A model generated the notes under the pieces. That model saw only the letters and a program-made list of their open reading frames with translations. It searched no databases and was not told the DNA's origin. DNA of 64,000 nt, taken from contig NZ_FPEI01000005.1 of the NCBI RefSeq assembly GCF_900117415.1, forward strand, positions 124,001 through 188,000. The letters are read 5' to 3'. Every line of letters starts with the position of its first letter. The stretch's first letter is position 1. Source of the stretch: Hyphomicrobium sp. CS1BSMeth3. Lineage in GTDB: Bacteria > Pseudomonadota > Alphaproteobacteria > Rhizobiales > Hyphomicrobiaceae. The position numbers and the translations under genes were made by a program. Below, one piece after another: positions 1 through 64,000 of this stretch.

Positions 1-197
1 AAAAGCGCTCCGCTCTCCAATCGAGTGGTATCTTGAATGACTTTCAAGTGTGCGCGGGCCTCGTCCTGATAGACAGGGTCGCGGCGAAGGCCTTCCCAGG
101 CCCAATCACGCCGTGTCAGCGTGCGCATATAGTCATAGGCTGCCAGAGTCGGCGGCCAGGGCGGGCCGACGTAATGCCGTACGCGATACATTGGCAT
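1..197 (-). CDS. DUF6499/transcriptional-regulator-like protein, 3' end beyond window
   Basis: About 65 residues are readable from the ATG at 197, which has AGGAG five bases upstream; the gene runs off the left edge. Around residues 20-50 is the pattern AYDYMRTLTRRDWAWEGLRR followed by DPVYQ, which resembles the short DUF6499 module often seen next to DUF2285 proteins. These genes sit beside replication and partition genes of proteobacterial integrative conjugative elements and are thought to bind DNA. The function here is not shown by the sequence. The gene suggests that the left flank belongs to, or abuts, a mobile element. Confidence 0.6.
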   Translation of the reverse strand, partial: MPMYRVRHYVGPPWPPTLAAYDYMRTLTRRDWAWEGLRRDPVYQDEARAHLKVIQDTTRLESGAL

Positions 198-772
198 TTT
201 CTCCTGTGAGCGCTCTTCGATGATCTAAGAGTGGCTTCCTTTCTTCTCATGTCGTAAGGGCCATCGGCGTCCTCACTTCCAAGCTCGGTTGTCGGCGATC
301 GTCGCACGCACATCTGGAGAGACACACGGAAATAGTGAACGCGACAGCGCCGCCGGCGACATTGGCGGGCGGCGAGGAAATTGGTCTGGCGCGGCGCACG
401 AGCGCAATCGACTATTGATCGAGTACGGCATTGTCTGATGAGCGGATGATATGGGCGCACAGGTCAATGGTAAAGCTAACCGACGAGGTTCCTCCTGCTG
501 GCCGGATGGCATTTCTGGCGGTTGGAATGCGCCATAACCTAGTCGCGTCAAGTGGCGATCGATATCGAGACGCTGGCGTTCGGCGTGGCATTGACTGCAA
601 GCTTTTGCAGGCGGTGTCGCAAGTCCGATCGTCTCCATATCGACCACCAAGCAACATCCAAAGCTATGTACGAGCCAGGTATTGAAGTCACGCAGTTTGC
701 CGCGACCGCCGCCACGTCTGCTTGAGGCGAGAAATACAGACGCCTTGACGGCCGACATGCGGGTGGAAACGC
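198..772. other. Gene-free stretch, no supported feature
   Basis: About 575 bases lie between the DUF6499 start and the 3' end of cfa. Open frames exist on both strands but none has a convincing ribosome site, domain or residue composition. No tRNA, hairpin terminator or FNR-type palindrome was seen. It may be decayed sequence between a mobile element and the chromosome. Confidence 0.4.
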
Positions 773-2029
773 TCACTCGGCAGCAACGTTCGATAGCGCT
801 GTTGGTCCCGAGTCGCACGCTGCGAGGTTTGCTGAACGCATACCGATGTAGTCCCGGGTGAGTGGTACGGCATTCTGGTGCTTGGCCAGTTGGATTTGAA
901 ACACCACAAGCCCGCAATGACGAAAGCCCGCCTCACAGGCGGAGAGATAGAACTCCCACAACCGACAAAAGCGCTCATCATAGATTTGCGCCGCATCAGC
1001 CCATCGCGCGAGAAAGCGATCCCGCCACGCCCTGAGTGTCTCCGCATAGTGCAGACGCAGAATTTCAATGTCCGTAACGATCAGACCTGAGCGCTCGATA
1101 GCCGGGCTCATTTCGGACAGGGCGGGAACGTAACCGCCGGGAAATATATACTTGGCAATCCAAGCATTGCTGCTGCCGGGTCCATCCGAGCGACCGATAG
1201 TGTGCAGCAGCATGACACCGTCGTCCGTCAGAAGGTCTCGAGCTCTTTCAAAAAAGCTGTTGTAGTAGGCGGCACCGACGTGCTCGAACATGCCAACGGA
1301 AACGATCCGGTCATAGTGTTCGCTCACTGAGCGATAGTCTTGCAGCCGGAATTCCACGCGCGATGCCAGTTGCTCGCTTTGGCTCCGCTGACAGGCGAGT
1401 TCTAGCTGCTCTTCCGACAAGGTAATGCCCGTTACGTTGGCACCACACTGCTGGGCGAGATACAGTGCGAGCCCGCCCCAGCCGCTGCCGATATCGAGAA
1501 CACGGTGGCTCGGTTCGATCAGGAGTTTCGCCGCAATATGCCGTTTCTTGGCAAGCTGTGCTTCTTCGAGGTCTTGACCTGCCCGCTCAAAGTAGGCGCA
1601 CGAATACTGCCAGTCCGCATCGAGAAACAAGGCATAGAGGCGACTGTCGAGATCGTAGTGGTGCGCGACATTCCGTTTTGCCCTACGCGCATTGTTGCGG
1701 CGATATAGGCGGTCCCGAATGCTCCTCAATCTCTCGCGGATCTGTGCCAAGCGAGACGGGAAGGCTGTCCTGATATTGCGTGCGACGAGTTCCAGAAGGT
1801 CGTAGATGCTGCCGCTCACCATGACGATCCGGCCATCGGTGTAGAGATCTCCGAGCGCGAGCGTTGGATCGAGTACAAGCTGCCACTCGGCGGCTCGGTC
1901 GGTCAACCGCACGGCAACCGCTTGGCCCGTGCCATCGCCTACCGAGAACTTTGCTCCGGAGGATCGTTCCACCTCGAGGCGACCCTGCCGGACAACGCGC
2001 GTAAGAAACAACCGGAGAAGAGAGGCCAC
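773..2029 (-). CDS. cfa: Cyclopropane-fatty-acyl-phospholipid synthase (CFA family)
   Basis: SAM-dependent enzyme that methylenates unsaturated acyl chains of membrane phospholipids; the family acts at the cytoplasmic membrane and is linked to stationary-phase and acid stress. The SAM-binding motif VLDIGSGWGGLALYLAQQ is followed by TGITLSEEQL, and the conserved SVGMFEHVG stretch comes about 60 residues later. I start it at the GTG at 2029, one base after the upstream stop and behind CGGAG, giving about 418 residues, close to the family's usual length. A longer frame to 2140 overlaps the upstream gene by 110 bases and adds an unlikely basic leader. It follows the DUF3141 gene directly, so the two are probably co-transcribed. 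The family call is firm; the start is less so. Confidence 0.9.
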   Translation of the reverse strand: MASLLRLFLTRVVRQGRLEVERSSGAKFSVGDGTGQAVAVRLTDRAAEWQLVLDPTLALGDLYTDGRIVMVSGSIYDLLELVARNIRTAFPSRLAQIRERLRSIRDRLYRRNNARRAKRNVAHHYDLDSRLYALFLDADWQYSCAYFERAGQDLEEAQLAKKRHIAAKLLIEPSHRVLDIGSGWGGLALYLAQQCGANVTGITLSEEQLELACQRSQSEQLASRVEFRLQDYRSVSEHYDRIVSVGMFEHVGAAYYNSFFERARDLLTDDGVMLLHTIGRSDGPGSSNAWIAKYIFPGGYVPALSEMSPAIERSGLIVTDIEILRLHYAETLRAWRDRFLARWADAAQIYDERFCRLWEFYLSACEAGFRHCGLVVFQIQLAKHQNAVPLTRDYIGMRSANLAACDSGPTALSNVAAE

Positions 2030-2030
2030 G

Positions 2031-3830
2031 TCATTCTCCGAAAATTGTGCGGAACGTCCGTTCTGTCCCCGCGTCTCGAAGCCTGCGAGCCGCCTCCCAG
2101 AAACTCGAGACTTGCGCGATGAGCTGACGCTCCAACGCAATCAATGGCACATCCTCTGCGAGGGCATGGCGGTTCTTGGAGACGGTATCAGCCAAAACCG
2201 CGAAGACGCCCATCCATGGAAAGAAGCGCTCTGACCACAAATAGCGGCTGGTGCGCATCGGATGCAGCCATTGCATTGACGCGGATAGCCACGGATTGGC
2301 CACCGCGCGCACCCAAGGGCTCACGGCGGCTCTATAGAGTTGCTCGTTCGTCTCCGACATAAGTCGGACGCGCTCGAACGCCTTGGTTGGATAAGTGAAG
2401 CGCACATCCTCGATTTGACGCGGATCGAAGCGCACCGAGTACTGGTTGCGCTCGCAATTGGGATCGCCCGTCGGATTGTCCACGATCATCTCGTAGAGAC
2501 CAGGATCGAGCGCTTCGATCGCTTCGAGGTTCTCCAGGATGGCGCGGTGCTCAAACCGTGCAACGCTGGCAGATACGAATATACCAAGGTGCCCGACGTG
2601 CGGATTTGTCAGGTAGACGATCCTCTGTCCTGCCTGCTTGAGAGCGTCTGTGGTTTCGTAGACTGCTGGAAGCCATCCCAACGCCTGATGGGGTGGCGTG
2701 ATGTTGTCACCATAGGACGCGAAGATGATGAGCGGGTTGCGAATGCGCTTCAGATCGGCAACGCAGTGGTCGTCAATCCGAACCTGCCCTTGCTCGAGCT
2801 TATTGCCGATGAAGAGATCCTCGACAATGGAGACGATCTCTTCACCACTCAGCCGATAGAAACCGTTCCACCATCTCTCGAACTCGAGAAAACGATCGTG
2901 CTCGGTATCAATTTTGGTGAAGAGGTTTGCATATTTGTCCCAGATGGCATTGCCAGGTTTGAGATTTTCAAAGTTCTGCACCAACCAGGCCCCATCGAAC
3001 CGGTCAAGATTGAGATCCGACAGAAAGTGATTGAGCCACACGCCGCCAACAAAACCGCCCATCAGTCGCAGCGGATTGATGCCGGGCTCGCCCTCCCAGT
3101 ATGACAAAGGGGAGCCGTTGAGCACCACAGGCCCCATCGGAGTATCGCAGTGGGCCGAGACGAGCGTTGCAGCCCAGCCAGCTTGGCAGTTTCCATACAG
3201 GATGGGCTTGGCGCCGTTGTGCCGCGCCGCGACATGGGCGACGAATTGCTCAAGTGCAGCGAGAACATCGCTCAGTGTCTGGTGTGGACATGGTTCGGGA
3301 AAGAAAATGACGAAGTAGACGGGATGTCCAACGTGGAGTGCGATGCCAACCTCTGAATCTCGCTTGAAGCCGCCGATGCCAGGGCCGTGGCCGGCGCGCG
3401 GATCCAGTACAATAACCGGTGGTTTCTCAGGATCTACGCAATCGTCCCAGCACGCATCGCCAACCTCGGTAATTCTCAGCAGTGCATAGTTTGCGGGCCG
3501 TTGAAACTCTCGAGCATCAAGGAGTGTCTCGTATTTGAAATTGAGCAGCGGCGGGAGCCCGGCCTGCTCATGCTCGAGCATGGCGTTAGCGCGCTTGCGC
3601 AGGGTGTCGAAGAACAGGATTGACCGCTCCAGAACGTCGCGCTGATAGGCCAGCCCCCCCAATGGTGTGGGCCAGGGGATCGGCCTTTGTTCGGTCTCTG
3701 AACTCTTTGGCGGGTTGACACCCTGATTGGTCAATTTGGGCGATGACGGCGCAGATACTGTTTTGGATCTGGCGTCGACTAACGGTTTTGATCGCGCTGC
3801 ATCCCGTGCGCTCGCTGTCCTCTCTCTCAT
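2031..3830 (-). CDS. DUF3141 family protein, PHA-synthase-like alpha/beta hydrolase
   Basis: A protein of about 599 residues of the DUF3141 family, often labelled poly(3-hydroxyalkanoate) synthetase. The middle carries YGNCQAGWAATLV, a lipase-box-like nucleophile elbow with Cys as in PhaC enzymes. It is preceded by the strand VIVLDPRAGHGPGIGGF and followed by NPLIIFASYGDNITPP, with a likely acid Asp, and by HVGHLGIF, with a likely His. Polymer synthase activity is not established for this family. The ATG at 3830 has AGGAG six bases upstream; a TTG at 3851 is less likely. It heads a two-gene unit with cfa, and an FNR-type palindrome lies about 135 bases upstream. A thiolase on the other side of the divergent promoter fits a role in acetyl-CoA or PHB metabolism (inference). 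Confidence 0.8.
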   Translation of the reverse strand: MRERTASARDAARSKPLVDARSKTVSAPSSPKLTNQGVNPPKSSETEQRPIPWPTPLGGLAYQRDVLERSILFFDTLRKRANAMLEHEQAGLPPLLNFKYETLLDAREFQRPANYALLRITEVGDACWDDCVDPEKPPVIVLDPRAGHGPGIGGFKRDSEVGIALHVGHPVYFVIFFPEPCPHQTLSDVLAALEQFVAHVAARHNGAKPILYGNCQAGWAATLVSAHCDTPMGPVVLNGSPLSYWEGEPGINPLRLMGGFVGGVWLNHFLSDLNLDRFDGAWLVQNFENLKPGNAIWDKYANLFTKIDTEHDRFLEFERWWNGFYRLSGEEIVSIVEDLFIGNKLEQGQVRIDDHCVADLKRIRNPLIIFASYGDNITPPHQALGWLPAVYETTDALKQAGQRIVYLTNPHVGHLGIFVSASVARFEHRAILENLEAIEALDPGLYEMIVDNPTGDPNCERNQYSVRFDPRQIEDVRFTYPTKAFERVRLMSETNEQLYRAAVSPWVRAVANPWLSASMQWLHPMRTSRYLWSERFFPWMGVFAVLADTVSKNRHALAEDVPLIALERQLIAQVSSFWEAARRLRDAGTERTFRTIFGE

Positions 3831-3963
3831 CCGTGTCTCCTGTCGGCACAAGCGGCTTCGCAGCGGGCTGGCCGCTCGGGTGACAATTGTGACAGCGCCA
3901 TCCCAGCCAATCAGAGTTTCAGCAGCTGCACGAGCACATTAGGCGGTGCGAGCGAGAGAAAGT

Positions 3964-3977
3964 TTGATCTGGATTAA
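3964..3977. promoter_or_regulatory. FNR/FixK-type box
   Basis: TTGATCTGGATTAA followed by AGA. It matches TTGAT-N4-ATCAA except for one base. It lies between the DUF3141 gene (minus) and the ECF sigma gene (plus), 78 bases upstream of the latter. The same 17 bases recur at 34744. Confidence 0.6.
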
Positions 3978-4054
3978 AGAAAGCAGAGCGTCGAACGCCC
4001 ATAGAAGTAAATGATGAAGCCGCCTCGTTTTGCGAGGGGAGAGTTCACGGCACG

Positions 4055-4711
4055 ATGACAAATTCCGGCAAACAGAATCCCGGCCCTGAGCCATCAAAGG
4101 ACGAATCGAAGACTGACGCTGCGAAGCCCGACGACGCTGCCGTACAGCGTGCGCTGGTCGAGGCCCGCGAGGAGATTCTGGCGTTTCTTCTTCAGCGTCT
4201 TCGGAGCCCCGACGAGGCCGAAGAGGTTCTTCAGCGCTTTTGTCTCCGTGCACTCGAGCGTGCGTCTCAGTTGCGGGACGTTCGGACGGTGCGCGGTTGG
4301 CTAGGCCGTGTCCTCGCCACCACGCTTGTCGATCACCAGCGCAGCGCCATCCGCAAACGTCGTCGTGAGATCCAGATCGACGATGGGGATCTTGTGAATG
4401 TGCCGGCCGATGTCGACCCTGAGCTTGACGCTGCAGTCTGCAATTGTCTCTACCGGTTGCTGCCGACGCTCAAGCCTGAATACGCCGACGTTGTCTGGCG
4501 GGCCGACATCCTGGGCGAGCCGCGCGATCGGCTCGCCGCGAGCTTGGGAACTTCGCTCAACAACGTCACGGTCCGCCTTCATCGAGGTCGACAGGCTTTG
4601 CGGAAGCGGTTGGAGGAGATGTGCCGTACATGCCCTACCCACGGGTTCCTTGATTGCCGTTGCGAGGATGCAGAACAACTTAACCCGGTGCGCAAAAGGG
4701 CCTCAGGTTAG
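4055..4711 (+). CDS. ECF-type RNA polymerase sigma factor with Cys-rich tail
   Basis: A 218-residue sigma-70 family protein. After a polar leader of about 35 residues, region 2 includes LRSPDEAEEVLQRFCLRALE and VRGWLGRVLATTLVDHQR; region 4 includes YADVVWRADILGEPRDRLA and SLNNVTVRLHRGRQALRKRL, a typical sigma4 HTH. The C-terminus has four cysteines in CRTCPTHGFLDCRC, which could bind metal or sense redox (inference). No anti-sigma gene is adjacent. An FNR-type box lies 78 bases upstream. The thiolase follows 69 bases downstream. A decayed copy of the same gene lies at 30088-30240. Confidence 0.85.
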   Translation: MTNSGKQNPGPEPSKDESKTDAAKPDDAAVQRALVEAREEILAFLLQRLRSPDEAEEVLQRFCLRALERASQLRDVRTVRGWLGRVLATTLVDHQRSAIRKRRREIQIDDGDLVNVPADVDPELDAAVCNCLYRLLPTLKPEYADVVWRADILGEPRDRLAASLGTSLNNVTVRLHRGRQALRKRLEEMCRTCPTHGFLDCRCEDAEQLNPVRKRASG

Positions 4712-4780
4712 AGACCGTGGCCCGCGATCGAGACATACGCCTTCCCAGCCGACGCCCTGGCCAGGCGATGAGGATCTCCC

Positions 4781-5968
4781 ATGAGCACACCAAACGTAGT
4801 CCTGTGCAGCCCTGTCAGAACCGCCATCGGCACATATGGAGGTTCGCTGAAGGACATTCCGACTCCGACCCTCGGTAGCGTTGTCATCAAGGAAACTGTA
4901 GCGCGCGCGAAAATTGATGGAAGCGCCATAGACTCGGTTGTCCTCGGGCAGGTCGTTCAGGCCGGCACCAAGATGAATCCAGCTAGGCAGGCGGCGGTAG
5001 AAGCCGGCGTCCCAGTGACGGTGCCTGCGCTTACCATCAACCGAGTGTGCGGTTCCGGTGCCCAAGCAATCGCGAGTGCAGCGCAGGAGATACTGTCGGG
5101 CCAAGCGGACAGTGTCATCGCCGGCGGCATGGAGAATATGGATCAGTCACCCTATCTGGCGACGAGAGGCCGGTGGGGCTACCGGATGGGTGACGCAGCT
5201 CTCTATGACAGTATGCTGCGGGACGGTCTCAACGATGCATTCACCGATCAGCATTCCGGCTGGGTCACTGAGGATCTTGTCAGTAAGTTCCAGATCACGC
5301 GGGAAGACCAGGATCGTTGGGCGCAGCGAACGCAGCATCGCTTTGGTGTTGCTCAAACTGCAGGCAGGTTCGATGCAGAGATCGCTCCGATAGAGATCAG
5401 TGCGAGAAAAGGTTCCGTAACGTTCAGTCGGGATGAACACAACCGTCCTGACGTTACTCTCGAGAGCCTCTCTGCGCTCAAGCCTGCTTTTCGAAAAGAC
5501 GGCACGATCACCGCGGGAAACGCTCCCGGGCTCAACAGCGGAGCCTCGGCAATGATCGTTGCCAGCGAGCGCTGGGCTGACAGAAGCGGTGTGCAGCCAG
5601 CGGCGCGGCTTGTCTCCATCGGCGTCGGTGCCGTTGAACCCGGATTGTTCGGGCTCGGTCCGATTCCCGCCGTGCGCCAGGCTCTAGCGCGGGCAGGTTG
5701 GAAGGTTTCTGATGTCGAACGCGCAGAGATCAATGAGGCATTTGCTGCCATCGCGATCGTTCTCTCTCAGCAGCTTGGCCTGCCGGAGGACATCGTCAAC
5801 GTCGAAGGCGGTGCGATCGCGCACGGCCATCCGATTGGGGCGACAGGGGCGGTGCTGGCGACCCGTTTGATACATTCGATGCGACGCGACGGGCTTCGCC
5901 GAGGGGTGGTGACTCTGTGCATCGGTGGTGGCCAAGGGATCGCCCTTACGATCGAAATTCCTCACTAG
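4781..5968 (+). CDS. Acetyl-CoA C-acetyltransferase (thiolase)
   Basis: A 395-residue thiolase that condenses two acetyl-CoA to acetoacetyl-CoA or runs the reverse reaction; it acts in the cytosol. The active-site Cys is near residue 90 in NRVCGSGAQA, the His is near 350 in AHGHPIGATGA, and the second Cys is near 380 in LCIGGGQGIA. The length is normal. GAGGA precedes the ATG. The secondary-alcohol-type dehydrogenase follows after 87 bases. The setting, near a PHA-synthase-like gene and a likely low-oxygen box, suits PHB formation or breakdown, but no reductase (phaB) is visible here. Confidence 0.93.
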   Translation: MSTPNVVLCSPVRTAIGTYGGSLKDIPTPTLGSVVIKETVARAKIDGSAIDSVVLGQVVQAGTKMNPARQAAVEAGVPVTVPALTINRVCGSGAQAIASAAQEILSGQADSVIAGGMENMDQSPYLATRGRWGYRMGDAALYDSMLRDGLNDAFTDQHSGWVTEDLVSKFQITREDQDRWAQRTQHRFGVAQTAGRFDAEIAPIEISARKGSVTFSRDEHNRPDVTLESLSALKPAFRKDGTITAGNAPGLNSGASAMIVASERWADRSGVQPAARLVSIGVGAVEPGLFGLGPIPAVRQALARAGWKVSDVERAEINEAFAAIAIVLSQQLGLPEDIVNVEGGAIAHGHPIGATGAVLATRLIHSMRRDGLRRGVVTLCIGGGQGIALTIEIPH

Positions 5969-6055
5969 TTTCCGGCGCCCTGGCCGTCGGGGCTTCCTCG
6001 ACGGCTTGTGAGAACCAGCGCCTCGCGGAAGTAGGCCGAACCACAGGAGCTAGGC

Positions 6056-7129
6056 ATGCCAAAAATGAAGGCAGCCATTTTCGTCGAGCCCGGACGTATC
6101 GTTCTGGACGAGAAGCCGATCCCAGATCCCGGCCCTCTCGACGCCGTGATACGTATCACGACGACCACGATCTGTGGCACGGACGTTCATATCTTGAAGG
6201 GTGAGTATCCGGTAGCGAAGGGCCTGACCATCGGTCATGAGCCCGTCGGCATCATCGAGAAACTGGGCTCGCAGGTACGAGGCTTTGAGGAGGGCCAGCG
6301 AGTCATTGCGGGCGCTATCACGCCGTCGGGTACGTCAAATGCCTGCTTGTGCGGCGTCCACTCGCAGGACGGAGCCGAGACAAGACACGGCTGGAAGGCA
6401 ATGGGGGGCTGGAAGTTCGGCAACACCATCGATGGCGCGCAAGCAGAGTATCTGCTGGTTCCGGACGCGACAGCCAATCTAGCGCCGGTTCCGGACGACC
6501 TTTCCGACGAGCAGGTGCTGATGTGCCCGGACATCCTGTCGACGGGGTTCTCGGGCGCAGAACGCGGCAATATCCGCATCGGCGATACCGTAGCCGTCTT
6601 CGCGCAAGGGCCGATCGGACTTTGTGCGACGGCAGGCGCGAAGCTCATGGGCGCTACGACAATCATCGCCGTGGAGAGCATACCCGCGCGCATCGATATG
6701 GCCCGGCGTATGGGCGCTGATCACGTCGTCGACTTCAAGAAGACGAACGTGGTTTCGGAAGTCATGCGGCTGACGGACGGGCGCGGTGTGGACGTCGCCG
6801 TCGAGGCTCTTGGCCGGCAAGAGACATTCGAGTGGGGGCTGCGGGTGTTGCGACCGGGCGGGACCCTCTCCTCTCTCGGTGTTTACTCGGCAGATCTGAG
6901 GATCCCACTCGACGCGTTCGCGGCAGGGCTTGGCGACCATACAATCGTCACCACCCTCTGCCCTGGCGGCAAGGAGCGTATGCGCCGCCTGATGCGCGTC
7001 GTCGCATCGAACAAAGTCGACACGCGCCCACTCGTCACGCATCGCTTCAAGCTCGAGCACATTGTGGAAGCTTACGACCTCTTTGCGCATCAGCGTGATG
7101 GCGTCCTCAAGGTCGCGATCACACCTTGA
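6056..7129 (+). CDS. Zinc-dependent alcohol dehydrogenase, secondary-alcohol type
   Basis: A 357-residue medium-chain dehydrogenase/reductase. The catalytic zinc ligands appear as Cys near 40 (TICGTDVH), His-Glu near 61 (IGHEPVG) and Asp near 159 (CPDILSTGFSGAE). The Asp ligand and the absence of a four-Cys structural-zinc lobe resemble secondary alcohol dehydrogenases of the clostridial/Thermoanaerobacter type. The Rossmann segment is VAVFAQGPIGLCATAGAK. The cofactor cannot be assigned with certainty. The ATG is preceded by AGGAG. Likely use: recycling reducing power with ketones or alcohols near the thiolase (inference). Confidence 0.85.
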   Translation: MPKMKAAIFVEPGRIVLDEKPIPDPGPLDAVIRITTTTICGTDVHILKGEYPVAKGLTIGHEPVGIIEKLGSQVRGFEEGQRVIAGAITPSGTSNACLCGVHSQDGAETRHGWKAMGGWKFGNTIDGAQAEYLLVPDATANLAPVPDDLSDEQVLMCPDILSTGFSGAERGNIRIGDTVAVFAQGPIGLCATAGAKLMGATTIIAVESIPARIDMARRMGADHVVDFKKTNVVSEVMRLTDGRGVDVAVEALGRQETFEWGLRVLRPGGTLSSLGVYSADLRIPLDAFAAGLGDHTIVTTLCPGGKERMRRLMRVVASNKVDTRPLVTHRFKLEHIVEAYDLFAHQRDGVLKVAITP

Positions 7130-7212
7130 CCACGGCCGTGACTAAGACCGTCGTCGCCGACGAGCGTCACGCGGCACCCTACAACGCATCAGGTCGTAAA
7201 CGATCGAGCCCA

Positions 7213-7226
7213 TTGATCTCACTCAA
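7213..7226. promoter_or_regulatory. Possible FNR/FixK-type box (weaker)
   Basis: TTGATCTCACTCAA, with one mismatch in the right half-site, 58 bases upstream of the SLC13 transporter gene and the oxidoreductase operon behind it. It is weaker than the other sites. Confidence 0.4.
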
Positions 7227-7283
7227 GGACCAAGTCTGCGGAACGCTTCAGACTTTGGGCGTCCATGACCGGAGGAGTACCTC

Positions 7284-8798
7284 ATGACCGCTGCACGACA
7301 AGTTGAACCGAGCAGCGCCTCGGGGGCCTCATTCAAAGACAATTGGGCCATCAAGTATTGGGGCCTTCTCCTTGGTGTGGCTGCGCTGATTGCAATCATG
7401 CTGTTGCCGACGCCGGAGGGACTGCCCGTCGCGGGACACCGCATGCTGGCGATCCTGGCATTTGCCGTCATCGTCTGGATGACCGAGTCTCTCGACTATG
7501 CCGTCTCAGCCGTCGTGATCGCCGCCTTGATGGCATTTCTGCTGGGACTGGCACCTGACGTCGCAAACCCCAAGGTCCTGCTTGGCACCAGCCGAGGGCT
7601 CGGGATCGCCTTCAGCGGCTTCGCCAATACAGCGCTCGCCCTTGTCGCCGCCGCCCTTTTCCTTGCCGCCGCCATGACCGCTACCGGTCTCGACAAGCGC
7701 ATTGCCCTGGTCATCCTCTCACGGGTCGGTACGCAGACCCGCCAAGTGGTGCTCGGCGCGATCCTAGTCGGCTTCGTCATGGCATTCCTGGTGCCGTCCA
7801 CCACCGCGCGCGTCGCCTGCCTTGTCCCGATCATGCTGGGCATCATCGCGGCATTTGGAGTCGACAAGAAAGGCGCCTTCGCCGGGATGCTGATGATTAC
7901 GACGGTGCAGACCGCGAGCATCTGGAACGTGGGCATCAAGACCGCGGCGGCGCAGAACATGGTGGCAGTCGGCTTCATAGAGCGAACGCTGAATTATACG
8001 ATCACATGGCTCGAATGGTTCATTGCCGCCGCACCGTTCGCCATTCTCATGACCATCGCCCTCTATTTCGTCATGACCTGGATGATGCCACCGGAGGTCG
8101 ATGAGGTGCCCGGTGGCCGCGAGTCGATTCGCAGCTCGCTCGCCGATCTCGGTCCGATGAAGACGTCCGAAAAGAAGCTGCTCGCCATATCATTGACCCT
8201 TCTGGCGTTCTGGTCGACCGAAGGCGTGCTGCACCGCTTTGATACCTCCACGACGACGATTGCGGCTGTGGCGCTGATGTTCCTCCCCGGCATCGGCATC
8301 ATGACCTGGAAGGAGGCGCAGCCGAGGATCCCGTGGGGAACGATCGTGCTGTTCGGCATCGGCATCAGTCTCGGGACCGCGCTTCTGCAGACGAAGGCCG
8401 CGACGTGGCTGGCGGATATCGCCGTGATCCAATTCGGCCTCGCTAACGCAACCGCGCTTTTCATCCTCGGCGCGATGAGTCTGTTTCTCGTCGTCATTCA
8501 TCTTGGTTTTGCCAGCGCGACCGCGCTTGCGTCGGCCATGATCCCGATCATCATTGCCGTTCTGCAAGGCGTGGCGACGCCCGGCATCAACATTGTCGGC
8601 ATGACCATGCTGCTGCAGTTCGTCGTCAGCTTCGGCTTCATCCTGGTGGTGAACGCGCCGCAGAACATGGTCGCGTATGGGACTGAAACCTTCGAGGCGA
8701 AGGATTTCGTGCGCACCGGTCTGGTGCTTACGGTCATCGCCTTGGCTCTGGTGATGCTCCTCGGCGCCACCTACTGGCACTGGCTCGGGTATGCGTGA
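7284..8798 (+). CDS. SLC13/DASS family anion (di/tricarboxylate) transporter
   Basis: A 504-residue inner-membrane permease with about 12 hydrophobic segments. Family traits are VIVWMTESLDYAVSA near the N-terminus, VPSTTARVACLVPI (SNT-like loop) in the first half and FGFILVVNAPQNMVAYG in the second half. Such carriers move dicarboxylates, citrate or sulfate with Na+ or by exchange; the substrate is not readable. The strong GGAGGAG site sets the start. It is the first gene of an apparent operon with the 2-oxoacid oxidoreductase genes, which suggests uptake of a C4/C5 dicarboxylate such as 2-oxoglutarate (inference). Confidence 0.85.
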   Translation: MTAARQVEPSSASGASFKDNWAIKYWGLLLGVAALIAIMLLPTPEGLPVAGHRMLAILAFAVIVWMTESLDYAVSAVVIAALMAFLLGLAPDVANPKVLLGTSRGLGIAFSGFANTALALVAAALFLAAAMTATGLDKRIALVILSRVGTQTRQVVLGAILVGFVMAFLVPSTTARVACLVPIMLGIIAAFGVDKKGAFAGMLMITTVQTASIWNVGIKTAAAQNMVAVGFIERTLNYTITWLEWFIAAAPFAILMTIALYFVMTWMMPPEVDEVPGGRESIRSSLADLGPMKTSEKKLLAISLTLLAFWSTEGVLHRFDTSTTTIAAVALMFLPGIGIMTWKEAQPRIPWGTIVLFGIGISLGTALLQTKAATWLADIAVIQFGLANATALFILGAMSLFLVVIHLGFASATALASAMIPIIIAVLQGVATPGINIVGMTMLLQFVVSFGFILVVNAPQNMVAYGTETFEAKDFVRTGLVLTVIALALVMLLGATYWHWLGYA

Positions 8799-8822
8799 GC
8801 ACCATTTCGCGAGGAGACTGCG

Positions 8823-10628
8823 ATGAAGCGCACCGATCTCTCCACGCCGGACCACTTTCACAAGGTGGTGGACTGCCAATGGGCCTGCCCCGCGCACACG
8901 CCCGTCCCGCAGTACATTCGGCTGATCGCAGAGGGCCGATACGCCGACGCCTACATGGTCAACTGGAGAGCCAACGTCTTTCCAGGCATCCTCGGGCGCA
9001 CCTGTGATCGGCCCTGCGAGCCGGCGTGCCGCCGGGGGCGCGTCGAGAAGGAGCCGGTGGCGATCTGCCGCCTCAAGCGCGCGGCTGCGGACTACAAGGG
9101 CAATATCCGGGCGCTCCTGCCTGAGCCTGCCAGCCGCACGAATGGCAAACGGATAGCACTTGTCGGGGCCGGTCCGGCTTCGCTGACGGTTGCGCGGGAC
9201 CTCGCCCCGCTCGGCTATCGCTGCGTTATCCTCGATCAGGATCCCAAAGCCGGCGGGATGATGCGCACGCGCATTCCGCGGTTCCGCGTGCCGGAGGGCG
9301 TGATCGACGAGGAGACCGGCTATGTCCTCGATCTCGGTGTGGAACTGCGCAGCGGCACGCGGGTGAACAGCCTCAAGGCGCTGCTCGACGAAGGCTGGGA
9401 CTCAGTTTTCATCGGTGCTGGGGCGCCACGCGGGCTGGATCTCGAGCTTCCCGGACGCGCTGAAGCAAGCGCCCATGTCCATGTCGGCGTGGAATGGCTG
9501 GCAAACATCTGGTTCCAGCACATCCGCCAGGTCGGCAAGCGCGTCGTCGTGATTGGCGGCGGGAACACGGCAATGGATTGTGGTCGCTCGGCGCGCCGCC
9601 TCGGTGGCGAGCACGTGAGCGTGATCGTGCGCGAAGACGATGAAGACATGACGGCCGCAAGCTGGGAGAAGGAAGCGCTGCTCCGTGAAGGCGTCACCAT
9701 CTCCAACAATCTGGCGCCTAAAGCTTTCACCCATGAGAACGGGCGCCTGACCGGCGTGCTCTTCGAGCCGGTGAAAGCCATCAACGAGGACGGGCGCTGG
9801 ATCGTATCGCCGACAGGCGGTCCCACGCAGCACGTCCCTTGCGACGACGTCGTGGTCGCGATCGGCCAGGAGCCGGCGTTCTCTTGGATCGAGCGCGACC
9901 TCGGCATCGCGTTCGATGCGCGGGACATGCCCAAGGTCGACCCCAACACCCTCCAGTCGACGCGCCCCGGCGTCTTCTTCGGCGGCGACGCGGCATTTGG
10001 GCCGAAGAACATCATCACGGCGGTCGCGCAGGGTCACGAAGCCGCCATTTCCATGGATCACTTCCTGAGCGGCGGGAATATCGAGGAACGACTGGCACCA
10101 ACCACCACGTTGGTCACCCAGTACGTGCCGACGGTGCTTCGTCCCTTGCCGGAGGTCTCGGTTGATGCACGGCATCCCGTGCCGCTGCGTCCCGAGGCGG
10201 CAGCGCTTGCCGACATTCATGCCGAGGTCGAGCTCGGCTTCGATATCGACGAGGCGCTCGCGGAAGCCGGACGCTGTCTCCACTGCGATATCGAGACGGT
10301 CTTCATCCCGCCGCTGTGCGTGGAATGCAAGGCCTGCGAGACCATCTGCCCGACGGACTGCATTACTTTCACCAAGGACGGCGAAGAGGCCGAGCTGCGC
10401 GGTCGGCTCAAGAGGCCGGCGACAAATCTCGGCCAGGACCTCTACGTCGCGAACGGTCTCGTCAGCGGCCGCATCATGGTGAAGGACGAGGATGTCTGCC
10501 TGCACTGCGGCCTGTGTGCCGAGCACTGTCCCACCGGGGCATGGCAGATGCGGGCCTTTGGCCTGCAGATGACACATGCCGGCGAAGCTTATCCGGCAAC
10601 GACTTCGGGAGGCGCGGCACATGGCTAG
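8823..10628 (+). CDS. GltD-like FAD/NAD(P) oxidoreductase with Fe-S domains
   Basis: A 601-residue flavoprotein. N-terminal cysteines CQWACPAH and GRTCDRPCEPACRRG form the Fe-S region seen in the glutamate synthase small subunit. The FAD site is GAGPASLTVARDL and the second dinucleotide site is VVVIGGGNTAMDCGR. The C-terminus has two 4Fe-4S motifs, CVECKACETICPTDC and CLHCGLCAEHCP. It lies between the transporter and korA and overlaps korA by 8 bases. It likely carries electrons between the 2-oxoacid oxidoreductase and NAD(P)H, standing in for a soluble ferredoxin:NAD(P) reductase (inference). Confidence 0.88.
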   Translation: MKRTDLSTPDHFHKVVDCQWACPAHTPVPQYIRLIAEGRYADAYMVNWRANVFPGILGRTCDRPCEPACRRGRVEKEPVAICRLKRAAADYKGNIRALLPEPASRTNGKRIALVGAGPASLTVARDLAPLGYRCVILDQDPKAGGMMRTRIPRFRVPEGVIDEETGYVLDLGVELRSGTRVNSLKALLDEGWDSVFIGAGAPRGLDLELPGRAEASAHVHVGVEWLANIWFQHIRQVGKRVVVIGGGNTAMDCGRSARRLGGEHVSVIVREDDEDMTAASWEKEALLREGVTISNNLAPKAFTHENGRLTGVLFEPVKAINEDGRWIVSPTGGPTQHVPCDDVVVAIGQEPAFSWIERDLGIAFDARDMPKVDPNTLQSTRPGVFFGGDAAFGPKNIITAVAQGHEAAISMDHFLSGGNIEERLAPTTTLVTQYVPTVLRPLPEVSVDARHPVPLRPEAAALADIHAEVELGFDIDEALAEAGRCLHCDIETVFIPPLCVECKACETICPTDCITFTKDGEEAELRGRLKRPATNLGQDLYVANGLVSGRIMVKDEDVCLHCGLCAEHCPTGAWQMRAFGLQMTHAGEAYPATTSGGAAHG

Positions 10629-12333
10629 ATCCTCGCTCTCGGTGGTGTTCTCGGGTAGAGGCGGCGCCGGCGCCATGAGCGCTGGCGAGCTGCTTCTCCG
10701 TGCGGCCGCCGACCTCGGCTACTACGGGCTGATGAGCCGGTTGTTCGGAGCGCAGGTGCGCGGCGGCGAAGCGGCGGCGCTGGTGCAGATCTCCACCGAG
10801 CCCGTCACCTGCCAGCCCGACCGCTTCGATCTGTTCGTGGCGCTCGACTGGGAGAAGGTGGATCAGTTCGCATCCGAGATTCCTTTGGATGAGAACACGG
10901 TCATCATTGCAGATCCGCAGTCCGGACCGACGCCGCAGAGCATCGCCAGATCCAAGGCGAAGACCATTCCTTTCAGCATGAGCAATGCTGATGCCACGCC
11001 GCTGGAGCGTGCGCTGCAAAGCAAGTACACGAATGTCTTCGCCGCCGGTGCTGTGGCGGCGCTTACCGGCCTGCCCGCGGACGCGCTGCAATCGGCGCTT
11101 TCGGCGGTGCTCGGCGGAAAAAGCGCCACGGTGACGCGTGCGAACGCCGACACACTTGCCGCAGGTATCGCGGCTGCCGACACGCTCGACCTCGACCTGA
11201 GGCTAGCTCCACCGCATACAGCGCCGCGCTGGCTGCTGACCGGCAACCAGGCCATCGCCATCGGTGCGTTGCGTGGCGGTGTGCGCTTTGTCGGCTGTTA
11301 CCCGATCACGCCGGCGACGGACCTCGTCGAATGGCTGTCGCCGGAACTCCAGAATCTCGGTGGTCGGCTGGTGCTCGCGGAGGACGAGCTTGCCTCCATA
11401 AATATGGTGCTCGGCGCCTCCTATGGCGGCGCGCCGGCGATGACGGTGACGTCCGGCCCCGGCCTTTCTCTGATGGTCGAGAGCATCGGCCTCGGCATCG
11501 CCGCCGAGATCCCAGCGGTCATTGTCAACGTGATGCGCGGTGGCCCGTCGACGGGCATTCCCTCAAAGACCGAGCAGAGCGATATCAACATCGCGATCTA
11601 TGGCGGCCACGGAGACGCGCCGCGTCTCGTGCTGGCACCGACCTCGGTGCGCGACTGCATGTTCACCGGCGAATGGGCGGTCTATCTGGCCGAGTCATTG
11701 CAGACACCCGTCATCGTTCTGTCGGACCAGACGCTCGGACAGGCTTTTACGGTCATCGATCCCAAGCCTGATCGTCCCACGCCGCTAGCGCGACGGACGA
11801 CGGTGCCGGACGGCCCGTTCAAGCGCTACGCGATCGCATCCGATCCCGTGACGCCGATGCCTCGACCGGGAACGCCGCGCGGCCAGTGGGTGGGAGAGGG
11901 TCTCACGCATAACGAGATCGGTATTCCCGTGGGCGGCGCGGCCGCGCACGTTGCACAGCTCGACAAGCGTGCGAGGAAATTTGCGCAGTTCGATCCCGGC
12001 CCACTGTGGGGCGACGTGTGGGGCGAAGGTGACACGGTGATCTTGACCTTCGGCTCGGGCATCGGTCCCGCGCAGGAGGCTTCACGCAGGCTCGCCGCGG
12101 TCGGACAGCAGGTCCGCATCATCAGCCTGCGCGTGCTTTCGCCGCTGCCCGTCGAGGCGCTTGCGCGTGCTCTTGAAGGCGCCCGCCGGATCGTGGTGAT
12201 GGAGCAGAATCACGGTGCGCAGCTCTACCGTCACCTCCTCGCGCACAAGGCCATTCCGCCGAGTGCTGAATCGTTCGCCCGGCCCGGTCCACTCCCCTTC
12301 CGGCCGGCCGAGATCGTGGCACATCTTGGGTGA
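10621..12333 (+). CDS. korA: 2-oxoacid:acceptor oxidoreductase, fused gamma-alpha subunit
   Basis: About 570 residues. The N-terminal gamma domain begins SVVFSGRGGAGAMSAGELL; the alpha (pyrimidine-binding) domain contains FVGCYPITPATDLVEWL, AEDELASINMVLGASYGG and the CoA-site region GPSTGIPSKTEQSD. With the beta subunit it oxidatively decarboxylates a 2-oxoacid to acyl-CoA, probably 2-oxoglutarate (KorAB type). The ATG at 10621 overlaps the preceding stop; an earlier frame start inside the upstream gene has no support. The alpha-gamma fusion is normal for this family. Exact substrate is not readable. Confidence 0.9.
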   Translation: MARSSLSVVFSGRGGAGAMSAGELLLRAAADLGYYGLMSRLFGAQVRGGEAAALVQISTEPVTCQPDRFDLFVALDWEKVDQFASEIPLDENTVIIADPQSGPTPQSIARSKAKTIPFSMSNADATPLERALQSKYTNVFAAGAVAALTGLPADALQSALSAVLGGKSATVTRANADTLAAGIAAADTLDLDLRLAPPHTAPRWLLTGNQAIAIGALRGGVRFVGCYPITPATDLVEWLSPELQNLGGRLVLAEDELASINMVLGASYGGAPAMTVTSGPGLSLMVESIGLGIAAEIPAVIVNVMRGGPSTGIPSKTEQSDINIAIYGGHGDAPRLVLAPTSVRDCMFTGEWAVYLAESLQTPVIVLSDQTLGQAFTVIDPKPDRPTPLARRTTVPDGPFKRYAIASDPVTPMPRPGTPRGQWVGEGLTHNEIGIPVGGAAAHVAQLDKRARKFAQFDPGPLWGDVWGEGDTVILTFGSGIGPAQEASRRLAAVGQQVRIISLRVLSPLPVEALARALEGARRIVVMEQNHGAQLYRHLLAHKAIPPSAESFARPGPLPFRPAEIVAHLG

Positions 12334-12347
12334 TGGAGAGTAGAGAC

Positions 12348-13202
12348 ATGAGCAACGCAGCCATCATCGACGCCGCAAGTGCAGAAGCGCTCGATCCCTC
12401 CGACTTTCACTCGGGTGCAACGCCGATTTGGTGCCCCGGCTGCGGCGACTATGGCGTGCTCTCGGCGCTGGAGCATGCCCTGGCGATCAACGGCCGCCCG
12501 CCACACGAAGTCGTCCTTGTCTCGGGGATCGGCTGCTCCTCGCGCCTGCCTGCCTACACGTCCTGCTACGGATTTCATGGCGTGCACGGTCGGGCACTGC
12601 CGTTCGCGGCCGGCGTCAAGCTTGCGCGGCCCGATCTCGAGGTCATTGCGGTCGGAGGCGACGGCGACGGCTATTCGATCGGCGGCAATCACTTCATCCA
12701 TGCCTGCCGACGCAATCTGGACATGCTGTATCTCGTCATGGACAACCGCGTCTACGGCATGACCAAGGGCCAGCCCTCGCCGACGACGGAAGCCGACTGG
12801 GACAGCGACATCGCGCCAGGTGGGCTGGGCCTGCGCCCGTTCGACCCACTGGCACTGGCGATCGCGGGCGGCGCCAACTTCGTTGCGCGCGGCTTCTCTG
12901 GACGACCGCAAGAGCTGAAGGATCTGATCGTCGAGGGGCTCCGCTGGCCCGGCTTCGCCTTCATCGATGTCCTCAGCCCATGCATGGCCTTCCGATCGGA
13001 GGAGTTCGGCTGGAAGGAGAGCGTGCACCCGGTTGCCCGCACGATCGAGGATGATCGCGCCGCGGCGCATGCGGCCGTGCTCGCAGAGGACGGCTACAGT
13101 CTCGGTGTGCTCTTCAAGGATCACCGGCCGTCGCTTCCTGCTCGATACGTAGCCCAGTCATCGCTTTCGGAAATCGAGCAGCAGTTCGCAGTGTGCCGAT
13201 GA
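12348..13202 (+). CDS. korB: 2-oxoacid:acceptor oxidoreductase, beta (ThDP) subunit
   Basis: About 284 residues. It has the N-terminal WCPGCGDYGVL, the thiamine-diphosphate/Mg motif VGGDGDGYSIGGNHFIHAC and DNRVYGMTKGQPSPTT, all typical of KorB/PorB. The ATG at 12348 has GGAG nine bases upstream; GTG/ATG codons at 12330 and 12333 touching the korA stop are alternatives. It is the last gene of the transporter-flavoprotein-korA-korB operon. Confidence 0.9.
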   Translation: MSNAAIIDAASAEALDPSDFHSGATPIWCPGCGDYGVLSALEHALAINGRPPHEVVLVSGIGCSSRLPAYTSCYGFHGVHGRALPFAAGVKLARPDLEVIAVGGDGDGYSIGGNHFIHACRRNLDMLYLVMDNRVYGMTKGQPSPTTEADWDSDIAPGGLGLRPFDPLALAIAGGANFVARGFSGRPQELKDLIVEGLRWPGFAFIDVLSPCMAFRSEEFGWKESVHPVARTIEDDRAAAHAAVLAEDGYSLGVLFKDHRPSLPARYVAQSSLSEIEQQFAVCR

Positions 13203-13281
13203 ACCCGCACTGTGTGGTCGTCGAAGGCAGGGGGAATTCCGCCCCGCCACCGACGCTCGCATATGTCTGCACCTTGCGTAG

Positions 13282-13659
13282 ATCACCTGGAGAGCCAGCA
13301 GACTGATCGAAGTGGCGATGCGCCAAGCTTCCGGATATCGCGACTATTCTGACAAAGATGTCCATACGCTGCGCTTCATCCGGAAGGCCTGCGATCTCGG
13401 TTTCTGCGTCGAACAGATGAACGTGCTTCTAGCGCTATGGCGCGATCGCCGCAGCAGTGCTGAGGTTAAGGCGATTGCTCTCCAGCACGGCCGCGATCTT
13501 CAGGGCAAGGTGCGGATGATCGAAGAGATGATCGCGACCCTCAGCGATCTCGCTCAACATTGTTACGGTGACGACCGGCCGGATTGCCCCATCATCGCCG
13601 AGCCGGCAGACGCGTATGCGAAGCCTGCGCCATCCAACGCTCCGGTTCGTCGAGCGTAA
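13282..13659 (+). pseudogene. 5'-truncated MerR/CueR-like regulator
   Basis: The frame opens after a TAG at 13279. From ASGYRDYSDKDVHTLRFIRK onward it aligns closely with CueR at 52722-53162 ([20 protein letters not shown]). It then keeps the effector-binding helices and the C-terminal CYGDDRPDCPII metal-loop-like Cys pair. About the first 25 residues, holding most of the winged-helix DNA-binding domain, are missing and the junction (ITWRASRLIEVAMRQ) is degraded. It cannot bind DNA as a normal MerR protein. Its place beside copper genes suggests it once regulated them. Confidence 0.75.
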
Positions 13660-13714
13660 CTGCCATCGACGCACAAGCGCGCATTAGGCTCGCTTGTGCA
13701 ACGTCAGACCAGAA

Positions 13715-14209
13715 TCAGATCTTCTGGGATCCGCGGTAGCGTGCGAATACGTGGTGGCTATCGGGTGCGAAGAGAACGACGTCATAGGTCTCAGGTGGTG
13801 TTCCAGGCATCTCCATACCGGGCGAGCCGGTCGGCATGCCTGCAACAGCCAAGCCGATCGCTTTCGGACGCTCGATCAGCAACCGCTTGATCGCGTCCGC
13901 TGGCACATGCCCTTCGATGACGTATCCGCCGATCTGGGCCGTATGGCAGCTGGCGAGGATCTTTGGCACGCCCAAGCTGGTCTTGAGAGGCGCAAGCTTG
14001 GCGGTTCTGACCACCTCGACCGGGAAGCCGGCTGCCTTCACATGGGCGATCCAGACGCCGCAGCAGCCGCAACTGGGGTCGTGAGTCACAACCATTTTTG
14101 GCAGGGTCTCTGCCGACTGCGACGGCCACGACAGCGTGATCGCAACGCCTGCTTGTGCCGCGCCAATCATCAACGCGCGACGTGTCGTGAACAGTTTGGT
14201 TGTCATCAT
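13715..14209 (-). CDS. DUF411 metal-binding protein
   Basis: A 164-residue exported protein. A Tat-like leader (TTRRALMIGAAQAGVAITL) precedes DPSCGCCGVWIAHVKAAGF, the hallmark of DUF411. Later parts are KILASCHTAQIGGYVIEGHV, GMPTGSPGMEMPG and the C-terminal FAPDSHHVFARYRG. DUF411 proteins occur in copper and silver resistance clusters and are thought to bind Cu in the periplasm. AAGGAAAG precedes the ATG at 14209. It is the last gene of the long minus-strand copper set. Confidence 0.88.
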   Translation of the reverse strand: MMTTKLFTTRRALMIGAAQAGVAITLSWPSQSAETLPKMVVTHDPSCGCCGVWIAHVKAAGFPVEVVRTAKLAPLKTSLGVPKILASCHTAQIGGYVIEGHVPADAIKRLLIERPKAIGLAVAGMPTGSPGMEMPGTPPETYDVVLFAPDSHHVFARYRGSQKI

Positions 14210-14391
14210 GACTTTCCTTCAGCGCAGTTCGACGTGATTCCAGCGCCGACTCCTTCGACGAATGGCACATACAAATGCGCCTTGTCGGTCGGGATCCCAC
14301 GAATGAGGCGATTGGCAGCGCTGGAACAAGGTTGCCGGACAAGTCCAAGACAAGACCCGTCCGGCTTTCTCCCACTCATCGTGTTGCCGTT

Positions 14392-14982
14392 CTATTCGGT
14401 GATCTGCCTCACTAGGCCTGGATAACGGTTGAAGGCCAGCTTCTGAACCAGCGAACCATCGACAGTTACAATCTCTGCCGTGATGCTTCCGTCGGCCGCA
14501 GTGGCGATTTCACCGATCTTGAGACGCCGATTGCCATGCTGGGTCAGCCTCTGATCCAGGAATGTGCGAACACGCTCCGGTGTCATCTCTTTCTGGGCGC
14601 CGCGCGGCACGCCATAGAGCACGGCTGCTCCATCCGTCATGCCCTGCATGCCCGCGGCTGCCCGATCGCCCATCATCGGGCATGTCATCATGCCGCTCTC
14701 CATCGGCATCCCACCTTGCCCCATCATGCCGGGCATCCCGCCCCGGCCCGGCATCATGCGCTGCATCATCTCGGGGGGCATGGTTCCCATCATCCCTGGC
14801 ATCTTTTCCTTCGCGCCCGCGGGTGGCGCTTTGTCGGATGTCGCCGATTGCGGTGCGGATTGCGCCTCACCAGGATGGTGGGCGTCATGATCTTGAGTAG
14901 CGGTCTGAGCAACGGCTGAGATTGCGATCCCGATCGACAATAGTCCCGCGAGCAGGACGACAGGCAATGAACGCGCTTTCAT
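14392..14982 (-). CDS. Met-rich periplasmic (copper-associated) protein
   Basis: About 196 residues with a signal peptide (SLPVVLLAGLLSIGIAISAVAQ). The middle is a Met/Gly/Pro-rich tract such as MPGMMGTMPPEMMQRMMPG and MMTCPMMGDRAA, suited to soft-metal (Cu+) binding. The C-terminal 70 residues (FLDQRLTQHGNRRLKIGEI and AEIVTVDGSLVQKLAFNR) form a conserved-looking domain found in copper loci. A longer frame to 15276 reaches past the good GGAGTGAG ribosome site and is not used. Exact role unknown. Confidence 0.75.
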   Translation of the reverse strand: MKARSLPVVLLAGLLSIGIAISAVAQTATQDHDAHHPGEAQSAPQSATSDKAPPAGAKEKMPGMMGTMPPEMMQRMMPGRGGMPGMMGQGGMPMESGMMTCPMMGDRAAAGMQGMTDGAAVLYGVPRGAQKEMTPERVRTFLDQRLTQHGNRRLKIGEIATAADGSITAEIVTVDGSLVQKLAFNRYPGLVRQITE

Positions 14983-15157
14983 AGTTCTCACTCCTTGGTT
15001 GACGTGGAAACATCTCGGTAAGGTGTGGGCATTGCGCACCCTCTGCGAGCAATGAGCCGCTTCGAGGAGAGAAGGACCGGCAGCATTGGATCCGTCACCT
15101 GAGTCGGCCGTTGCCGGCTCCCCGTCTTTTCCTCGCTGTTTTGGAGTAGTTTGTTGT

Positions 15158-15406
15158 TCAAGGTCTCCTCCGTCGAATTGGGCTCTGTCGCCGCTCGGAC
15201 ACCAGAGCCCAGGCGACGATGAGCGGGCAAGCGGCCAGCAGGAGGAAGACGACGGCGCTCCACAGCGTGAGCCCAAAGAGCCAGAGGATGGCTGCTCCGG
15301 CGATCAACCCGATGATCGGGCAAAGCCAGAGCAGGCGGCCACCGAGCCAACTCCGATTCTTGTGATCATCCGGAGTGTTTCGGGTGTGAGTATGATCCGT
15401 CGACAT
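15158..15406 (-). CDS. DUF2933-like small membrane protein
   Basis: 82 residues with a polar N-terminus (HTHTRNTPDDHKN), two adjacent transmembrane helices (GRLLWLCPIIGLIAGAAILW and SAVVFLLLAACPLIVAWALV) and a basic tail. It resembles DUF2933 proteins, which recur in copper clusters. A second DUF2933 protein lies at 32660. Function unknown. Confidence 0.6.
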   Translation of the reverse strand: MSTDHTHTRNTPDDHKNRSWLGGRLLWLCPIIGLIAGAAILWLFGLTLWSAVVFLLLAACPLIVAWALVSERRQSPIRRRRP

Positions 15407-15500
15407 GATTGCATCCTCTCTCCGAACCGACAGCTCTCCGTCGTAGTGCGGCCGCTAGTGTTGGCCCCCAACTGGTTGCGACGGTCGTCTCCAAATTCGC

Positions 15501-16985
15501 TCACAGCCGATACTCAACGGTCGTCATCATGCCGGCCGCCATATGATAGAGGTGGTGGCAGTGCAGAGCCCACTTGCCGGGATTGACGGCGTCAAAGGCG
15601 ACCGTCACGCGGCCTCCTGCCGGCACCAGCACAGTGTCGCGCATGGCGCCGCTCAATCGTTCGCCGTTAACTCCAACGACCTGGAAGTGGTGTCCGTGGA
15701 GATGCATCGGATGCGCCATAGAGGTCCGGTCGACGAAGGTCAGCTCAACGCGTTCGCCCTCCCGGACTTCCAGCGGGACGTGCGCCCCGTGCACCGCACC
15801 GTTGAGCATCCAGACGTAGCCCGGCGCTTCGGTGATGGTAATCGTGTGCCTGCGATCAGCTCGACGGTCCGGTAACGGGCGCGAAGCCTTGAGGCGTCTT
15901 TCGAGCGCAAGACCAACCGGAGCGGCCGGCTCGCCGGCCTCAGGTGAGATCTTGCTGATAGCACCGCCTCTCGTGGCCAGTACGAAGCCCGTGCGTGCAC
16001 GATCGCCCTCGCGTATAGCGAAGACGGGCCAGGTACCTTCGCCTCGAGGCAGGTCCAGAACAATGTCAAGCCGCTGCGCGATGGCGAACTCGAAGCGGCG
16101 GCCGATAAGTGGCTCGATCGGCATGCCGTCGACCGCGACGAGACGACCGTCCAGGCCGGAGAGATCAATCCAGAAGTTAGTCGCCGTTGCGCCGTTGATC
16201 ATGCGCAGACGTACCCGCCCCTCCCGCTCCACGCGGAAGACTTGCGGGTCGTGCAGTGTCCGATCGTTGGCAAGGAAAGCGTCGTACTCGACATCGCGAA
16301 GGTGGGCAGCACTCGCAGCCACGGCGACAGGCCCTTGTCCTATCGTACCATGCCTCATTGCGCCCTGATCCGCAGTGCCGTGCCCCATGCCCCCTTGCCC
16401 AACGGAGCCTTGTGGTGTCGCGCCGTGTGCGCCGCCCTGCAGACCGGCAAGAACCTCGGCGGGATCGCGGAAGGTGAAGTCGTGGAACAACACTACGACC
16501 TCCTGCATGTCAGCACCGGCCTCAGCTGAATCGCGGATGATTAGAGGCGCCGCCATCAGGCGCTGCTCTTGCAGTCCGTGGTGGGAATGCATCCAGTTCG
16601 TGCCAGCCCGCTCGAGCGGGAAGTCGTAGTCGTGGCTGCGCCTCGGCCCGATCGGTGCTTCTGAAAGATCGGGCACGCCGTCCTGCTGCCAGGGCGGTGT
16701 CAGACCATGCCAGTGGATGAGCGTCTCTTGGTCGAGCTGGTTTTCCAGCTTCACTCGGAAGCGTTGGCCGGCCTGCGCGAACAGACCGTGGCCGCCGTCC
16801 GGCCGCGTCAGTCCGAAGACGGTGGCCGGCCGGCCGTTCACTTCTATGGTTCGTGTGCCGACGCTGATGGTTGTGATTGCTGCTGCTAAGGCCGGTCGGC
16901 CCGGAACCAGCAAAGGGGGGACCAGGGCAGCGGTGCCCACAGCAGCGGTGGATGCCAGAAACTGGCGGCGTGACAGATGTCGCAT
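15501..16985 (-). CDS. Multicopper oxidase, Tat-exported (copper tolerance)
   Basis: A 494-residue periplasmic oxidase with a twin-arginine leader (MRHLSRRQFLASTAAVGTAA). Copper-binding motifs are HWHGLTPPWQQDGV, WMHSHHGLQEQ, HPMHLHGHHFQVVG and WALHCHHLYHMAAGMM, in the usual order, supplying T1, T2 and T3 ligands. A Gly/Met/His-rich insert (GQGGMGHGTADQGAMRHGTI) near residue 200 may bind extra copper. It likely oxidises Cu(I), like CueO/CopA enzymes. The ATG at 16985 follows GGAGAG. Confidence 0.92.
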   Translation of the reverse strand: MRHLSRRQFLASTAAVGTAALVPPLLVPGRPALAAAITTISVGTRTIEVNGRPATVFGLTRPDGGHGLFAQAGQRFRVKLENQLDQETLIHWHGLTPPWQQDGVPDLSEAPIGPRRSHDYDFPLERAGTNWMHSHHGLQEQRLMAAPLIIRDSAEAGADMQEVVVLFHDFTFRDPAEVLAGLQGGAHGATPQGSVGQGGMGHGTADQGAMRHGTIGQGPVAVAASAAHLRDVEYDAFLANDRTLHDPQVFRVEREGRVRLRMINGATATNFWIDLSGLDGRLVAVDGMPIEPLIGRRFEFAIAQRLDIVLDLPRGEGTWPVFAIREGDRARTGFVLATRGGAISKISPEAGEPAAPVGLALERRLKASRPLPDRRADRRHTITITEAPGYVWMLNGAVHGAHVPLEVREGERVELTFVDRTSMAHPMHLHGHHFQVVGVNGERLSGAMRDTVLVPAGGRVTVAFDAVNPGKWALHCHHLYHMAAGMMTTVEYRL

Positions 16986-17076
16986 GACTAAAGCTCTCCA
17001 AAACGTGACCGGATTTGGACCAGCCCAATGGGCCGGATGGAATCATTTGGTGCGCCGCCCGTAGCGGCGCGTCGGT

Positions 17077-17475
17077 TCAGACGTTCGGGATGAACTTCGG
17101 AGGACGCAACTGAGGCGGAGGTGCACGGCCGAGATGAACAGACTCCGGTCGGATCTTTACAGGGTCTGCGTTCCGCTGCGCCGGGATCGCCGACACCACT
17201 ACGGGCGCACAAAGTGGACAGCCACTCGTCGCACCGCAGTCCATTGTGCCGCCCGGGTTACTATCGTGCTCCGGACAACACGGCGCGGCGCCGGTGCCAT
17301 GGTCGGTCAAGGCAAGTTCATGGGAGTTCACAGCGGCATGGGCGACATGACCGTTGCCTGCAACGGACACTAGCCCCGACACCGCAACGACGAGCACGAG
17401 TACAAGCCAACGCTGCAGAACGTGCGTCGCTCGCCGTAGCCTATATCTGCAGTGCTGTGCTCCAGCGTTTTGCAT
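17077..17475 (-). CDS. Cys-rich exported protein, DUF2946/CopL-like
   Basis: 132 residues. A long N-terminal region with a hydrophobic signal segment (WLVLVLVVAVSGLVSVAGNG) is followed by CCPEHD, MDCGATSGCPLCAP and a Pro-rich C-terminus ending PPKFIPNV. The Cys/His pattern resembles small DUF2946/CopL-type proteins that accompany copper genes. AGGAAGG precedes the ATG. A FNR-type palindrome lies 58 bases upstream. One of four such proteins in the window. Confidence 0.65.
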   Translation of the reverse strand: MQNAGAQHCRYRLRRATHVLQRWLVLVLVVAVSGLVSVAGNGHVAHAAVNSHELALTDHGTGAAPCCPEHDSNPGGTMDCGATSGCPLCAPVVVSAIPAQRNADPVKIRPESVHLGRAPPPQLRPPKFIPNV

Positions 17476-17532
17476 GAGCTGCCTTCCTGCCTATGCACTA
17501 AACAATATAGGCAAAGGTCGTGCGTCGTGCCA

Positions 17533-17546
17533 TTGACCTCGATCAA
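17533..17546. promoter_or_regulatory. FNR/FixK-type box
   Basis: TTGACCTCGATCAA, a full match to the FixK-style TTGA(T/C)-N4-(A/G)TCAA pattern. It lies 58 bases upstream of the Cys-rich gene that starts at 17475. Confidence 0.6.
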
Positions 17547-17733
17547 TCAATGGCGGTAGCGGTGCAATTTGCCATAGGTGGGATCACCATGGTCACCCGT
17601 CCGAACGACGCGCTGATTGTGCAGTTGTGCGGCATCGAAGCGCTTCCTGTTGCCGGCGATCAGTGCGTGGCTCGTCGAATGTGGAAAGGCGGGCGCCACG
17701 CGCGGTTGCGCACGGCGCCCGTTGGCGGAGAGG

Positions 17734-18024
17734 TTACTTCTTTTTCTCGATTTTCATGACAGTGAACTGGCCGTTGACTTTGTCGGGTTCGAAACGGACC
17801 TTGTCGCCCGGCTTCACCTGCTTGAGCATGGCCGGATCACTTGCCCGGAAGACCATCGTCATGGCGTCCATGTCGAACTTCTTCAGGGGCCCATGCCTGA
17901 TGGTCATCTTGCCGGCGGCTTCGTCCACCTTGGTGATCTCACCGTCTACCATCTGGGCGACGGCAACGGTTGCTAGGCCCGTGACCCAAACCGCTGCGAT
18001 AAGCGTGATCATCGACTTACGCAT
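17734..18024 (-). CDS. cusF: CusF-like periplasmic copper-binding protein
   Basis: About 96 residues. A signal peptide (MITLIAAVWVTGLATVAVAQ) precedes a CusF OB-fold domain: GEITKVDEAAGKMTIRHGPL, then DMDAMTMVFRASDPAML and VKPGDKVRFEPDKVNGQF. The His of RHGP and the two Met of MDAMTM match CusF Cu(I) ligands; the aromatic ligand position is less clear. It hands Cu(I) to the CusCBA pump encoded nearby. The ATG at 18024 with GAGGAG is preferred over one 15 bases upstream. Confidence 0.9.
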   Translation of the reverse strand: MRKSMITLIAAVWVTGLATVAVAQMVDGEITKVDEAAGKMTIRHGPLKKFDMDAMTMVFRASDPAMLKQVKPGDKVRFEPDKVNGQFTVMKIEKKK

Positions 18025-18081
18025 CGTGCTTCTCCTCACTTACTCTTGGTGTTGGCTCTCCGTTAGCCGGCGACGCTCGGC

Positions 18082-18576
18082 CTATTTGACGACAACAACG
18101 CCCTTCATGCCGGCCTCGTAGTGGCCGGGAATGAGGCAGGCGAACTCGAATGAGCCGGCTTTTGTAAAGCGCCAGAGAATATCGCTGGATGCCTTAGGCT
18201 CGAGCTTCTTGCCATTCGGCTCGTCGTGCTCCATGTCCGGGTGCTTCTCCATTTCAATCTTGTGCTTTGCATTGTTCTCAATTGAATCGAGCAGGAACTC
18301 GTGCGCGAGATATCCAGTGTTCTTGAGCACAAACTTGATCTGCTCTCCCTTGCGCACCTCTATGCTGCCCATACTGTAAGACATCGTGCCGGGGCCCTCT
18401 GTCATAGTAATTTCGATCGTCCGGAAAGGTTTCTTCGGATCGCCGGGTTCACCTGCTGCGAACACGTGCTCAGTGTGTGCGAGTGCGCGACTTGGGACGA
18501 AGTCGGCGAGGAATGGGCCTGCGATAACAGCGATCGCCGAAAGAGAGATCGCAGCGGCAGACAACCTTACAGACAT
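18082..18576 (-). CDS. Cupredoxin (plastocyanin-like) periplasmic protein
   Basis: About 164 residues with a signal peptide (ISLSAIAVIAGPFLADFV). The cupredoxin core includes GSIEVRKGEQIKFVLKNTGY, LAHEFLLDS with a His ligand, and the C-terminal loop FACLIPGHYEAGMKGVVVV with Cys, His and Met ligands, so a type-1 copper site is likely. An insert of about 25 residues (KHKIEMEKHPDMEHDEP) is rich in His, Met and Glu. AGGAG sets the ATG at 18576. It lies between cusF and the second multicopper oxidase and probably carries electrons or copper for it. Confidence 0.88.
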   Translation of the reverse strand: MSVRLSAAAISLSAIAVIAGPFLADFVPSRALAHTEHVFAAGEPGDPKKPFRTIEITMTEGPGTMSYSMGSIEVRKGEQIKFVLKNTGYLAHEFLLDSIENNAKHKIEMEKHPDMEHDEPNGKKLEPKASSDILWRFTKAGSFEFACLIPGHYEAGMKGVVVVK

Positions 18577-18623
18577 GCTCTTTTCTCCTTTGCTAAGTGC
18601 CATTTGCTCGGTGATTGGTGTGC

Positions 18624-20018
18624 TCAGTGGTGACCGTGCCCTTTCTTTGCCCCGGGCTTTACAGCCTTGAACTGGGCGTCCCCGGGCTTGGGGCCTGAAG
18701 AGGAGCCGGGTGCTCGTGGCGCTTCGGAGCTTCGATTGCCTACGTCCTTCACCTCGTAGGCAACCGTGCCAGGCGGATGTTTGAACCAACCGGGGTCCTT
18801 GTAGTCGTTGGTGGCCAAGCCTTCGCGAACCTTCACGACCGAGAACATTCCGCCCATTTCGATCGCGCCGAACTGACCGAACCCGGTCATCATCGGTAAT
18901 GTGTTGTCGGGCGCCGCCATCTCCATCTCGCCCATCTCCGCCATGCCTTGCGCACCCATCGGCATGTAGCCACCGCCGATGAGACGAGAGATCGTCTGCT
19001 TGATGTCACTCTGGTCGACGCCGATGTACGTCTTCACGTCGTGACCCATCGCGTTCATGGTGTGGTGAGATTTGTGGCAATGGATCGCCCAATCGCCTTC
19101 GTAGACCGCATCGAACTCGAAGGCGCGCATCTGACCAACGGCAACGTCGATCGAAACCTCAGGCCACCGCGCCTCCGGACGTACCCAACCGCCATCCGTG
19201 CACGTCACCTCGAAATCGTAGCCGTGCATGTGGATGGGGTGATTGGTCATCGTGAGGTTGCCGAAGCGGATTCGCACACGATCGTTCTTGGCTACGACGA
19301 AATGGTCAATGCCAGGGAATACTCGGCTGTTCCAGCACCACATGTTGAAGTCCAACATCGTGTTGATCTTCGGTACGTAGGTGCCGGGCTCTATGTCGAA
19401 GGCGTTCAGAAGAAAGACGAAGTCCCGATCAACGCGGTGCAGCTTCGGGTCTCGTGGATGGACGACGAAGAAGCCCATCATACCCATTGCCATCTGCACC
19501 ATCTCGTCGCCGTGAGGGTGGTACATGAAGGTCCCGCTCTTCTTGAGCTGGAACTCATAGACGAACGTTTTGCCCGGCTTGATGGGAGGTTGCGTCAAGC
19601 CGGTGACGCCATCCATGCCGCACGGGAGAATCTGGCCGTGCCAGTGGATCGTGGTGTGCTCTGGCAGTTTGTTTGTGACGAAGATGCGAACTTTATCGCC
19701 TTCGACAGCCTCAATGGTCGGGCCTGGTGATTGGCCGTTATAGCCCCAGAGATGCGCCTTCATGCCGGGGGATATTTCACGGACTACTGGTTCGGCGACG
19801 AGATGGAACTCCTTCCAGTCACCGTTCATGCGCCAGGGAAGTGTCCAGCCGTTAAGCGTGACTACAGGCTGATAGTCAGGTCCCGAGGATGGGAACAATG
19901 GTGGCTGCATCAGAGGCGACGATTGGATCGGTGCTTCTGGAATGCCGGCCTTAACGGCGGTGGCCCCTATGAGTGCGAGTCCTGAGCTCGCAAGGAACGA
20001 TCTGCGTGACACAGTCAT
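18624..20018 (-). CDS. Multicopper oxidase (second, CopA-like)
   Basis: About 464 residues with a Tat-type leader (MTVSRRSFLASSGLALIG). The four copper motifs are IHWHGQILPCGMDG, FMYHPHGDEMVQM, NHPIHMHGYDFEVTC and WAIHCHKSHHTMNAMGH. Compared with the oxidase at 15501 the spacing and sequence differ, so it is not a recent duplicate. A C-terminal Gly/Met/Glu segment (GMAEMGEMEMAAPDN) and a His/Lys tail (KKGHGHH) could hold extra metal. AGGAG lies before the ATG at 20018; the longer frame to 20207 enters tolC and is not used. Confidence 0.92.
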   Translation of the reverse strand: MTVSRRSFLASSGLALIGATAVKAGIPEAPIQSSPLMQPPLFPSSGPDYQPVVTLNGWTLPWRMNGDWKEFHLVAEPVVREISPGMKAHLWGYNGQSPGPTIEAVEGDKVRIFVTNKLPEHTTIHWHGQILPCGMDGVTGLTQPPIKPGKTFVYEFQLKKSGTFMYHPHGDEMVQMAMGMMGFFVVHPRDPKLHRVDRDFVFLLNAFDIEPGTYVPKINTMLDFNMWCWNSRVFPGIDHFVVAKNDRVRIRFGNLTMTNHPIHMHGYDFEVTCTDGGWVRPEARWPEVSIDVAVGQMRAFEFDAVYEGDWAIHCHKSHHTMNAMGHDVKTYIGVDQSDIKQTISRLIGGGYMPMGAQGMAEMGEMEMAAPDNTLPMMTGFGQFGAIEMGGMFSVVKVREGLATNDYKDPGWFKHPPGTVAYEVKDVGNRSSEAPRAPGSSSGPKPGDAQFKAVKPGAKKGHGHH

Positions 20019-20037
20019 GTGTTTGCTCCTCTTGAGT

Positions 20038-21585
20038 TCAATGGCCAGCAGCTTCACCACCACCAGCGGCCGCTGCCCGCGGTGCTGGTGACGCCTCTCC
20101 GCCGCCGCGTCCGCCGACGATGGCAGCTTGGAGATCGACGCTTGCGAGCCAAAAGTCGCGGCGCGCCTCGATGGCCTGCACGTTGGCGAGAATGCGGGCC
20201 CGGGCATCAGCGAGAAGTTCGAATAGATCGCGGATCATCGCGTTGTAATTCAGCAGTGTCTCGTCAGAGATGATCTGCCGCAACGGAAGAACCTCCCGAT
20301 CGTAGTGTCGAGCTATGTCGTAGGAGCCACGGTAGTTCTGGTACGCCTCGCGTGCCTCCGAGCGAACGTTCACGGCGTGCTCTACAAGGCGGTTCACGGC
20401 GCGCATGTAGGTCTCTTCGGCGAGGCGCACGCGAGATTCGCCGAAGTCGTAGATTGGGATCTGGAAATCGATATCGAAGCCGCGTTTCCTGGTTTTTTCG
20501 ACCTCAGCGACACCGCCTTCGATCTTCCTTTCCTTCTCATAGGTACTGATGCCGGTGACTTCGAGTGCGTTGATGAACCTGGTCTTGCGCGTGAGACCGA
20601 GCTCCTTCGCAAGGATGTCGATTTCCATGCGGGCAATGGCGAGATCGACGCGCCTTGCCACGGCTTCTCTCTCGACCCAGGCCAACGTTTTTGGATTGGC
20701 TGGCAGAGAGCCGAGCTTGTCGGGCACGCGCAGCGCCGTAGCCGCACCCCACACGCCGAGCGCCCTAACTAAGCGTTCCCGATTCACTCGCTGCTGCAGG
20801 CGTGCGCCAGCGAGCTGGCTCGAGATGTCGGCATAGAACACATGCTCTCGCGCCTGGTTGAGCTTTGACATCGCGCCCGTCTCGCCGAGTCTCTTCGCCA
20901 GCTCGGAGACGGTTTTGGCAGAAGTCTGAGCTTCTGCGAGGAACTTCGCTGCATCGTTCGACGCCACAGCCCGGTAGTAGGCGCTGCTCGCTTCGGCGGC
21001 AGTGCGCAGCGTGGCCTCCACTGCACGAACCTGGGCTTGCCGGAAGCGCGCTTCGGCGATTTCGCGCCGCCTGGGAAGCGTCAGAAGGCTCAACACATTC
21101 TGAATAATTTGGCGTTCGATCTCGAACGCGCCGGTCCACACTAGCCGACCGACTGCAAGTGTAGGAGCCGGCGGGAGGCTGGCCTCGACCATCTGAGCCT
21201 CGGAGATACCGAGTTCGTTGTAGGCAGCTTGAAGCCCTTTGTTGTTGAGGAGAGCGATCTGAACGGCGCTTGCCACCGTCAGCCGTTGCTTAGTCAGCTG
21301 CGTTACACGCTCTGCTGCCTGCGCCTCCTTGACCGCATCGTCGATCTTGACGACATCCTTGCCGAGTTCCGCGGCTGCGGCAGCTTCGACGATGCCCATC
21401 CCTGCGTCGGGAGAAAAACGGGCACACCCGCTATTGAGGAGCGCAGTGGTCAGCAGAGCCAGGGGCGCTAGAGATTTGAGAAACGCTCGATTGGGAAGCG
21501 GATACGAGCCTGCCGCCTTTGAACCTGCCTGATGCTTGCGGCGGAGCCATCGGCACACTGATCGGCTGAAGCTAGTGTTTGCCAT
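20038..21585 (-). CDS. TolC/CusC-family outer-membrane efflux lipoprotein
   Basis: About 515 residues. A lipobox-like LLTTALLNSGCARFSP follows an N-terminal hydrophobic segment. Two outer-membrane-efflux repeats are visible: SAVQIALLNNKGLQAAYNEL with EIAEARFRQAQVRAVEATL, and FDIDFQIPIYDFGESRVRLA with EAREAYQNYRGSYDIAR. The Gly/Ala-rich tail ends GGGEAAGH. It is the likely outer-membrane channel for the CusBA pump encoded divergently at 24-29 kb. The ATG at 21585 overlaps the preceding gene by 14 bases. Confidence 0.88.
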   Translation of the reverse strand: MANTSFSRSVCRWLRRKHQAGSKAAGSYPLPNRAFLKSLAPLALLTTALLNSGCARFSPDAGMGIVEAAAAAELGKDVVKIDDAVKEAQAAERVTQLTKQRLTVASAVQIALLNNKGLQAAYNELGISEAQMVEASLPPAPTLAVGRLVWTGAFEIERQIIQNVLSLLTLPRRREIAEARFRQAQVRAVEATLRTAAEASSAYYRAVASNDAAKFLAEAQTSAKTVSELAKRLGETGAMSKLNQAREHVFYADISSQLAGARLQQRVNRERLVRALGVWGAATALRVPDKLGSLPANPKTLAWVEREAVARRVDLAIARMEIDILAKELGLTRKTRFINALEVTGISTYEKERKIEGGVAEVEKTRKRGFDIDFQIPIYDFGESRVRLAEETYMRAVNRLVEHAVNVRSEAREAYQNYRGSYDIARHYDREVLPLRQIISDETLLNYNAMIRDLFELLADARARILANVQAIEARRDFWLASVDLQAAIVGGRGGGEASPAPRAAAAGGGEAAGH

Positions 21586-21847
21586 GTGCTCCCCCCCTTT
21601 CCTTGTTCTCCTTGCGATCGAGCGCTTTTTCATCCGGAGCTTGGTCCCGAGCTTCGGGCGGCGTTACCCGTCGATTGACATCACCCCACGGCAATGGCTC
21701 GACGGGGCGGTAGCTCTGTGCACCTGACAGCACCGGGCTGTAGCGCGCGGGTGGCGTGGGGGCGTCTGGGTTTGCAGGATCATGGGCTGTTGCGCCGGAT
21801 ATGGAAAACCATCCCAGCAAGAGCCCTGACAGGGTCCTGATAAGCAT
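21572..21847 (-). CDS. Small exported protein upstream of tolC
   Basis: 91 residues with a signal peptide (LIRTLSGLLLGWFSISGATA), then a Pro-rich, charged mature part (HDPANPDAPTPPARYSPVL and EPLPWGDVNRRVTPPE) ending in a basic stretch. It overlaps tolC by 14 bases, so it is likely translated with it. I do not recognise a family. It may be a periplasmic accessory of the efflux system. Confidence 0.6.
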   Translation of the reverse strand: MLIRTLSGLLLGWFSISGATAHDPANPDAPTPPARYSPVLSGAQSYRPVEPLPWGDVNRRVTPPEARDQAPDEKALDRKENKERGGAHGKH

Positions 21848-22022
21848 TTCGAGGCGTGCCTCTCTAGGTTGGCACTCTTACGAGATTGATAGTTGTCCCG
21901 TCAGCCGAGCGAGGTGCTTTAGCGTCGCCCCCCTCGAATCGGAGCCCGAAACGAGGACCGGCTTAACGGGGATTGCTTCGCACGCAACCAAGCCGCCGGC
22001 GCGCTGCCGGCGCTATACAGCG

Positions 22023-22514
22023 TTAGGCCCTGGGGGGACGTTCCGGGCCGGACGACCAGCGTCGCGGGTGGCCATACGGCGGCTCAGCCGTTAGCCGACT
22101 TCCTGTCACTACAGGACCGCCACATACATCGACTGTTGAAGCCACGCCGGCATGGCACATGATGCCGTCACAACAGCAGTCCGAAGTACTCTTTTCGTCG
22201 CGAGATGTGGATGCTCCCAACTTGCTCGCGGCAGAAGTGGATTTTTCCAGTGAATCGAAAGAAGCGTGTTGATCGGGCGCCATGGCGACGTTCTCTAGCG
22301 CCAATGTGGCGCCCTTAGCGCCTTCGTCCCCAACAGCTACACCATGCCGGTGTCCTCCATGGGCACTCGCCGAACTTACGCTTACGCTGAAGGCAAGAAC
22401 TGCCAACAGCAGCGTCGCGAGCAGGACGACCGATTTTGGAAGGCTGCGCAGAACTAGCTCCTCTTTAGAGCGCACAATGATTCCACATAAGCAGTTAGGA
22501 TTGGTGTGGCTCAT
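22023..22514 (-). CDS. Cys-rich exported protein (CopL-like), start uncertain
   Basis: About 163 residues from the ATG at 22514. A hydrophobic signal segment (SVVLLATLLLAVLAFSVSVS) is followed by HGGHRHG, and a Cys/His cluster STSDCCCDGIMCHAGVAS sits in the middle. The C-terminus ends GPERPPRA. The pattern resembles small CopL/DUF2946-type proteins. A weaker start within about 60 bases downstream would shorten the leader. It overlaps the 3' end of the truncated kinase gene by 20 bases. Confidence 0.55.
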   Translation of the reverse strand: MSHTNPNCLCGIIVRSKEELVLRSLPKSVVLLATLLLAVLAFSVSVSSASAHGGHRHGVAVGDEGAKGATLALENVAMAPDQHASFDSLEKSTSAASKLGASTSRDEKSTSDCCCDGIMCHAGVASTVDVCGGPVVTGSRLTAEPPYGHPRRWSSGPERPPRA

Positions 22515-23313
22515 CGTCAACCATCGAATTGCCGCGCAAACCAAATTTGATCCCCAGGTGTGCCCAGTGCGTCGCGACCTTTGAGCCGCTCGGGATTTCA
22601 TCGCGTGTCCTTAGGGATAACGGCAGAACTATTGTGACGGTAAGGCCCCGCTGACCGGCGTTTGATAGCGCGATTTCGCCCCCCATCGCAGTGATGATGC
22701 TACGTGCGATGCTCAGGCCCAGCCCGGTACCGTCAACGTGTGCGTGATTTTGGTTAATGCGGCGAAATGGCTTGAACGCCTCTTCCCGCAGGTCCGGCGG
22801 TATTCCCGGCCCATCATCTTGGATGGTGATTCGAGCGTCCCTATCGGTGGCGGTGAGCGAGACCCGGGCTCGTAAGCCATACTTCAAAGCATTGTCGACC
22901 AGGTTGGCCAGCGCGCGGCGCAACGATGTAGGCTTGGCCAAGATTGTAGTCGCTTTCAGTTCTTCCACAGCAACGTCTTCACCTAGATCGGCATAGTCGT
23001 CGCATAAGGTTTGCACCAGAGAAGCAAGGTCAATCTTTTCGGTTGGCTCGGCGGCAAACTCGAGGCGAGCAAACTCCAGTGTGGCGGTGATCATACGCCG
23101 CATTTGGTCTAAATCGGCGAGTAGCCGCGAGCGCGTTGCTACCTCTTCGATCTCATGTGCACGGAGATGAAGGCGAGTAATCGGTGTTCCCAGATCGTGA
23201 GCTATCGCGGCGGCAAACGCCGTCCGATCGTCGACGAGTCGTTGAATGCGCTCCTGCATCAGATTGAGTGTCCGGGCAGCAGTGCGGACCTCGGACGGTC
23301 CCTTATGCAGCAA
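22495..23313 (-). pseudogene. Histidine kinase lacking its sensor domain
   Basis: The frame keeps the end of a HAMP-like region (RTAARTLNLMQERIQRLVDD), the phosphoacceptor box AAAIAHDLGTPITRLHLRA and the ATPase N and G boxes (NLVDNALKYG, DDGPGIPP, GTGLGLSIARSI). There is no transmembrane or periplasmic part. A TAG stop lies just upstream and no ATG/RBS starts the frame (it opens at a TTG). The 5' breakpoint lies next to the inverted repeat at 23344. It is probably the remnant of a CusS/CopS-type kinase; no partner response regulator is present. A soluble fragment made from an internal Met is possible but unlikely. Confidence 0.75.
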
Positions 23314-23343
23314 ATGGGCGGCGGCGAATAGAGGCTAGACTTC

Positions 23344-23383
23344 GCCGGCAGGTCCGAGCTCTTCAAGGTTCGGACCTGCCGGC
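23344..23383. repeat. Perfect 14-bp inverted repeat with 12-base loop
   Basis: GCCGGCAGGTCCGA pairs exactly with TCGGACCTGCCGGC. Flanking ACTTCG and CGAAGT extend the symmetry after an AAAT bulge. There is no T-run, so it is not a clear intrinsic terminator. It lies exactly where the kinase gene is cut off and may be a mobile-element end or recombination scar. Confidence 0.7.
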
Positions 23384-23502
23384 AAATCGAAGTCTCGGTT
23401 GGTCGCCGCAGGTCTCAACCATAGGCTCTGCTTTCCATCTGCGCTCTGTGCACGCGACTTGGTATTGATAGCTGCAGGTGCTGGCAATCTCGTGAAACGA
23501 CT

Positions 23503-23760
23503 TTGGTTTGTGTTGCCCAGATGGCGGACATGCCCGATTGCCCGAGCAAGGCGAAGCAGACCACGAAAGACTGCAGCTGTTGCGATACCAAGGCGCCGTG
23601 CCAAGGCGATCTTTGCCTGGCCAAATGTTTCAAGCTCAACGGCGAGATCGCCAACAGCGTGGTGTTGATCGACCAGCCGGACGTGGCCTTCTTCAAGGCG
23701 CCTCCCGGTAAACCGCCGGACAATTGGTCGGAACCACTGCCACGACCACCTAGCATCTGA
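23503..23760 (+). CDS. Cys-rich small protein, 5' end doubtful
   Basis: 85 residues beginning at a TTG: a short N-terminus, then MPDCPSKAKQTTKDCSCC, DTKAPCQGDLCLAKCFKLNG and a Pro-rich end (PPGKPPDNWSEPLPRPPSI). The Cys pattern resembles other small copper-island proteins in the window. No signal peptide is in this frame, but the +1 frame just upstream (LVLIAAGAGNLVKRLWFVLP) is hydrophobic. The gene may therefore have lost its leader by a frameshift, or been cut by the same event that truncated the kinase. It precedes the FixH-like gene on the same strand. Confidence 0.5.
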   Translation: MVCVAQMADMPDCPSKAKQTTKDCSCCDTKAPCQGDLCLAKCFKLNGEIANSVVLIDQPDVAFFKAPPGKPPDNWSEPLPRPPSI

Positions 23761-23863
23761 CTTCTCGAAAGGTCCCAACGAGCCGCGCTTTCGCGGCGCC
23801 GTCTGGGACGGATTTATCGTGCGCGAAGCCTCGCGCAGACAATCTCGAGAAGGAAATTCTGCA

Positions 23864-24259
23864 ATGGTTATCCGATCACGCTTTTTGGTGCTGCTCGCCG
23901 TCTTGGCTGTCGGCTTGGGCGCGCGCATCGCGTATGCCGCGCCCGCCGACTATGTGTTCGAGCCCGTATCGGCCGACGTCCGCAACGGCAAGGACAGCGA
24001 ATTCGCGGTGCGGCTTCGTAACAAGGCGACCGGCAAGCCGGTAGAAGGGGCCGTACTGTTTCGCACGCGTCTCGACATGTCGCCGGACAGCATGGGTGAG
24101 ATGACGGCCAAGCACACGGCTATGCCGTCCGCCGAGCCGGGCATCTACAAATTCAAGGCCGACTTCACAATGGCCGGCGGCTGGGCCTTCAAGCTGATGG
24201 CCAAGGTGCCGGGCGAAGCTGAAACCGTGCAAGGCACGGTCGTCTTCAAGACGAAGTAG
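23864..24259 (+). CDS. FixH/YtkA-like periplasmic protein
   Basis: 131 residues with a signal peptide (FLVLLAVLAVGLGARIAYA). The mature part, SADVRNGKDSEFAVRLRNKA, EGAVLFRTRLDMSPDSMGEM and MAGGWAFKLMAKVPG, matches the YtkA/FixH-like domain that often precedes CusB. Met residues in DMSPDSMGEM and HTAMPSAEPG could bind copper. AAGGA precedes the ATG at 23864. It heads the plus-strand fixH-cusB-cusA operon, seven bases before cusB. Confidence 0.8.
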   Translation: MVIRSRFLVLLAVLAVGLGARIAYAAPADYVFEPVSADVRNGKDSEFAVRLRNKATGKPVEGAVLFRTRLDMSPDSMGEMTAKHTAMPSAEPGIYKFKADFTMAGGWAFKLMAKVPGEAETVQGTVVFKTK

Positions 24260-24266
24260 GCCAGCC

Positions 24267-25700
24267 ATGTTTCGAACCGTGATAGCGGGGATCGCCTTGC
24301 TGGCGATCCTTGCAGGCGGCGTCGCCGGCTACCGATTAGGAGCCGGTGCGTGGCCAGCGTTGTCCGCCCGTGAGCCGGTGAAGACGGCGTACGGCACCGA
24401 TGCAAAGGGCGCGGGGCCTGAAGTCGCGCGCACCGTGCTGTATTGGAAGCACCCCGATGGTAGCGCCGATTTCTCGGCTGAGCCTAAGAAGACGCCGGAC
24501 GGCCGTGACTTTGTCCCCGTCTACGAGGATCAGGAAGGCGATTTTAAAGAAAGCAAGCCCCGGCCGGCAGCCAAGGACAAAGGCGGCAGCCGCAAGCTCC
24601 TCTACTACCGCAACCCGATGGGGCTCGCCGACACCTCGCTGGTGCCGAAGAAGGACTGGATGGGGATGGACTACATTCCCGTCTATGAAGGCGAGGACGA
24701 CGCCAGCACCGTCACTGTAAGTCTCGACAAGGTGCAGCGGTCCGGCGTGCGCACGGCCCTCGTGGAGCGCCGCAACCTTGTGCAGGCAGTTCGTTCACCC
24801 GGTACCGCAAAGCCGGATGAACGCAGCTTGCGCATCGTTTCGCTGCGCGCCGACGGCTTCATCGAGAAGCTCTACGTCAACGAGACAGGCAAGCAGGTCC
24901 GGGCAGGAGACAAACTGTTCCGCCTCTACAGCCCGCAAATCGTTAGCGCGCAAATTGATTATCGCACGAGCGCCGGAGCTGATGGGGGATCACGCAATGA
25001 GAGCGGAGCTCTTCAGAAGCTCAGGAACCTTGACATACCCGACTCGGTGATCGAGGCCCTGCGCAAAGACCTCAACCCGCAGATGTCGATCGACTGGCCG
25101 GCACCGACAGCCGGGGTCGTGATGCAGAAGCGCGTCATCGAAGGTCAGATGGCCAAGGCCGGCGAGGAGCTGTACCGCATCGCCGACCTGACCAACATTT
25201 GGGTGATCGCCGACGTTGCGGAGCAGGACCTGGGCCTCGTGCAAATCGGGGCTCTGGCGATGGTCAGCTTCCGTGCGTTTCCCGGCAAGAGTTTCGAAGG
25301 ACGGGTGACATTCGTGCTTCACGAGCTCGATATGAGCACGCGCACCGCCAAAGTGCGCATCGAAGTGCACAACCCCGATCATCTCATTAAGCATGAAATG
25401 TATGCCGACGTTGAAATCGGCGCACGTACCGGTGAAGCCGCGCGGCTGGCGGTGCCCGCCTCAGCGGTGATCGACAGCGGCAACCGGCAGGTGGTGATCG
25501 TTGCCAAAGGTGAGGGGCGGTTTCAGCCGCGGCCCGTGAAGCTGGGCATGCGTGCCGACGACCATATCGAAATCCTCGACGGCGTGACGGAAGGTGAGGA
25601 GGTCGTCACGGCTGCCAACTTCCTGATCGATGCCGAAAGCAATCTCAAGGCGGCCTTGCAAGCCTTCACCCAGCCCGCGGCAGCGGAGGCCAAGCCATGA
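24267..25700 (+). CDS. cusB: CusB-type periplasmic adaptor with two HMBD modules
   Basis: 477 residues. The N-terminal membrane anchor/signal (MFRTVIAGIALLAILAGGVA) is followed by two repeats of the heavy-metal-binding module. The first (LYWKHPDGSADFSAEPKKTP) has lost the Met of the motif; the second (YYRNPMGLADTSLVPKKDWM) is complete. Then come lipoyl and beta-barrel parts such as LRADGFIEKLYVNETGKQV and DLTNIWVIADVAEQDLGLV. It links the RND pump to the TolC channel and passes on Cu(I)/Ag(I). It overlaps cusA by four bases (ATGA). Confidence 0.92.
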   Translation: MFRTVIAGIALLAILAGGVAGYRLGAGAWPALSAREPVKTAYGTDAKGAGPEVARTVLYWKHPDGSADFSAEPKKTPDGRDFVPVYEDQEGDFKESKPRPAAKDKGGSRKLLYYRNPMGLADTSLVPKKDWMGMDYIPVYEGEDDASTVTVSLDKVQRSGVRTALVERRNLVQAVRSPGTAKPDERSLRIVSLRADGFIEKLYVNETGKQVRAGDKLFRLYSPQIVSAQIDYRTSAGADGGSRNESGALQKLRNLDIPDSVIEALRKDLNPQMSIDWPAPTAGVVMQKRVIEGQMAKAGEELYRIADLTNIWVIADVAEQDLGLVQIGALAMVSFRAFPGKSFEGRVTFVLHELDMSTRTAKVRIEVHNPDHLIKHEMYADVEIGARTGEAARLAVPASAVIDSGNRQVVIVAKGEGRFQPRPVKLGMRADDHIEILDGVTEGEEVVTAANFLIDAESNLKAALQAFTQPAAAEAKP

Positions 25701-28700
25701 TTTCCGCCCTGATCCGGTGGTCGAGCCGGAATCTATTTTTGATCCTGATCGGCTCGGTCCTGGCGACTGGCGCAGGCATCTATGCCGTGCGGAACGTGCC
25801 GCTCGATGCCTTGCCCGACCTGTCCGACACGCAGGTGATCATCTACACGGAATACTCCGGTCAGGCGCCACAGGTGATCGAGGACCAGGTCACATATCCG
25901 CTGTCGACCTCCATGCTCTCGGTGCCTCGCTCGAAGATCGTGCGCGGATTCTCGTTTTTCGGCGTGTCTTTCGTCTATGTCATCTTCGAGGACGGCACTG
26001 ACATATACTGGGCGCGCACGCGCGTGCTCGAATACCTGTCCGGTGCGGCACGCAACCTGCCGGCGGGTGTAACGCCGACGCTGGGTCCCGATGCGACCGG
26101 CGTGGGGTGGGTCTATCAATACGCCGTCATGGCGGCGAACCGCACGCTCGCCGAAACCCGCGCGACGCAGGATTGGCAGCTGCGCTTTGCGCTTGCGAAG
26201 GCCGAGGGCGTAGCGGAGGTGGCCAGCGTCGGCGGCTTCGTGCGGCAGTATTCCGTCATCGTCGACCCCCGCAGGCTCAAAGGGTTCGACCTGACATTGT
26301 CGAAGCTTCGTGATGCGATCCGCGCTTCCAACATGGACGTCGGCGGGCGGGTCATCGAGCTTGCTGAGACGGAATACATGGTGCGGGGGCGCGGATACCT
26401 GCGCGGCGTTCGGGATCTCGAGCAGATCGTTCTCAAGTCGGAAGGCGGCGCACCTGTCCTATTGCGCGACGTGGCCCGTGTGGAGCTGGTACCCGATGAA
26501 CGGCGGGGCGTGACCGAGCTCAATGGTGAGGGCGAGGTTGCTTCCGGCATTGCGATCCAGCGTTACGGACAGAATGCCTTGTCTGTGATCGAGAACGTCA
26601 AGGCGCGCCTTGACGACATCAAGTCGAGCCTGCCTGCCGGCACGGAGATTGTTCCTGTCTATGATCGTTCCGAGCTCATCCACCGCGCCATCGCCACGCT
26701 CAAGACCACGCTGATCGAGGAAAGCATCATTGTCGCACTGGTGTGCATGATCTTCCTGCTGCATGCACGCAGCGCTCTTGTCGCGATCATTACCCTGCCG
26801 CTCGGCGTGCTCATTGCCTATATCTGCATGTACGCGCTCGGGCTGTCCTCCAACATCATGAGCCTCGGGGGTATCGCGATTGCCATCGGTGCGATGGTCG
26901 ATGCAGCCATCGTGATGATCGAGAACGCTCACAAGCATCTCGAGCGCGCCCCACCCGACAAACCGCGCAGCGAGGTGCTGATCGAAGCGGCCGGTGAGGT
27001 CGGGCCAGCGCTGTTCTTCTCTCTGCTCATCATCACGGTGTCATTCCTGCCGATCTTCACCCTTGAGGCGCAAGAGGGGCGGCTTTTCAAGCCGCTGGCC
27101 TTTACCAAGACATTTGCAATGGCCGCGGCTGCCATTCTGTCCATAACACTCGTACCGGCGCTGATGATGCTGTTCGTGCGCGGACGTATCATTCCCGAGC
27201 GCCGCAATCCCGTGAACCGGTTCCTGATCTGGATCTATCGGCCGGTCATCAGTCTCGTGCTGAGGGCGAAGATGTTGACCATCGCTATGGCTTTGGCGCT
27301 GCTCGCCGTCACGGCCTATCCGGCGACGCGCATCGGCTCCGAGTTCATGCCGAACCTGAATGAAGGCACGCTCCTTTATATGCCGACGACGCTGCCCGGA
27401 ATCTCGATCACCAAGGCTGCGGAGCTGCTTCAGATCATGAACAGGATCATCAAGAGCTTCCCAGAAGTGAAATCGGTGTTCGGCAAGGTGGGCCGCGCCG
27501 GCACGGCGACCGATCCCGCACCGACGGAAATGTTCGAGACAATCATCAACCTGAAGGACCCGAGTGAGTGGCGGGAAGGCATGTCTCTCGAGAAGCTTAT
27601 CAACGAGATGGATCGCGCTCTGCAGTTCCCGGGCGTGTCGAATGCCTGGACGATGCCGATCAAGGCGCGCATCGACATGCTGGCGACGGGTATCCGCACA
27701 CCGCTGGGCATCAAGGTCCTGGGGCAGGACCTGAAGGTGATCGAACGGCTTGCGCGTGACATCGAAGGGGCGATCAAGGGCGTGGCCGGCACGGCGAGTG
27801 CCTATGCCGAGCGCATCATCGCCGGCTACTACCTGGAGATCGAACCGGACCGGACGCAGTTGGCACGCTACGGATTGATGGTCGGCGACGTGCAGCAGGT
27901 GATTGCCACGGCTCTGGGTGCCGAGACTGTGACGACCACGGTCGAGGGCCGCGAACGGTACGGGGTCAGCCTGCGCTATTCGCGCGATGTCAGGTCCGAT
28001 CCGCAGGCGATCGCTCGCGAGACGCTCGTGCCGCTCGCCAACGGCTCTTCCATCCCGCTGGGCCAAGTCGCCAATGTGCGGATCACGCAGGGGCCGGCCT
28101 CGATCCGCACTGAGAACGCGCAACTCGCTGCGTACATTTATATCGACGTGCGTGACCGCGATCTTGGCGGATATGTCAGCGAGGCGCGCAAGGCCGTGGC
28201 CGAGAAAGTGACGTTTCCGCCGGGATATCACGCGGTCTGGAGTGGCCAGTACGAATACTACGAGCGCGCCAAGCAGCGCCTCGCCATCGTGGTTCCATTG
28301 ACGCTCATCATCATTCTTCTGCTTCTCTACCTCAACTTCCGGCGCATTGCCGAAACGCTGATCGTGATGCTGTCGCTCCCCTTTGCTTTGATCGGCGGCC
28401 TTTGGATGATGTGGTGGCTCGGCTTCAACATGTCTGTCGCGGTTGCTGTGGGGTTCATCGCCCTTGCAGGCGTCGCAGCGGAAACCGGCGTGATCATGCT
28501 GATCTATCTCGACCACGCGCTCAGCGAGCACAGAGTGCGCGCCGAACGAGAAGGTCGTACGTTCTCACATCACGATCTGAACGCGGCGATCATGGAGGGC
28601 GCGGTGGAGCGCGTGCGCCCCAAGATGATGACCGTGTGCGCGATCGTTGCTGGTCTGCTCCCAATCCTGTGGAGCACCGGGACGGGCTCGGAAGTGATGC

Positions 28701-28858
28701 AACGCATCGCGGTGCCGATGATCGGTGGCATGCTGTCGTCGACGGTTCTGACGCTTGTCGTGATTCCTGCCATCTACGCCGTCGTCAAAGGTCATGGTGT
28801 GCGTCAGCGGGAGAGAGATTGGCCAATACCGTCGTCGGCAGTGGTGCGCGATGTGTGA
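25697..28858 (+). CDS. cusA: CusA/CzcA heavy-metal RND efflux pump
   Basis: 1053 residues, the usual length for HME-RND pumps. It has the N-terminal SRNLFLILIGSVLATGAGIY, two large periplasmic loops, and twelve membrane helices in two halves. The proton-relay region is GGIAIAIGAMVDAAIVMIEN, with the Asp and Glu of CzcA/CusA. The C-terminal half has GFIALAGVAAETGVIMLIYL and RPKMMTVCAIVAGLLPILWS. The context of CusF, MCOs and TolC points to Cu(I)/Ag(I). It forms the operon's end. Confidence 0.95.
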   Translation: MISALIRWSSRNLFLILIGSVLATGAGIYAVRNVPLDALPDLSDTQVIIYTEYSGQAPQVIEDQVTYPLSTSMLSVPRSKIVRGFSFFGVSFVYVIFEDGTDIYWARTRVLEYLSGAARNLPAGVTPTLGPDATGVGWVYQYAVMAANRTLAETRATQDWQLRFALAKAEGVAEVASVGGFVRQYSVIVDPRRLKGFDLTLSKLRDAIRASNMDVGGRVIELAETEYMVRGRGYLRGVRDLEQIVLKSEGGAPVLLRDVARVELVPDERRGVTELNGEGEVASGIAIQRYGQNALSVIENVKARLDDIKSSLPAGTEIVPVYDRSELIHRAIATLKTTLIEESIIVALVCMIFLLHARSALVAIITLPLGVLIAYICMYALGLSSNIMSLGGIAIAIGAMVDAAIVMIENAHKHLERAPPDKPRSEVLIEAAGEVGPALFFSLLIITVSFLPIFTLEAQEGRLFKPLAFTKTFAMAAAAILSITLVPALMMLFVRGRIIPERRNPVNRFLIWIYRPVISLVLRAKMLTIAMALALLAVTAYPATRIGSEFMPNLNEGTLLYMPTTLPGISITKAAELLQIMNRIIKSFPEVKSVFGKVGRAGTATDPAPTEMFETIINLKDPSEWREGMSLEKLINEMDRALQFPGVSNAWTMPIKARIDMLATGIRTPLGIKVLGQDLKVIERLARDIEGAIKGVAGTASAYAERIIAGYYLEIEPDRTQLARYGLMVGDVQQVIATALGAETVTTTVEGRERYGVSLRYSRDVRSDPQAIARETLVPLANGSSIPLGQVANVRITQGPASIRTENAQLAAYIYIDVRDRDLGGYVSEARKAVAEKVTFPPGYHAVWSGQYEYYERAKQRLAIVVPLTLIIILLLLYLNFRRIAETLIVMLSLPFALIGGLWMMWWLGFNMSVAVAVGFIALAGVAAETGVIMLIYLDHALSEHRVRAEREGRTFSHHDLNAAIMEGAVERVRPKMMTVCAIVAGLLPILWSTGTGSEVMQRIAVPMIGGMLSSTVLTLVVIPAIYAVVKGHGVRQRERDWPIPSSAVVRDV

Positions 28859-28950
28859 GCGTTCGACGATATTGATCTTGCTGCTGTCTGAGTAGCTGGG
28901 TATCTCGTTGCACTGACGTTCTCAGGGAGCGCCAAGGATGGAGTGACTCT

Positions 28951-29622
28951 ATGTGCTTTTCCGCTGAGGCGAGTTTCACGGCAGCGGCAGTCCTCGTACC
29001 AGCGGGTGTGCTCGGCCTTCGACGAGCCTACCAAACGGACCGGCGCTACTTGGCGTTTGCAGCGCTGCCGGTCTACTTCGGCCTGCAGCAGCTGTTCGAG
29101 GGGTTTGTCTGGACGGGCGGTGTGCTTGGCAATGCGGCATCGATCGAAGCGTTTGCCATGGGCTACATGTTCTTTGCTTGGCTGGCGTGGCCGGTATGGG
29201 TGCCTTTCTCGGCATACTTCTTGGAGCCGTGCAAGCGGCGGCACGTCTATTTGCTCTTTTCAATTGTCGGCGCAGTCATCGGCGCGATGCAGTTTTTTCC
29301 GTACTTCGCACATGAGAACTGGCTGATTGTACGATTCTTGAGACATGCGATCAGCTACGAGGGAACAGTCCTGTTTGATTTCATCATGCGTCGGGAAGCA
29401 ACTTATGCCCTCTATCTCTTCGTCGTGATTGCACCGCTTGTCTCGTCCTCTAATCCGAGCGCCAGGACCTTTGGATTTCTGATTATTGGTGTTGTCGTCG
29501 TCGTGTTCCTGTTTTTTCAGTTCGCATACATCTCCGCTTTCTGTTTCGGCGGTGCGCTCATGTCGGCCTACATACTATACACTGTGTATCGGCCGCCCGC
29601 GCTTCTGACCCAGCCCGCCTAG
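28951..29622 (+). CDS. DUF6629-type integral membrane protein
   Basis: 223 residues. It begins MCFSAEASFTAAAVLVPAG and has about seven hydrophobic segments, e.g. VYLLFSIVGAVIGAMQFFPY and FGFLIIGVVVVVFLFFQFAY. The N-terminal MCFSAxASF signature and overall layout fit DUF6629. Function unknown. GGAG lies nine bases before the ATG. It sits 92 bases after cusA, so it may be read from the same or its own promoter. Confidence 0.75.
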   Translation: MCFSAEASFTAAAVLVPAGVLGLRRAYQTDRRYLAFAALPVYFGLQQLFEGFVWTGGVLGNAASIEAFAMGYMFFAWLAWPVWVPFSAYFLEPCKRRHVYLLFSIVGAVIGAMQFFPYFAHENWLIVRFLRHAISYEGTVLFDFIMRREATYALYLFVVIAPLVSSSNPSARTFGFLIIGVVVVVFLFFQFAYISAFCFGGALMSAYILYTVYRPPALLTQPA

Positions 29623-29774
29623 GGGGCGCGTCGCAAGGTTGTCCCGTCACCGCGACTGACATCGACCGCCGCCACAATCCAAGAGAGAATAGCCAACGTG
29701 GGGGCTGCCGTAGGAAACGAGGCCGTATCGCCCCGGCTGTCCGAGTTCCGCTCAAGCCAGCGCACAAGCAATCT

Positions 29775-29788
29775 TTGATTGGAGTTAA
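29775..29788. promoter_or_regulatory. FNR/FixK-type box
   Basis: TTGATTGGAGTTAA followed by AG. It lies 61 bases upstream of the small exported protein at 29849. A GTTAA right half replaces ATCAA, as at other sites in the window. Confidence 0.5.
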
Positions 29789-29848
29789 AGAAGAAGGGCC
29801 AAGCTCGCATAGACTGTTTGTTGGTAGAAGTGGAACGCGGAGCCAAGC

Positions 29849-30049
29849 ATGAAGCACTTAGTAATTAGAGGCATGATCGCCTTGGTCTGTTTGATCGGAC
29901 CCATTACAGCTCAGGCCAGTGCGAATGATGCGCACCACCCGGAGAAGAAATCGCTGAAGAGCAAGAAGCCCGTCAGTAAAGCGCCCAAACAACAAAAAAC
30001 GCCGGCCACGAAAAGTGGCAAATCTAACCGAGACAGGCCGGTGCGTTAG
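29849..30049 (+). CDS. Small Lys-rich exported protein
   Basis: 66 residues: signal peptide (HLVIRGMIALVCLIGPITAQ, cleavage after ASA), then a short, very basic tail (KKSLKSKKPVSKAPKQQK) with a HH pair at the start. GGAG six bases before ATG and a FNR-type box upstream support it as a real gene. No family recognised. A cationic periplasmic peptide of unknown role. Confidence 0.6.
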   Translation: MKHLVIRGMIALVCLIGPITAQASANDAHHPEKKSLKSKKPVSKAPKQQKTPATKSGKSNRDRPVR

Positions 30050-30087
30050 CTCAGGTGACGCGATTGGATAAGTAGGCATGTTCTTTC

Positions 30088-30240
30088 TGCCGTGCTGTCG
30101 CACAGCAGCAGAAACCTTGGTTCCTTCTACGGCACCTGCGTGATCTCGATGCGGCACAGGAGGTTCTGCAGCGCTTCTGGCTCTGCGCGCTTGAGTGGGC
30201 GTCGCAGCTCGAGGATGTTCGTCTGGCGCGTGGTTCATGA
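30088..30240 (+). pseudogene. Relic of an ECF sigma factor
   Basis: Read in frame to the TGA at 30238, the segment gives FLLRHLRDLDAAQEVLQRF and LCALEWASQLEDVRLARG. These match FLLQRLRSPDEAEEVLQRF and LRALERASQLRDVRTVRG in the sigma factor at 4055-4711. Only about 45 codons of region 2 survive; no start codon or sigma4 remains. It ends 10 bases from the Crp/Fnr gene's 3' end. Confidence 0.8.
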
Positions 30241-30250
30241 ACGGCCAGAG

Positions 30251-31165
30251 CTAAGTCCACGGGCGTCGCTCTAACCAGCCCAACGCTGTTTCCGGATCCA
30301 CGCCGGCAACCTCGATCAGTCTATCGGGGTCCAATATTCGCAGGCGACGATAATGGAACTGAACAATCCCCTCCTTGCGCATCGCGCTCAAGACGCGGTT
30401 GACGTGAACAAAAGTCAGGCCGGTGGCATCGCCGATCTGTTCCTGCGTCAGTGGCAGCGTCATTTCTTCAATCCGATTGCCTGGCCACTGCGCGCGATAG
30501 CGCGTGAACAGCTCTAGGAGCAAATGCGCCACTCGCTCGCGCGCCGAACGCCGCCCGATGCTCGTCAGATGATCGAACGCCAGATTGCAATCGCGGGCCA
30601 GTGACTGGACGAGCCGCAAGCAGATCTCCGGTTCGGTGCGCGCATGTGTGGCCAGGACAGACGCCGGGATGACAGAAACCGTAACATCCGTCAGGGCTTG
30701 GGCGCCGATGGTGGACGAGCCACGCCTCGACGGCAGGACCCCGAGGATAGCGCCCGGCAGCGCGAATTGGACGATCTGCCGCCGACCATCTTCGAGAAGC
30801 GTGTAGACGGCTACCCAGCCGTGGAGCAGGTTGAAAATCGATTTTCCCGTCCAGCCTATGCTGAACAGGTCTCGGCCGGCCTCGATTTCGCGGTCGCCTG
30901 AGTGGTAGCGGGCGATCAGCCTATGCTGCTCAGTCGATATAGCCGCGCCTTCCGCCACGCTTGCTGGCGTGGTGTCCTGCGGCTCTTGTCGGCGCCCCCG
31001 GCGCCGGCTCACTTCATCGCCTCGTGCCTGGGCTCCGCCGCCCGCGTCAGCCAACAACGATTCACGTAACACCAGTCCAATCCGCTCGCGCTCGACGGTT
31101 CCCCAATCGTCGCGGCGGAGCGACCGGGCTGCCTTTTCTGTTAAAGACGCTCGATCCAAGCCCAC
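30251..31165 (-). CDS. Crp/Fnr family transcriptional regulator
   Basis: About 304 residues from the GTG at 31165 (GGGAGG six bases upstream). A long N-terminal extension of about 75 residues is followed by the cyclic-nucleotide-binding-like beta barrel (GWTGKSIFNLLHGWVAVYTL, QIVQFALPGAILGVLPSRRG) and a Crp HTH (LPLTQEQIGDATGLTFVHVN then RVLSAMRKEGIV). The N-terminus lacks the Cys cluster of FNR, so direct O2 sensing by Fe-S is unlikely. The recognition helix VHVNRVL differs from E-SR of FNR/FixK. It is the only complete Crp/Fnr gene in the window and a candidate, not proven, reader of the palindromes. Confidence 0.85.
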   Translation of the reverse strand: MGLDRASLTEKAARSLRRDDWGTVERERIGLVLRESLLADAGGGAQARGDEVSRRRGRRQEPQDTTPASVAEGAAISTEQHRLIARYHSGDREIEAGRDLFSIGWTGKSIFNLLHGWVAVYTLLEDGRRQIVQFALPGAILGVLPSRRGSSTIGAQALTDVTVSVIPASVLATHARTEPEICLRLVQSLARDCNLAFDHLTSIGRRSARERVAHLLLELFTRYRAQWPGNRIEEMTLPLTQEQIGDATGLTFVHVNRVLSAMRKEGIVQFHYRRLRILDPDRLIEVAGVDPETALGWLERRPWT

Positions 31166-31340
31166 ATTACACCTCCCGGGCGTTCGGCCCGTTCCGGCGG
31201 CTGCTTGCGCAGCCAATCAATCCTCTGATGTGAAAGGTGCCCGAGGCCTCTGGGCACTAGCGCGCCATGGCACTCAGTGAGCACAGCCGAGCTCAGTCAT
31301 CCCCGGATGAAATAGGGGACTACGGAATGCTGGGTGGCCC

Positions 31341-31685
31341 TTAAAGACCGCAAGGTCGTGGTATTGGGGGGTCTCCGCCCGGCAGGATCAGCGGGGTGAG
31401 GTCATCGCGCGAAGGCAGCACCGTTGATGATGCGAGCCGAATGTCGATGACGCCTTGCTGCTGGGGCGGCATCGGCAAATAACAGGAGGCGCACATACTT
31501 TTGCAGCAGCGGCCGTGATGGAATGAGCAGTTTCCTCCGTCCAACGGAGAGGTTCGCAGTTCCGCGTGGATTGTGCGATTTTGCGACTTAGCTTGGTGCG
31601 CATGATTCGGATGGGCCAGCGCCGGCGCCCCTTGAGCCAGCAAGGAGACCAAGCAGAAGATCAGCAACGCCAGGACCCTGAGCAT
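31341..31685 (-). CDS. Cys-rich exported protein (CopL/DUF2946-like)
   Basis: 114 residues. Signal peptide (MLRVLALLIFCLVSLLAQGA), then HPNHAHQ and the metal-type cluster NCSFHHGRCCKSMCASCYLP, and a Pro-rich end (PPIPRPCGL). The layout matches the small proteins at 17077 and 22023. AAGG precedes the ATG. A perfect FNR/FixK-type palindrome lies 116 bases upstream, which suggests shared control with the copper and low-oxygen genes. Confidence 0.7.
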   Translation of the reverse strand: MLRVLALLIFCLVSLLAQGAPALAHPNHAHQAKSQNRTIHAELRTSPLDGGNCSFHHGRCCKSMCASCYLPMPPQQQGVIDIRLASSTVLPSRDDLTPLILPGGDPPIPRPCGL

Positions 31686-31800
31686 GCGCTCGCCTTACAG
31701 GCCTTCATCGGTTGGTGTCCGCATCCGCACACGCCGAATGATCTATATCCCGCGAAAGGAGCCGACCTTTTGAGCAGATCATACTCCGGTCCAATGCGTA

Positions 31801-31814
31801 TTGACTGAGATCAA
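31801..31814. promoter_or_regulatory. FNR/FixK-type box
   Basis: TTGACTGAGATCAA, a full match to TTGA(T/C)-N4-(A/G)TCAA. It lies upstream of the minus-strand gene at 31341-31685, about 100 bases from a second palindrome at 31902, and between divergent genes. Confidence 0.6.
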
Positions 31815-31901
31815 CCGCGCGAACACCGCTAGCAGCGGCATTCGACCACCTGCTTCCATCCCCAGTGTAGGTTGATGGCTCTTGTCGCCGCTCACTCTAT
31901 G

Positions 31902-31917
31902 TTTAATCGAGATTAAA
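31902..31917. promoter_or_regulatory. FNR/FixK-like palindrome (TTTAAT variant)
   Basis: TTTAATCGAGATTAAA. The half-sites TTTAAT and ATTAAA are perfectly symmetric. It lies 59 bases upstream of the NifX-like gene. It is an A/T-shifted version of the TTGAT-N4-ATCAA pattern. Confidence 0.5.
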
Positions 31918-31975
31918 GTGCGGACGGCTGCAGTGTGCTCACTGAATCGTCCCGGACGTGTCCTGCGGATCGGAA

Positions 31976-32440
31976 ATGCCAACGATAGCCCCGACGCCGG
32001 CAGATCGTATGCGCTGCGTCGCGCTGCTCGTATCGCGCAGCCGGCAAAAGACTATGCTGAGTCCGTTCTTTGCGAAATGCGACGGCTTGCTCTTGGTCGA
32101 CCCGGACGTGCCGGCTCGGAATTTTCGTCCGAACCGGGCGCGAACTAACGAGTCCACCTGCGACCTTATCCTCTCAAGTGGCGCCACTAGGCTCGTCTGC
32201 GGCTTTATTGCGGGTGCTGTGCGAGAGCGGCTTGTCGCGTCTGGCATCGACGTCCGCGTCGGGTCGTGCGCACGGTCGGTAGCAAGCCTTGTCCGCGAGT
32301 TTGATGCCTTGCCATCCGCCTGTGCGCTTCAGGGCAACGACGATCCCCTTCGGCCTGGCGCTTTTCCTCGCAGCGCGAGGCGACCGCGACACGTAGCACC
32401 GGACAAAGGCTCCCGGCCGCGACGAACAGACAAGCACTAG
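31976..32440 (+). CDS. NifX/NifB-C-like (Fe-Mo-co domain) protein
   Basis: About 154 residues. The core CVALLVSRSRQKTMLSPFFA, KCDGLLLVDPD, STCDLILSSGATRLVCGFI and ERLVASGIDVRVGSCARSV follows the dinitrogenase iron-molybdenum-cofactor-type fold, here with Cys residues in CGF and GSCARS. The C-terminal 50 residues are basic and low complexity. These proteins bind metal-cluster precursors in nitrogenase systems, but orphan members are common. No nif gene is present. The start is uncertain (31976 or 32009; neither ribosome site is strong). A palindrome lies upstream. Confidence 0.6.
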   Translation: MPTIAPTPADRMRCVALLVSRSRQKTMLSPFFAKCDGLLLVDPDVPARNFRPNRARTNESTCDLILSSGATRLVCGFIAGAVRERLVASGIDVRVGSCARSVASLVREFDALPSACALQGNDDPLRPGAFPRSARRPRHVAPDKGSRPRRTDKH

Positions 32441-32493
32441 CCTGGTCCGGGCCAATTTGTGCTGCGGTTGGCTCCGAGCTGCGCCGACAGCAC

Positions 32494-32509
32494 TTTAACT
32501 GAGATTAAA
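32494..32509. promoter_or_regulatory. FNR/FixK-like palindrome
   Basis: TTTAACTGAGATTAAA, 151 bases upstream of the DUF2933 gene at 32660, in the intergenic stretch after the NifX-like gene. Confidence 0.5.
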
Positions 32510-32659
32510 GTCTCCAGCGCTGCTGGCGGATTACGTTCGCACGTGAGCTGAGCGCTCTTTGCCAACCATCTCACAGCGGTGGCCCTTCGAGCTCGCGGAA
32601 TAGACAATTCGCAATGTCCCTATCAGGGCGACCCAGTCACGAAACCGGACACCGATCAC

Positions 32660-32905
32660 ATGAATAACCAGCAACAACGACCGAGCCGCTTTAGCGCCGC
32701 GAACATTGCGCTCTACGGCTTCCTGGCGATCGGCGCCTTCTACCTGATCGCGGAACATCGTGCCCATCTTCTGGGCTGGCTACCCTGGATTATCATCCTT
32801 GCTTGCCCTCTGCTGCACGTGTTCATGCATGGAGGGCACGGAGGGCGTGGTGGCGATGGAAATTCATCCGCATCACCGCCTGGTCGATCACCGCACCAGC
32901 ATTGA
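32660..32905 (+). CDS. DUF2933 domain membrane protein
   Basis: 81 residues with two hydrophobic segments (ANIALYGFLAIGAFYLIAEH and LGWLPWIIILACPLLHVFMH) joined by AEHRAHLL, then HGGHGGRGGDG. This is the DUF2933 layout, common next to copper efflux genes. Function unknown. The start ATG at 32660 is chosen over a frame start at 32579, which only adds a leader. Its stop overlaps the next gene's ATG (TGATG), so the two are translationally coupled. Confidence 0.75.
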   Translation: MNNQQQRPSRFSAANIALYGFLAIGAFYLIAEHRAHLLGWLPWIIILACPLLHVFMHGGHGGRGGDGNSSASPPGRSPHQH

Positions 32906-33585
32906 TGGTTCAAGCAGAGCGCCCCATGCAGGACAATATTCCCGCCTACGGTCTTTGGTCTCTCGTTTTTCTGAATTCCATCATCTTCATCTTCTTTGCG
33001 TTCAGCTTTTTTAAGCCGACAACGCCTCGGGACTGGCGGTCCTTCGGTGCTTTCAGCGCTTTCATCATCGCGCTCTTCACCGAGATGTACGGCTTTCCCT
33101 TGACGATCTACCTGCTCTCCGGCTGGCTGCAGTCGCGCTATCCTGGCGTTGACTGGTTCTCGCATGACGCCGGCCACCTGCTCGAAGAACTGTTCGGTTG
33201 GCGCGGCAATCCGCATTTTGGGCCGTTCCACATTCTCAGCTTTGTTTTCATCGGTGGCGGCTTCATCCTGATTTCCGCTGGATGGAAGGCGCTCTATGAG
33301 GCCCAGCGGCAGCATAAGCTCGCAATTACGGGTGTCTATGCGCGCGTCCGGCACCCGCAGTATGTCGGTTTTGTCCTCGTCATGTTTGGGTTTCTACTGC
33401 AGTGGCCAACCTTGCTAACGCTCGCGATGTTCCCCATCCTGGTCTTCATGTATTGGCGGCTTTCCAAGCATGAGGAACGAGAGGCGCTTGCCGAATTTGG
33501 CGATGCCTATGCGCGCTATATGCGAGAAGTGCCAGCGTTCATCCCGCGGCTGTCGGCGCAGCGCACCAAGCCGGCGGGTGATTAA
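32905..33585 (+). CDS. Isoprenylcysteine/PEMT-type membrane methyltransferase
   Basis: 226 residues, about five membrane helices. The C-terminal signature ITGVYARVRHPQYVGFVLVM with KHEEREALAEFGDAYARYM is typical of the ICMT/PEMT superfamily, which uses SAM to methylate lipids or other membrane substrates. The substrate is not readable. The ATG at 32905 overlaps the DUF2933 stop. The DUF2933-ICMT pair occurs in copper clusters of other Proteobacteria (from memory). Other names would be phospholipid methyltransferase. Confidence 0.8.
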   Translation: MVQAERPMQDNIPAYGLWSLVFLNSIIFIFFAFSFFKPTTPRDWRSFGAFSAFIIALFTEMYGFPLTIYLLSGWLQSRYPGVDWFSHDAGHLLEELFGWRGNPHFGPFHILSFVFIGGGFILISAGWKALYEAQRQHKLAITGVYARVRHPQYVGFVLVMFGFLLQWPTLLTLAMFPILVFMYWRLSKHEEREALAEFGDAYARYMREVPAFIPRLSAQRTKPAGD

Positions 33586-33756
33586 ACTTGCCGAAGCCAC
33601 TTTTCGACTCTCATCGGTCAAGGTCTCGGCGGGCCATCTATTCAGTCATAGAGAGCGGCGGGTCGCGGACGGGGCTCCTGGGAAGGGCCGGATTTTCGGC
33701 CCACACAGGAGTTTCTGCCGACCGGCGCTGGCCGCTCCCACGCTCGAGGTCTGATC

Positions 33757-34668
33757 ATGCGTGTCGTTGTTGCGCTTGGCGGTAACGCGCTGCTGAAGCG
33801 CGGAGAGCCCATGAGTGCCGACGCCCAGCGCGCCAATGTGCGCAAGGCGGCCGTGGCTCTGGCTGACCTTGCCAAGGGCCATGACATCATCGTGGCCCAT
33901 GGAAGCGGTCCACAAGTGGGATTGCTCGCCCTCCAGGCCGCGGCGCTCAAGGAGGTCCCGCCTTACCCGCTCGACGTCATCAGCGCCGAGAGCATCGGTA
34001 TGATCGGCTACATGATCGAGCAGGAATTGGCCAATGTGCTTCCTCCGAGCACACGGCTGGCCACCTTGCTGACCCACATCGAGGTGGATCTCCGCGATCC
34101 CGCATTCGGCCGCCCCGAGAAGCCGATCGGTCCGGTTTATCAAGCGCAGGAAGCTGAGAAAGCGCGCACCGCTCATGGCTGGCCTATGGTCGAGGAGGCG
34201 TCGGGCCGCTGGCGCCGGGTGGTCTCGTCCCCTTTGCCGAAGCGGATCGTCCAGATCGAAGTGATCCGTATGCTCGTCGCCGCCAAGGTTGTGACCATTT
34301 GCGCCGGCGGCGGCGGAATTCCCGTCGTGCGCGACGCGTCTGGCAATCTTCAGGGCGTTGAGGCTGTCATCGACAAGGATCGCGCTGCCGGACTGCTCGC
34401 CGCGGACCTGGCCGCCGATGCATTGCTGATGCTAACGGATGTGGATGCCGTCTATCTCGGCTGGGGGACTTCCCAACAACGCCCCATTCGGGTGGCTCAC
34501 CCTACAGAACTGTCGGCTCATCAATTTCCACCTGGGTCCATGGGGCCAAAGGTGGAGGCGGCATGCCAGTTCGCTGAGACGCCCGGTAGCATAGCGGGCA
34601 TCGGACGCTTGGAAGACGCACGCGCGATCCTGGAGGGCAACGCCGGGACGGTCGTCAAGTTAGCATAA
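33757..34668 (+). CDS. arcC: Carbamate kinase
   Basis: 303 residues, full length. Signatures are VVALGGNALLKRGEPMS near the start, AHGSGPQVGLLALQAAAL, CAGGGGIPVVRDASG and DKDRAAGLLAADLAADALLM, all of the amino-acid kinase/carbamate kinase family. It transfers phosphate from carbamoyl phosphate to ADP to make ATP, or the reverse. No arginine deiminase or ornithine transcarbamylase gene is nearby, so the source of carbamoyl phosphate here is unclear. It fits with substrate-level ATP production under stress. No FNR-type box is seen in its 170-base leader. Confidence 0.92.
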   Translation: MRVVVALGGNALLKRGEPMSADAQRANVRKAAVALADLAKGHDIIVAHGSGPQVGLLALQAAALKEVPPYPLDVISAESIGMIGYMIEQELANVLPPSTRLATLLTHIEVDLRDPAFGRPEKPIGPVYQAQEAEKARTAHGWPMVEEASGRWRRVVSSPLPKRIVQIEVIRMLVAAKVVTICAGGGGIPVVRDASGNLQGVEAVIDKDRAAGLLAADLAADALLMLTDVDAVYLGWGTSQQRPIRVAHPTELSAHQFPPGSMGPKVEAACQFAETPGSIAGIGRLEDARAILEGNAGTVVKLA

Positions 34669-34743
34669 GCTTCGTTGGTGCCTTTACTCTGCAACCTTGC
34701 CCAGGGCTCTGACGAGCGCGCTGAGGCGACGTGTAGCCTGAAC

Positions 34744-34757
34744 TTGATCTGGATTAA
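34744..34757. promoter_or_regulatory. FNR/FixK-type box
   Basis: TTGATCTGGATTAA followed by AGA, the same 17-base string as at 3964. It lies 143 bases upstream of the P-type ATPase start. Confidence 0.6.
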
Positions 34758-34886
34758 AGATCCCAAGGTGCGTCGGGGCGAGGTTCACCACGAGGATGTT
34801 GTCGCTTCCCATCTATCATCAGTGCGGCAGAAACCCTGTGGCGCGCCGTGACGAAACTGGCTGGGCCACCTGACGGACGAAAAAGA

Positions 34887-36989
34887 ATGAGCTCACCGCA
34901 CTCCCATCACGGCCATCATGATCATCACCAGCATGGAGGTCGCGAGTCGCCCCATGACGGCCATCACGGCGCAGCCAAGATCGTAGCGGCGGCCGGGTCC
35001 AGCCATTCCGAGCACGCCGGTCACGACCACGGTGCCATGGTCGCTGACTTCCGTCGTCGGTTCTGGGTTACCCTGGTCCTGACGCCTCCGGTACTGTTGC
35101 TCTCGCCGATGATCCGGCACTGGCTCGGGCTCACGGAGCTCCTGTCCTTTCCGGGGGACGGCCTGGTCCTCTTCGTGCTCTCAACCGTCGCCTATCTGTA
35201 CGGCGGATGGCCATTCCTGACAGGCTTCTTCTCCGAGTTGCGCAAGGGGCAGCCCGGCATGATGACCCTGATCGCGCTGGCGATCTCGGCGGCCTACTTC
35301 TTCTCTGCGGCGGTCACGTTCGGCTTTCCAGGCGAAGCGTTCTACTGGGAACTGGTCACCCTCATTGCCATTATGCTGCTCGGCCACTGGGTCGAGATGC
35401 GCTCGGTGATGGGCGCGTCACGCGCGCTGGAAGAGCTCGTTCGTCTCTTGCCGGACAGCGCGACGCGGATCGACGCCAACGGTACGACACACGAGGTACC
35501 GATCTCCGATCTCAAGCCGGGCGACCGCGTCATTGTTCGCCCAGGCGCCAAGGTGCCGGTGGATGGCGAGATCGTCGAGGGGTCGTCAGGCTTCAACGAA
35601 GCAATGTTGACGGGCGAGTCACGCCCCGTCACCAAGGCGGTCGGCGCGACAGCTATCGGCGGGGCGATCAACGGCGCCAACGCCGTCACCATCAAAGTAA
35701 CGGCAACGGGCGATTCGACCTATCTCGCTCAGGTCATCGATCTCGTGAAGAAGGCGCAGGCGACACGCTCGCGCACCCAGGACATTGCCAACAGGGCGGC
35801 CGCTTGGCTGACCTACATTGCCCTCGTCGTTGGCTTCGGGACGCTTTTTGTCTGGTGGCTTTGGCTTGGCGCGCCGCTCGAATTCGCGCTTGAGCGCATG
35901 GTGACGGTGATGGTGGTGGCCTGCCCGCATGCCCTCGGCCTCGCTGTTCCGCTCGTGGTCGCCGTCAGCACATCGCTCAGCGCCAGCAACGGTCTTCTGA
36001 TCCGCGACCGCGCCGCTTTCGAGCGTGCGCGGAATCTACAAGCGGTGGTGTTGGACAAGACCGGCACATTGACGGAAGGCCGCTTCGGCGTCAGCGACAT
36101 CGTCCTGCTCTCAGGCGGCGACCAGAACACAGAACTGAGCTTCGCAGCCGCCGCAGAGAACCAGTCCGAGCACCCGATCGCACACGGGATCGTCGCCGAA
36201 GCGAAGCGCCGAAACCTGACCATTCCGAAAGCCAGCGAGGTGAGCAATATCACCGGCGAAGGTATCGTGGCGAAAGTTGACGGACAAGATATTCGCATCG
36301 TCAGTCCCGGCCATCTCGCCCGGCAGGGCAAGCCCATCACTCACGAGAAGCTGAAGCAGCTGGAGGGTCAGGGCAAGACGGTGGTGGCGCTTGTGCGCAG
36401 CGGCAAACCGCGTGCGCTATTCGCGCTCGCCGACATCGTTCGCCCGGAATCCAAAGATGCGATCGCCGAACTGACGCGGCTCGGCATCAGATCCGTCATG
36501 CTGACGGGCGATGCGAAAGGCGTCGCCGAGAGCGTGTCGAAGGAGCTAGGGATCGCAGAATATTTCGCCGAGGTACTTCCCGACCAGAAGTCCGACAAGA
36601 TCAAAGAGCTTCAGGCCCGTGGCCTTTCGGTGGCGATGGTTGGCGACGGCGTCAACGACGCACCGGCGCTCGTCCAGGCAGATCTGGGCGTCGCCATTGG
36701 CGCCGGTACCGATGTGGCTGTTGAGTCGGCTGACGTTGTTCTTGTTAAAAGCGATCCCCGCGACGTCGCCGCGATCCTCGGTCTGTCACGCGCTACCTAT
36801 CGTAAGATGGTGCAGAACCTCATCTGGGCTACGGCTTATAACACCGTAGCCATCCCGATGGCCGCCGGGATCACCTTCGGCACAGGCTTCATGATGACGC
36901 CGGCTGTCGCCGCAGTGTTCATGTCGGCGAGCACGATCATCGTTGCCATCAATGCGCAGTTCCTGCGGTTCTACCGGAGGCACGCCTGA
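34887..36989 (+). CDS. copB: CPH-type (P1B-3, CopB-like) metal P-type ATPase
   Basis: About 700 residues. The N-terminus is His-rich (HSHHGHHDHHQHGG and HSEHAGHDHG) with no CxxC domain. The catalytic motifs are the membrane CPHALG, DKTGTLTEG, the ATP-binding SEHPIAHGI and GDGVNDAPALVQAD. The CPH motif marks the P1B-3 group, which exports Cu(II) or Cu(I)/Ag(I). The ATG at 34887 has no strong ribosome site; a GTG at 34848 is an alternative. Unlike copA at 53159 it has a likely FNR-type box instead of a CueR site. Confidence 0.92.
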   Translation: MSSPHSHHGHHDHHQHGGRESPHDGHHGAAKIVAAAGSSHSEHAGHDHGAMVADFRRRFWVTLVLTPPVLLLSPMIRHWLGLTELLSFPGDGLVLFVLSTVAYLYGGWPFLTGFFSELRKGQPGMMTLIALAISAAYFFSAAVTFGFPGEAFYWELVTLIAIMLLGHWVEMRSVMGASRALEELVRLLPDSATRIDANGTTHEVPISDLKPGDRVIVRPGAKVPVDGEIVEGSSGFNEAMLTGESRPVTKAVGATAIGGAINGANAVTIKVTATGDSTYLAQVIDLVKKAQATRSRTQDIANRAAAWLTYIALVVGFGTLFVWWLWLGAPLEFALERMVTVMVVACPHALGLAVPLVVAVSTSLSASNGLLIRDRAAFERARNLQAVVLDKTGTLTEGRFGVSDIVLLSGGDQNTELSFAAAAENQSEHPIAHGIVAEAKRRNLTIPKASEVSNITGEGIVAKVDGQDIRIVSPGHLARQGKPITHEKLKQLEGQGKTVVALVRSGKPRALFALADIVRPESKDAIAELTRLGIRSVMLTGDAKGVAESVSKELGIAEYFAEVLPDQKSDKIKELQARGLSVAMVGDGVNDAPALVQADLGVAIGAGTDVAVESADVVLVKSDPRDVAAILGLSRATYRKMVQNLIWATAYNTVAIPMAAGITFGTGFMMTPAVAAVFMSASTIIVAINAQFLRFYRRHA

Positions 36990-37088
36990 TGGCGGCCCGC
37001 AGCTTCGTGCTGTCGCGACAGCCGGCCGCGCCGTTGTGAATGATTTGATCCGATCAGCCTTGTCTAGGGCGGGAAGTGAGATTTCGCT

Positions 37089-37583
37089 ATGAAAGTGTAT
37101 TTCGCCTCCGACCATGCTGGGTTTGAAGCCAAGAACAAGCTTGTCGAATATGTCCGCGATCAACTCAAGTTTGCGGTTGAAGACTGCGGTGCCTTAGCAA
37201 ACGATCCGCAGGACGACTACCCGGCAATCATTGCCGTTGCGGCAAAAAAACTTTCGGACGACGTTGCGGAAGGAAAGGACAGTCGTGCAATCGTTGCCGG
37301 GGCTTCGGGGCAAGGCGAAGCCATCGTAGCGAACAGGTTCAAAGGCGTTCGCTGTGCACTCTACTATGGTGACCCCGGAATCGAGCAAGTGGACGCTTCC
37401 GGAAAGCATCTGGATATTCTCATGTCGACGCGCGAGCACAACAATGCGAACGCGCTCTCCCTGGGCCTTCGGTTTCTCACACTCAATCAAGCCAAAGAGG
37501 CCGTCACGCGCTGGCTCTCAGCACCGTTTCCAGGAGAGGCGCGCCATGCACGCAGGGTCACTCAGATAGATCAAATTTCGTAG
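37089..37583 (+). CDS. rpiB: RpiB-type ribose-5-phosphate isomerase (Glu-dependent class)
   Basis: 164 residues. FASDHAGFEAKNKLVEY and DCGALANDPQDDYP are RpiB substrate-site motifs. The catalytic segment reads VAGASGQGEAIVANRF in place of the E. coli CGTGIG: Cys is absent and the Glu fits the actinobacterial (Mycobacterium) RpiB base. REHNNANALSLG follows. It interconverts ribose-5-phosphate and ribulose-5-phosphate. This suits the pentose-phosphate steps that the phosphoketolase/AMP-phosphorylase operon at 45-51 kb would need. The start ATG at 37089 lies behind GGGAAGTGAG. Confidence 0.85.
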   Translation: MKVYFASDHAGFEAKNKLVEYVRDQLKFAVEDCGALANDPQDDYPAIIAVAAKKLSDDVAEGKDSRAIVAGASGQGEAIVANRFKGVRCALYYGDPGIEQVDASGKHLDILMSTREHNNANALSLGLRFLTLNQAKEAVTRWLSAPFPGEARHARRVTQIDQIS

Positions 37584-37712
37584 TGATCTTGCTTGGAAGA
37601 GAAAACTGGATTTCTCATAAATCTCGTCGAGGGCATCGGTTTGGTCGTAGCTCGGCTGGCTCACTCTCGTCGCGCTTGCTATGGCCAGCCCGCGCTCCAG
37701 CGAATGCGATGC

Positions 37713-38840
37713 TCACGACTGGCGCGCGAGCATCGCCTTGAAGCGATAGAGGGCTACGACAACGAAGGCAGCGCCAAGCCCGACCATGATCAAAAGATCG
37801 CGCCAAACGACGTCGATGCCAGCGCCGCGGTAAAGAACTGCTTGCGCGAAGCGCACGAAGTGCGTTGACGGTGAGAGGTCCATAATCGCCTGAAGGGCTC
37901 GCGGCATGCTCTCGAACGGCGTGAAGGCGCCGGACAGCAGGAACATCAAAACGAAGACCGGGATCGAGAGTAGCGCAAATTGGGGCATGGAATTCGCGAC
38001 CGTGGCGAGCAGAATGCCGAGCGACGTGACAGCGAAGAGGTAGATGGCCGTCCCTACGAGAAACAGTTCGATCGAGCCGACAATCCTTGTGCGCAGAACG
38101 ACTTCAACTACGACATGAAGCGAGAACGCAGCTGCCAGAAGGATGACCAGACCGTTCGCCCAGACCTTTCCCGCGATGATCTCGCTGGCGCTTACCGGCA
38201 TCACGAGAAGATGCTCGATCGTGCCATGCTCTCTTTCGCGCATCACCGCGGCGCCGACCAGAATGATGGCGAGAATGGTGACATTGTTGATGACGCCCAT
38301 ACTTGACGTAAAGGTGAGCGCTTCGAGATTGGGGTTGAACATGGCTCGGATCACGGTGTTGACCGGAACGAGTGTCTCGGCACGGTCGTGCTTGAGGTAG
38401 CTGGCCGTTTCCCGCGCTATGATCTCCTGAATGTAGGCCGTTCCGACGCCCGCCTGGGAGATGGTGGTGGCATCGACATTGACCTGAATGGCCGGGTTGC
38501 GACCGCCCAGGAAGTCGGCTTCCAGTCCATGCGGGATGTCGAGAATGAAAATGAAGACGCCCTTGTCCATCAAGCGGTCGAGGCTCGAGCGATCGATTTC
38601 GACCGGAGGGCGGAAGTGCGGTGGTCGGAGCGCGTCTTTGATCCGACCCGAGAGGGTCGAGCGGTCGCCGTCGATGACCGCTACCTTGGCATCGTTGACA
38701 TCCGTGCGCATCGCCGTCGCCTCGGAATAGACCGCAAATGTGAAGACGTAGGCGATCAGCACGACCATCACGACGTCGCGCGAAAGGCTTGCGAACTCCT
38801 TAATTCCGAGGCGGAAGGCGTTCTCCATCCAGCGTCGCAT
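37713..38840 (-). CDS. ABC-2 type permease (YhhJ-like)
   Basis: 375 residues. A short N-terminal helix (VVMVVLIAYVFTFAVYSEA), a large periplasmic domain of about 150 residues, then five or six helices (ILAIILVGAAVMREREHGTI, LATVANSMPQFALLSIPVFV). This is the DrrB/YhhJ ABC-2 permease layout. It is translated just after the fused ABC protein (three bases apart), in the order HlyD, double-ATPase/permease, permease. The ABC unit probably exports a hydrophobic compound or works as RbbA/YhiH-type transporters do; the substrate is unknown. Confidence 0.85.
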   Translation of the reverse strand: MRRWMENAFRLGIKEFASLSRDVVMVVLIAYVFTFAVYSEATAMRTDVNDAKVAVIDGDRSTLSGRIKDALRPPHFRPPVEIDRSSLDRLMDKGVFIFILDIPHGLEADFLGGRNPAIQVNVDATTISQAGVGTAYIQEIIARETASYLKHDRAETLVPVNTVIRAMFNPNLEALTFTSSMGVINNVTILAIILVGAAVMREREHGTIEHLLVMPVSASEIIAGKVWANGLVILLAAAFSLHVVVEVVLRTRIVGSIELFLVGTAIYLFAVTSLGILLATVANSMPQFALLSIPVFVLMFLLSGAFTPFESMPRALQAIMDLSPSTHFVRFAQAVLYRGAGIDVVWRDLLIMVGLGAAFVVVALYRFKAMLARQS

Positions 38841-38842
38841 CG

Positions 38843-41608
38843 CTAGGCCTCCTGCTTGCTAATCAACAACCTGGCAAGCAGCAGGAACGCCACCGCGAAA
38901 CCTGCGAGCACAACGAGTTCCTGGCTGAAGGCTGCGATATCAAGCCCCTTGGCGAAGACGCCGAGGCTTATCGTCTGGAACCAGAGCGCGGGGAACGACA
39001 GACCCATGATACGCCCTGGCCCTTCGAGCGACGAAGCTGGAATCAGGAACCCCGAGTAGTGGGCTGCTGTCATCGCTGTCAGGATGGCGGTTCCGAAAAT
39101 CGCCGCTACCTGTGTCGAGACGAATGCCGATACCAGGAGGCCGAAGGCCGTGGCGGCAAAGATGTAGAGGAGGGCCGCCAAGGAGAGGGCGAGCACCGAG
39201 CCTTTCGGCACGACGCCCAGGACACCGCCGGCAAAGGCAAGCAGGCTGAGATAGCTCAGTATCCCAATCGCGACATAGGGGAGCTGCTTGCCGAGCAGGT
39301 ATTCACCCACAGTCGCTGGCGATGCATAGACATTTGCGATCGAGCCCATTTCCTTCTCCCGGACGACGCCGAGCGCTGTCAGCATGGCCGGAAAGATGAT
39401 CAGCAGCATCATGAGCGATCCGGGAGTGATCGCGAAGACGCTGCGGAAATCCTGGTTGTAGCGAAACCGGGGCTCGACTCGCAGCGTCTCCGCCCCGAGT
39501 CCATTTGCGTTGGGCGAGGCGCGGGCGAGTTCGCCGGCATAAGTTCGAACGCTCCCCAGGATGTAGGCGCGCGCGGTCTCCGCGGGGAAGGTGTTGCCGC
39601 CGTCGAGCCAGAATCCGACTTCCGGACGGCGGCCCTGCAACAGATCGCGGCCGAAGCCGGGCGGGATGTCGACGGCAAATTTCAGCTCGCCGGCGCGCAA
39701 GCGCCGATCGATCTCGATTTCGTCGTCAAGTCGTGCCTGCTCGACGAAGTACCGGGAGTTCGAGAACTGGTCGAGAAACGCGCGGCTTTCCGGCGATTGG
39801 TCGCGGTCGAGCACTGCGTAGCGCAGGCCTTCGATGTCGAAGGAAATGCCATATCCGAAGGCCGCCATGAGCAGGAGCGGGCCGATGAGAGCGAAGGCCA
39901 GCCGGATGCGGTCCCGGCTGAGCTCCAGCGCTTCGCGTCGCGCAAACGTCCAGATCCGCCTTACAGAAGCCAGGCGCGATCTATGGGGCGTAGTGGGGCC
40001 GTCTTCGAGGGGAGACGACGCAGGCTCGACGAATGCGATCGCGCCATTGACAGCCTGTTCTTCAGATCCTGTTGCGGTCGTGTCCTCCAGATAGGCGATG
40101 AAGGCGTCTTCTAGGCTCTCCGCGCCGCGCGCGACCTGAAGCTCGTGCGGCGTACCAACGGCCAGCACCCGACCCGCATGCATGAGAGAGATGCGGTCGC
40201 ACCGTTCGGCTTCGTTCATGAAGTGCGTTGAGATGAAGATCGTGACACCGTCGCGCCGCGACATCTCCAGCAGAAGGCTCCAGAAGCGATCGCGGGCCGC
40301 TGGATCGACGCCGGAGGTCGGTTCGTCCAGGATCAGGACGTCCGGCCGATGCAAACATGCCGCCGCCAGCTGAAGCCGCTGGCGCATGCCCAACGGCAAA
40401 GCATCCGGCAGGGTTTCCGCGACGTCAGTAAGTTCGAACCGCGCCAGGGCTTCCTCGACACGTTCGACAAGTTTCTTACCGCTGATGCCACAGAGGCGCC
40501 CGTGCAGCTCGAGATTGCCTCGCACGGACAGTTCTTCGTAAAGCGAAAAGGATTGCGACACATAGCCGATCCGCGTCCTGGTCATGATGTCGCGCGCGTT
40601 GACTGGCTTTCCAAGGAGCTCGGCGTGTCCTTCCGTCACCGGCAGCAGGCCGGTCAGCATCTTCATCGTGGTCGTCTTGCCGCAACCATTGGAGCCGAGG
40701 AAGCCGAAGATCTCGCCCTGTTCGATCCGGAAGCTCACATGGTCGACCGCCGTGAAATCAGCGAAGCGCATGGTTAGCCCTTCGGCAAGGATGGCAGGCG
40801 GGCCGCCAACCCACTCGCGACGCGGAACCGACGAAGCCGCGCGCGCCCCGCGCCGCTCCGGGCGCTGCAGTTCGATATAGGCCTGCTCGAGCGTGGTGGA
40901 TCCGGTACGGGCAAGAAGCTCCGCCCGGCTGCCATCGGCGATGACGGCGCCGTCATCCATCGCCACGATACGACGGAATTCGCCCGCCTCCTCCATGTAA
41001 GCTGTTGCCACGATCACTGTCATGGCAGGTCGCTCGCCCTGTAAGCGCGCAATCAGCGTCCAGAACTGGCGGCGCGACAGCGGATCAATCCCCGTCGTCG
41101 GCTCATCGAGGATGAGAAGATCGGGATCATGCACGAGCGCGCAGCACAATCCGAGCTTTTGCTTCATCCCGCCGGACAGCTTACCCGCCGGTCGGTCGGC
41201 AAAGGGAAAAAGTCCGGTGACCTGCAAGAGCTGATCGATGCGCCGATGTTGGCGTCCCTCAGGCTGATTGTACAGCCGGGCGAAAAAGTCGATGTTCTCG
41301 ATCACCGAGAGGGTCGGATAGAGATTGCGTCCGAGGCCTTGTGGCATATAGGCAATTCTGGGCGCGGCCTCGCTCCGGTGCGAGGTCGACGCCATGTCGC
41401 CACCGAGGACGCTGACCGAGCCACGCTGGATGCGGCGCACACCCGCGATTAGCCCGAGCAGCGTCGACTTGCCGACCCCATCAGGGCCGACGAGAGCAAG
41501 TTTGGAGCCAGACGGGATTGAAAGATCGAGACCGCGAAGCGCGATCACCTTTCCGTAGGCATGATGGACACCCGTCAGGCTGACGGCTGCTGCGGGATCA
41601 GCGTCCAT
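38843..41608 (-). CDS. Fused ABC exporter: two ATPase domains plus permease (RbbA-like)
   Basis: About 921 residues. ATPase domain 1 has Walker A GPDGVGKSTLLGLIAG, signature LSGGMKQKLGLCC and Walker B LLILDEPTTGIDP. Domain 2 has GSNGCGKTTTMKML and LILDEPTSGVDPAARD; its signature region reads LPLGMRQRLQLAA. A C-terminal ABC-2 permease of about 370 residues follows. The layout matches RbbA/YhiH proteins. The start at 41608 overlaps the HlyD stop by 11 bases. Export substrate unknown. Confidence 0.9.
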   Translation of the reverse strand: MDADPAAAVSLTGVHHAYGKVIALRGLDLSIPSGSKLALVGPDGVGKSTLLGLIAGVRRIQRGSVSVLGGDMASTSHRSEAAPRIAYMPQGLGRNLYPTLSVIENIDFFARLYNQPEGRQHRRIDQLLQVTGLFPFADRPAGKLSGGMKQKLGLCCALVHDPDLLILDEPTTGIDPLSRRQFWTLIARLQGERPAMTVIVATAYMEEAGEFRRIVAMDDGAVIADGSRAELLARTGSTTLEQAYIELQRPERRGARAASSVPRREWVGGPPAILAEGLTMRFADFTAVDHVSFRIEQGEIFGFLGSNGCGKTTTMKMLTGLLPVTEGHAELLGKPVNARDIMTRTRIGYVSQSFSLYEELSVRGNLELHGRLCGISGKKLVERVEEALARFELTDVAETLPDALPLGMRQRLQLAAACLHRPDVLILDEPTSGVDPAARDRFWSLLLEMSRRDGVTIFISTHFMNEAERCDRISLMHAGRVLAVGTPHELQVARGAESLEDAFIAYLEDTTATGSEEQAVNGAIAFVEPASSPLEDGPTTPHRSRLASVRRIWTFARREALELSRDRIRLAFALIGPLLLMAAFGYGISFDIEGLRYAVLDRDQSPESRAFLDQFSNSRYFVEQARLDDEIEIDRRLRAGELKFAVDIPPGFGRDLLQGRRPEVGFWLDGGNTFPAETARAYILGSVRTYAGELARASPNANGLGAETLRVEPRFRYNQDFRSVFAITPGSLMMLLIIFPAMLTALGVVREKEMGSIANVYASPATVGEYLLGKQLPYVAIGILSYLSLLAFAGGVLGVVPKGSVLALSLAALLYIFAATAFGLLVSAFVSTQVAAIFGTAILTAMTAAHYSGFLIPASSLEGPGRIMGLSFPALWFQTISLGVFAKGLDIAAFSQELVVLAGFAVAFLLLARLLISKQEA

Positions 41609-42584
41609 CGGGGAGCCTCGGCGCAAGCTCGGACGGCCAGCTGGCATCGCCTGCGATCTGGACATAAGCATTGCCGGTCATTCCCGCCTTCACATATCCA
41701 CGCTCGGATGCGACCAAGGCAGGGTCGATGTGTAGCTTGACGCGATACATTAGCTTCTCGCGCTCGCTCGCCGTCTCGACGAATTTCGGTGTGAACTGTG
41801 CGTCGGCGGAAACGAACGACACGGTCGCGGGCAGGACATAGCCTCCCGCGCCGTCGAGCACGAGGCGCGCTTGCGTACCGACTGCGACGCGGCCGGCGGT
41901 CGACGTGGGCAGGTAGATCGTCATGTGAGCATCCGAGAGATCGAAGACGGTCAGCACCCGCCCTCCGGCGCCGACAACCTCACCGGCTTGCGCCAAGCGA
42001 TATTCGACGCGTCCCGACACTGGAGCCTTCAACGTCATATCGGCAATGGCGGCTTCGATTTGGCTAACCTGCGCCTCGGCGACTTGCACCGAGGCTTTGG
42101 CGTCCTCAACGGCCGCTTTCGCCGTCCGAAGCGATGCCCTTGAAATGTCACGCTGTGCCGTTCGGCGGTCCTGCTCGGCCTGCGTCGAAGTGTTCGATCG
42201 CATAAGATCGACGACGCGCTGAAGCTCGATCTGCGCGAGATTTAGTTCGGCCTCGCGTAGGGCAACACTCGCCTCCGCGCTGGCTACGCTCTGGTGGCTG
42301 CGGTGGATGGCGGCTCTTGCGGCCGTTAACTGGGCCTGTATCTCGCTCGTATCGAGGCGGGCGAGAACATCGCCCTTCCTGACGTTGGCCCCCTCATTCA
42401 CCGCCACTTCAGCTAAGCGGCCGGCGTACTTGCTGGTAATGTCGACGCGCTCGACCTCGATCCTTCCATTCACCCGCGCCAATCCCGCCGGCACGCGATT
42501 TTGCGTTCCGAGCCAATACACATAGGCGCCGGCCGCAGCGGTGGCGACCAATACGATGATGACGACAACCGTAGATCTGCGCAC
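41598..42584 (-). CDS. HlyD/EmrA-type membrane-fusion (adaptor) protein
   Basis: 328 residues. N-terminal membrane anchor (VVVIIVLVATAAAGAYVYWL), then the biotinyl-lipoyl half (YAGRLAEVAVNEGANVRKGD), a coiled-coil helical hairpin of about 90 residues (SASVALREAELNLAQIEL region) and the second half (MTLKAPVSGRVEYRLAQAGE). It opens the exporter operon. FtsH lies 63 bases upstream on the same strand, so it may be in the same transcript. Confidence 0.88.
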   Translation of the reverse strand: MRRSTVVVIIVLVATAAAGAYVYWLGTQNRVPAGLARVNGRIEVERVDITSKYAGRLAEVAVNEGANVRKGDVLARLDTSEIQAQLTAARAAIHRSHQSVASAEASVALREAELNLAQIELQRVVDLMRSNTSTQAEQDRRTAQRDISRASLRTAKAAVEDAKASVQVAEAQVSQIEAAIADMTLKAPVSGRVEYRLAQAGEVVGAGGRVLTVFDLSDAHMTIYLPTSTAGRVAVGTQARLVLDGAGGYVLPATVSFVSADAQFTPKFVETASEREKLMYRVKLHIDPALVASERGYVKAGMTGNAYVQIAGDASWPSELAPRLPDGR

Positions 42585-42647
42585 CTTACGTCCTCTTGAG
42601 CAGCGAGCGCCCGCCGAGCAGGCTGATGTGGCAATTTCCGATCCGCA

Positions 42648-44522
42648 TCACTTGACCAAAGCGAGGCCTGGCTGACGCGGCGCCTCGCGCTCGAGACCAA
42701 GGGTCAACTTCGCAAGATCGTCGGGACCAAGCGTTTCTCGGGCAAGAAGCTCTCGCGCGCTCGTGTCGAGCACAGAACGGTTGCGTTCGAGGACAGAGTG
42801 GGCTTTTTGGAAGGCGTGCTCGATGAGATCTTTCACCATGTGGTCGATGGCTTTGGCCGTCTCATCGCTATAGGTTCGGGGGCGCCAGACCGGGGTTTGG
42901 CCGACCAGGAAGCCGCCTGCCTCCGACTCGTAGGCGACCTGTCCGAGCTCCTTCGACATTCCGAATCGAACGACCATGTTGCGCGCGATGTCTGTCGCCT
43001 TGACGAGATCGTCCGCCGCGCCTGTCGAGATCTCGTCGAACACCAAGCTTTCGGCAGCGCGTCCGCCGAGCAGCACCGCCATACGATCCTGTAATTCGGA
43101 TTGGCTCATGAGGAACCGATCCTCCGTCGGCCGCTGAAGTGTGTACCCAAGCGCAGCGATGCCGCGCGGGATGATCGAGACCTTCTGCACCACGTCGGTC
43201 TGCGGCAGCGCCATGGCAACAAGGGCGTGTCCCATCTCGTGATGGGCGACAATTTCGCGCTCGCGAGGGATCAAGATGCGACTCTTCTTTTCGAGTCCGG
43301 CAACGATGCGCTCAACAGCCTGTGTGAAATCGTCGAGGGTGGTGGCAGTCGCGTCTCGGCGCGTTGCGACAAGCGCGGCCTCGTTGACGAGATTCGCGAG
43401 ATCGGCGCCGGTGAAGCCTGGGGTGAGCGCGGCAATTGCCGCGACCTCGAGATCGGGCGCCACACTTATCTTCTTCAGGTGCACATTGAGAATGTCGATC
43501 CTGCCCTGACGATCAGGACGGTCGACGAGAACCTGGCGATCGAAGCGTCCGGCACGCAGCAGCGCCGGGTCAAGGATCTCGGGTCGGTTGGTCGCCGCCA
43601 GAACGACAATGCCGATGCTCGGATCGAAACCGTCCATCTCGGCGAGCAGCTGATTGAGCGTTTGCTCCTTCTCATCATGCCCGCCCCCGGGCGCATCGAT
43701 GCCTCGCGCCCGGCCGAGTGCATCCAACTCATCGATGAACACGATGGCGGGTGCTTGCTCGCGTGCCTGTTGGAAAAGGTCGCGCACGCGCGAGGCTCCA
43801 ACGCCAACAAACATCTCGACGAATTCCGAGCCGGTGATCGAGAAGAACCGAACGCCCGATTCCCCGGCAACGGCGCGCGCGAGAAGCGTCTTGCCCGTTC
43901 CGGGCGGTCCGACGAGCAGGAGACCCTTGGGAATGCGGGCGCCAAGCCGGCCATAGGTCGTGGGGTCTTTCAGGAACCCTACGACTTCGGCGAGTTCCTG
44001 CTTGGCTTCATCGACGCCCGCGACATCGGCGAATGTAACCTTCACGTCGTTCTCAGCATAGACCTTGGCGCGGCTGCGACCGATGCTCATCAGACCGCCA
44101 TGCTGCCCGGCCATCATCGGGCGCAGCAGAAACATCCAAATCAGCACGAACATCGCGGCCGGCATCAGCCACGACAGCAGGTTTTCGAAGAGGCCCGGCG
44201 CAGGCTGACCGGAGAAGGAAATATTGCGGCGCGTCAAGGCATCGGCGATCTGAGAATCGACGCGAACGGTGGAGAAATGTGCGGGGGCGCCCTTGTCGAC
44301 CGGCTGTTTGTAGGCTCCGGTGATCTGGGTGGGTCCGACAACCAGGTCGGTGACGCCGTCCTTTTCGACCAGGCTCTGGAATTCGCTATAGGGGATGACC
44401 TTCACGTGACTCTGGCCGACCAGCAGATCTCGAATGAGGAGAACGGCGAAGACAACGGCGATGAAGTATAGGATATCGAATTTGAACACCTGTTTGGCGG
44501 GAGCCCTGTTTTCATTTTCCAT
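42648..44522 (-). CDS. ftsH: ATP-dependent zinc metalloprotease FtsH
   Basis: About 624 residues. Two N-terminal membrane helices flank a periplasmic part ([20 protein letters not shown] and [20 protein letters not shown]). The AAA domain has Walker [20 protein letters not shown] and [20 protein letters not shown]; the zinc site is [13 protein letters not shown], with Met in place of the usual Ala of HEAGH, and the third ligand is likely in the [12 protein letters not shown] stretch. It degrades membrane and short-lived proteins. The usual essential FtsH lies elsewhere, so this is probably an accessory copy. The ATG at 44522 is preferred over a longer frame to 44639. A divergent promoter region with two palindromes lies upstream. 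Confidence 0.92.
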
Positions 44523-44683
44523 CAGGCGCCTTCCGTACTTTAACTCTCGCCCGTCACGGCCCGATCCGGCGCGTAACCGACCGGCCCTTCTTTGAGCGTT
44601 AAGGCCGACATAACTCTCGCCAACGATGGTCCCATTCAAGCCCCGCTCGACGGCGACGATGCGCTTCCGGAACGGCTCAAACT

Positions 44684-44697
44684 TTAACTCAAATCAA
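44684..44697. promoter_or_regulatory. FNR/FixK-type box (toward ftsH)
   Basis: TTAACTCAAATCAA; the reverse strand reads TTGATTTGAGTTAA. It lies about 160 bases upstream of ftsH in the 343-base divergent gap between ftsH and the prs-like gene; no other feature is seen in the gap except the second box at 44738. Confidence 0.5.
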
Positions 44698-44737
44698 GTT
44701 TGCATTCGGAAGCTCCCTTTGCCGCAACACCCAGAAC

Positions 44738-44751
44738 TTGATCTCGATTAA
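44738..44751. promoter_or_regulatory. FNR/FixK-type box (toward prs-like operon)
   Basis: TTGATCTCGATTAA followed by AG. It lies 114 bases upstream of the PRPP-synthetase-like gene, in the same gap as the box at 44684; the two centres are 54 bases apart. Confidence 0.6.
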
Positions 44752-44865
44752 AGAATTGGCGTTCCGTGCGGCCTTATCAGGAACGTCTCTTCCCGTGGCG
44801 GACGAAATGACCAAACCGACGATGTGTGCTGCCACCGTCGAGACGAGATCGAGAAAGACAAAGCA

Positions 44866-45897
44866 ATGGCGCGCGTCTCTCCTCCCAACGATCGTCCTAA
44901 GCCAATCATTCTGGCGCTGCCGGGGAACGACGCTTTTGCACGAAGTCTTGCAGACGCTGGCGCAGGGGAACTGGGCGTCATCGAAACCCGCTATTTCCCG
45001 GACGGCGAAACTTATGTGCGCCTTGCCTCCGATGTGGCTGGCAAGACGGTTCTTCTGATTTCTACGCTTGCTCGCCCTGATGAGGGCTTTCTGCGCCTTG
45101 TCTTCGTCGCCGATGCGGCGCGCTCTCTCGGCGCCTCCGAGGTCACGCTGATTGCTCCCTATCTTGCCTATATGCGGCAGGATCGCCGCTTCCAGCCAGG
45201 CGAGGCCATCACCTCACGAACCTTCGCACGCCTCGTATCATCGAGTTTCGATCGCCTTGTCACAGTCGATCCGCACTTGCACCGCTATCCGGCGCTGTCT
45301 GCGCTATACGACATCCCGGCGCACACGGTGCATGCTGCGCCGCTCCTGGCGAACTGGATCGCCGCGTCGATTGCAAAGCCGCTGGTCATCGGACCCGACG
45401 AGGAAAGCGAGCAGTGGGTGTCGGCGATCGCGGCGCGGATCGGCGCGCCGCACGCGGTACTGCGCAAAGTTCGCCATGGCGATCGCGATGTAGACATCGA
45501 GCTGCCGGACCTTTCGCAATGGAATGGCCTCCAGCCTGTTCTGGTCGACGATATTGCCTCGTCTGGCAACACGCTCATCGAAGCGGCGCGTAAGCTGCCG
45601 TTGCAGGGCTTTTCCCGCCCGGACGTCGCCGTTGTGCATGGCATTTTCGCCGGCGACTCCTTTGAGCGGCTGACGCCTCTCTGCGGCAGGATCGTCTCGA
45701 CCGATGCCGTCATTCACCCGAGCAACGTGATCGGGCTTGCCCCACTGATCGCCGATGCGATAGCAGCCGCGGACACTTCCGACTTAGAACTGATCCGCCA
45801 TCGGCGCCCACCCGAACCGCTCGACGATGTCGAGCGCGCCGGTATCGACTCCTTTCCCGCGAGCGATCCACCGCCCTGGACCGGCGGGGTCGCATAG
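44866..45897 (+). CDS. prs: Ribose-phosphate pyrophosphokinase-like protein
   Basis: 343 residues. ILALPGNDAFARSLADA and the ATP-loop region YFPDGETYVRLASDVAGKT, then LIAPYLAYMRQDRRFQPGEA and VDPHLHRYPALSALYDI match the PRPP synthetase fold, with VDPH for the usual VDLH. The PRPP loop is LVDDIASSGNTLIEAARKL, SSGNT replacing DTGGT. It converts ribose-5-phosphate and ATP to PRPP plus AMP, or the reverse. It is a divergent, probably second, prs. The C-terminal 30 residues (DPPPWTGGVA end) are extra. The ATG at 44866 is chosen over one 42 bases upstream. It leads the operon with the phosphoketolase, RNA hydrolase and AMP phosphorylase. Confidence 0.85.
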   Translation: MARVSPPNDRPKPIILALPGNDAFARSLADAGAGELGVIETRYFPDGETYVRLASDVAGKTVLLISTLARPDEGFLRLVFVADAARSLGASEVTLIAPYLAYMRQDRRFQPGEAITSRTFARLVSSSFDRLVTVDPHLHRYPALSALYDIPAHTVHAAPLLANWIAASIAKPLVIGPDEESEQWVSAIAARIGAPHAVLRKVRHGDRDVDIELPDLSQWNGLQPVLVDDIASSGNTLIEAARKLPLQGFSRPDVAVVHGIFAGDSFERLTPLCGRIVSTDAVIHPSNVIGLAPLIADAIAAADTSDLELIRHRRPPEPLDDVERAGIDSFPASDPPPWTGGVA

Positions 45898-45944
45898 CGC
45901 AGCTGATACAAAGAGCTCCACGAATCCAAGATAGGCAGCAGCGC

Positions 45945-48314
45945 ATGGCCGCTACGACGTCTTCAGCCTTCGAACACTGGCGGGCCGGCTACGGGCCGAT
46001 CAATCATGGCGATGAGACGATCGAGCGTATCCGGGCCTTCGCGCAGTCGGCCAGACTGGATCAGGATGAGCTTTACCGCCGTCTCGCCGCCGCTGACCGG
46101 CTGACCTGCGCGGGAATGTGGACGGTCGTTCACATGACCTATGCGAAGCGTGTCGACCTTTCTGGAGCATCGCTGCCTGTCGAAGCCTTTAAGGCTATCC
46201 CGGAAGGGCATACCGGCGGATCATTGAACATGGTGCCCGCCTTTGTCGGGTATCTCACTGCCAACGCGATCTCAGCCACAACCCGCGCCTGGTTGATGGG
46301 ACAAGGCCATTGCGTCGCCGCTATTGAAGCGATCAACGCGCTCACCGGCGATGTCTCCGATGCGCAGAAAGGGCGATACGACCGCAGCGAGAAGGGGCTG
46401 TCCCAGCTTGCCGCCGATTTCTACTCCTACGCGATCGGCGCCGACGGCCGGCCGGCGGTCCCGCTCGGCAGCCATGCCGGACCGAATACCGCTGGTGCGA
46501 TCTCGGAGGGCGGCTATCTCGGCTTTGCCGAAGTTCAATACGTTCATGCGCCGTTGCCGGGGGAGAGCCTGATCGCATTTCTGAGTGATGGGGCGTTTGA
46601 GGAACAGCGTGGTTCGGACTGGACGGCGCGCTGGTGGCGGGCAGAAGATAGTGGCCTCGTTGTTCCGATCATGATTCTCAACGGCCGACGCATCGAGGAG
46701 CGCGCTCAGATCGCGCAGCAGGGCGGTGCGGACTGGCTGGCCGATCATCTCCGGCTTAACGGCTTTGATCCCTTCATCATCGACGGCCGCGACCCTGCCG
46801 CCTTCGTTTGGGCTATCCTGACGGCGGAAGAGCGCCTGGGCCGTTTTGCCGACGATCCAGCCCGCCGCTATCCCGCACCGATGCCCTATGCCATCGCCGA
46901 AACCTTAAAAGGCTTCGGCTTCCCTGGCGCGGGCACCAATGCGGCGCACAACCTGCCGCTCATCACTAACCCCTCCCGCGACGAAGCTGCGCGCAATGCG
47001 TTCAACGATGCGGCCCGCGCTCTGTTCGTCGCACCGGTCGACATCGAGGCAGCCGTGGCCGCCATCGCCATTCATCAGGAGCAGAATCGGCCGGCGGAAA
47101 GCCGACACCCACTCGCTTCGCGCCGTCCGTTGGCACCAAACCTGCCGAAGCCGCAATGGACCGGGATAAACACGCCACCGGATTGTGCCATGCATGCCCT
47201 CGACCGTTGGTTCGTGCGCCTTGTCGACGCCAATCCGGCGTTGCGGGTCCGGGTCGGCAATCCGGACGAACTCAGCTCCAACCATATGGGCGCGACCCTC
47301 GAGCGGCTATGCCATCGCGTCAACGCGCCGGAGACAGGTGTGGCCGAGGCTCGCGATGGCAGCGTGATAACGGCGCTGAACGAGGAGGCGGTCGCCGCAG
47401 CGGCTCTTGCCAACAAGGGCGGGATCAACCTCATCGTCAGTTACGAGGCCTTCGCGATGAAGATGCTCGGCGGCCTGCGTCAGGAGATTGTGTTCGCCCG
47501 CCGGCAACGCGAGGATGGAAAGGAGCCGGGCTGGATCTCGGTGCCGCTGGTCGTCACCTCGCACACCTGGGAGAATTCGAAGAACGAGCAGTCGCACCAG
47601 GATCCTACTGTCGGCGAGGCGCTCCTGGGCGAGATGTCCGACACGGCGCGCGTCCTGTTTCCGGTCGACGCCAACAGCGCCGTCGCCACAATGGCTTCGG
47701 TGTTCGAGGGACGTGGGCAAGTCGCCTGCGTGATCGTCTCGAAGCGCGACATGCCGCATCGCTTCGATGGCGACGCCGCCGTCCGTTTCGTCACCGACGG
47801 CGCCGCTCACATAGACGGCCAGGTAGACGACGCGGAGCTGCAGATCGTCGCGATCGGTGCCTATCAACTCGAGGAGGCGCTCAAGGCCGCCCGTCGTCTC
47901 AAGAAGCGCGGACGGCACGTGCTGGTGACCGCGCTGACCGAGCCCGGGCGTTTCCGCGTTCCGCGTGACCCGATCGAGGCGCGCTTCGTGGTGGCAGACG
48001 ACACGCTCGCGGGTCTGTTCCCACCCAATGTTCCGCGCTTGATCGTTTCGCACACGCGTCCTGAGCCGATGCTCGGTCTGCTGCGACGGCTCGACGGCGG
48101 GCCGAAGCAAACTGCAGCGCGCGGCTACATCAGCCGGGGCGGGACGCTCGACGTCGCCGGCATGCTGTTCGCCAACCGTTGCTCGTGGGCGCATCTGATT
48201 GACGCAGCCGTCCCATTGGCCGGCTGGTCGCGCGAAGATCTGCTCACGGCCGCCGAATGCAATGCCATCGATGGGAAAGGCACTCCCGCCGATCTTTCGA
48301 CTCCCACGCATTGA
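45945..48314 (+). CDS. Divergent phosphoketolase family protein (XFP-like)
   Basis: 789 residues, a normal length for phosphoketolases. The N-terminal TPP half contains IPEGHTGGSLNMVPAFVGYL, LMGQGHCVAAIEAINALTG and FLSDGAFEEQRGSDWTARWW. In ordinary enzymes these positions read GPGHGGPA and GDGEAETGP, so the TPP-binding segments are clearly different. The C-terminal half keeps the layout (HTWENSKNEQSHQDPTVGEA, FPVDANSAVATMASVF). Ordinary phosphoketolases cleave xylulose- or fructose-phosphate with Pi to acetyl phosphate; with the changed residues the substrate and even the reaction are open. It is 48 bases after the prs-like gene. Confidence 0.85.
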   Translation: MAATTSSAFEHWRAGYGPINHGDETIERIRAFAQSARLDQDELYRRLAAADRLTCAGMWTVVHMTYAKRVDLSGASLPVEAFKAIPEGHTGGSLNMVPAFVGYLTANAISATTRAWLMGQGHCVAAIEAINALTGDVSDAQKGRYDRSEKGLSQLAADFYSYAIGADGRPAVPLGSHAGPNTAGAISEGGYLGFAEVQYVHAPLPGESLIAFLSDGAFEEQRGSDWTARWWRAEDSGLVVPIMILNGRRIEERAQIAQQGGADWLADHLRLNGFDPFIIDGRDPAAFVWAILTAEERLGRFADDPARRYPAPMPYAIAETLKGFGFPGAGTNAAHNLPLITNPSRDEAARNAFNDAARALFVAPVDIEAAVAAIAIHQEQNRPAESRHPLASRRPLAPNLPKPQWTGINTPPDCAMHALDRWFVRLVDANPALRVRVGNPDELSSNHMGATLERLCHRVNAPETGVAEARDGSVITALNEEAVAAAALANKGGINLIVSYEAFAMKMLGGLRQEIVFARRQREDGKEPGWISVPLVVTSHTWENSKNEQSHQDPTVGEALLGEMSDTARVLFPVDANSAVATMASVFEGRGQVACVIVSKRDMPHRFDGDAAVRFVTDGAAHIDGQVDDAELQIVAIGAYQLEEALKAARRLKKRGRHVLVTALTEPGRFRVPRDPIEARFVVADDTLAGLFPPNVPRLIVSHTRPEPMLGLLRRLDGGPKQTAARGYISRGGTLDVAGMLFANRCSWAHLIDAAVPLAGWSREDLLTAAECNAIDGKGTPADLSTPTH

Positions 48315-48322
48315 AGGACGAC

Positions 48323-49681
48323 ATGCTCACACTCACCTCCCTCGGCGGCGCTGGTACCGTCACCGGCTCGAAGCATCTCCTCTCCAACGGGGACAAGCGC
48401 ATCCTGATCGACTGCGGTTTGTTTCAGGGCCTTAAGAACCTGCGCGAGTTGAACTGGGCGCCATTGCCGATCGCGCCGTCGCGCATCGATGCTGTCATCC
48501 TGACGCACGCCCATCTCGACCATTCGGGATATCTTCCAAAGCTCGTGCGTGACGGCTTCCGGGGAAGGATCTACGCGACAGAAGCGACACGCGATGTGGC
48601 CGAGCTCATTCTCAAGGACAGCGGGCATCTTCAGGAAAAGGATGCCGAATACGCGAACCGGAAGGGATTTTCGAAGCATAAGCCGGCGCTTGCACTTTAC
48701 GGCATCCGCGATGCCGAGCGCAGCCTTGAGTTCTTCTCGCCTCTTCCCTTCGACAAGCCGGTTCAGCTGCCGTTCGGCGCGACGCTGACGTTCCGTCATG
48801 CCGGTCACATCCTGGGCGCCGCGACTGCCGAGATCGAATGGGGTGGACGCCGCGTCGCTTTCTCGGGCGATCTCGGCCGCTATGACGATCCGGTTCTCCC
48901 CGATCCAGCTCCGGTTCCGGAGGCCGACTATGTCGTTATCGAGTCGACCTATGGCAACCGCCTGCACGACCCGGCGGATCCAACCGAAGCGCTTGGCGGC
49001 ATCATCGAGCGCACGGTCGCGCGCGGGGGGACGGTGGTCATCCCCGCCTTCGCCGTCGGTCGCGCCCAGTCTCTGCTCTACCATCTCTGGAAGCTCAAGA
49101 CGGCAGGACGGTTGGCTCAGGTGCCAGTCTATCTTGACAGCCCGATGGCGATCGATGCCACCGACCTCTTGCACGCCCACCGCCGCGACCACCGGCTGAC
49201 ACCGGAGCAATGCAAGGAGGTTTGCGCGATCGCGACCTACACCCGCGACGTTGAAGGTTCGAAGACCATTACGGCTAGCGTCTACCCGAAGGTGGTGATC
49301 TCGGCGAGCGGCATGGCGACCGGCGGTCGAGTGCTTCATCACCTGAAGACTTTCGCCCCCGATTTGCGCAACACGATCCTGTTCTCCGGGTTTCAGGCGG
49401 CAGGCACGCGCGGCCGTGCCATGCTGCAGGGCGCACAAGAGACCAAGATTCATGGTTTTTGGATTCCGGTCCGGGCCGCCGTCGAGGAGCTGTCGATGCT
49501 GTCGGCCCATGCTGACGCCAATGAGCTGGTGCGATGGCTATCGGGTTTCCGGCGCCCGCCTTCCCGCGTGTTCATTGTGCACGGCGAGGATGAAGCTTCC
49601 GAAGCCTTACGCGTTCGCATTCACCGCGAGCTCGGATGGGACGCGGTGGTTTCGCGTCAAGAACAGGCATTTGAGCTATGA
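48323..49681 (+). CDS. Beta-CASP metallo-beta-lactamase RNA hydrolase
   Basis: 452 residues. The MBL motifs are LTHAHLDHSGYLPKLVRDG (HxHxDH), RHAGHILGAATAEIEW, FSGDLGRYDDP and, in the beta-CASP part, ESTYGNRLHD, FAVGRAQSLLYHLW, SAHADANELVRWLSGFRR and FIVHGEDEASEALRV. These are the CPSF-73/RNase-J-like proteins that cut RNA; bacterial members with this layout are often called MBL-fold RNA hydrolases. The substrate is not readable. It starts eight bases after the phosphoketolase stop and overlaps the next gene by four bases (ATGA). Confidence 0.92.
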   Translation: MLTLTSLGGAGTVTGSKHLLSNGDKRILIDCGLFQGLKNLRELNWAPLPIAPSRIDAVILTHAHLDHSGYLPKLVRDGFRGRIYATEATRDVAELILKDSGHLQEKDAEYANRKGFSKHKPALALYGIRDAERSLEFFSPLPFDKPVQLPFGATLTFRHAGHILGAATAEIEWGGRRVAFSGDLGRYDDPVLPDPAPVPEADYVVIESTYGNRLHDPADPTEALGGIIERTVARGGTVVIPAFAVGRAQSLLYHLWKLKTAGRLAQVPVYLDSPMAIDATDLLHAHRRDHRLTPEQCKEVCAIATYTRDVEGSKTITASVYPKVVISASGMATGGRVLHHLKTFAPDLRNTILFSGFQAAGTRGRAMLQGAQETKIHGFWIPVRAAVEELSMLSAHADANELVRWLSGFRRPPSRVFIVHGEDEASEALRVRIHRELGWDAVVSRQEQAFEL

Positions 49682-51204
49682 CGCAAGACGACCTCACCAT
49701 CCCGGCCCAGCCGACGCTTCGGGTCCGACGCATTCGGCTGCACACGCAGCATCAGGCGGTGGTCGTGATGCGCACCGACTGCCACGTCTGTCGTTCGGAG
49801 GGCCTGTCTGCCCGCTCGCAAGTGCTCGTCTCGAACGGTAGCGTGGACGTTCAGGCCACCTTGTTTCAGGTTGATGGCGATGGGCTGATCGCTATCGACG
49901 AGGTCGGCCTCTCCGAGACCGCCTGGCAACGGCTCGGCCTGAGCGACGGCGACGCGATCCGGGTGAGCCATGCCCCCGCAATCGATTCTCTCGCCAGTGT
50001 GCGCCAGCGCATCTACGGCAATCGCCTTGACGCTCGGGCCTTTGGCGAAATCCTGCGCGACGTGGTCGCCGGGCGCTATACCGAAGTCCATCTTGCCGCG
50101 TTCCTCACCGCGAGTGCCGCGCTGCCCCTTGATGAGAATGAAACCGCCGACCTGACTGGCGCCATGATCGATGTCGGCGAGAGGATGCGGTGGAACGCGC
50201 CGACTGTCATCGACAAGCACTGTGTAGGTGGCCTCCCTGGTAACAGGACCACGCCGATCGTCGTCGCGATTGTGGCCGCGAACGGGCTGGTAATGCCCAA
50301 GACTTCCTCGCGCGCCATAACCTCGCCGGCCGGCACCGCCGATACCATGGAAACGTTGGCACCAGTCGAGCTGGACACCGCGACTCTGAGGCGTGTCGTA
50401 GAGAACGAGGGAGGCTGCATTGCCTGGGGTGGTGCCGTTCATTTGAGTCCCGCTGACGACATCTTCGTGCGGATCGAGCGCGAACTCGATGTCGACACCG
50501 AGGGCCAGCTCGTCGCTTCGGTCCTGTCCAAGAAGATCGCGGCGGGGGCGACCCATGTCGTCATCGACATCCCGGTCGGTCCGACGGCCAAGGTGCGCGG
50601 CGAGGACGCCGCCAATCGTCTTGCCTCCCGCCTCGCCGCGGTGGCCACGCGCTTCGGCCTCGCGACGACCTGCGTCCAGACCGACGGCGCTCAACCTGTG
50701 GGTCGCGGCATCGGACCGGCGTTGGAGGCGTGGGACGTGCTCGCCGTCCTGAAGAACGTGTCGGATGCACCCGACGATTTGCGTCGACGAGCGGCGGCGC
50801 TGGCCGGAGCCGCGCTGGAGATCGGTGGCAAGGCCGTGACCGGAGAAGGCGTCAACCTGGCGCTCGAAACGCTTTCGAACGGTCGGGCGTGGTCAAAGTT
50901 CGAGGCGATCTGCAAAGCGCAAGGGGGCCTCCGCACGCCGCCCAAGGCCTCATATGTCCATCCTCTGACCGCGGAGCGCGCCGGGCGTATCGTGCATATC
51001 AACAACCGCAAGCTCTCCCGGCTCGCCAAGCTTGCCGGAGCTCCGGAAGCAAAGGCGGCAGGCATTCAAATGGCCGTTCGACTTGGCGACGAAATCGATC
51101 GCGGCCAGCCGCTACTTCATGTGCACGCCGAGACGACGGGCGAACTCGCCTACGCGCTCGACTATGCTGCCCGGGCCGGGACTATTATCGAGGTCGAGGC
51201 TTGA
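49678..51204 (+). CDS. AMP-phosphorylase-type (thymidine phosphorylase family) enzyme
   Basis: 508 residues, with an extra N-terminal domain of about 85 residues. The middle reads DKHCVGGLPGNRTTPIVVAI and SSRAITSPAGTADTMETLA, the signature of archaeal AMP phosphorylase rather than of E. coli DeoA (which has DKHSTGGVGD and SGRGLGHTGG). AMP phosphorylases turn AMP and Pi into adenine and ribose-1,5-bisphosphate. The C-terminal pyrimidine-phosphorylase domain includes KAAGIQMAVRLGDEIDRGQP and LLHVHAETTGELAYALDYA. It ends the operon with prs-like, phosphoketolase and RNA hydrolase. NMP specificity is inferred from the motif. Confidence 0.9.
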   Translation: MTQDDLTIPAQPTLRVRRIRLHTQHQAVVVMRTDCHVCRSEGLSARSQVLVSNGSVDVQATLFQVDGDGLIAIDEVGLSETAWQRLGLSDGDAIRVSHAPAIDSLASVRQRIYGNRLDARAFGEILRDVVAGRYTEVHLAAFLTASAALPLDENETADLTGAMIDVGERMRWNAPTVIDKHCVGGLPGNRTTPIVVAIVAANGLVMPKTSSRAITSPAGTADTMETLAPVELDTATLRRVVENEGGCIAWGGAVHLSPADDIFVRIERELDVDTEGQLVASVLSKKIAAGATHVVIDIPVGPTAKVRGEDAANRLASRLAAVATRFGLATTCVQTDGAQPVGRGIGPALEAWDVLAVLKNVSDAPDDLRRRAAALAGAALEIGGKAVTGEGVNLALETLSNGRAWSKFEAICKAQGGLRTPPKASYVHPLTAERAGRIVHINNRKLSRLAKLAGAPEAKAAGIQMAVRLGDEIDRGQPLLHVHAETTGELAYALDYAARAGTIIEVEA

Positions 51205-51291
51205 CGTCGTTCTGGCCAGGATCGATGCTCCGCGCGCATCCGAAAGATGGATTCCGCGCGCTCATGGCCGGCGGCCATCGGGAGATTGGCG

Positions 51292-52572
51292 ATGGAATCG
51301 TTGATCGCCAAACTCGGCCTGGCGCTTGCCATTGGGTTGCTGGTTGGCCTGGAGCGAGGCTGGCGCGAGCGTGACGCACCGGACGGCGCACGGACAGCCG
51401 GCATTCGCACTTACGCTATCACGGGACTGCTGGGTGGCCTGTTCGCCGCGCTCGCTCGCAGCCTCGAGGCGCCCTCGCTGCTGATCGCAGGCCTCCTCGC
51501 CTTCACTGCGGTGTTCGCCTGGTACAAGAGTCGCGAAGCCATCCACGATGCAGACTTTAGTGTGACTGGCGTCGTCGCCGGGATAGGTGTCTTTGTGCTC
51601 GGCGCGCTGGCGGTTGTCGGCGATCAGCGCGCCGCCGCCGCAAGCGGCACGGCGCTCGCGGTCCTTCTCGCCAGCCGCGATCTTCTTCACGGGCTGCTGA
51701 GACGTATCTCCTGGTTGGAGCTGCGTGCCTCGCTGGTGCTCGCGGTGATGACGGCGATCGTCCTTCCGCTCCTTCCGTCGCAGGCGATTGATCCCTGGGG
51801 CGGCTTCAACCCGCGGCAGGTCTGGATCTTCGCAGTTCTTACCGCCGCGATCTCGTTTCTCGGCTACATCGCCGTACGTGTCCTCGGCACTACGCGTGGC
51901 GCCCTGCTCGGCGGATTGGCGGGCGCAGTCGTCTCGTCCACCGCTGTCACCCTTGCGCTGGCGCGCACGGCAGCCGCAGGCGGCAATCCATGGCCCCTTG
52001 CAGGAGCCGCTACGCTCGCTGCCGCCGTCTCCGTGCTACGCGTCACCGGCATTGTCGCCATTGTCGCACCCTCGGTTCTGGGAGTCGTGGGCCTTGCCAT
52101 TCTGTCTGCAGTCGCCGGCTTGGCGGTTTGTGGCGGCCTTTACCTCACGCGCGGTCGCTTGGCTGGCGACGGTGACAGCTCCCTTCGAAATCCTTTTGAG
52201 CTCGGGGCGCTGCTGATCTTCGCGATGCTGTTCGCCACAGTCTCGACCATCAGCGCGGCGGCCGCCTCGGGCCAATCGGCAGGGATGGTAGTGACCTCGG
52301 CGGTCTCCGGCATCTTCGATATCGACGTTGCGGTTCTGAGCGCCCTGCGGCTTCTCGGATCGTCAGCCGATACGGAGGCGGTGGGCCATGCCGTCTTGAT
52401 CGCGCTCGCGACTAACGCCGCAGGGCGCCTTGTCGTTGCCGCCGCCACTGGGCCCATCCGCTTTTGGCTTCCGCTCTTGGGGGCCTCCGTCGTAGCGGGC
52501 GCTGCCGGATTTGCGGCCTTTTTTGCGCTGCCTCACTTCACTTGGCCAGGAGCGACACTGATCCTCGGCTGA
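51292..52572 (+). CDS. MgtC/SapB-family membrane protein with DUF4010
   Basis: About 426 residues, all hydrophobic helices: an N-terminal MgtC-like segment (KLGLALAIGLLVGLERGWRE, AGIRTYAITGLLGGLFAAL) then a DUF4010 half (LRASLVLAVMTAIVLPLLP, LTAAISFLGYIAVRVLGTTR). MgtC proteins aid growth at low Mg2+ and modulate the ATP synthase in pathogens; this longer type is uncharacterised. The ATG at 51292 lies behind GGGAG. It is 88 bases after the AMP-phosphorylase gene and could share its transcript. Confidence 0.85.
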   Translation: MESLIAKLGLALAIGLLVGLERGWRERDAPDGARTAGIRTYAITGLLGGLFAALARSLEAPSLLIAGLLAFTAVFAWYKSREAIHDADFSVTGVVAGIGVFVLGALAVVGDQRAAAASGTALAVLLASRDLLHGLLRRISWLELRASLVLAVMTAIVLPLLPSQAIDPWGGFNPRQVWIFAVLTAAISFLGYIAVRVLGTTRGALLGGLAGAVVSSTAVTLALARTAAAGGNPWPLAGAATLAAAVSVLRVTGIVAIVAPSVLGVVGLAILSAVAGLAVCGGLYLTRGRLAGDGDSSLRNPFELGALLIFAMLFATVSTISAAAASGQSAGMVVTSAVSGIFDIDVAVLSALRLLGSSADTEAVGHAVLIALATNAAGRLVVAAATGPIRFWLPLLGASVVAGAAGFAAFFALPHFTWPGATLILG

Positions 52573-52721
52573 TGCTCTAGCGGCACTGAACGCTCCCGCG
52601 TGATCACGTCAGGGCGCGGAGGGTCTTCTTGCGCCACATCAGCGCCAGCAGATAGACGGACATAACTGCGCCGTCGGCGTTGTAGACATTGTGCGATCTG
52701 ACAAAAGCGTTGGTCTGCAGC

Positions 52722-53158
52722 TCACTGTGGCGCTTCATCGATGGCGCCGCGCGTGCGTCGCGGCTTCGCGACCTCCCCTTGCTCAAGATCCGCGAGTATT
52801 GGGCAGTCGGGCCGATGGTCTCCCGAGCAGCTCGAAGCCAGATGCTGCAGCGTCGCCGCCATTCCCTCCATCGCATGGATCCGGCGGCGCAGGTCGGCGA
52901 TGCGTGCGAGCGCGATTCGCTTTACATCGGCGCTCTGTCGACTGCGGTCTCGCCAGAGCTGCAGCAGCTCCTCGATCTCTACTATCGAGAAGCCGAGATC
53001 GCGCGCGCGTCGCACGAAACGAAGCATGTGGACATCATTCGCCGAATAGTCGCGATAGCCCCCCGCCGTCCTGCCCGCCTTGGGGATCAGGCCACTCTGC
53101 TCATAGTACCGGATCATCTTGGCGCTCACGCCTGAAGCGCGCGCCGCGTCGCCGATGT

Positions 53159-53162
<4 letters not shown>
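52722..53162 (-). CDS. cueR: Cu(I)-responsive MerR regulator CueR
   Basis: 146 residues: a winged-helix HTH ([20 protein letters not shown]), dimer helix ([20 protein letters not shown]) and the metal loop [14 protein letters not shown], with the two Cys of CueR. It activates copper export genes on Cu(I) or Ag(I). It starts with a GTG and overlaps the copA stop by four bases (GTGA), so it is translated with copA and its level follows copA. It likely binds the paired sites at 55759 and 55808. The truncated MerR gene at 13282 is a relative. Confidence 0.93.
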
Positions 53163-55711
<2,549 letters not shown>

Positions 55712-55758
55712 GGCGATGTTCTTTCGCAACTGATGTTCATCTGAAGCGAAAGGTGGGG

Positions 55759-55782
55759 CTTCCAGCCGTGGGAAGGTCAAGG
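55759..55782 (-). promoter_or_regulatory. CueR-type operator/promoter for copA
   Basis: CTTCCAGCCGTGGGAAGGTC; on the minus strand it reads TTGACCTTCCCACGGCTGG, a -35-like TTGACC overlapping the CueR-like dyad (CCTTCC...GGAA), pointing toward copA. It is nearly a mirror copy of the site at 55808. Confidence 0.65.
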
Positions 55783-55807
55783 CCAAAAAAAAAGATCTCA
55801 CTACCTC

Positions 55808-55830
55808 TTGACCTTCCCACGCTGGAAACC
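55808..55830 (+). promoter_or_regulatory. CueR-type operator/promoter for copZ
   Basis: TTGACCTTCCCACGCTGGAA, a -35-like TTGACC with the CCTTCC...GGAA dyad, pointing toward copZ (48 bases to its ATG). With the site at 55759 it forms back-to-back promoters, so copA and copZ are likely induced together by copper. The -10 is not obvious. Confidence 0.65.
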
Positions 55831-55877
55831 GCCATCTGGATGGGCATGAGAGACATGAGAGACAAGAGGAGATCCTC

Positions 55878-56075
55878 ATGCAGTTCCACATCAAGAACAT
55901 GACCTGCGGCGGCTGCGCCCGAAGCGTCACCAAGGCGATCCAGAGCGTGGACGCCCAGGCAAAGGTGACCATCGATACAAAGGCCCGGAAGGTAGACGTG
56001 GCCTCTCAGCGCCCGCGCGCCGACTTCGAAGCGGCGTTGCAGCGCGCCGGCTACACTGCGGCGGCCGCTGCCTGA
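55878..56075 (+). CDS. copZ: Copper chaperone CopZ (HMA domain)
   Basis: 65 residues, one HMA domain: [20 protein letters not shown], Cu-binding CxxC in TCGGC, then [18 protein letters not shown]. It carries Cu(I) in the cytosol to CopA. Ribosome site AGGAGATC lies just upstream of the ATG. It is followed by a strong stem-loop at 56082. Confidence 0.92.
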
Positions 56076-56081
56076 GTTCGC

Positions 56082-56120
56082 GAATGGCGCAGGCCAAGTG
56101 ATAGTTGGCCTGCGCCATTC
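56082..56120 (+). terminator. Strong stem-loop after copZ
   Basis: GAATGGCGCAGGCCAA pairs exactly with TTGGCCTGCGCCATTC (16 bp) around a 7-base loop, beginning six bases after the copZ stop. There is no long T-run (CCTCTGTC follows). It may end copZ transcription or mark a repeat end. Confidence 0.6.
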
Positions 56121-56312
56121 CTCTGTCTGCCATCTATCTGTGGGCGGTAGCTCTGGCTCCGGGAGAGAGAGACTTTCTCGGAACCTGATGATCATCAGCC
56201 GGTTCCGCGACGGCGCGAGGCGGCCGCTTGCACGAAACGTTTGTTGCTGCTGCGCGTTTCTTCTCTTGCGCCGGCAGAACCTAGTAGAACTCGACCAAGA
56301 GGTAGTGGCTCA

Positions 56313-56801
56313 ATGAAGGAAGCATCTCATAGTCATCAACAACAGAGCCATTCCCGCGGGTACGCATATGCGATGCTCGGCTTGAACATGCTGCTTAGCC
56401 TGATGGTCATGTACCTCGTAATGTACACGATGATCGATGACTGGGGCGACTATCGTAATAACCTGAACATGCTCTACATGGCACTCACCATGTGGGCACC
56501 GATGGGCATCTTGATGATGGCGACAATGGCCGGAATGTATCGTGATACCCGCACGAATATGGCCCTCTACTTTGTCTTCGCCTTACTCACCCTCGGCTCG
56601 CTCTGGGCGACTCGGAGTCAAGCGCTGATCGATGACCGCCAGTTCATCCAATCTATGATACCGCACCATTCGGGTGCGATCTTGATGTGCCGTGAAGCCA
56701 AACTTCGGGATCCAGAGTTGGTCAAACTCTGTCAGGAAATCTCGCAGGGGCAGCGGCGTGAGATCGAGCAGATGAACACGATCGCTGCACGCCTCCGCTA
56801 G
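56313..56801 (+). CDS. DUF305 family membrane protein
   Basis: 162 residues. A His/Ser/Gln-rich N-terminus (HSHQQQSHSRG), three helices (MLGLNMLLSLMVMYLVMYTM, LNMLYMALTMWAPMGILMMA, ALYFVFALLTLGSLWA), then the DUF305 signature FIQSMIPHHSGAILMCREAK and ISQGQRREIEQMNTI. DUF305 proteins occur with copper genes and resemble ferritin-like helix bundles; function is not settled. The many Met in the membrane part may bind Cu. Confidence 0.82.
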   Translation: MKEASHSHQQQSHSRGYAYAMLGLNMLLSLMVMYLVMYTMIDDWGDYRNNLNMLYMALTMWAPMGILMMATMAGMYRDTRTNMALYFVFALLTLGSLWATRSQALIDDRQFIQSMIPHHSGAILMCREAKLRDPELVKLCQEISQGQRREIEQMNTIAARLR

Positions 56802-57021
56802 CGAGCGGCCGGTTCTCCGGGTCCGTCAAGATGTTCCTGTCGGTCAGACAGCTACCGTACAAGGTCAGCTCGAATCGTCGCCTGCTCGTGTCGTGCTCAG
56901 TGCGGATCTGCATTCCCTGCAGTTAAGAAATTGCCGGCGAGAAACTTTTAACGGGGCGTGACGCTGCTAGGTTCGGTTACATCCGGTTGCCGAGCATTGA
57001 TCGCCGTGCCGACCGAACCCG

Positions 57022-57052
57022 GGTACAGAGGTTTGCCCAGGTACAGAGGTTT
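57022..57052. repeat. Tandem 13-bp repeat
   Basis: GGTACAGAGGTTT occurs twice, 18 bases apart. It lies in the gene-poor stretch 56802-57080, where no other feature was found. Confidence 0.5.
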
Positions 57053-57079
57053 AACGGCACGTGAGCGATAACTCGCAAG

Positions 57080-57175
57080 CTAGTGGCCGCGCGTGTGGTG
57101 CATGTCGGGCACGTGCGGATGTTTGTGCTTCAACCGCTCATGCCGGTCCCAGTGTGTATGAGGCTCGCCCGGAGC
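57080..57175 (-). pseudogene. Relic of the His-rich tail of an EamA transporter
   Basis: The minus strand gives GEPHTHWDRHERLKHKHPHV then PDMHHTRGH and a stop, which matches GEPHSHRHRHKRLSHTHPHV and PDMHHTHGH at the end of the EamA gene at 57562. Only about 95 bases are preserved; the body of the gene is missing. Confidence 0.75.
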
Positions 57176-57185
57176 GGCAAGCGGG

Positions 57186-57413
57186 GCAGAGCGACAGGCC
57201 GCGTACCGGCGGAGACACCTCGGCGAGATCGACAGTGCGCGCTTGAACATGATTGTCTCGACCGCAGCAAAGCGTGCGCTCGAGAGGTTGGCGACGCGTT
57301 ACGCAGTAACGCAACGAGAGATGTTGCAGAGAACAGTCGAGGAGGCGGAGCGGACAGCCACCTGCGATCTCTCAAGTTCCGAGCTGCGCCGTTACTATGG
57401 GGCGACACGTTGA
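57186..57413 (+). pseudogene. 5'-truncated DNA-binding-type small protein
   Basis: In frame to the TGA at 57411 the segment reads AERQAAYRRRHLGEIDSARL, NMIVSTAAKRALERLATRYA, VTQREMLQRTVEEAERTAT, then LSSSELRRYYGATR. This looks like the C-terminal part of a small ribbon-helix/HTH-type DNA-binding protein often seen on mobile elements. The frame lacks a proper start: the only ATG (57249) is internal to the domain, and it is cut at the EamA relic. It may still be expressed from that ATG as a 54-residue peptide. Confidence 0.5.
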
Positions 57414-57561
57414 GGGCTTGCTGTACTCACTCTCGCGCATCCCCGCTGCCGCGTCACTTAATGGCAGTGGTACCTGGCACGGACCTCAATGTGCGTGTGC
57501 GGCCCAAACGAAAATAGCGCTTAGATCGTCGCGGATAATGGCCGACTATCGACACCATCCA

Positions 57562-58617
57562 TCAATGCCCATGAGTATGATGCATGTCGGGAACGTGCGG
57601 ATGAGTATGGCTCAGCCGCTTGTGCCGGTGGCGGTGTGAGTGCGGCTCGCCCGGCGGATCGTCGACAGAATGCTCGTGCCGATGGTGTTCGTCGTGAACA
57701 TGCAGGTGCTCGTGCTCCAACGGCTCATGCACGTGCTCATGCTCGTGCATCTCCGTGACATGCAGCCAAACTCCTATGGCCATAAGCGCCCCCGCAGCCG
57801 CGAATTGAATCGTCAGCGGCTCACTTAGAACGATGACCGAGACGACTGCGCCGAGAAATGGTGCGGTCGAGAAGTATGCGCCTGTGCGCGCCGTTCCCAG
57901 ATATCTTAGAGCTCGGACGAACAGCGCCAAGCTGATGCCGTACCCGATGAAGCCGACGATGCCGGCGACGACCGAGGCACTGAGTGTGGGGAGGCTGCTG
58001 CCGATCGCCAGTCCGAGTAGCAGGTTGACCGGGCCGGCCACGAGCCCCTTGATTTGGACAATCTGTAGCGGATCGGCGAGCGACACTTTTCGCGTGAGGT
58101 TATTGTCGATACCCCACGCCAGACATGCTCCCACGATGAGAAGCGGCCCGAGCAGGCTGGAAGCCGAGGGCCCACCCGACCACGCCAGGACGATGGCTCC
58201 GCTGACAAGGAACGCCATGCCAACGGCGATGCGCCGATCGAAGCTCTCGCGAAACACAAACCAAGCCAGCAGCGCCGTCGCAACCCCTTCGAGGGTCAAG
58301 AGAAGTGAGGCGGTCGACGCGTCTGTTCGTGAAAGCCCTGCCATCAGGAGCACTGGCCCGGCTACACCGCCAGCTGCGATCGCTCCGGCAAGCCACGGTA
58401 AGTCGTGTCTCTGCAATGGCGCTTCCGCAAGACCGGCATTAGGGAACGCATAACGGGTGACGTGCCGCAACAGACCGACGCCGATACCGGCGCCGCAGTA
58501 AAGCAACCCGGCGAGAACGGCAGGATCGATCGTTCCGAGAAGCAGCTTCGCAGCAGGTGTCGACACGCCGAAGAGGGCAGCCGAGATCAGAGCAAGGACG
58601 ACAGCATGATGGTTCAT
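57562..58617 (-). CDS. EamA/DMT-family transporter with His-rich tail
   Basis: 351 residues. Ten hydrophobic helices in two EamA repeats (AVVLALISAALFGVSTPAAK and SVVAGIVGFIGYGISLALFV). After residue 285 comes a long His/Glu tail (MHEHEHVHEPLEHEHLHVHD, then EHHRHEHSVDD and HPHVPDMHHTHGH), with about 20 His. EamA/RhaT-type carriers move metabolites; the tail suggests metal binding. Its 3' end is duplicated as a relic at 57080. It diverges from the NicO gene, so both may be metal responsive. Confidence 0.85.
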   Translation of the reverse strand: MNHHAVVLALISAALFGVSTPAAKLLLGTIDPAVLAGLLYCGAGIGVGLLRHVTRYAFPNAGLAEAPLQRHDLPWLAGAIAAGGVAGPVLLMAGLSRTDASTASLLLTLEGVATALLAWFVFRESFDRRIAVGMAFLVSGAIVLAWSGGPSASSLLGPLLIVGACLAWGIDNNLTRKVSLADPLQIVQIKGLVAGPVNLLLGLAIGSSLPTLSASVVAGIVGFIGYGISLALFVRALRYLGTARTGAYFSTAPFLGAVVSVIVLSEPLTIQFAAAGALMAIGVWLHVTEMHEHEHVHEPLEHEHLHVHDEHHRHEHSVDDPPGEPHSHRHRHKRLSHTHPHVPDMHHTHGH

Positions 58618-58685
58618 AGGGTAAGGCTAACCACTCTTTGCGGCATCGACCAGCCGCATAGGATGGAGGCAATCGAAACGCACAT

Positions 58686-59399
58686 ATGCCGGACTGGCTC
58701 ATTGTTCTGCTAGCCCAAGCACAGGGCGGTATCATGCGCGGCTTAGCCAACGAAGTGCGTGCAGGCGGCGTTGGCGGCTTGGGCTTAGCATTTGCTCTTG
58801 GAGCACTTCACGCGCTCACGCCAGGCCATGGGAAGGCGGCGTTGGTTGCATATTTTCTCGGCCGCGAGGGCAGCCTTGCGACCGGCTTGCGCGTCGCCTT
58901 ATCGGCTTCCTTGCTCCATGTCGTGTCCGGCTTCCTTGCTTTTCTGGCGCTGACGTTTGTCATCGGGCAGCGCGTGTCGCTGTCGGGACGCAGTTCGCCG
59001 TGGTTCACAATCTTCGGCTATGGCCTGATCGTATTTGCTGGGCTGATTATGCTGTGGCAGAGCCTCCGACATAGTCACGAGCATCACCATCACCACACCG
59101 GCGCCATCACCCTTGGCATTGGCCTCCTCCCGTGCCCGCTAACCATTTCCGTTCTTGGGTTTGCCTGGATCCAGGGAACTCCGGTGATGGTGGTGCTGGT
59201 TCTCATCTCGCTTACGCTTGGTATCGCAACCACAATCGGCCTCGTTGCCGTAACTGCGATCGCATCGAGGCGGTTGGCCGGCGCGGCTGTAGCTAAGCGC
59301 GTTCACGGCCTCGAACGGTGGGCGCGCGTGCTTCAGGGGCTTGCCGGAGCGGCCATCGTCTTCATCGGATTTTACACATTGATCAACGCTTTAGCTTGA
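58686..59399 (+). CDS. NicO/RcnA-family nickel/cobalt transporter
   Basis: 237 residues. GGLGLAFALGALHALTPGHG with GKAALVAYFLG and the His tract HSHEHHHHHTGAITLGIGLL place it in the NicO family (RcnA/NixA-like), with six or seven helices. Members either export Ni/Co or import them; the internal His loop favours RcnA-type export. It is divergent from the EamA gene and followed by the His-rich exported protein at 59470. Confidence 0.88.
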   Translation: MPDWLIVLLAQAQGGIMRGLANEVRAGGVGGLGLAFALGALHALTPGHGKAALVAYFLGREGSLATGLRVALSASLLHVVSGFLAFLALTFVIGQRVSLSGRSSPWFTIFGYGLIVFAGLIMLWQSLRHSHEHHHHHTGAITLGIGLLPCPLTISVLGFAWIQGTPVMVVLVLISLTLGIATTIGLVAVTAIASRRLAGAAVAKRVHGLERWARVLQGLAGAAIVFIGFYTLINALA

Positions 59400-59469
59400 A
59401 ATATCAGCAGCATCCCGTCTTGTCTTGGACGCTTTTGGGAGCCCACCCCCTCATCCGCATGATTTGACG

Positions 59470-59937
59470 ATGGCCACGGGCTCTGCCATTTACACGCAGA
59501 TGGAGGCAAAGAGTTTGCTCGCTGCGCCACGATACAAGGGTTGGCAATTTCTCACCACGCTGCGGCCGGTGATCGCAATCCTTTTGGTCGCGCTCATGGC
59601 TGGCAATGCCATCGCAGGCTCATTTTCCGGGATCGTGCATAGCCATGCGGTGGAGGATGGCGGTCTCCACCATCTTCACGACAGCAGCTACCACCATCAT
59701 GATCACAATGGAGGTGCACGTCCAGCCGCCGATATGAATGGCGACGGTGCGTCAAATGCAGACGCAAGCGGAGATCAGGGCAAACTCCACGAGCATGGAC
59801 CGATTATTGCGCTCGGACTGACCTCTACCCCTGCGTTTAATGTCCCGGCTTCGCGAGCCACTTGGGCACTGCCAAGTCCGGATTCTCTCGTATTGGATCG
59901 ACGTTTGGCTTCCGATCGACCTCCCAGAGCGGCGTGA
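59470..59937 (+). CDS. His-rich exported protein, unknown family
   Basis: 155 residues. Signal/membrane segment (LRPVIAILLVALMAGNAIAG), then a His tract (HSHAVEDGGLHHLHDSSYHH followed by HDHNGG), a short HEHGP motif and a polar C-terminus. It lies 70 bases after NicO on the same strand and probably takes part in metal binding in the periplasm. No known domain was recognised; alternative ATG at 59500. Confidence 0.6.
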   Translation: MATGSAIYTQMEAKSLLAAPRYKGWQFLTTLRPVIAILLVALMAGNAIAGSFSGIVHSHAVEDGGLHHLHDSSYHHHDHNGGARPAADMNGDGASNADASGDQGKLHEHGPIIALGLTSTPAFNVPASRATWALPSPDSLVLDRRLASDRPPRAA

Positions 59938-59994
59938 ACAGGCGCGTAAGCGCCAATTCACGTTTTTTCCGCCACTCTGAGCAGGTCTACGGCC

Positions 59995-60435
59995 ATGTCT
60001 CCTATCGCGAGGCCCGTTCTCGGGCCATCGGAGCGCGCCCTGCGCGCACCTGCCCTGACACTATTGCTAACTCTGACGCCTGCTTCGGCAGCCCTCGCCG
60101 GATCGAACCGCGGATCGGTCTGGATTGTAGCAAACGAGCCGTTATGGGCGCTGCTCAACTTCAACGCTGCAATCGCGCTCTCACCGGAACCAAGCTTCTA
60201 CTTTAACCGTGGGATCGCGCGCGAACGGCTTGGCACCCGCCAGCGCGCCATGGACGACTATACAGAAGCCATTCGCCTAGGGTCGGACTTCGCCTTTGCC
60301 TATCACAGCCGCGGCGTCGAGCTCGAGCAGCAGGACAGTCGCGCGGAAGCAACAGCCGACTTTGAGCACGCGCTGAAGACAGATCCGCGCCTGGCGCCAT
60401 CGCGACAGGCGCTCCAACGCCTTAATCCCCCCTAA
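59995..60435 (+). CDS. TPR-repeat exported protein
   Basis: 146 residues. A leader (LRAPALTLLLTLTPASAALA) is followed by two to three TPR repeats (FNAAIALSPEPSFYFNRGIA, DDYTEAIRLGSDFAFAYHSR and EATADFEHALKTDPRLAPSR). TPR proteins mediate protein contacts; the role here is unknown. There is no clear neighbour link. Confidence 0.7.
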   Translation: MSPIARPVLGPSERALRAPALTLLLTLTPASAALAGSNRGSVWIVANEPLWALLNFNAAIALSPEPSFYFNRGIARERLGTRQRAMDDYTEAIRLGSDFAFAYHSRGVELEQQDSRAEATADFEHALKTDPRLAPSRQALQRLNPP

Positions 60436-60538
60436 TCAACACACCCCGGCGACGGCGCGGCACACCCTTCCTCGCGTGCCGACATCCGCCCGCGCTCAGA
60501 GCTCACACTTCACAGTACGCGTAGCTGAAAGGCCAACA

Positions 60539-61288
60539 ATGCCAACTCTTCATCCACTCCTGACCAAAGTGTTCCAAGGCCCACTCGATCTCAACGGCCC
60601 CGTGCTCGGTCGACTGTTTTATTTATTCGAGTATGCACGATCCTATGTTGAAGAGCGCTGGGAGGCCTTCGATGCCCGCTTCGGCACCGATACGTCGGCG
60701 CCGACCTTTGAGCGCAATCAAAAGACTTCGGTACACTTTTACGTCCCGACGACGGCATCCGTGATCTACGAGATTCTCAATTCCCTTGCGCTGCAGCCGG
60801 GCAAGTTCACGTTCGTCGACATGGGATCGGGCAAGGGCCGAGCAGTACTGATCGCGTCGGAATTTCCTTTCAAGAAGGTCGTCGGCATCGAGCTTTCAGA
60901 GCAGCTCCACCGCACAGCTGAGCAGAATGTTGAGCGCTTCAGACCGGCGTCTCAGAGGTGCACCGCATTCGACCTAAGGTGCATGGATGCACTTGAATAT
61001 TCGTACGGGGACGAACCACTCGTCCTTTTTCTCTTCGATCCGTTCGGGCGCGAGATCCTGAGGGAAGTTATCGCCAATCTTGAAGCGTCGCTGAGATCGA
61101 CACCCCGGGAGGCCTTCCTCGTCTACGTGTATCCGCAGTACGAGGACGTATTGAAGAGCTCTCCGCTTCTTCGCAAGATGAAGGTTGGCGGACCAAAGTG
61201 GCAGCCGTGGAGCCAGTACGTAGTCTATGTCGCATCTGCAGCTGATCGCACACACGAACTTCGTCGCGAGGAGGAGGCGATTGTGTGA
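60539..61288 (+). CDS. Class I SAM-dependent methyltransferase
   Basis: 249 residues from the ATG at 60539 (AAAGG upstream). The SAM site is FVDMGSGKGRAVLIASEFP, then VVGIELSEQLHRTAEQNV, and the DALEYS...LVLFLFDPFG region is motif IV-like. The fold is a class I methyltransferase; the substrate is not readable. An in-frame ATG 63 bases upstream would only extend a leader. Confidence 0.8.
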   Translation: MPTLHPLLTKVFQGPLDLNGPVLGRLFYLFEYARSYVEERWEAFDARFGTDTSAPTFERNQKTSVHFYVPTTASVIYEILNSLALQPGKFTFVDMGSGKGRAVLIASEFPFKKVVGIELSEQLHRTAEQNVERFRPASQRCTAFDLRCMDALEYSYGDEPLVLFLFDPFGREILREVIANLEASLRSTPREAFLVYVYPQYEDVLKSSPLLRKMKVGGPKWQPWSQYVVYVASAADRTHELRREEEAIV

Positions 61289-61834
61289 CTATGCGGGGAG
61301 GTGGGCGTGGTCGGAGTCAACATCGAGATTGCTGCTATGGCGTTCTCTCGGCGCCCACTTCCTGTGTCCGGTTCTAATGGACGCGAGGATTGCGGAGACC
61401 AGAGGTTTCCATGGCCCAGCCGGAAAAAGGATAAACCGAACTCACGTTGATCTCGCAAAACACATAGCGTCATCTGCAACGCCTTCGATCGTATCGCTAT
61501 CGGTGTGGCGCGGCTTACTCAGCGGCAGTCTTCCGGCGTTCTGACCGTCAGCACGTCACCAGACTTCAAGGCCGATCGATGGTGAAGCAGCGCGACAGGG
61601 CATTCATCTCTGCGACATCAGCAATTCCTTGTCTCTATAGGCCCGCGACCGGTGTCAATGCCAGGTTGAGGCAGAGCGCCCGGCCCAGCGGGGACGCAGC
61701 TGCGCTATTCTCAGGAGTAGCCCTTTCGGTGATGGCTAATCCTCGCGAGCAAGCGTTGTTGCCTGCAATGATTGTTCATCATATGTTCTTGGACGCTCAT
61801 TCCGTTATCGGCCGCCTATTTGAGAGGCCGCTTC
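61289..61834. other. Gene-free stretch upstream of the Wadjet locus
   Basis: About 545 bases. Open frames here overlap poorly, have no convincing ribosome sites and no recognisable domain. No tRNA or clear attachment site was seen. It should hold the jetABC promoter, which is not evident from the sequence. Confidence 0.4.
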
Positions 61835-63307
61835 ATGGACTTTCTGACGCTTGAGACCCTTCGATCCGGTCATCCCGCTTGGCGGCTGCTCCGTGCGGAC
61901 CTCGCTCCGCTCGTCGCGAGTTTTCTCCATCGCGTGTTCTTGAAGCCGAATGTCCGGCAAATGCTGGAGTCTGACCTAGTACGTCATCTCGAGGATGATC
62001 TTTTTAGACTGCGCCGCGAGCTTGGCGAGGATCGCTTTCCGCGTGACGCACGTGCCTATCTCGATGAGTGGGCTTCCGACAAGCAAGGGTGGTTGCGCAA
62101 GCGCTACGTCGCCGGCAGTGACGAAGCGCAATTCGATATCACGCCGGCTGCGGAAGCCGCACTGACGTGGTTGTCAAGCCTAGGCACGCGCACATTCATC
62201 AGCACCGAGTCCCGTCTGCGAACCGTTTTTGATCTCTTGCGCGACCTGATCACTGACACCGAGCCGGATCGCGAGGCCCGCACGGCAGGCTTGCGGCGCC
62301 GACGAGCAGAGATCGACGCCGAAATCGCTCGTCTGGCGGCCGGCCATGTGCCGGTGCTGGACGATGCGTCCGTTCGCGATCGTTTCCATCTGATCGTCGA
62401 GACAGCTCAGAGTCTGCTGTCCGACTTCCGTGCCGTAGAGCACAACTTCCGCACCCTCGATCGAGATGCTCGCATCAAGATCTCGGCCTGGGAGGGAAGC
62501 AAGGGCGAGCTTCTCGAGCGCATTCTCGGGGACCGGGACGCCATTGCGGACAGTGATCAGGGGCGCAGCTTCCGGGCATTCTACGATCTGCTGATGTCGA
62601 CAGACCGGCAGGATGAGCTTACGCAGCTTCTTGAGCGCATGTTGGCGCTCGATCCGGTCAGGGTTTTGAAGCCAGACCGGCGCATCAAGCGGGTGCATTT
62701 CGACTGGCTGACAGCGGCGGAAGCCACACAGCGGACAGTTGCCAAGCTCTCCAGTGAGCTGCGCCGCTACCTTGATGACAAGACTTGGCTCGAGAACCGC
62801 CGCATCATCCGGCTTTTACGCGATATCGAGGCCCGCGCGGTTGAGATCAGCGATTGCCCTCCAGCCGGAGATTTCATGGAGATCGACGACGTGGCTCCGG
62901 AGATTGTATTGCCAATGGACCGGCCTCTGTTTTCGCCGCCGCTCAAGCCGGATCTTGATGACAGTATTCCGGCCGCAGATGCTGACATCTCGGCGGACGC
63001 TCTTTTCGATCTGGTCCATGTCGACAAGAGCCGGCTTCAGGCGCAGATCTGGCGCTCGCTGCAGCGGCGTGACCAGGTCTCGCTCTCGGACATAGTTGCC
63101 GAGCATCCGCTGGAGCTTGGACTGTCCGAGCTTGTCGCCTACCTGTCGATCGCTTCGGAGGATCCCAACAGCATCATCGACGACCAATCGAAGACCCACA
63201 TCGACTGGGTCGACGACGAAGGAACGGCGCGGCGCGCGACCATGCCGCGTGTCATATTCGTAAGAGCCGGCGAGGTCAGATCCGACGAGCATGAGGTGCG
63301 CGGATGA
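61835..63307 (+). CDS. jetA: Wadjet JetA (DUF3375, MukF-like)
   Basis: 490 residues from the ATG at 61835 (GAGAGG upstream). It starts MDFLTLETLRSGHPAWRLLR, with FLHRVFLKPNVRQMLESDLV and a long helical middle (RRRAEIDAEIARLAAGHVPV, VETAQSLLSDFRAVEHNFRT), as in DUF3375/JetA. In type I Wadjet it is the kleisin-like subunit that links the JetC ATPase to JetB and helps detect and cut circular plasmid DNA. An earlier frame start at 61772 is not used. It overlaps jetB by four bases. Confidence 0.92.
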   Translation: MDFLTLETLRSGHPAWRLLRADLAPLVASFLHRVFLKPNVRQMLESDLVRHLEDDLFRLRRELGEDRFPRDARAYLDEWASDKQGWLRKRYVAGSDEAQFDITPAAEAALTWLSSLGTRTFISTESRLRTVFDLLRDLITDTEPDREARTAGLRRRRAEIDAEIARLAAGHVPVLDDASVRDRFHLIVETAQSLLSDFRAVEHNFRTLDRDARIKISAWEGSKGELLERILGDRDAIADSDQGRSFRAFYDLLMSTDRQDELTQLLERMLALDPVRVLKPDRRIKRVHFDWLTAAEATQRTVAKLSSELRRYLDDKTWLENRRIIRLLRDIEARAVEISDCPPAGDFMEIDDVAPEIVLPMDRPLFSPPLKPDLDDSIPAADADISADALFDLVHVDKSRLQAQIWRSLQRRDQVSLSDIVAEHPLELGLSELVAYLSIASEDPNSIIDDQSKTHIDWVDDEGTARRATMPRVIFVRAGEVRSDEHEVRG

Positions 63308-63918
63308 GCGATAGCGACGCAAAGGGCGCGCGGGATGCGTTGCCGATCGTGCTGATTGCACTGATGAGAGGCGTGGTCGAGCGTGAGGCGTCGCCAGCCG
63401 TGTGGCAGGCCCTAATGCAATCCACCTCGAGGATCCGCGACCATGTTGCCGTCATCGGGCTAGAGCTCGTGCTCGATGAGGCCGAGGGCTTTGGGTATCT
63501 TCGGCAGCGCCCCGAGGTTGAGGGCGAGGATCCCCTTCCGCGTCTCGTGCCACGCCGGCAGCTCAGCTACTCGGTGAGCCTGCTGCTGGCACTCCTGCGC
63601 CGTCGCCTCGCGGAGACGGACGCCAGCAACGGCGACACCCAGCTCGTTCTGACGCGCGATGAGATCCACGATCTCGTTCGCCATTTCTCGCGACAGACGA
63701 GCAATGAGGCGAAACAGGCCGACAAGCTCGATCGGGATATCGACAGGATCGTCGAGCTCGGTTTTTTGCGTGCGATCAAACGCGGCGGGGACACGTTCGA
63801 GATTCGCCGTGTGCTGGCGGCTTTCGTCAATGCCCAATGGCTGAGCGAGTTTGACCAGAGGCTGGTCGCCTACGCCGCTCACGCCAGATCGAAGCAGGAA
63901 ATGGCGGAGGACGCATGA
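63304..63918 (+). CDS. jetB: Wadjet JetB (DUF4194, MukE-like)
   Basis: 204 residues. The N-terminal LIALMRGVVEREASPAVWQA and ALMQSTSRIRDHVAVIGLEL, then RQLSYSVSLLLALLRRRLAE and DIDRIVELGFLRAIKRGGDT, match DUF4194/JetB, the winged-helix partner of JetA. It shares ATGA overlaps with jetA and jetC, so the three are one translational unit. Confidence 0.92.
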   Translation: MSDSDAKGARDALPIVLIALMRGVVEREASPAVWQALMQSTSRIRDHVAVIGLELVLDEAEGFGYLRQRPEVEGEDPLPRLVPRRQLSYSVSLLLALLRRRLAETDASNGDTQLVLTRDEIHDLVRHFSRQTSNEAKQADKLDRDIDRIVELGFLRAIKRGGDTFEIRRVLAAFVNAQWLSEFDQRLVAYAAHARSKQEMAEDA

Positions 63919-64000
63919 ACGAGCTGGATGACTTGTTGGCGCCCGAACCGCCGGCCGACATCGGCCCGAGCGGGGAGACGGCACGGCAGCAACAGCCGTT
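63915..64000 (+). CDS. jetC: Wadjet JetC (SMC-like ATPase), start only
   Basis: Only the first 28 codons are in the window (MNELDDLLAPEPPADIGPSG and the start of the next segment). No ATPase motif is reached. The ATGA overlap with jetB and the jetA-jetB order give the call. JetC and a following JetD nuclease are expected beyond the edge. Confidence 0.7.
   Translation, partial: MNELDDLLAPEPPADIGPSGETARQQQP

Follow-up and report, generated by a model that had tools for sequence, protein, structure and literature searches.

A candidate low-oxygen nucleotide-salvage operon built on a phosphorylase and a PRPP synthetase-like protein in Hyphomicrobium

We propose that a run of four genes in Hyphomicrobium sp. 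CS1BSMeth3 may form an operon for nucleotide salvage at low oxygen, centred on a nucleoside-5'-monophosphate (NMP) phosphorylase-like enzyme and a PRPP synthetase (PRS)-like partner, that feeds ribose carbon to ATP. We hold this reading, which is drawn from sequence, with about even confidence. RNA decay would be begun by a beta-CASP RNase and completed to NMPs by other nucleases, and the phosphorylase-like enzyme would convert NMP + Pi to free base and ribose-1,5-bisphosphate (R15P). The PRS-like protein would then consume R15P, most likely by transferring the 1-phosphate to ADP or AMP, which leaves ribose-5-phosphate, or, alternatively, by yielding PRPP as PhnN does. The usual isomerase and epimerase would carry ribose-5-phosphate to xylulose-5-phosphate, a divergent phosphoketolase would split this into acetyl phosphate and glyceraldehyde-3-phosphate, and acetate kinase would form ATP, with an FNR/FixK-type regulator activating the operon when oxygen is short. 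We infer every enzymatic step of this pathway, while gene content, conservation, pairing, the PhnN fusion, the loop, the box and the acetate kinase neighbourhood described below are read from the DNA. A first-pass annotation of the window (the whole 64,000-nucleotide stretch analysed) had suggested a related route from RNA to acetyl phosphate; its low-oxygen control and phosphoketolase link are retained here, whereas RpiB and carbamate kinase fall away as conserved neighbours. If the proposal is true, bacteria short of oxygen would have a means of making ATP from the ribose of RNA that bypasses the archaeal route through isomerase and RuBisCO, and R15P, which has few known bacterial uses, would gain a defined metabolic place.

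Organization and conservation of the gene set

The four genes lie where the first-pass annotation had placed them (44866-51204, all on the + strand), preceded by a regulatory box:

44738-44751, + strand: FNR/FixK-type box TTGATCTCGATTAA, 128 bases upstream of the PRS-like gene
44866-45897, + strand: PRS-like protein (PRK07199 family), putative R15P-consuming enzyme (family score, motif, phyletic pairing)
45945-48314, + strand: divergent ThDP phosphoketolase-like protein (XFP/XFP_N domains, residue alignment, fold)
48323-49681, + strand: beta-CASP metallo-RNase, TTHA0252-like (domains; ATG at 48323, longest ORF from 48257)
49678-51204, + strand: NMP (AMP) phosphorylase-like protein with archaeal-type N-terminal domain (profile scores, alignment)

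The first gap is 47 bases (previously given as 48), the phosphoketolase-like gene ends 8 bases before the RNase ATG, and the RNase and phosphorylase-like genes overlap by 4 bases. The RNase matches Beta-Casp (114 bits) and RMMBL (67 bits) and also has an MBL domain and HxHxDH motif. An RpiB gene lies about 7 kb ahead of the PRS-like gene (37089-37583), as had been noted.

Co-occurrence of the four families in other genomes had been named as a check on the original idea, and it was found: all three partners lie within 6 kb of the phosphoketolase in 45 of 58 loci with full flanks (RNase in 53, PRS-like gene in 48, phosphorylase in 47). Such counts speak for an arrangement beyond chance. The other companions suggested from the window did not fare as well. 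With flanks of up to 10 kb, RpiB is present at 1 of 80 loci (L001, which is almost identical to the window), carbamate kinase at 5 and the thiolase at none, counts that address close linkage only since the carbamate kinase and thiolase of the window are themselves more than 10 kb from the phosphoketolase. As close partners within 6 kb, a range too narrow for RpiB at its distance in the window, they were found at 0, 4 and 0 of the 58 loci respectively.

The tightest association is between phosphorylase and PRS-like gene. Across 299 sampled genomes of the same phylum, a PRS-like gene is present in 36 of 38 phosphorylase carriers (35 over the cut-off and G231 just below it) and in none of 261 non-carriers, where the best score is 167.6 bits against a cut-off of 322 (Fisher p about 2e-44, uncorrected for kinship between genomes). 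The two genes are no more than 200 bases apart in 34 of 37 pairs measured; one phosphorylase locus, a second copy in its genome (L147, G250), has no PRS-like gene alongside. When ORFs around 40 phosphorylase loci were clustered, more than 8 of the 40 were reached only by the phosphorylase, the PRS-like gene and the RNase, the last at 19 loci. Only 5 of these loci have a phosphoketolase gene close to the phosphorylase, one of the 5 being canonical, and canonical XFP_C occurs in only 11 of the 38 phosphorylase genomes. The phosphoketolase, with it the acetyl-phosphate end, is therefore an add-on; the phosphorylase/PRS-like pair is the core of the operon.

Ribose-1,5-bisphosphate and the PRS-like protein

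The phosphorylase-like protein passes both of the wider archaeal-type models (PRK04350, 668 bits, cut-off 434; TIGR02645, 575 bits, cut-off 434.6) and misses the cut-off of the TIGR03327 AMP_phos equivalog (475 versus 535 bits). Its profile alignment to 4ga5 (498 bits, residues 8-488) is nearly full length and includes the N-terminal domain. Segments PKTSSRAITS and PADD are common to this protein and the Thermococcus kodakarensis enzyme and differ in 7m7k and 3h5q; neither they nor the N-terminal domain are shared with pyrimidine phosphorylases. Both genomes that carry the phosphorylase without a PRS-like gene (G254 and G206) encode PhnN and phosphorylase as a single ORF (PhnN 159.6 and 168.7 bits, cut-off 156; phosphorylase 553 and 544 bits, cut-off 434), and the same fusion is found on two annotated plasmids as a single phnN CDS. 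PhnN consumes R15P and forms PRPP. Since an R15P consumer is fused to the phosphorylase, R15P is the likely product of the latter, in agreement with the first-pass annotation. In PMC9700705, likewise, the T. kodakarensis NMP phosphorylase is reported to convert AMP, CMP and UMP to R15P, the product expected from this same subfamily in the archaeal NMP shunt, or pentose bisphosphate pathway.

Unlike that shunt, the system described here shows no R15P isomerase (TIGR00511) over the cut-off in any of the 38 phosphorylase genomes (best score in the Hyphomicrobium genome 160 bits versus 314.1) and no RuBisCO match in Hyphomicrobium, which removes the RuBisCO route there; it has instead a PRS-like partner, and in the Hyphomicrobium operon the ribose carbon would enter a phosphoketolase. 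RuBisCO is present in 18 of the 38 genomes and PhnN (E <= 1e-20) in at least 12, perhaps a few more since a capped number of candidates was scored in some genomes; this argues against PhnN as a general R15P sink; the Hyphomicrobium PhnN apparently belongs to a phn operon, after a putative PhnM. The 16 genomes in which neither PhnN nor RuBisCO was found all have a PRS-like gene inside the phosphorylase locus.

The pathway first suggested had relied on a PRPP synthetase running backwards. An ordinary enzyme of that kind does not use R15P, which leaves a hole in that pathway; moreover, the PRS-like protein lacks the canonical loop, and a separate housekeeping Prs is encoded in the Hyphomicrobium genome. 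On sequence grounds, the PRS-like protein is the best candidate for filling the hole. It scores 419 bits with NF005537/PRK07199 (cut-off 322) and carries GPDEESEQW at residues 176-184 in place of PD-x-G-[GA], the loop by which PRPP synthetases bind pyrophosphate. The motif GPD-x-E-[SA]-x-x-W is present in 62/62 and 36/37 PRS-like proteins of two partly overlapping sets; the loop Gly is Glu in all 99 proteins read (62 + 37, with that overlap) and the full new motif is found in 98, compared with PD-x-G-G in 30 of 30 housekeeping Prs. PRS-like proteins form their own clade apart from housekeeping Prs (100/100). The protein has a PRPP synthetase fold, with best structure matches to 1u9y and 3mbi, which we take to be class III (archaeal) enzymes. 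An alignment of 21 members shows no variation at K201, R203 or the RQD and DD motifs, and the loop Lys and Arg have a catalytic role in PRPP synthetases. The protein thus shares fold and catalytic Lys/Arg with class III enzymes and differs from them in its loop, its tie to the phosphorylase and its separation from housekeeping Prs.

From the pairing with the phosphorylase, the replacement by PhnN, the lost pyrophosphate loop and the lack of an R15P isomerase over the cut-off, we infer that R15P is consumed by the PRS-like protein, which would then not be a housekeeping PRPP synthetase. The more specific proposal, that PRK07199 is a distinct family converting R15P + ADP to ribose-5-phosphate + ATP (1-phosphate to ADP or AMP), is tentative and may well prove wrong; with ADP this reaction is uphill at standard state. 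If true, proteins that carry the PRPP synthetase label in many proteobacteria would be a different enzyme, and PRK07199 would contribute a new substrate-level phosphorylation and close the gap between RNA and acetyl phosphate in a bacterial pathway that needs no RuBisCO.

The phosphoketolase-like protein and low-oxygen control

The phosphoketolase-like protein matches XFP (138 bits) and XFP_N (46 bits), both over the cut-off. The label "divergent" is right, because it has no XFP_C match and falls far below the cut-offs of the PRK05261 phosphoketolase models (best 133 bits, that model's cut-off 777). Identity to XFP is about 20%. Relative to the catalytic set of 3ai7, which we take to be H64, H97, H142, H320, E437, E479, Y501, Q546, N549, H553 and K605, 10 of 11 catalytic or cofactor residues are kept (H89, H122, H177, H335, E442, E480, Y500, N547, H551, K600); the eleventh, Q546, is N544 by positions counted in the alignment, and the QDHNG segment reads NSKNE. 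The fold matches 6gua, 8io8 and 3ai7. The structure models (mean pLDDT 81 and 80) confirm folds only, and in the phosphoketolase model residues 189-198, 217-226 and 541-559 have pLDDT below 50. Plasmid-borne RefSeq relatives of this protein are named "xylulose 5-phosphate 3-epimerase".

The acetyl-phosphate end proposed earlier gains support from gene neighbourhoods. Acetate kinase lies within 6 kb of the phosphoketolase in 22 of the 58 full-flank loci (21 on the same strand), the two genes overlap by 1 base on an Alteromonas plasmid, and in one genome (locus L121) the phosphorylase/PRS-like pair has a canonical phosphoketolase on its 3' side. Acetate kinase is missing from 12 of the 38 phosphorylase genomes. 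A canonical phosphoketolase was also considered for Hyphomicrobium, whose genome has no XFP_C match.

FNR-type regulators recognize the consensus TTGAT-N4-ATCAA, from which the box ahead of the operon differs by one mismatch. Across the window, 8 boxes with at most 1 mismatch are present versus 1.13 expected, a number reached in 0 of 100 shuffles. A box with 1-2 mismatches lies at -122 to -132 in the eight scanned loci that share the same divergent upstream genes (L001-L004, L006-L008 and L010). Across all 79 loci, the test ahead of the first operon gene is weak: a box is present in 25 at up to 2 mismatches (control 11%) and in 4 at up to 1 (control 1.3%). In loci headed by a heavy-metal ATPase gene, a box precedes that gene at up to 2 mismatches in 15 of the 20 loci counted (control 18%; 3 further loci were left out, and one of the 15 boxes falls within the gene) and at up to 1 mismatch in 3 of 20 (control 3%).

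Two operons of Bradyrhizobium diazoefficiens with the same gene descriptions, bll3117-3116-3115 and bll2518-2517, belong to the FixK2 regulon; in PMC6515984 and PMC9104804 they are reported as microoxia-induced and lower in a fixK2 deletion. The former source marks bll3115-3117 as not FixK2 targets, whereas the latter gives them a box and FixK2 dependence, and the accessible text of neither proposes a function. Unlike the four-gene run of Hyphomicrobium, these counterparts, matched by description, have the order phosphorylase-PRS-RNase, and their phosphoketolase and acetate kinase genes form an operon of their own. The box, the box counts and the Bradyrhizobium genes are in line with the FNR-type control first suggested, and the Hyphomicrobium operon is probably switched on at low oxygen by an FNR/FixK-type regulator. 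A described function for the four-gene set was not found in the literature searched, which took in few subscription papers; our proposal, if true, would offer one for uncharacterised genes that nitrogen-fixing rhizobia carry in their oxygen-limitation regulon.

Alternative readings of the pair

The PRS-like protein could instead turn R15P + ATP into PRPP + ADP, so that what the pair salvages from nucleotides is PRPP and free base rather than energy, and the phosphoketolase serves a separate low-oxygen function on the same transcript. PhnN, a PRPP-forming kinase, is indeed fused to the phosphorylase in the 2 of 38 genomes without a PRS-like gene, the PRS-like fold is that of PRPP synthetases, and most pairs have no adjoining phosphoketolase. 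We nevertheless consider this rather unlikely, given that Gly has changed to Glu in the very loop that holds pyrophosphate, and that two phosphoketolase subfamilies (canonical once) adjoin the pair, which a ribose-5-phosphate product fits better. A reading in which the PRS-like protein works as an ordinary PRPP synthetase despite its altered loop, forward or backward, while the phosphorylase clears the AMP formed, is decidedly unlikely. The family name of NF005537 (ribose-phosphate diphosphokinase), the fold and the invariant K201, R203, RQD and DD would all agree with such an enzyme, but the Gly to Glu change is universal among the proteins read, a housekeeping Prs is also present, 16 of 38 genomes would have no known means of using up R15P, and both the PhnN replacement and the phyletic pairing (36/38 versus 0/261) would go unexplained.

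A biosynthetic direction, in which the PRS-like protein phosphorylates ribose-5-phosphate with ATP to R15P and the phosphorylase adds bases to give nucleotides in a PRPP-free salvage, appears highly improbable. The loop change would suit a monophosphoryl product, not a diphosphoryl one, and phosphorylases are reversible, often favouring synthesis. However, an RNase and a phosphoketolase are often part of the operon, the latter often near acetate kinase, and the Bradyrhizobium counterpart (by description) is reported to be induced at low oxygen; these three observations argue that the operon runs in the direction of breakdown.

A conserved four-gene operon

The open reading frames of the window bear out four genes at the positions proposed by the first-pass annotation:

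44866-45897, + strand: PRS-like gene (PRK07199 family)
45945-48314, + strand: phosphoketolase-like gene
48323-49681, + strand: beta-CASP RNase gene
49678-51204, + strand: NMP/AMP-phosphorylase-like gene (hereafter phosphorylase)

The first two intervals are 47 and 8 bases (taking the RNase start as 48323), and the last two genes overlap by 4 bases. Database families support the names initially assigned: the first protein exceeds the PRK07199 cut-off; the second matches XFP_N and XFP, with no XFP_C match and scores far under the cut-off of all phosphoketolase models; the third belongs with the beta-CASP RNases of TTHA0252-like type; and the fourth passes PRK04350 and TIGR02645, while falling under the AMP_phos equivalog cut-off. 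The operon is real and conserved, and it is likely to be under low-oxygen control. The oxygen-limited route from RNA to acetyl phosphate first proposed for it is plausible but has a missing step; the new element here is a candidate activity for the PRS-like family, which is likely to consume ribose-1,5-bisphosphate (R15P).

Scanning public genomes with the phosphoketolase-like protein yielded 80 loci from Alpha-, Beta- and Gammaproteobacteria (by titles); as the 80 best of 173 relatives were retained, the sample favours closely related loci. Counted over their full length, and with some shortened by contig ends, 71/80 loci carry the RNase, 62/80 the PRS-like gene and 59/80 the phosphorylase. 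Among the 58 loci flanked by 6 kb or more on each side, the corresponding counts within 6 kb were 53, 48 and 47; all three partners were present in 45 and none in 3, which supports co-occurrence of the four families in other genomes. Gene order is variable (e.g. phosphoketolase-RNase-phosphorylase-PRS in loci L046, L054, L062 and L079). The other proposed companions fared differently: RpiB occurred in 1/80 loci (L001, near-identical to the window), and carbamate kinase and thiolase in 5/80 and 0/80, respectively, within the 10 kb looked at, both lying beyond 10 kb in the window itself. These three are therefore not conserved neighbours over that distance.

Profile and model matches to phosphoketolases span most of the phosphoketolase-like protein, including the C-terminal part missed by XFP_C. 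Of eleven catalytic residues of phosphoketolases, ten are kept and Q546 is Asn; across 17 sequences, nine of the ten are invariant and one almost so. In 22 of the 58 full-flank loci an acetate kinase gene is no more than 6 kb away (same strand in 21), the closest five upstream gaps among the 27 listed being 32, 65, 97, 118 and 171 bases, and on an Alteromonas plasmid it shares a single base with the phosphoketolase-like gene. Plasmid relatives of the protein carry the RefSeq name 'xylulose 5-phosphate 3-epimerase', for which we know of no basis.

Four plasmids (NZ_CP039905, NZ_LR723672, NZ_CP136699 and NZ_CP032914) carry the operon, parts of it, or the acetate kinase-phosphoketolase pair; one is typed conjugative and one mobilizable, and the operon may therefore move between species. 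A P-type ATPase related to that encoded at 34848-36989 of the window lies within 6 kb in 27/58 full-flank loci. In 20 scanned loci (among L009-L076), mostly Alphaproteobacteria by title, a heavy-metal P-type ATPase gene stands directly 5' of the PRS-like gene, with a gap of -14 to 74 bases. The window ATPase gene, which we label as copper-related, is 8 kb upstream of the PRS-like gene and has its own FNR-type box at 34744.

The phosphorylase and PRS-like pair

To escape the bias of the phosphoketolase-derived set, a second survey took the phosphorylase as its starting point, across a sample of 299 genomes of the phylum. The PRK04350 cut-off was passed in 38 genomes (41 matches), giving 40 loci from 37 genomes once the window's own genome was left out. 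The PRS-like gene was present in 37 of these loci, the RNase in 19 and a phosphoketolase in 5, including one (L121) where a canonical phosphoketolase gene lies 3' of the phosphorylase and PRS-like genes, with 729 bases between it and the PRS-like gene. These counts make the pair the core, to which RNase and phosphoketolase are additions.

A PRK07199 search of the same genomes gave 35 over the cut-off, all within the 38 phosphorylase genomes; in another (G231) the PRS-like gene is slightly under the cut-off and adjoins the phosphorylase. Overall, the PRS-like gene is present in 36/38 phosphorylase genomes versus 0/261 others (Fisher p ~2e-44, kinship ignored), the best match among the latter reaching 167.6 bits where the cut-off is 322. 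The two genes are at most 200 bases apart in 34 of 37 pairs measured by coordinates (leaving out a second, partial pair in genome G213), and about 4 kb apart in the remaining 3, with operon genes in between. A second phosphorylase copy in one genome (locus L147) has no adjacent PRS-like gene, and that genome has the pair elsewhere. In some operons a cytochrome b/b6-domain gene overlaps the phosphorylase gene end by 4 bases (L193:12262-12786, L197:13275-13799).

The PRS-like family and possible fates of R15P

The PRS-like protein has the PRPP synthetase fold, with archaeal enzymes closest, and the catalytic-loop Lys/Arg, RQD and DD motifs are invariant across 21 members. However, the family differs at the pyrophosphate-binding loop of PRPP synthetases, where the conserved residues include Glu180 and Trp184. 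This loop reads GPD-x-E-[SA]-x-x-W in 62/62 sequences from phosphoketolase-derived loci and 36/37 from phosphorylase-centred loci, two partly overlapping sets; the exception (L150) has GPDIESKPL and keeps the Glu. One of 89 sequences (L089) was incomplete, and the same gene was read in L127. The housekeeping PRPP synthetase (Prs) loop is PD-x-G-G in 30/30, and PD-x-G-[GA] in the solved structures compared. In a 77-row tree with archaeal Prs left out, the PRS-like proteins form one clade against housekeeping Prs (support 100/100), and the window's genome encodes a housekeeping Prs elsewhere. We infer that PRPP would not be made by this family in the ordinary way and that its members would handle R15P.

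Other fates of R15P were sought in the 38 phosphorylase genomes. R15P isomerase was over the cut-off in none; 20 weaker matches (139-187 bits) probably represent the related MtnA family. PhnN was found at E <= 1e-20 in at least 12 (at least 11 over cut-off) and RuBisCO in 18. Neither was found in 16, all of which have a PRS-like gene in the phosphorylase locus. The window's genome has a PhnN gene, preceded by what we take to be PhnM, and acetate kinase on another contig; no RuBisCO and no XFP_C match were found in it.

PhnN phosphorylates R15P to PRPP (PMC9700705). Two phosphorylase genomes, G254 and G206, are without a PRS-like gene, and in both the phosphorylase and a PhnN domain (over cut-off) share one ORF. 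The same fusion is covered by a single phnN CDS of ~2.1 kb on Variovorax sp. SRS16 and Pacificitalea manganoxidans plasmids, and a third record, from Paraburkholderia sp. 22B1P, matches it at 80% cover. Fusion to an R15P-consuming enzyme precisely in PRS-less genomes is the strongest sign that R15P would be the product of the bacterial phosphorylase, with the PRS-like protein predicted to act at the step of PhnN.

In 4/4 fusions inspected, nadC lies directly 5' of the fused gene (L157:9662-12627, L158:7425-10080, L195:5138-8133, L196:5104-8070), that in L158 being our reading of the translated ORF. Transporter genes are nearby, annotated in two and by our reading in two. The presence of nadC beside all four fusions suggests a possible cycle in which NadC would convert quinolinate and PRPP to nicotinate mononucleotide, the phosphorylase would release nicotinate and R15P, and PhnN would return R15P to PRPP, the suggested net outcome being decarboxylation of quinolinate to nicotinate.

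FNR-type boxes and probable low-oxygen control

A box of FNR/FixK type (consensus TTGAT-N4-ATCAA) precedes the operon at 44738, one of 8 in the window at <=1 mismatch, versus 1.13 expected:

3964, 7213, 17533, 31801, 34744, 44738, 50129, 60708: FNR-type boxes, <=1 mismatch

These boxes give the window the look of a low-oxygen island adjoining genes that we read as copper-handling. Among the loci scanned, eight have the window's divergent genes upstream of the operon, and all eight have a box with 1-2 mismatches at -122 to -132. Where the ATPase gene comes first, 15/20 upstream regions contain a box at <=2 mismatches (one of the 15 intragenic) versus 18% of random stretches, and 3/20 at <=1 mismatch versus 3%; a further 3 loci of this kind were cut off. 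The signal was weaker across the full set of loci, with 25/79 versus 11% at <=2 mismatches and 4/79 versus 1.3% at <=1.

For Bradyrhizobium diazoefficiens, Table 2 of PMC6515984 lists an MBL-fold gene (bll3115), a ribose-phosphate pyrophosphokinase gene (bll3116), a gene of the thymidine phosphorylase family (bll3117) and a phosphoketolase gene (bll2518) as raised in microoxia at both protein and transcript level, in rows whose significance class is not established. A second source (PMC9104804, Table 2) predicts two operons here: bll3117-3116-3115, whose FixK2 box is at -74, and, separately, the phosphoketolase-acetate kinase pair bll2518-2517, whose box is at -89. In rows covering both operons apart from bll3116, it also reports that fixK2 deletion lowers transcripts 6.6-fold for bll3117, 30.6-fold for bll3115 and ~10-fold for bll2518 and bll2517; bll3115-3117 are marked as not FixK2 targets in the 2019 paper (PMC6515984). 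We infer orthology of these genes with those of the window from their descriptions and arrangement, the order phosphorylase-PRS-RNase being seen in four same-order genomes of one genus (L128, L129, L131 and L132).
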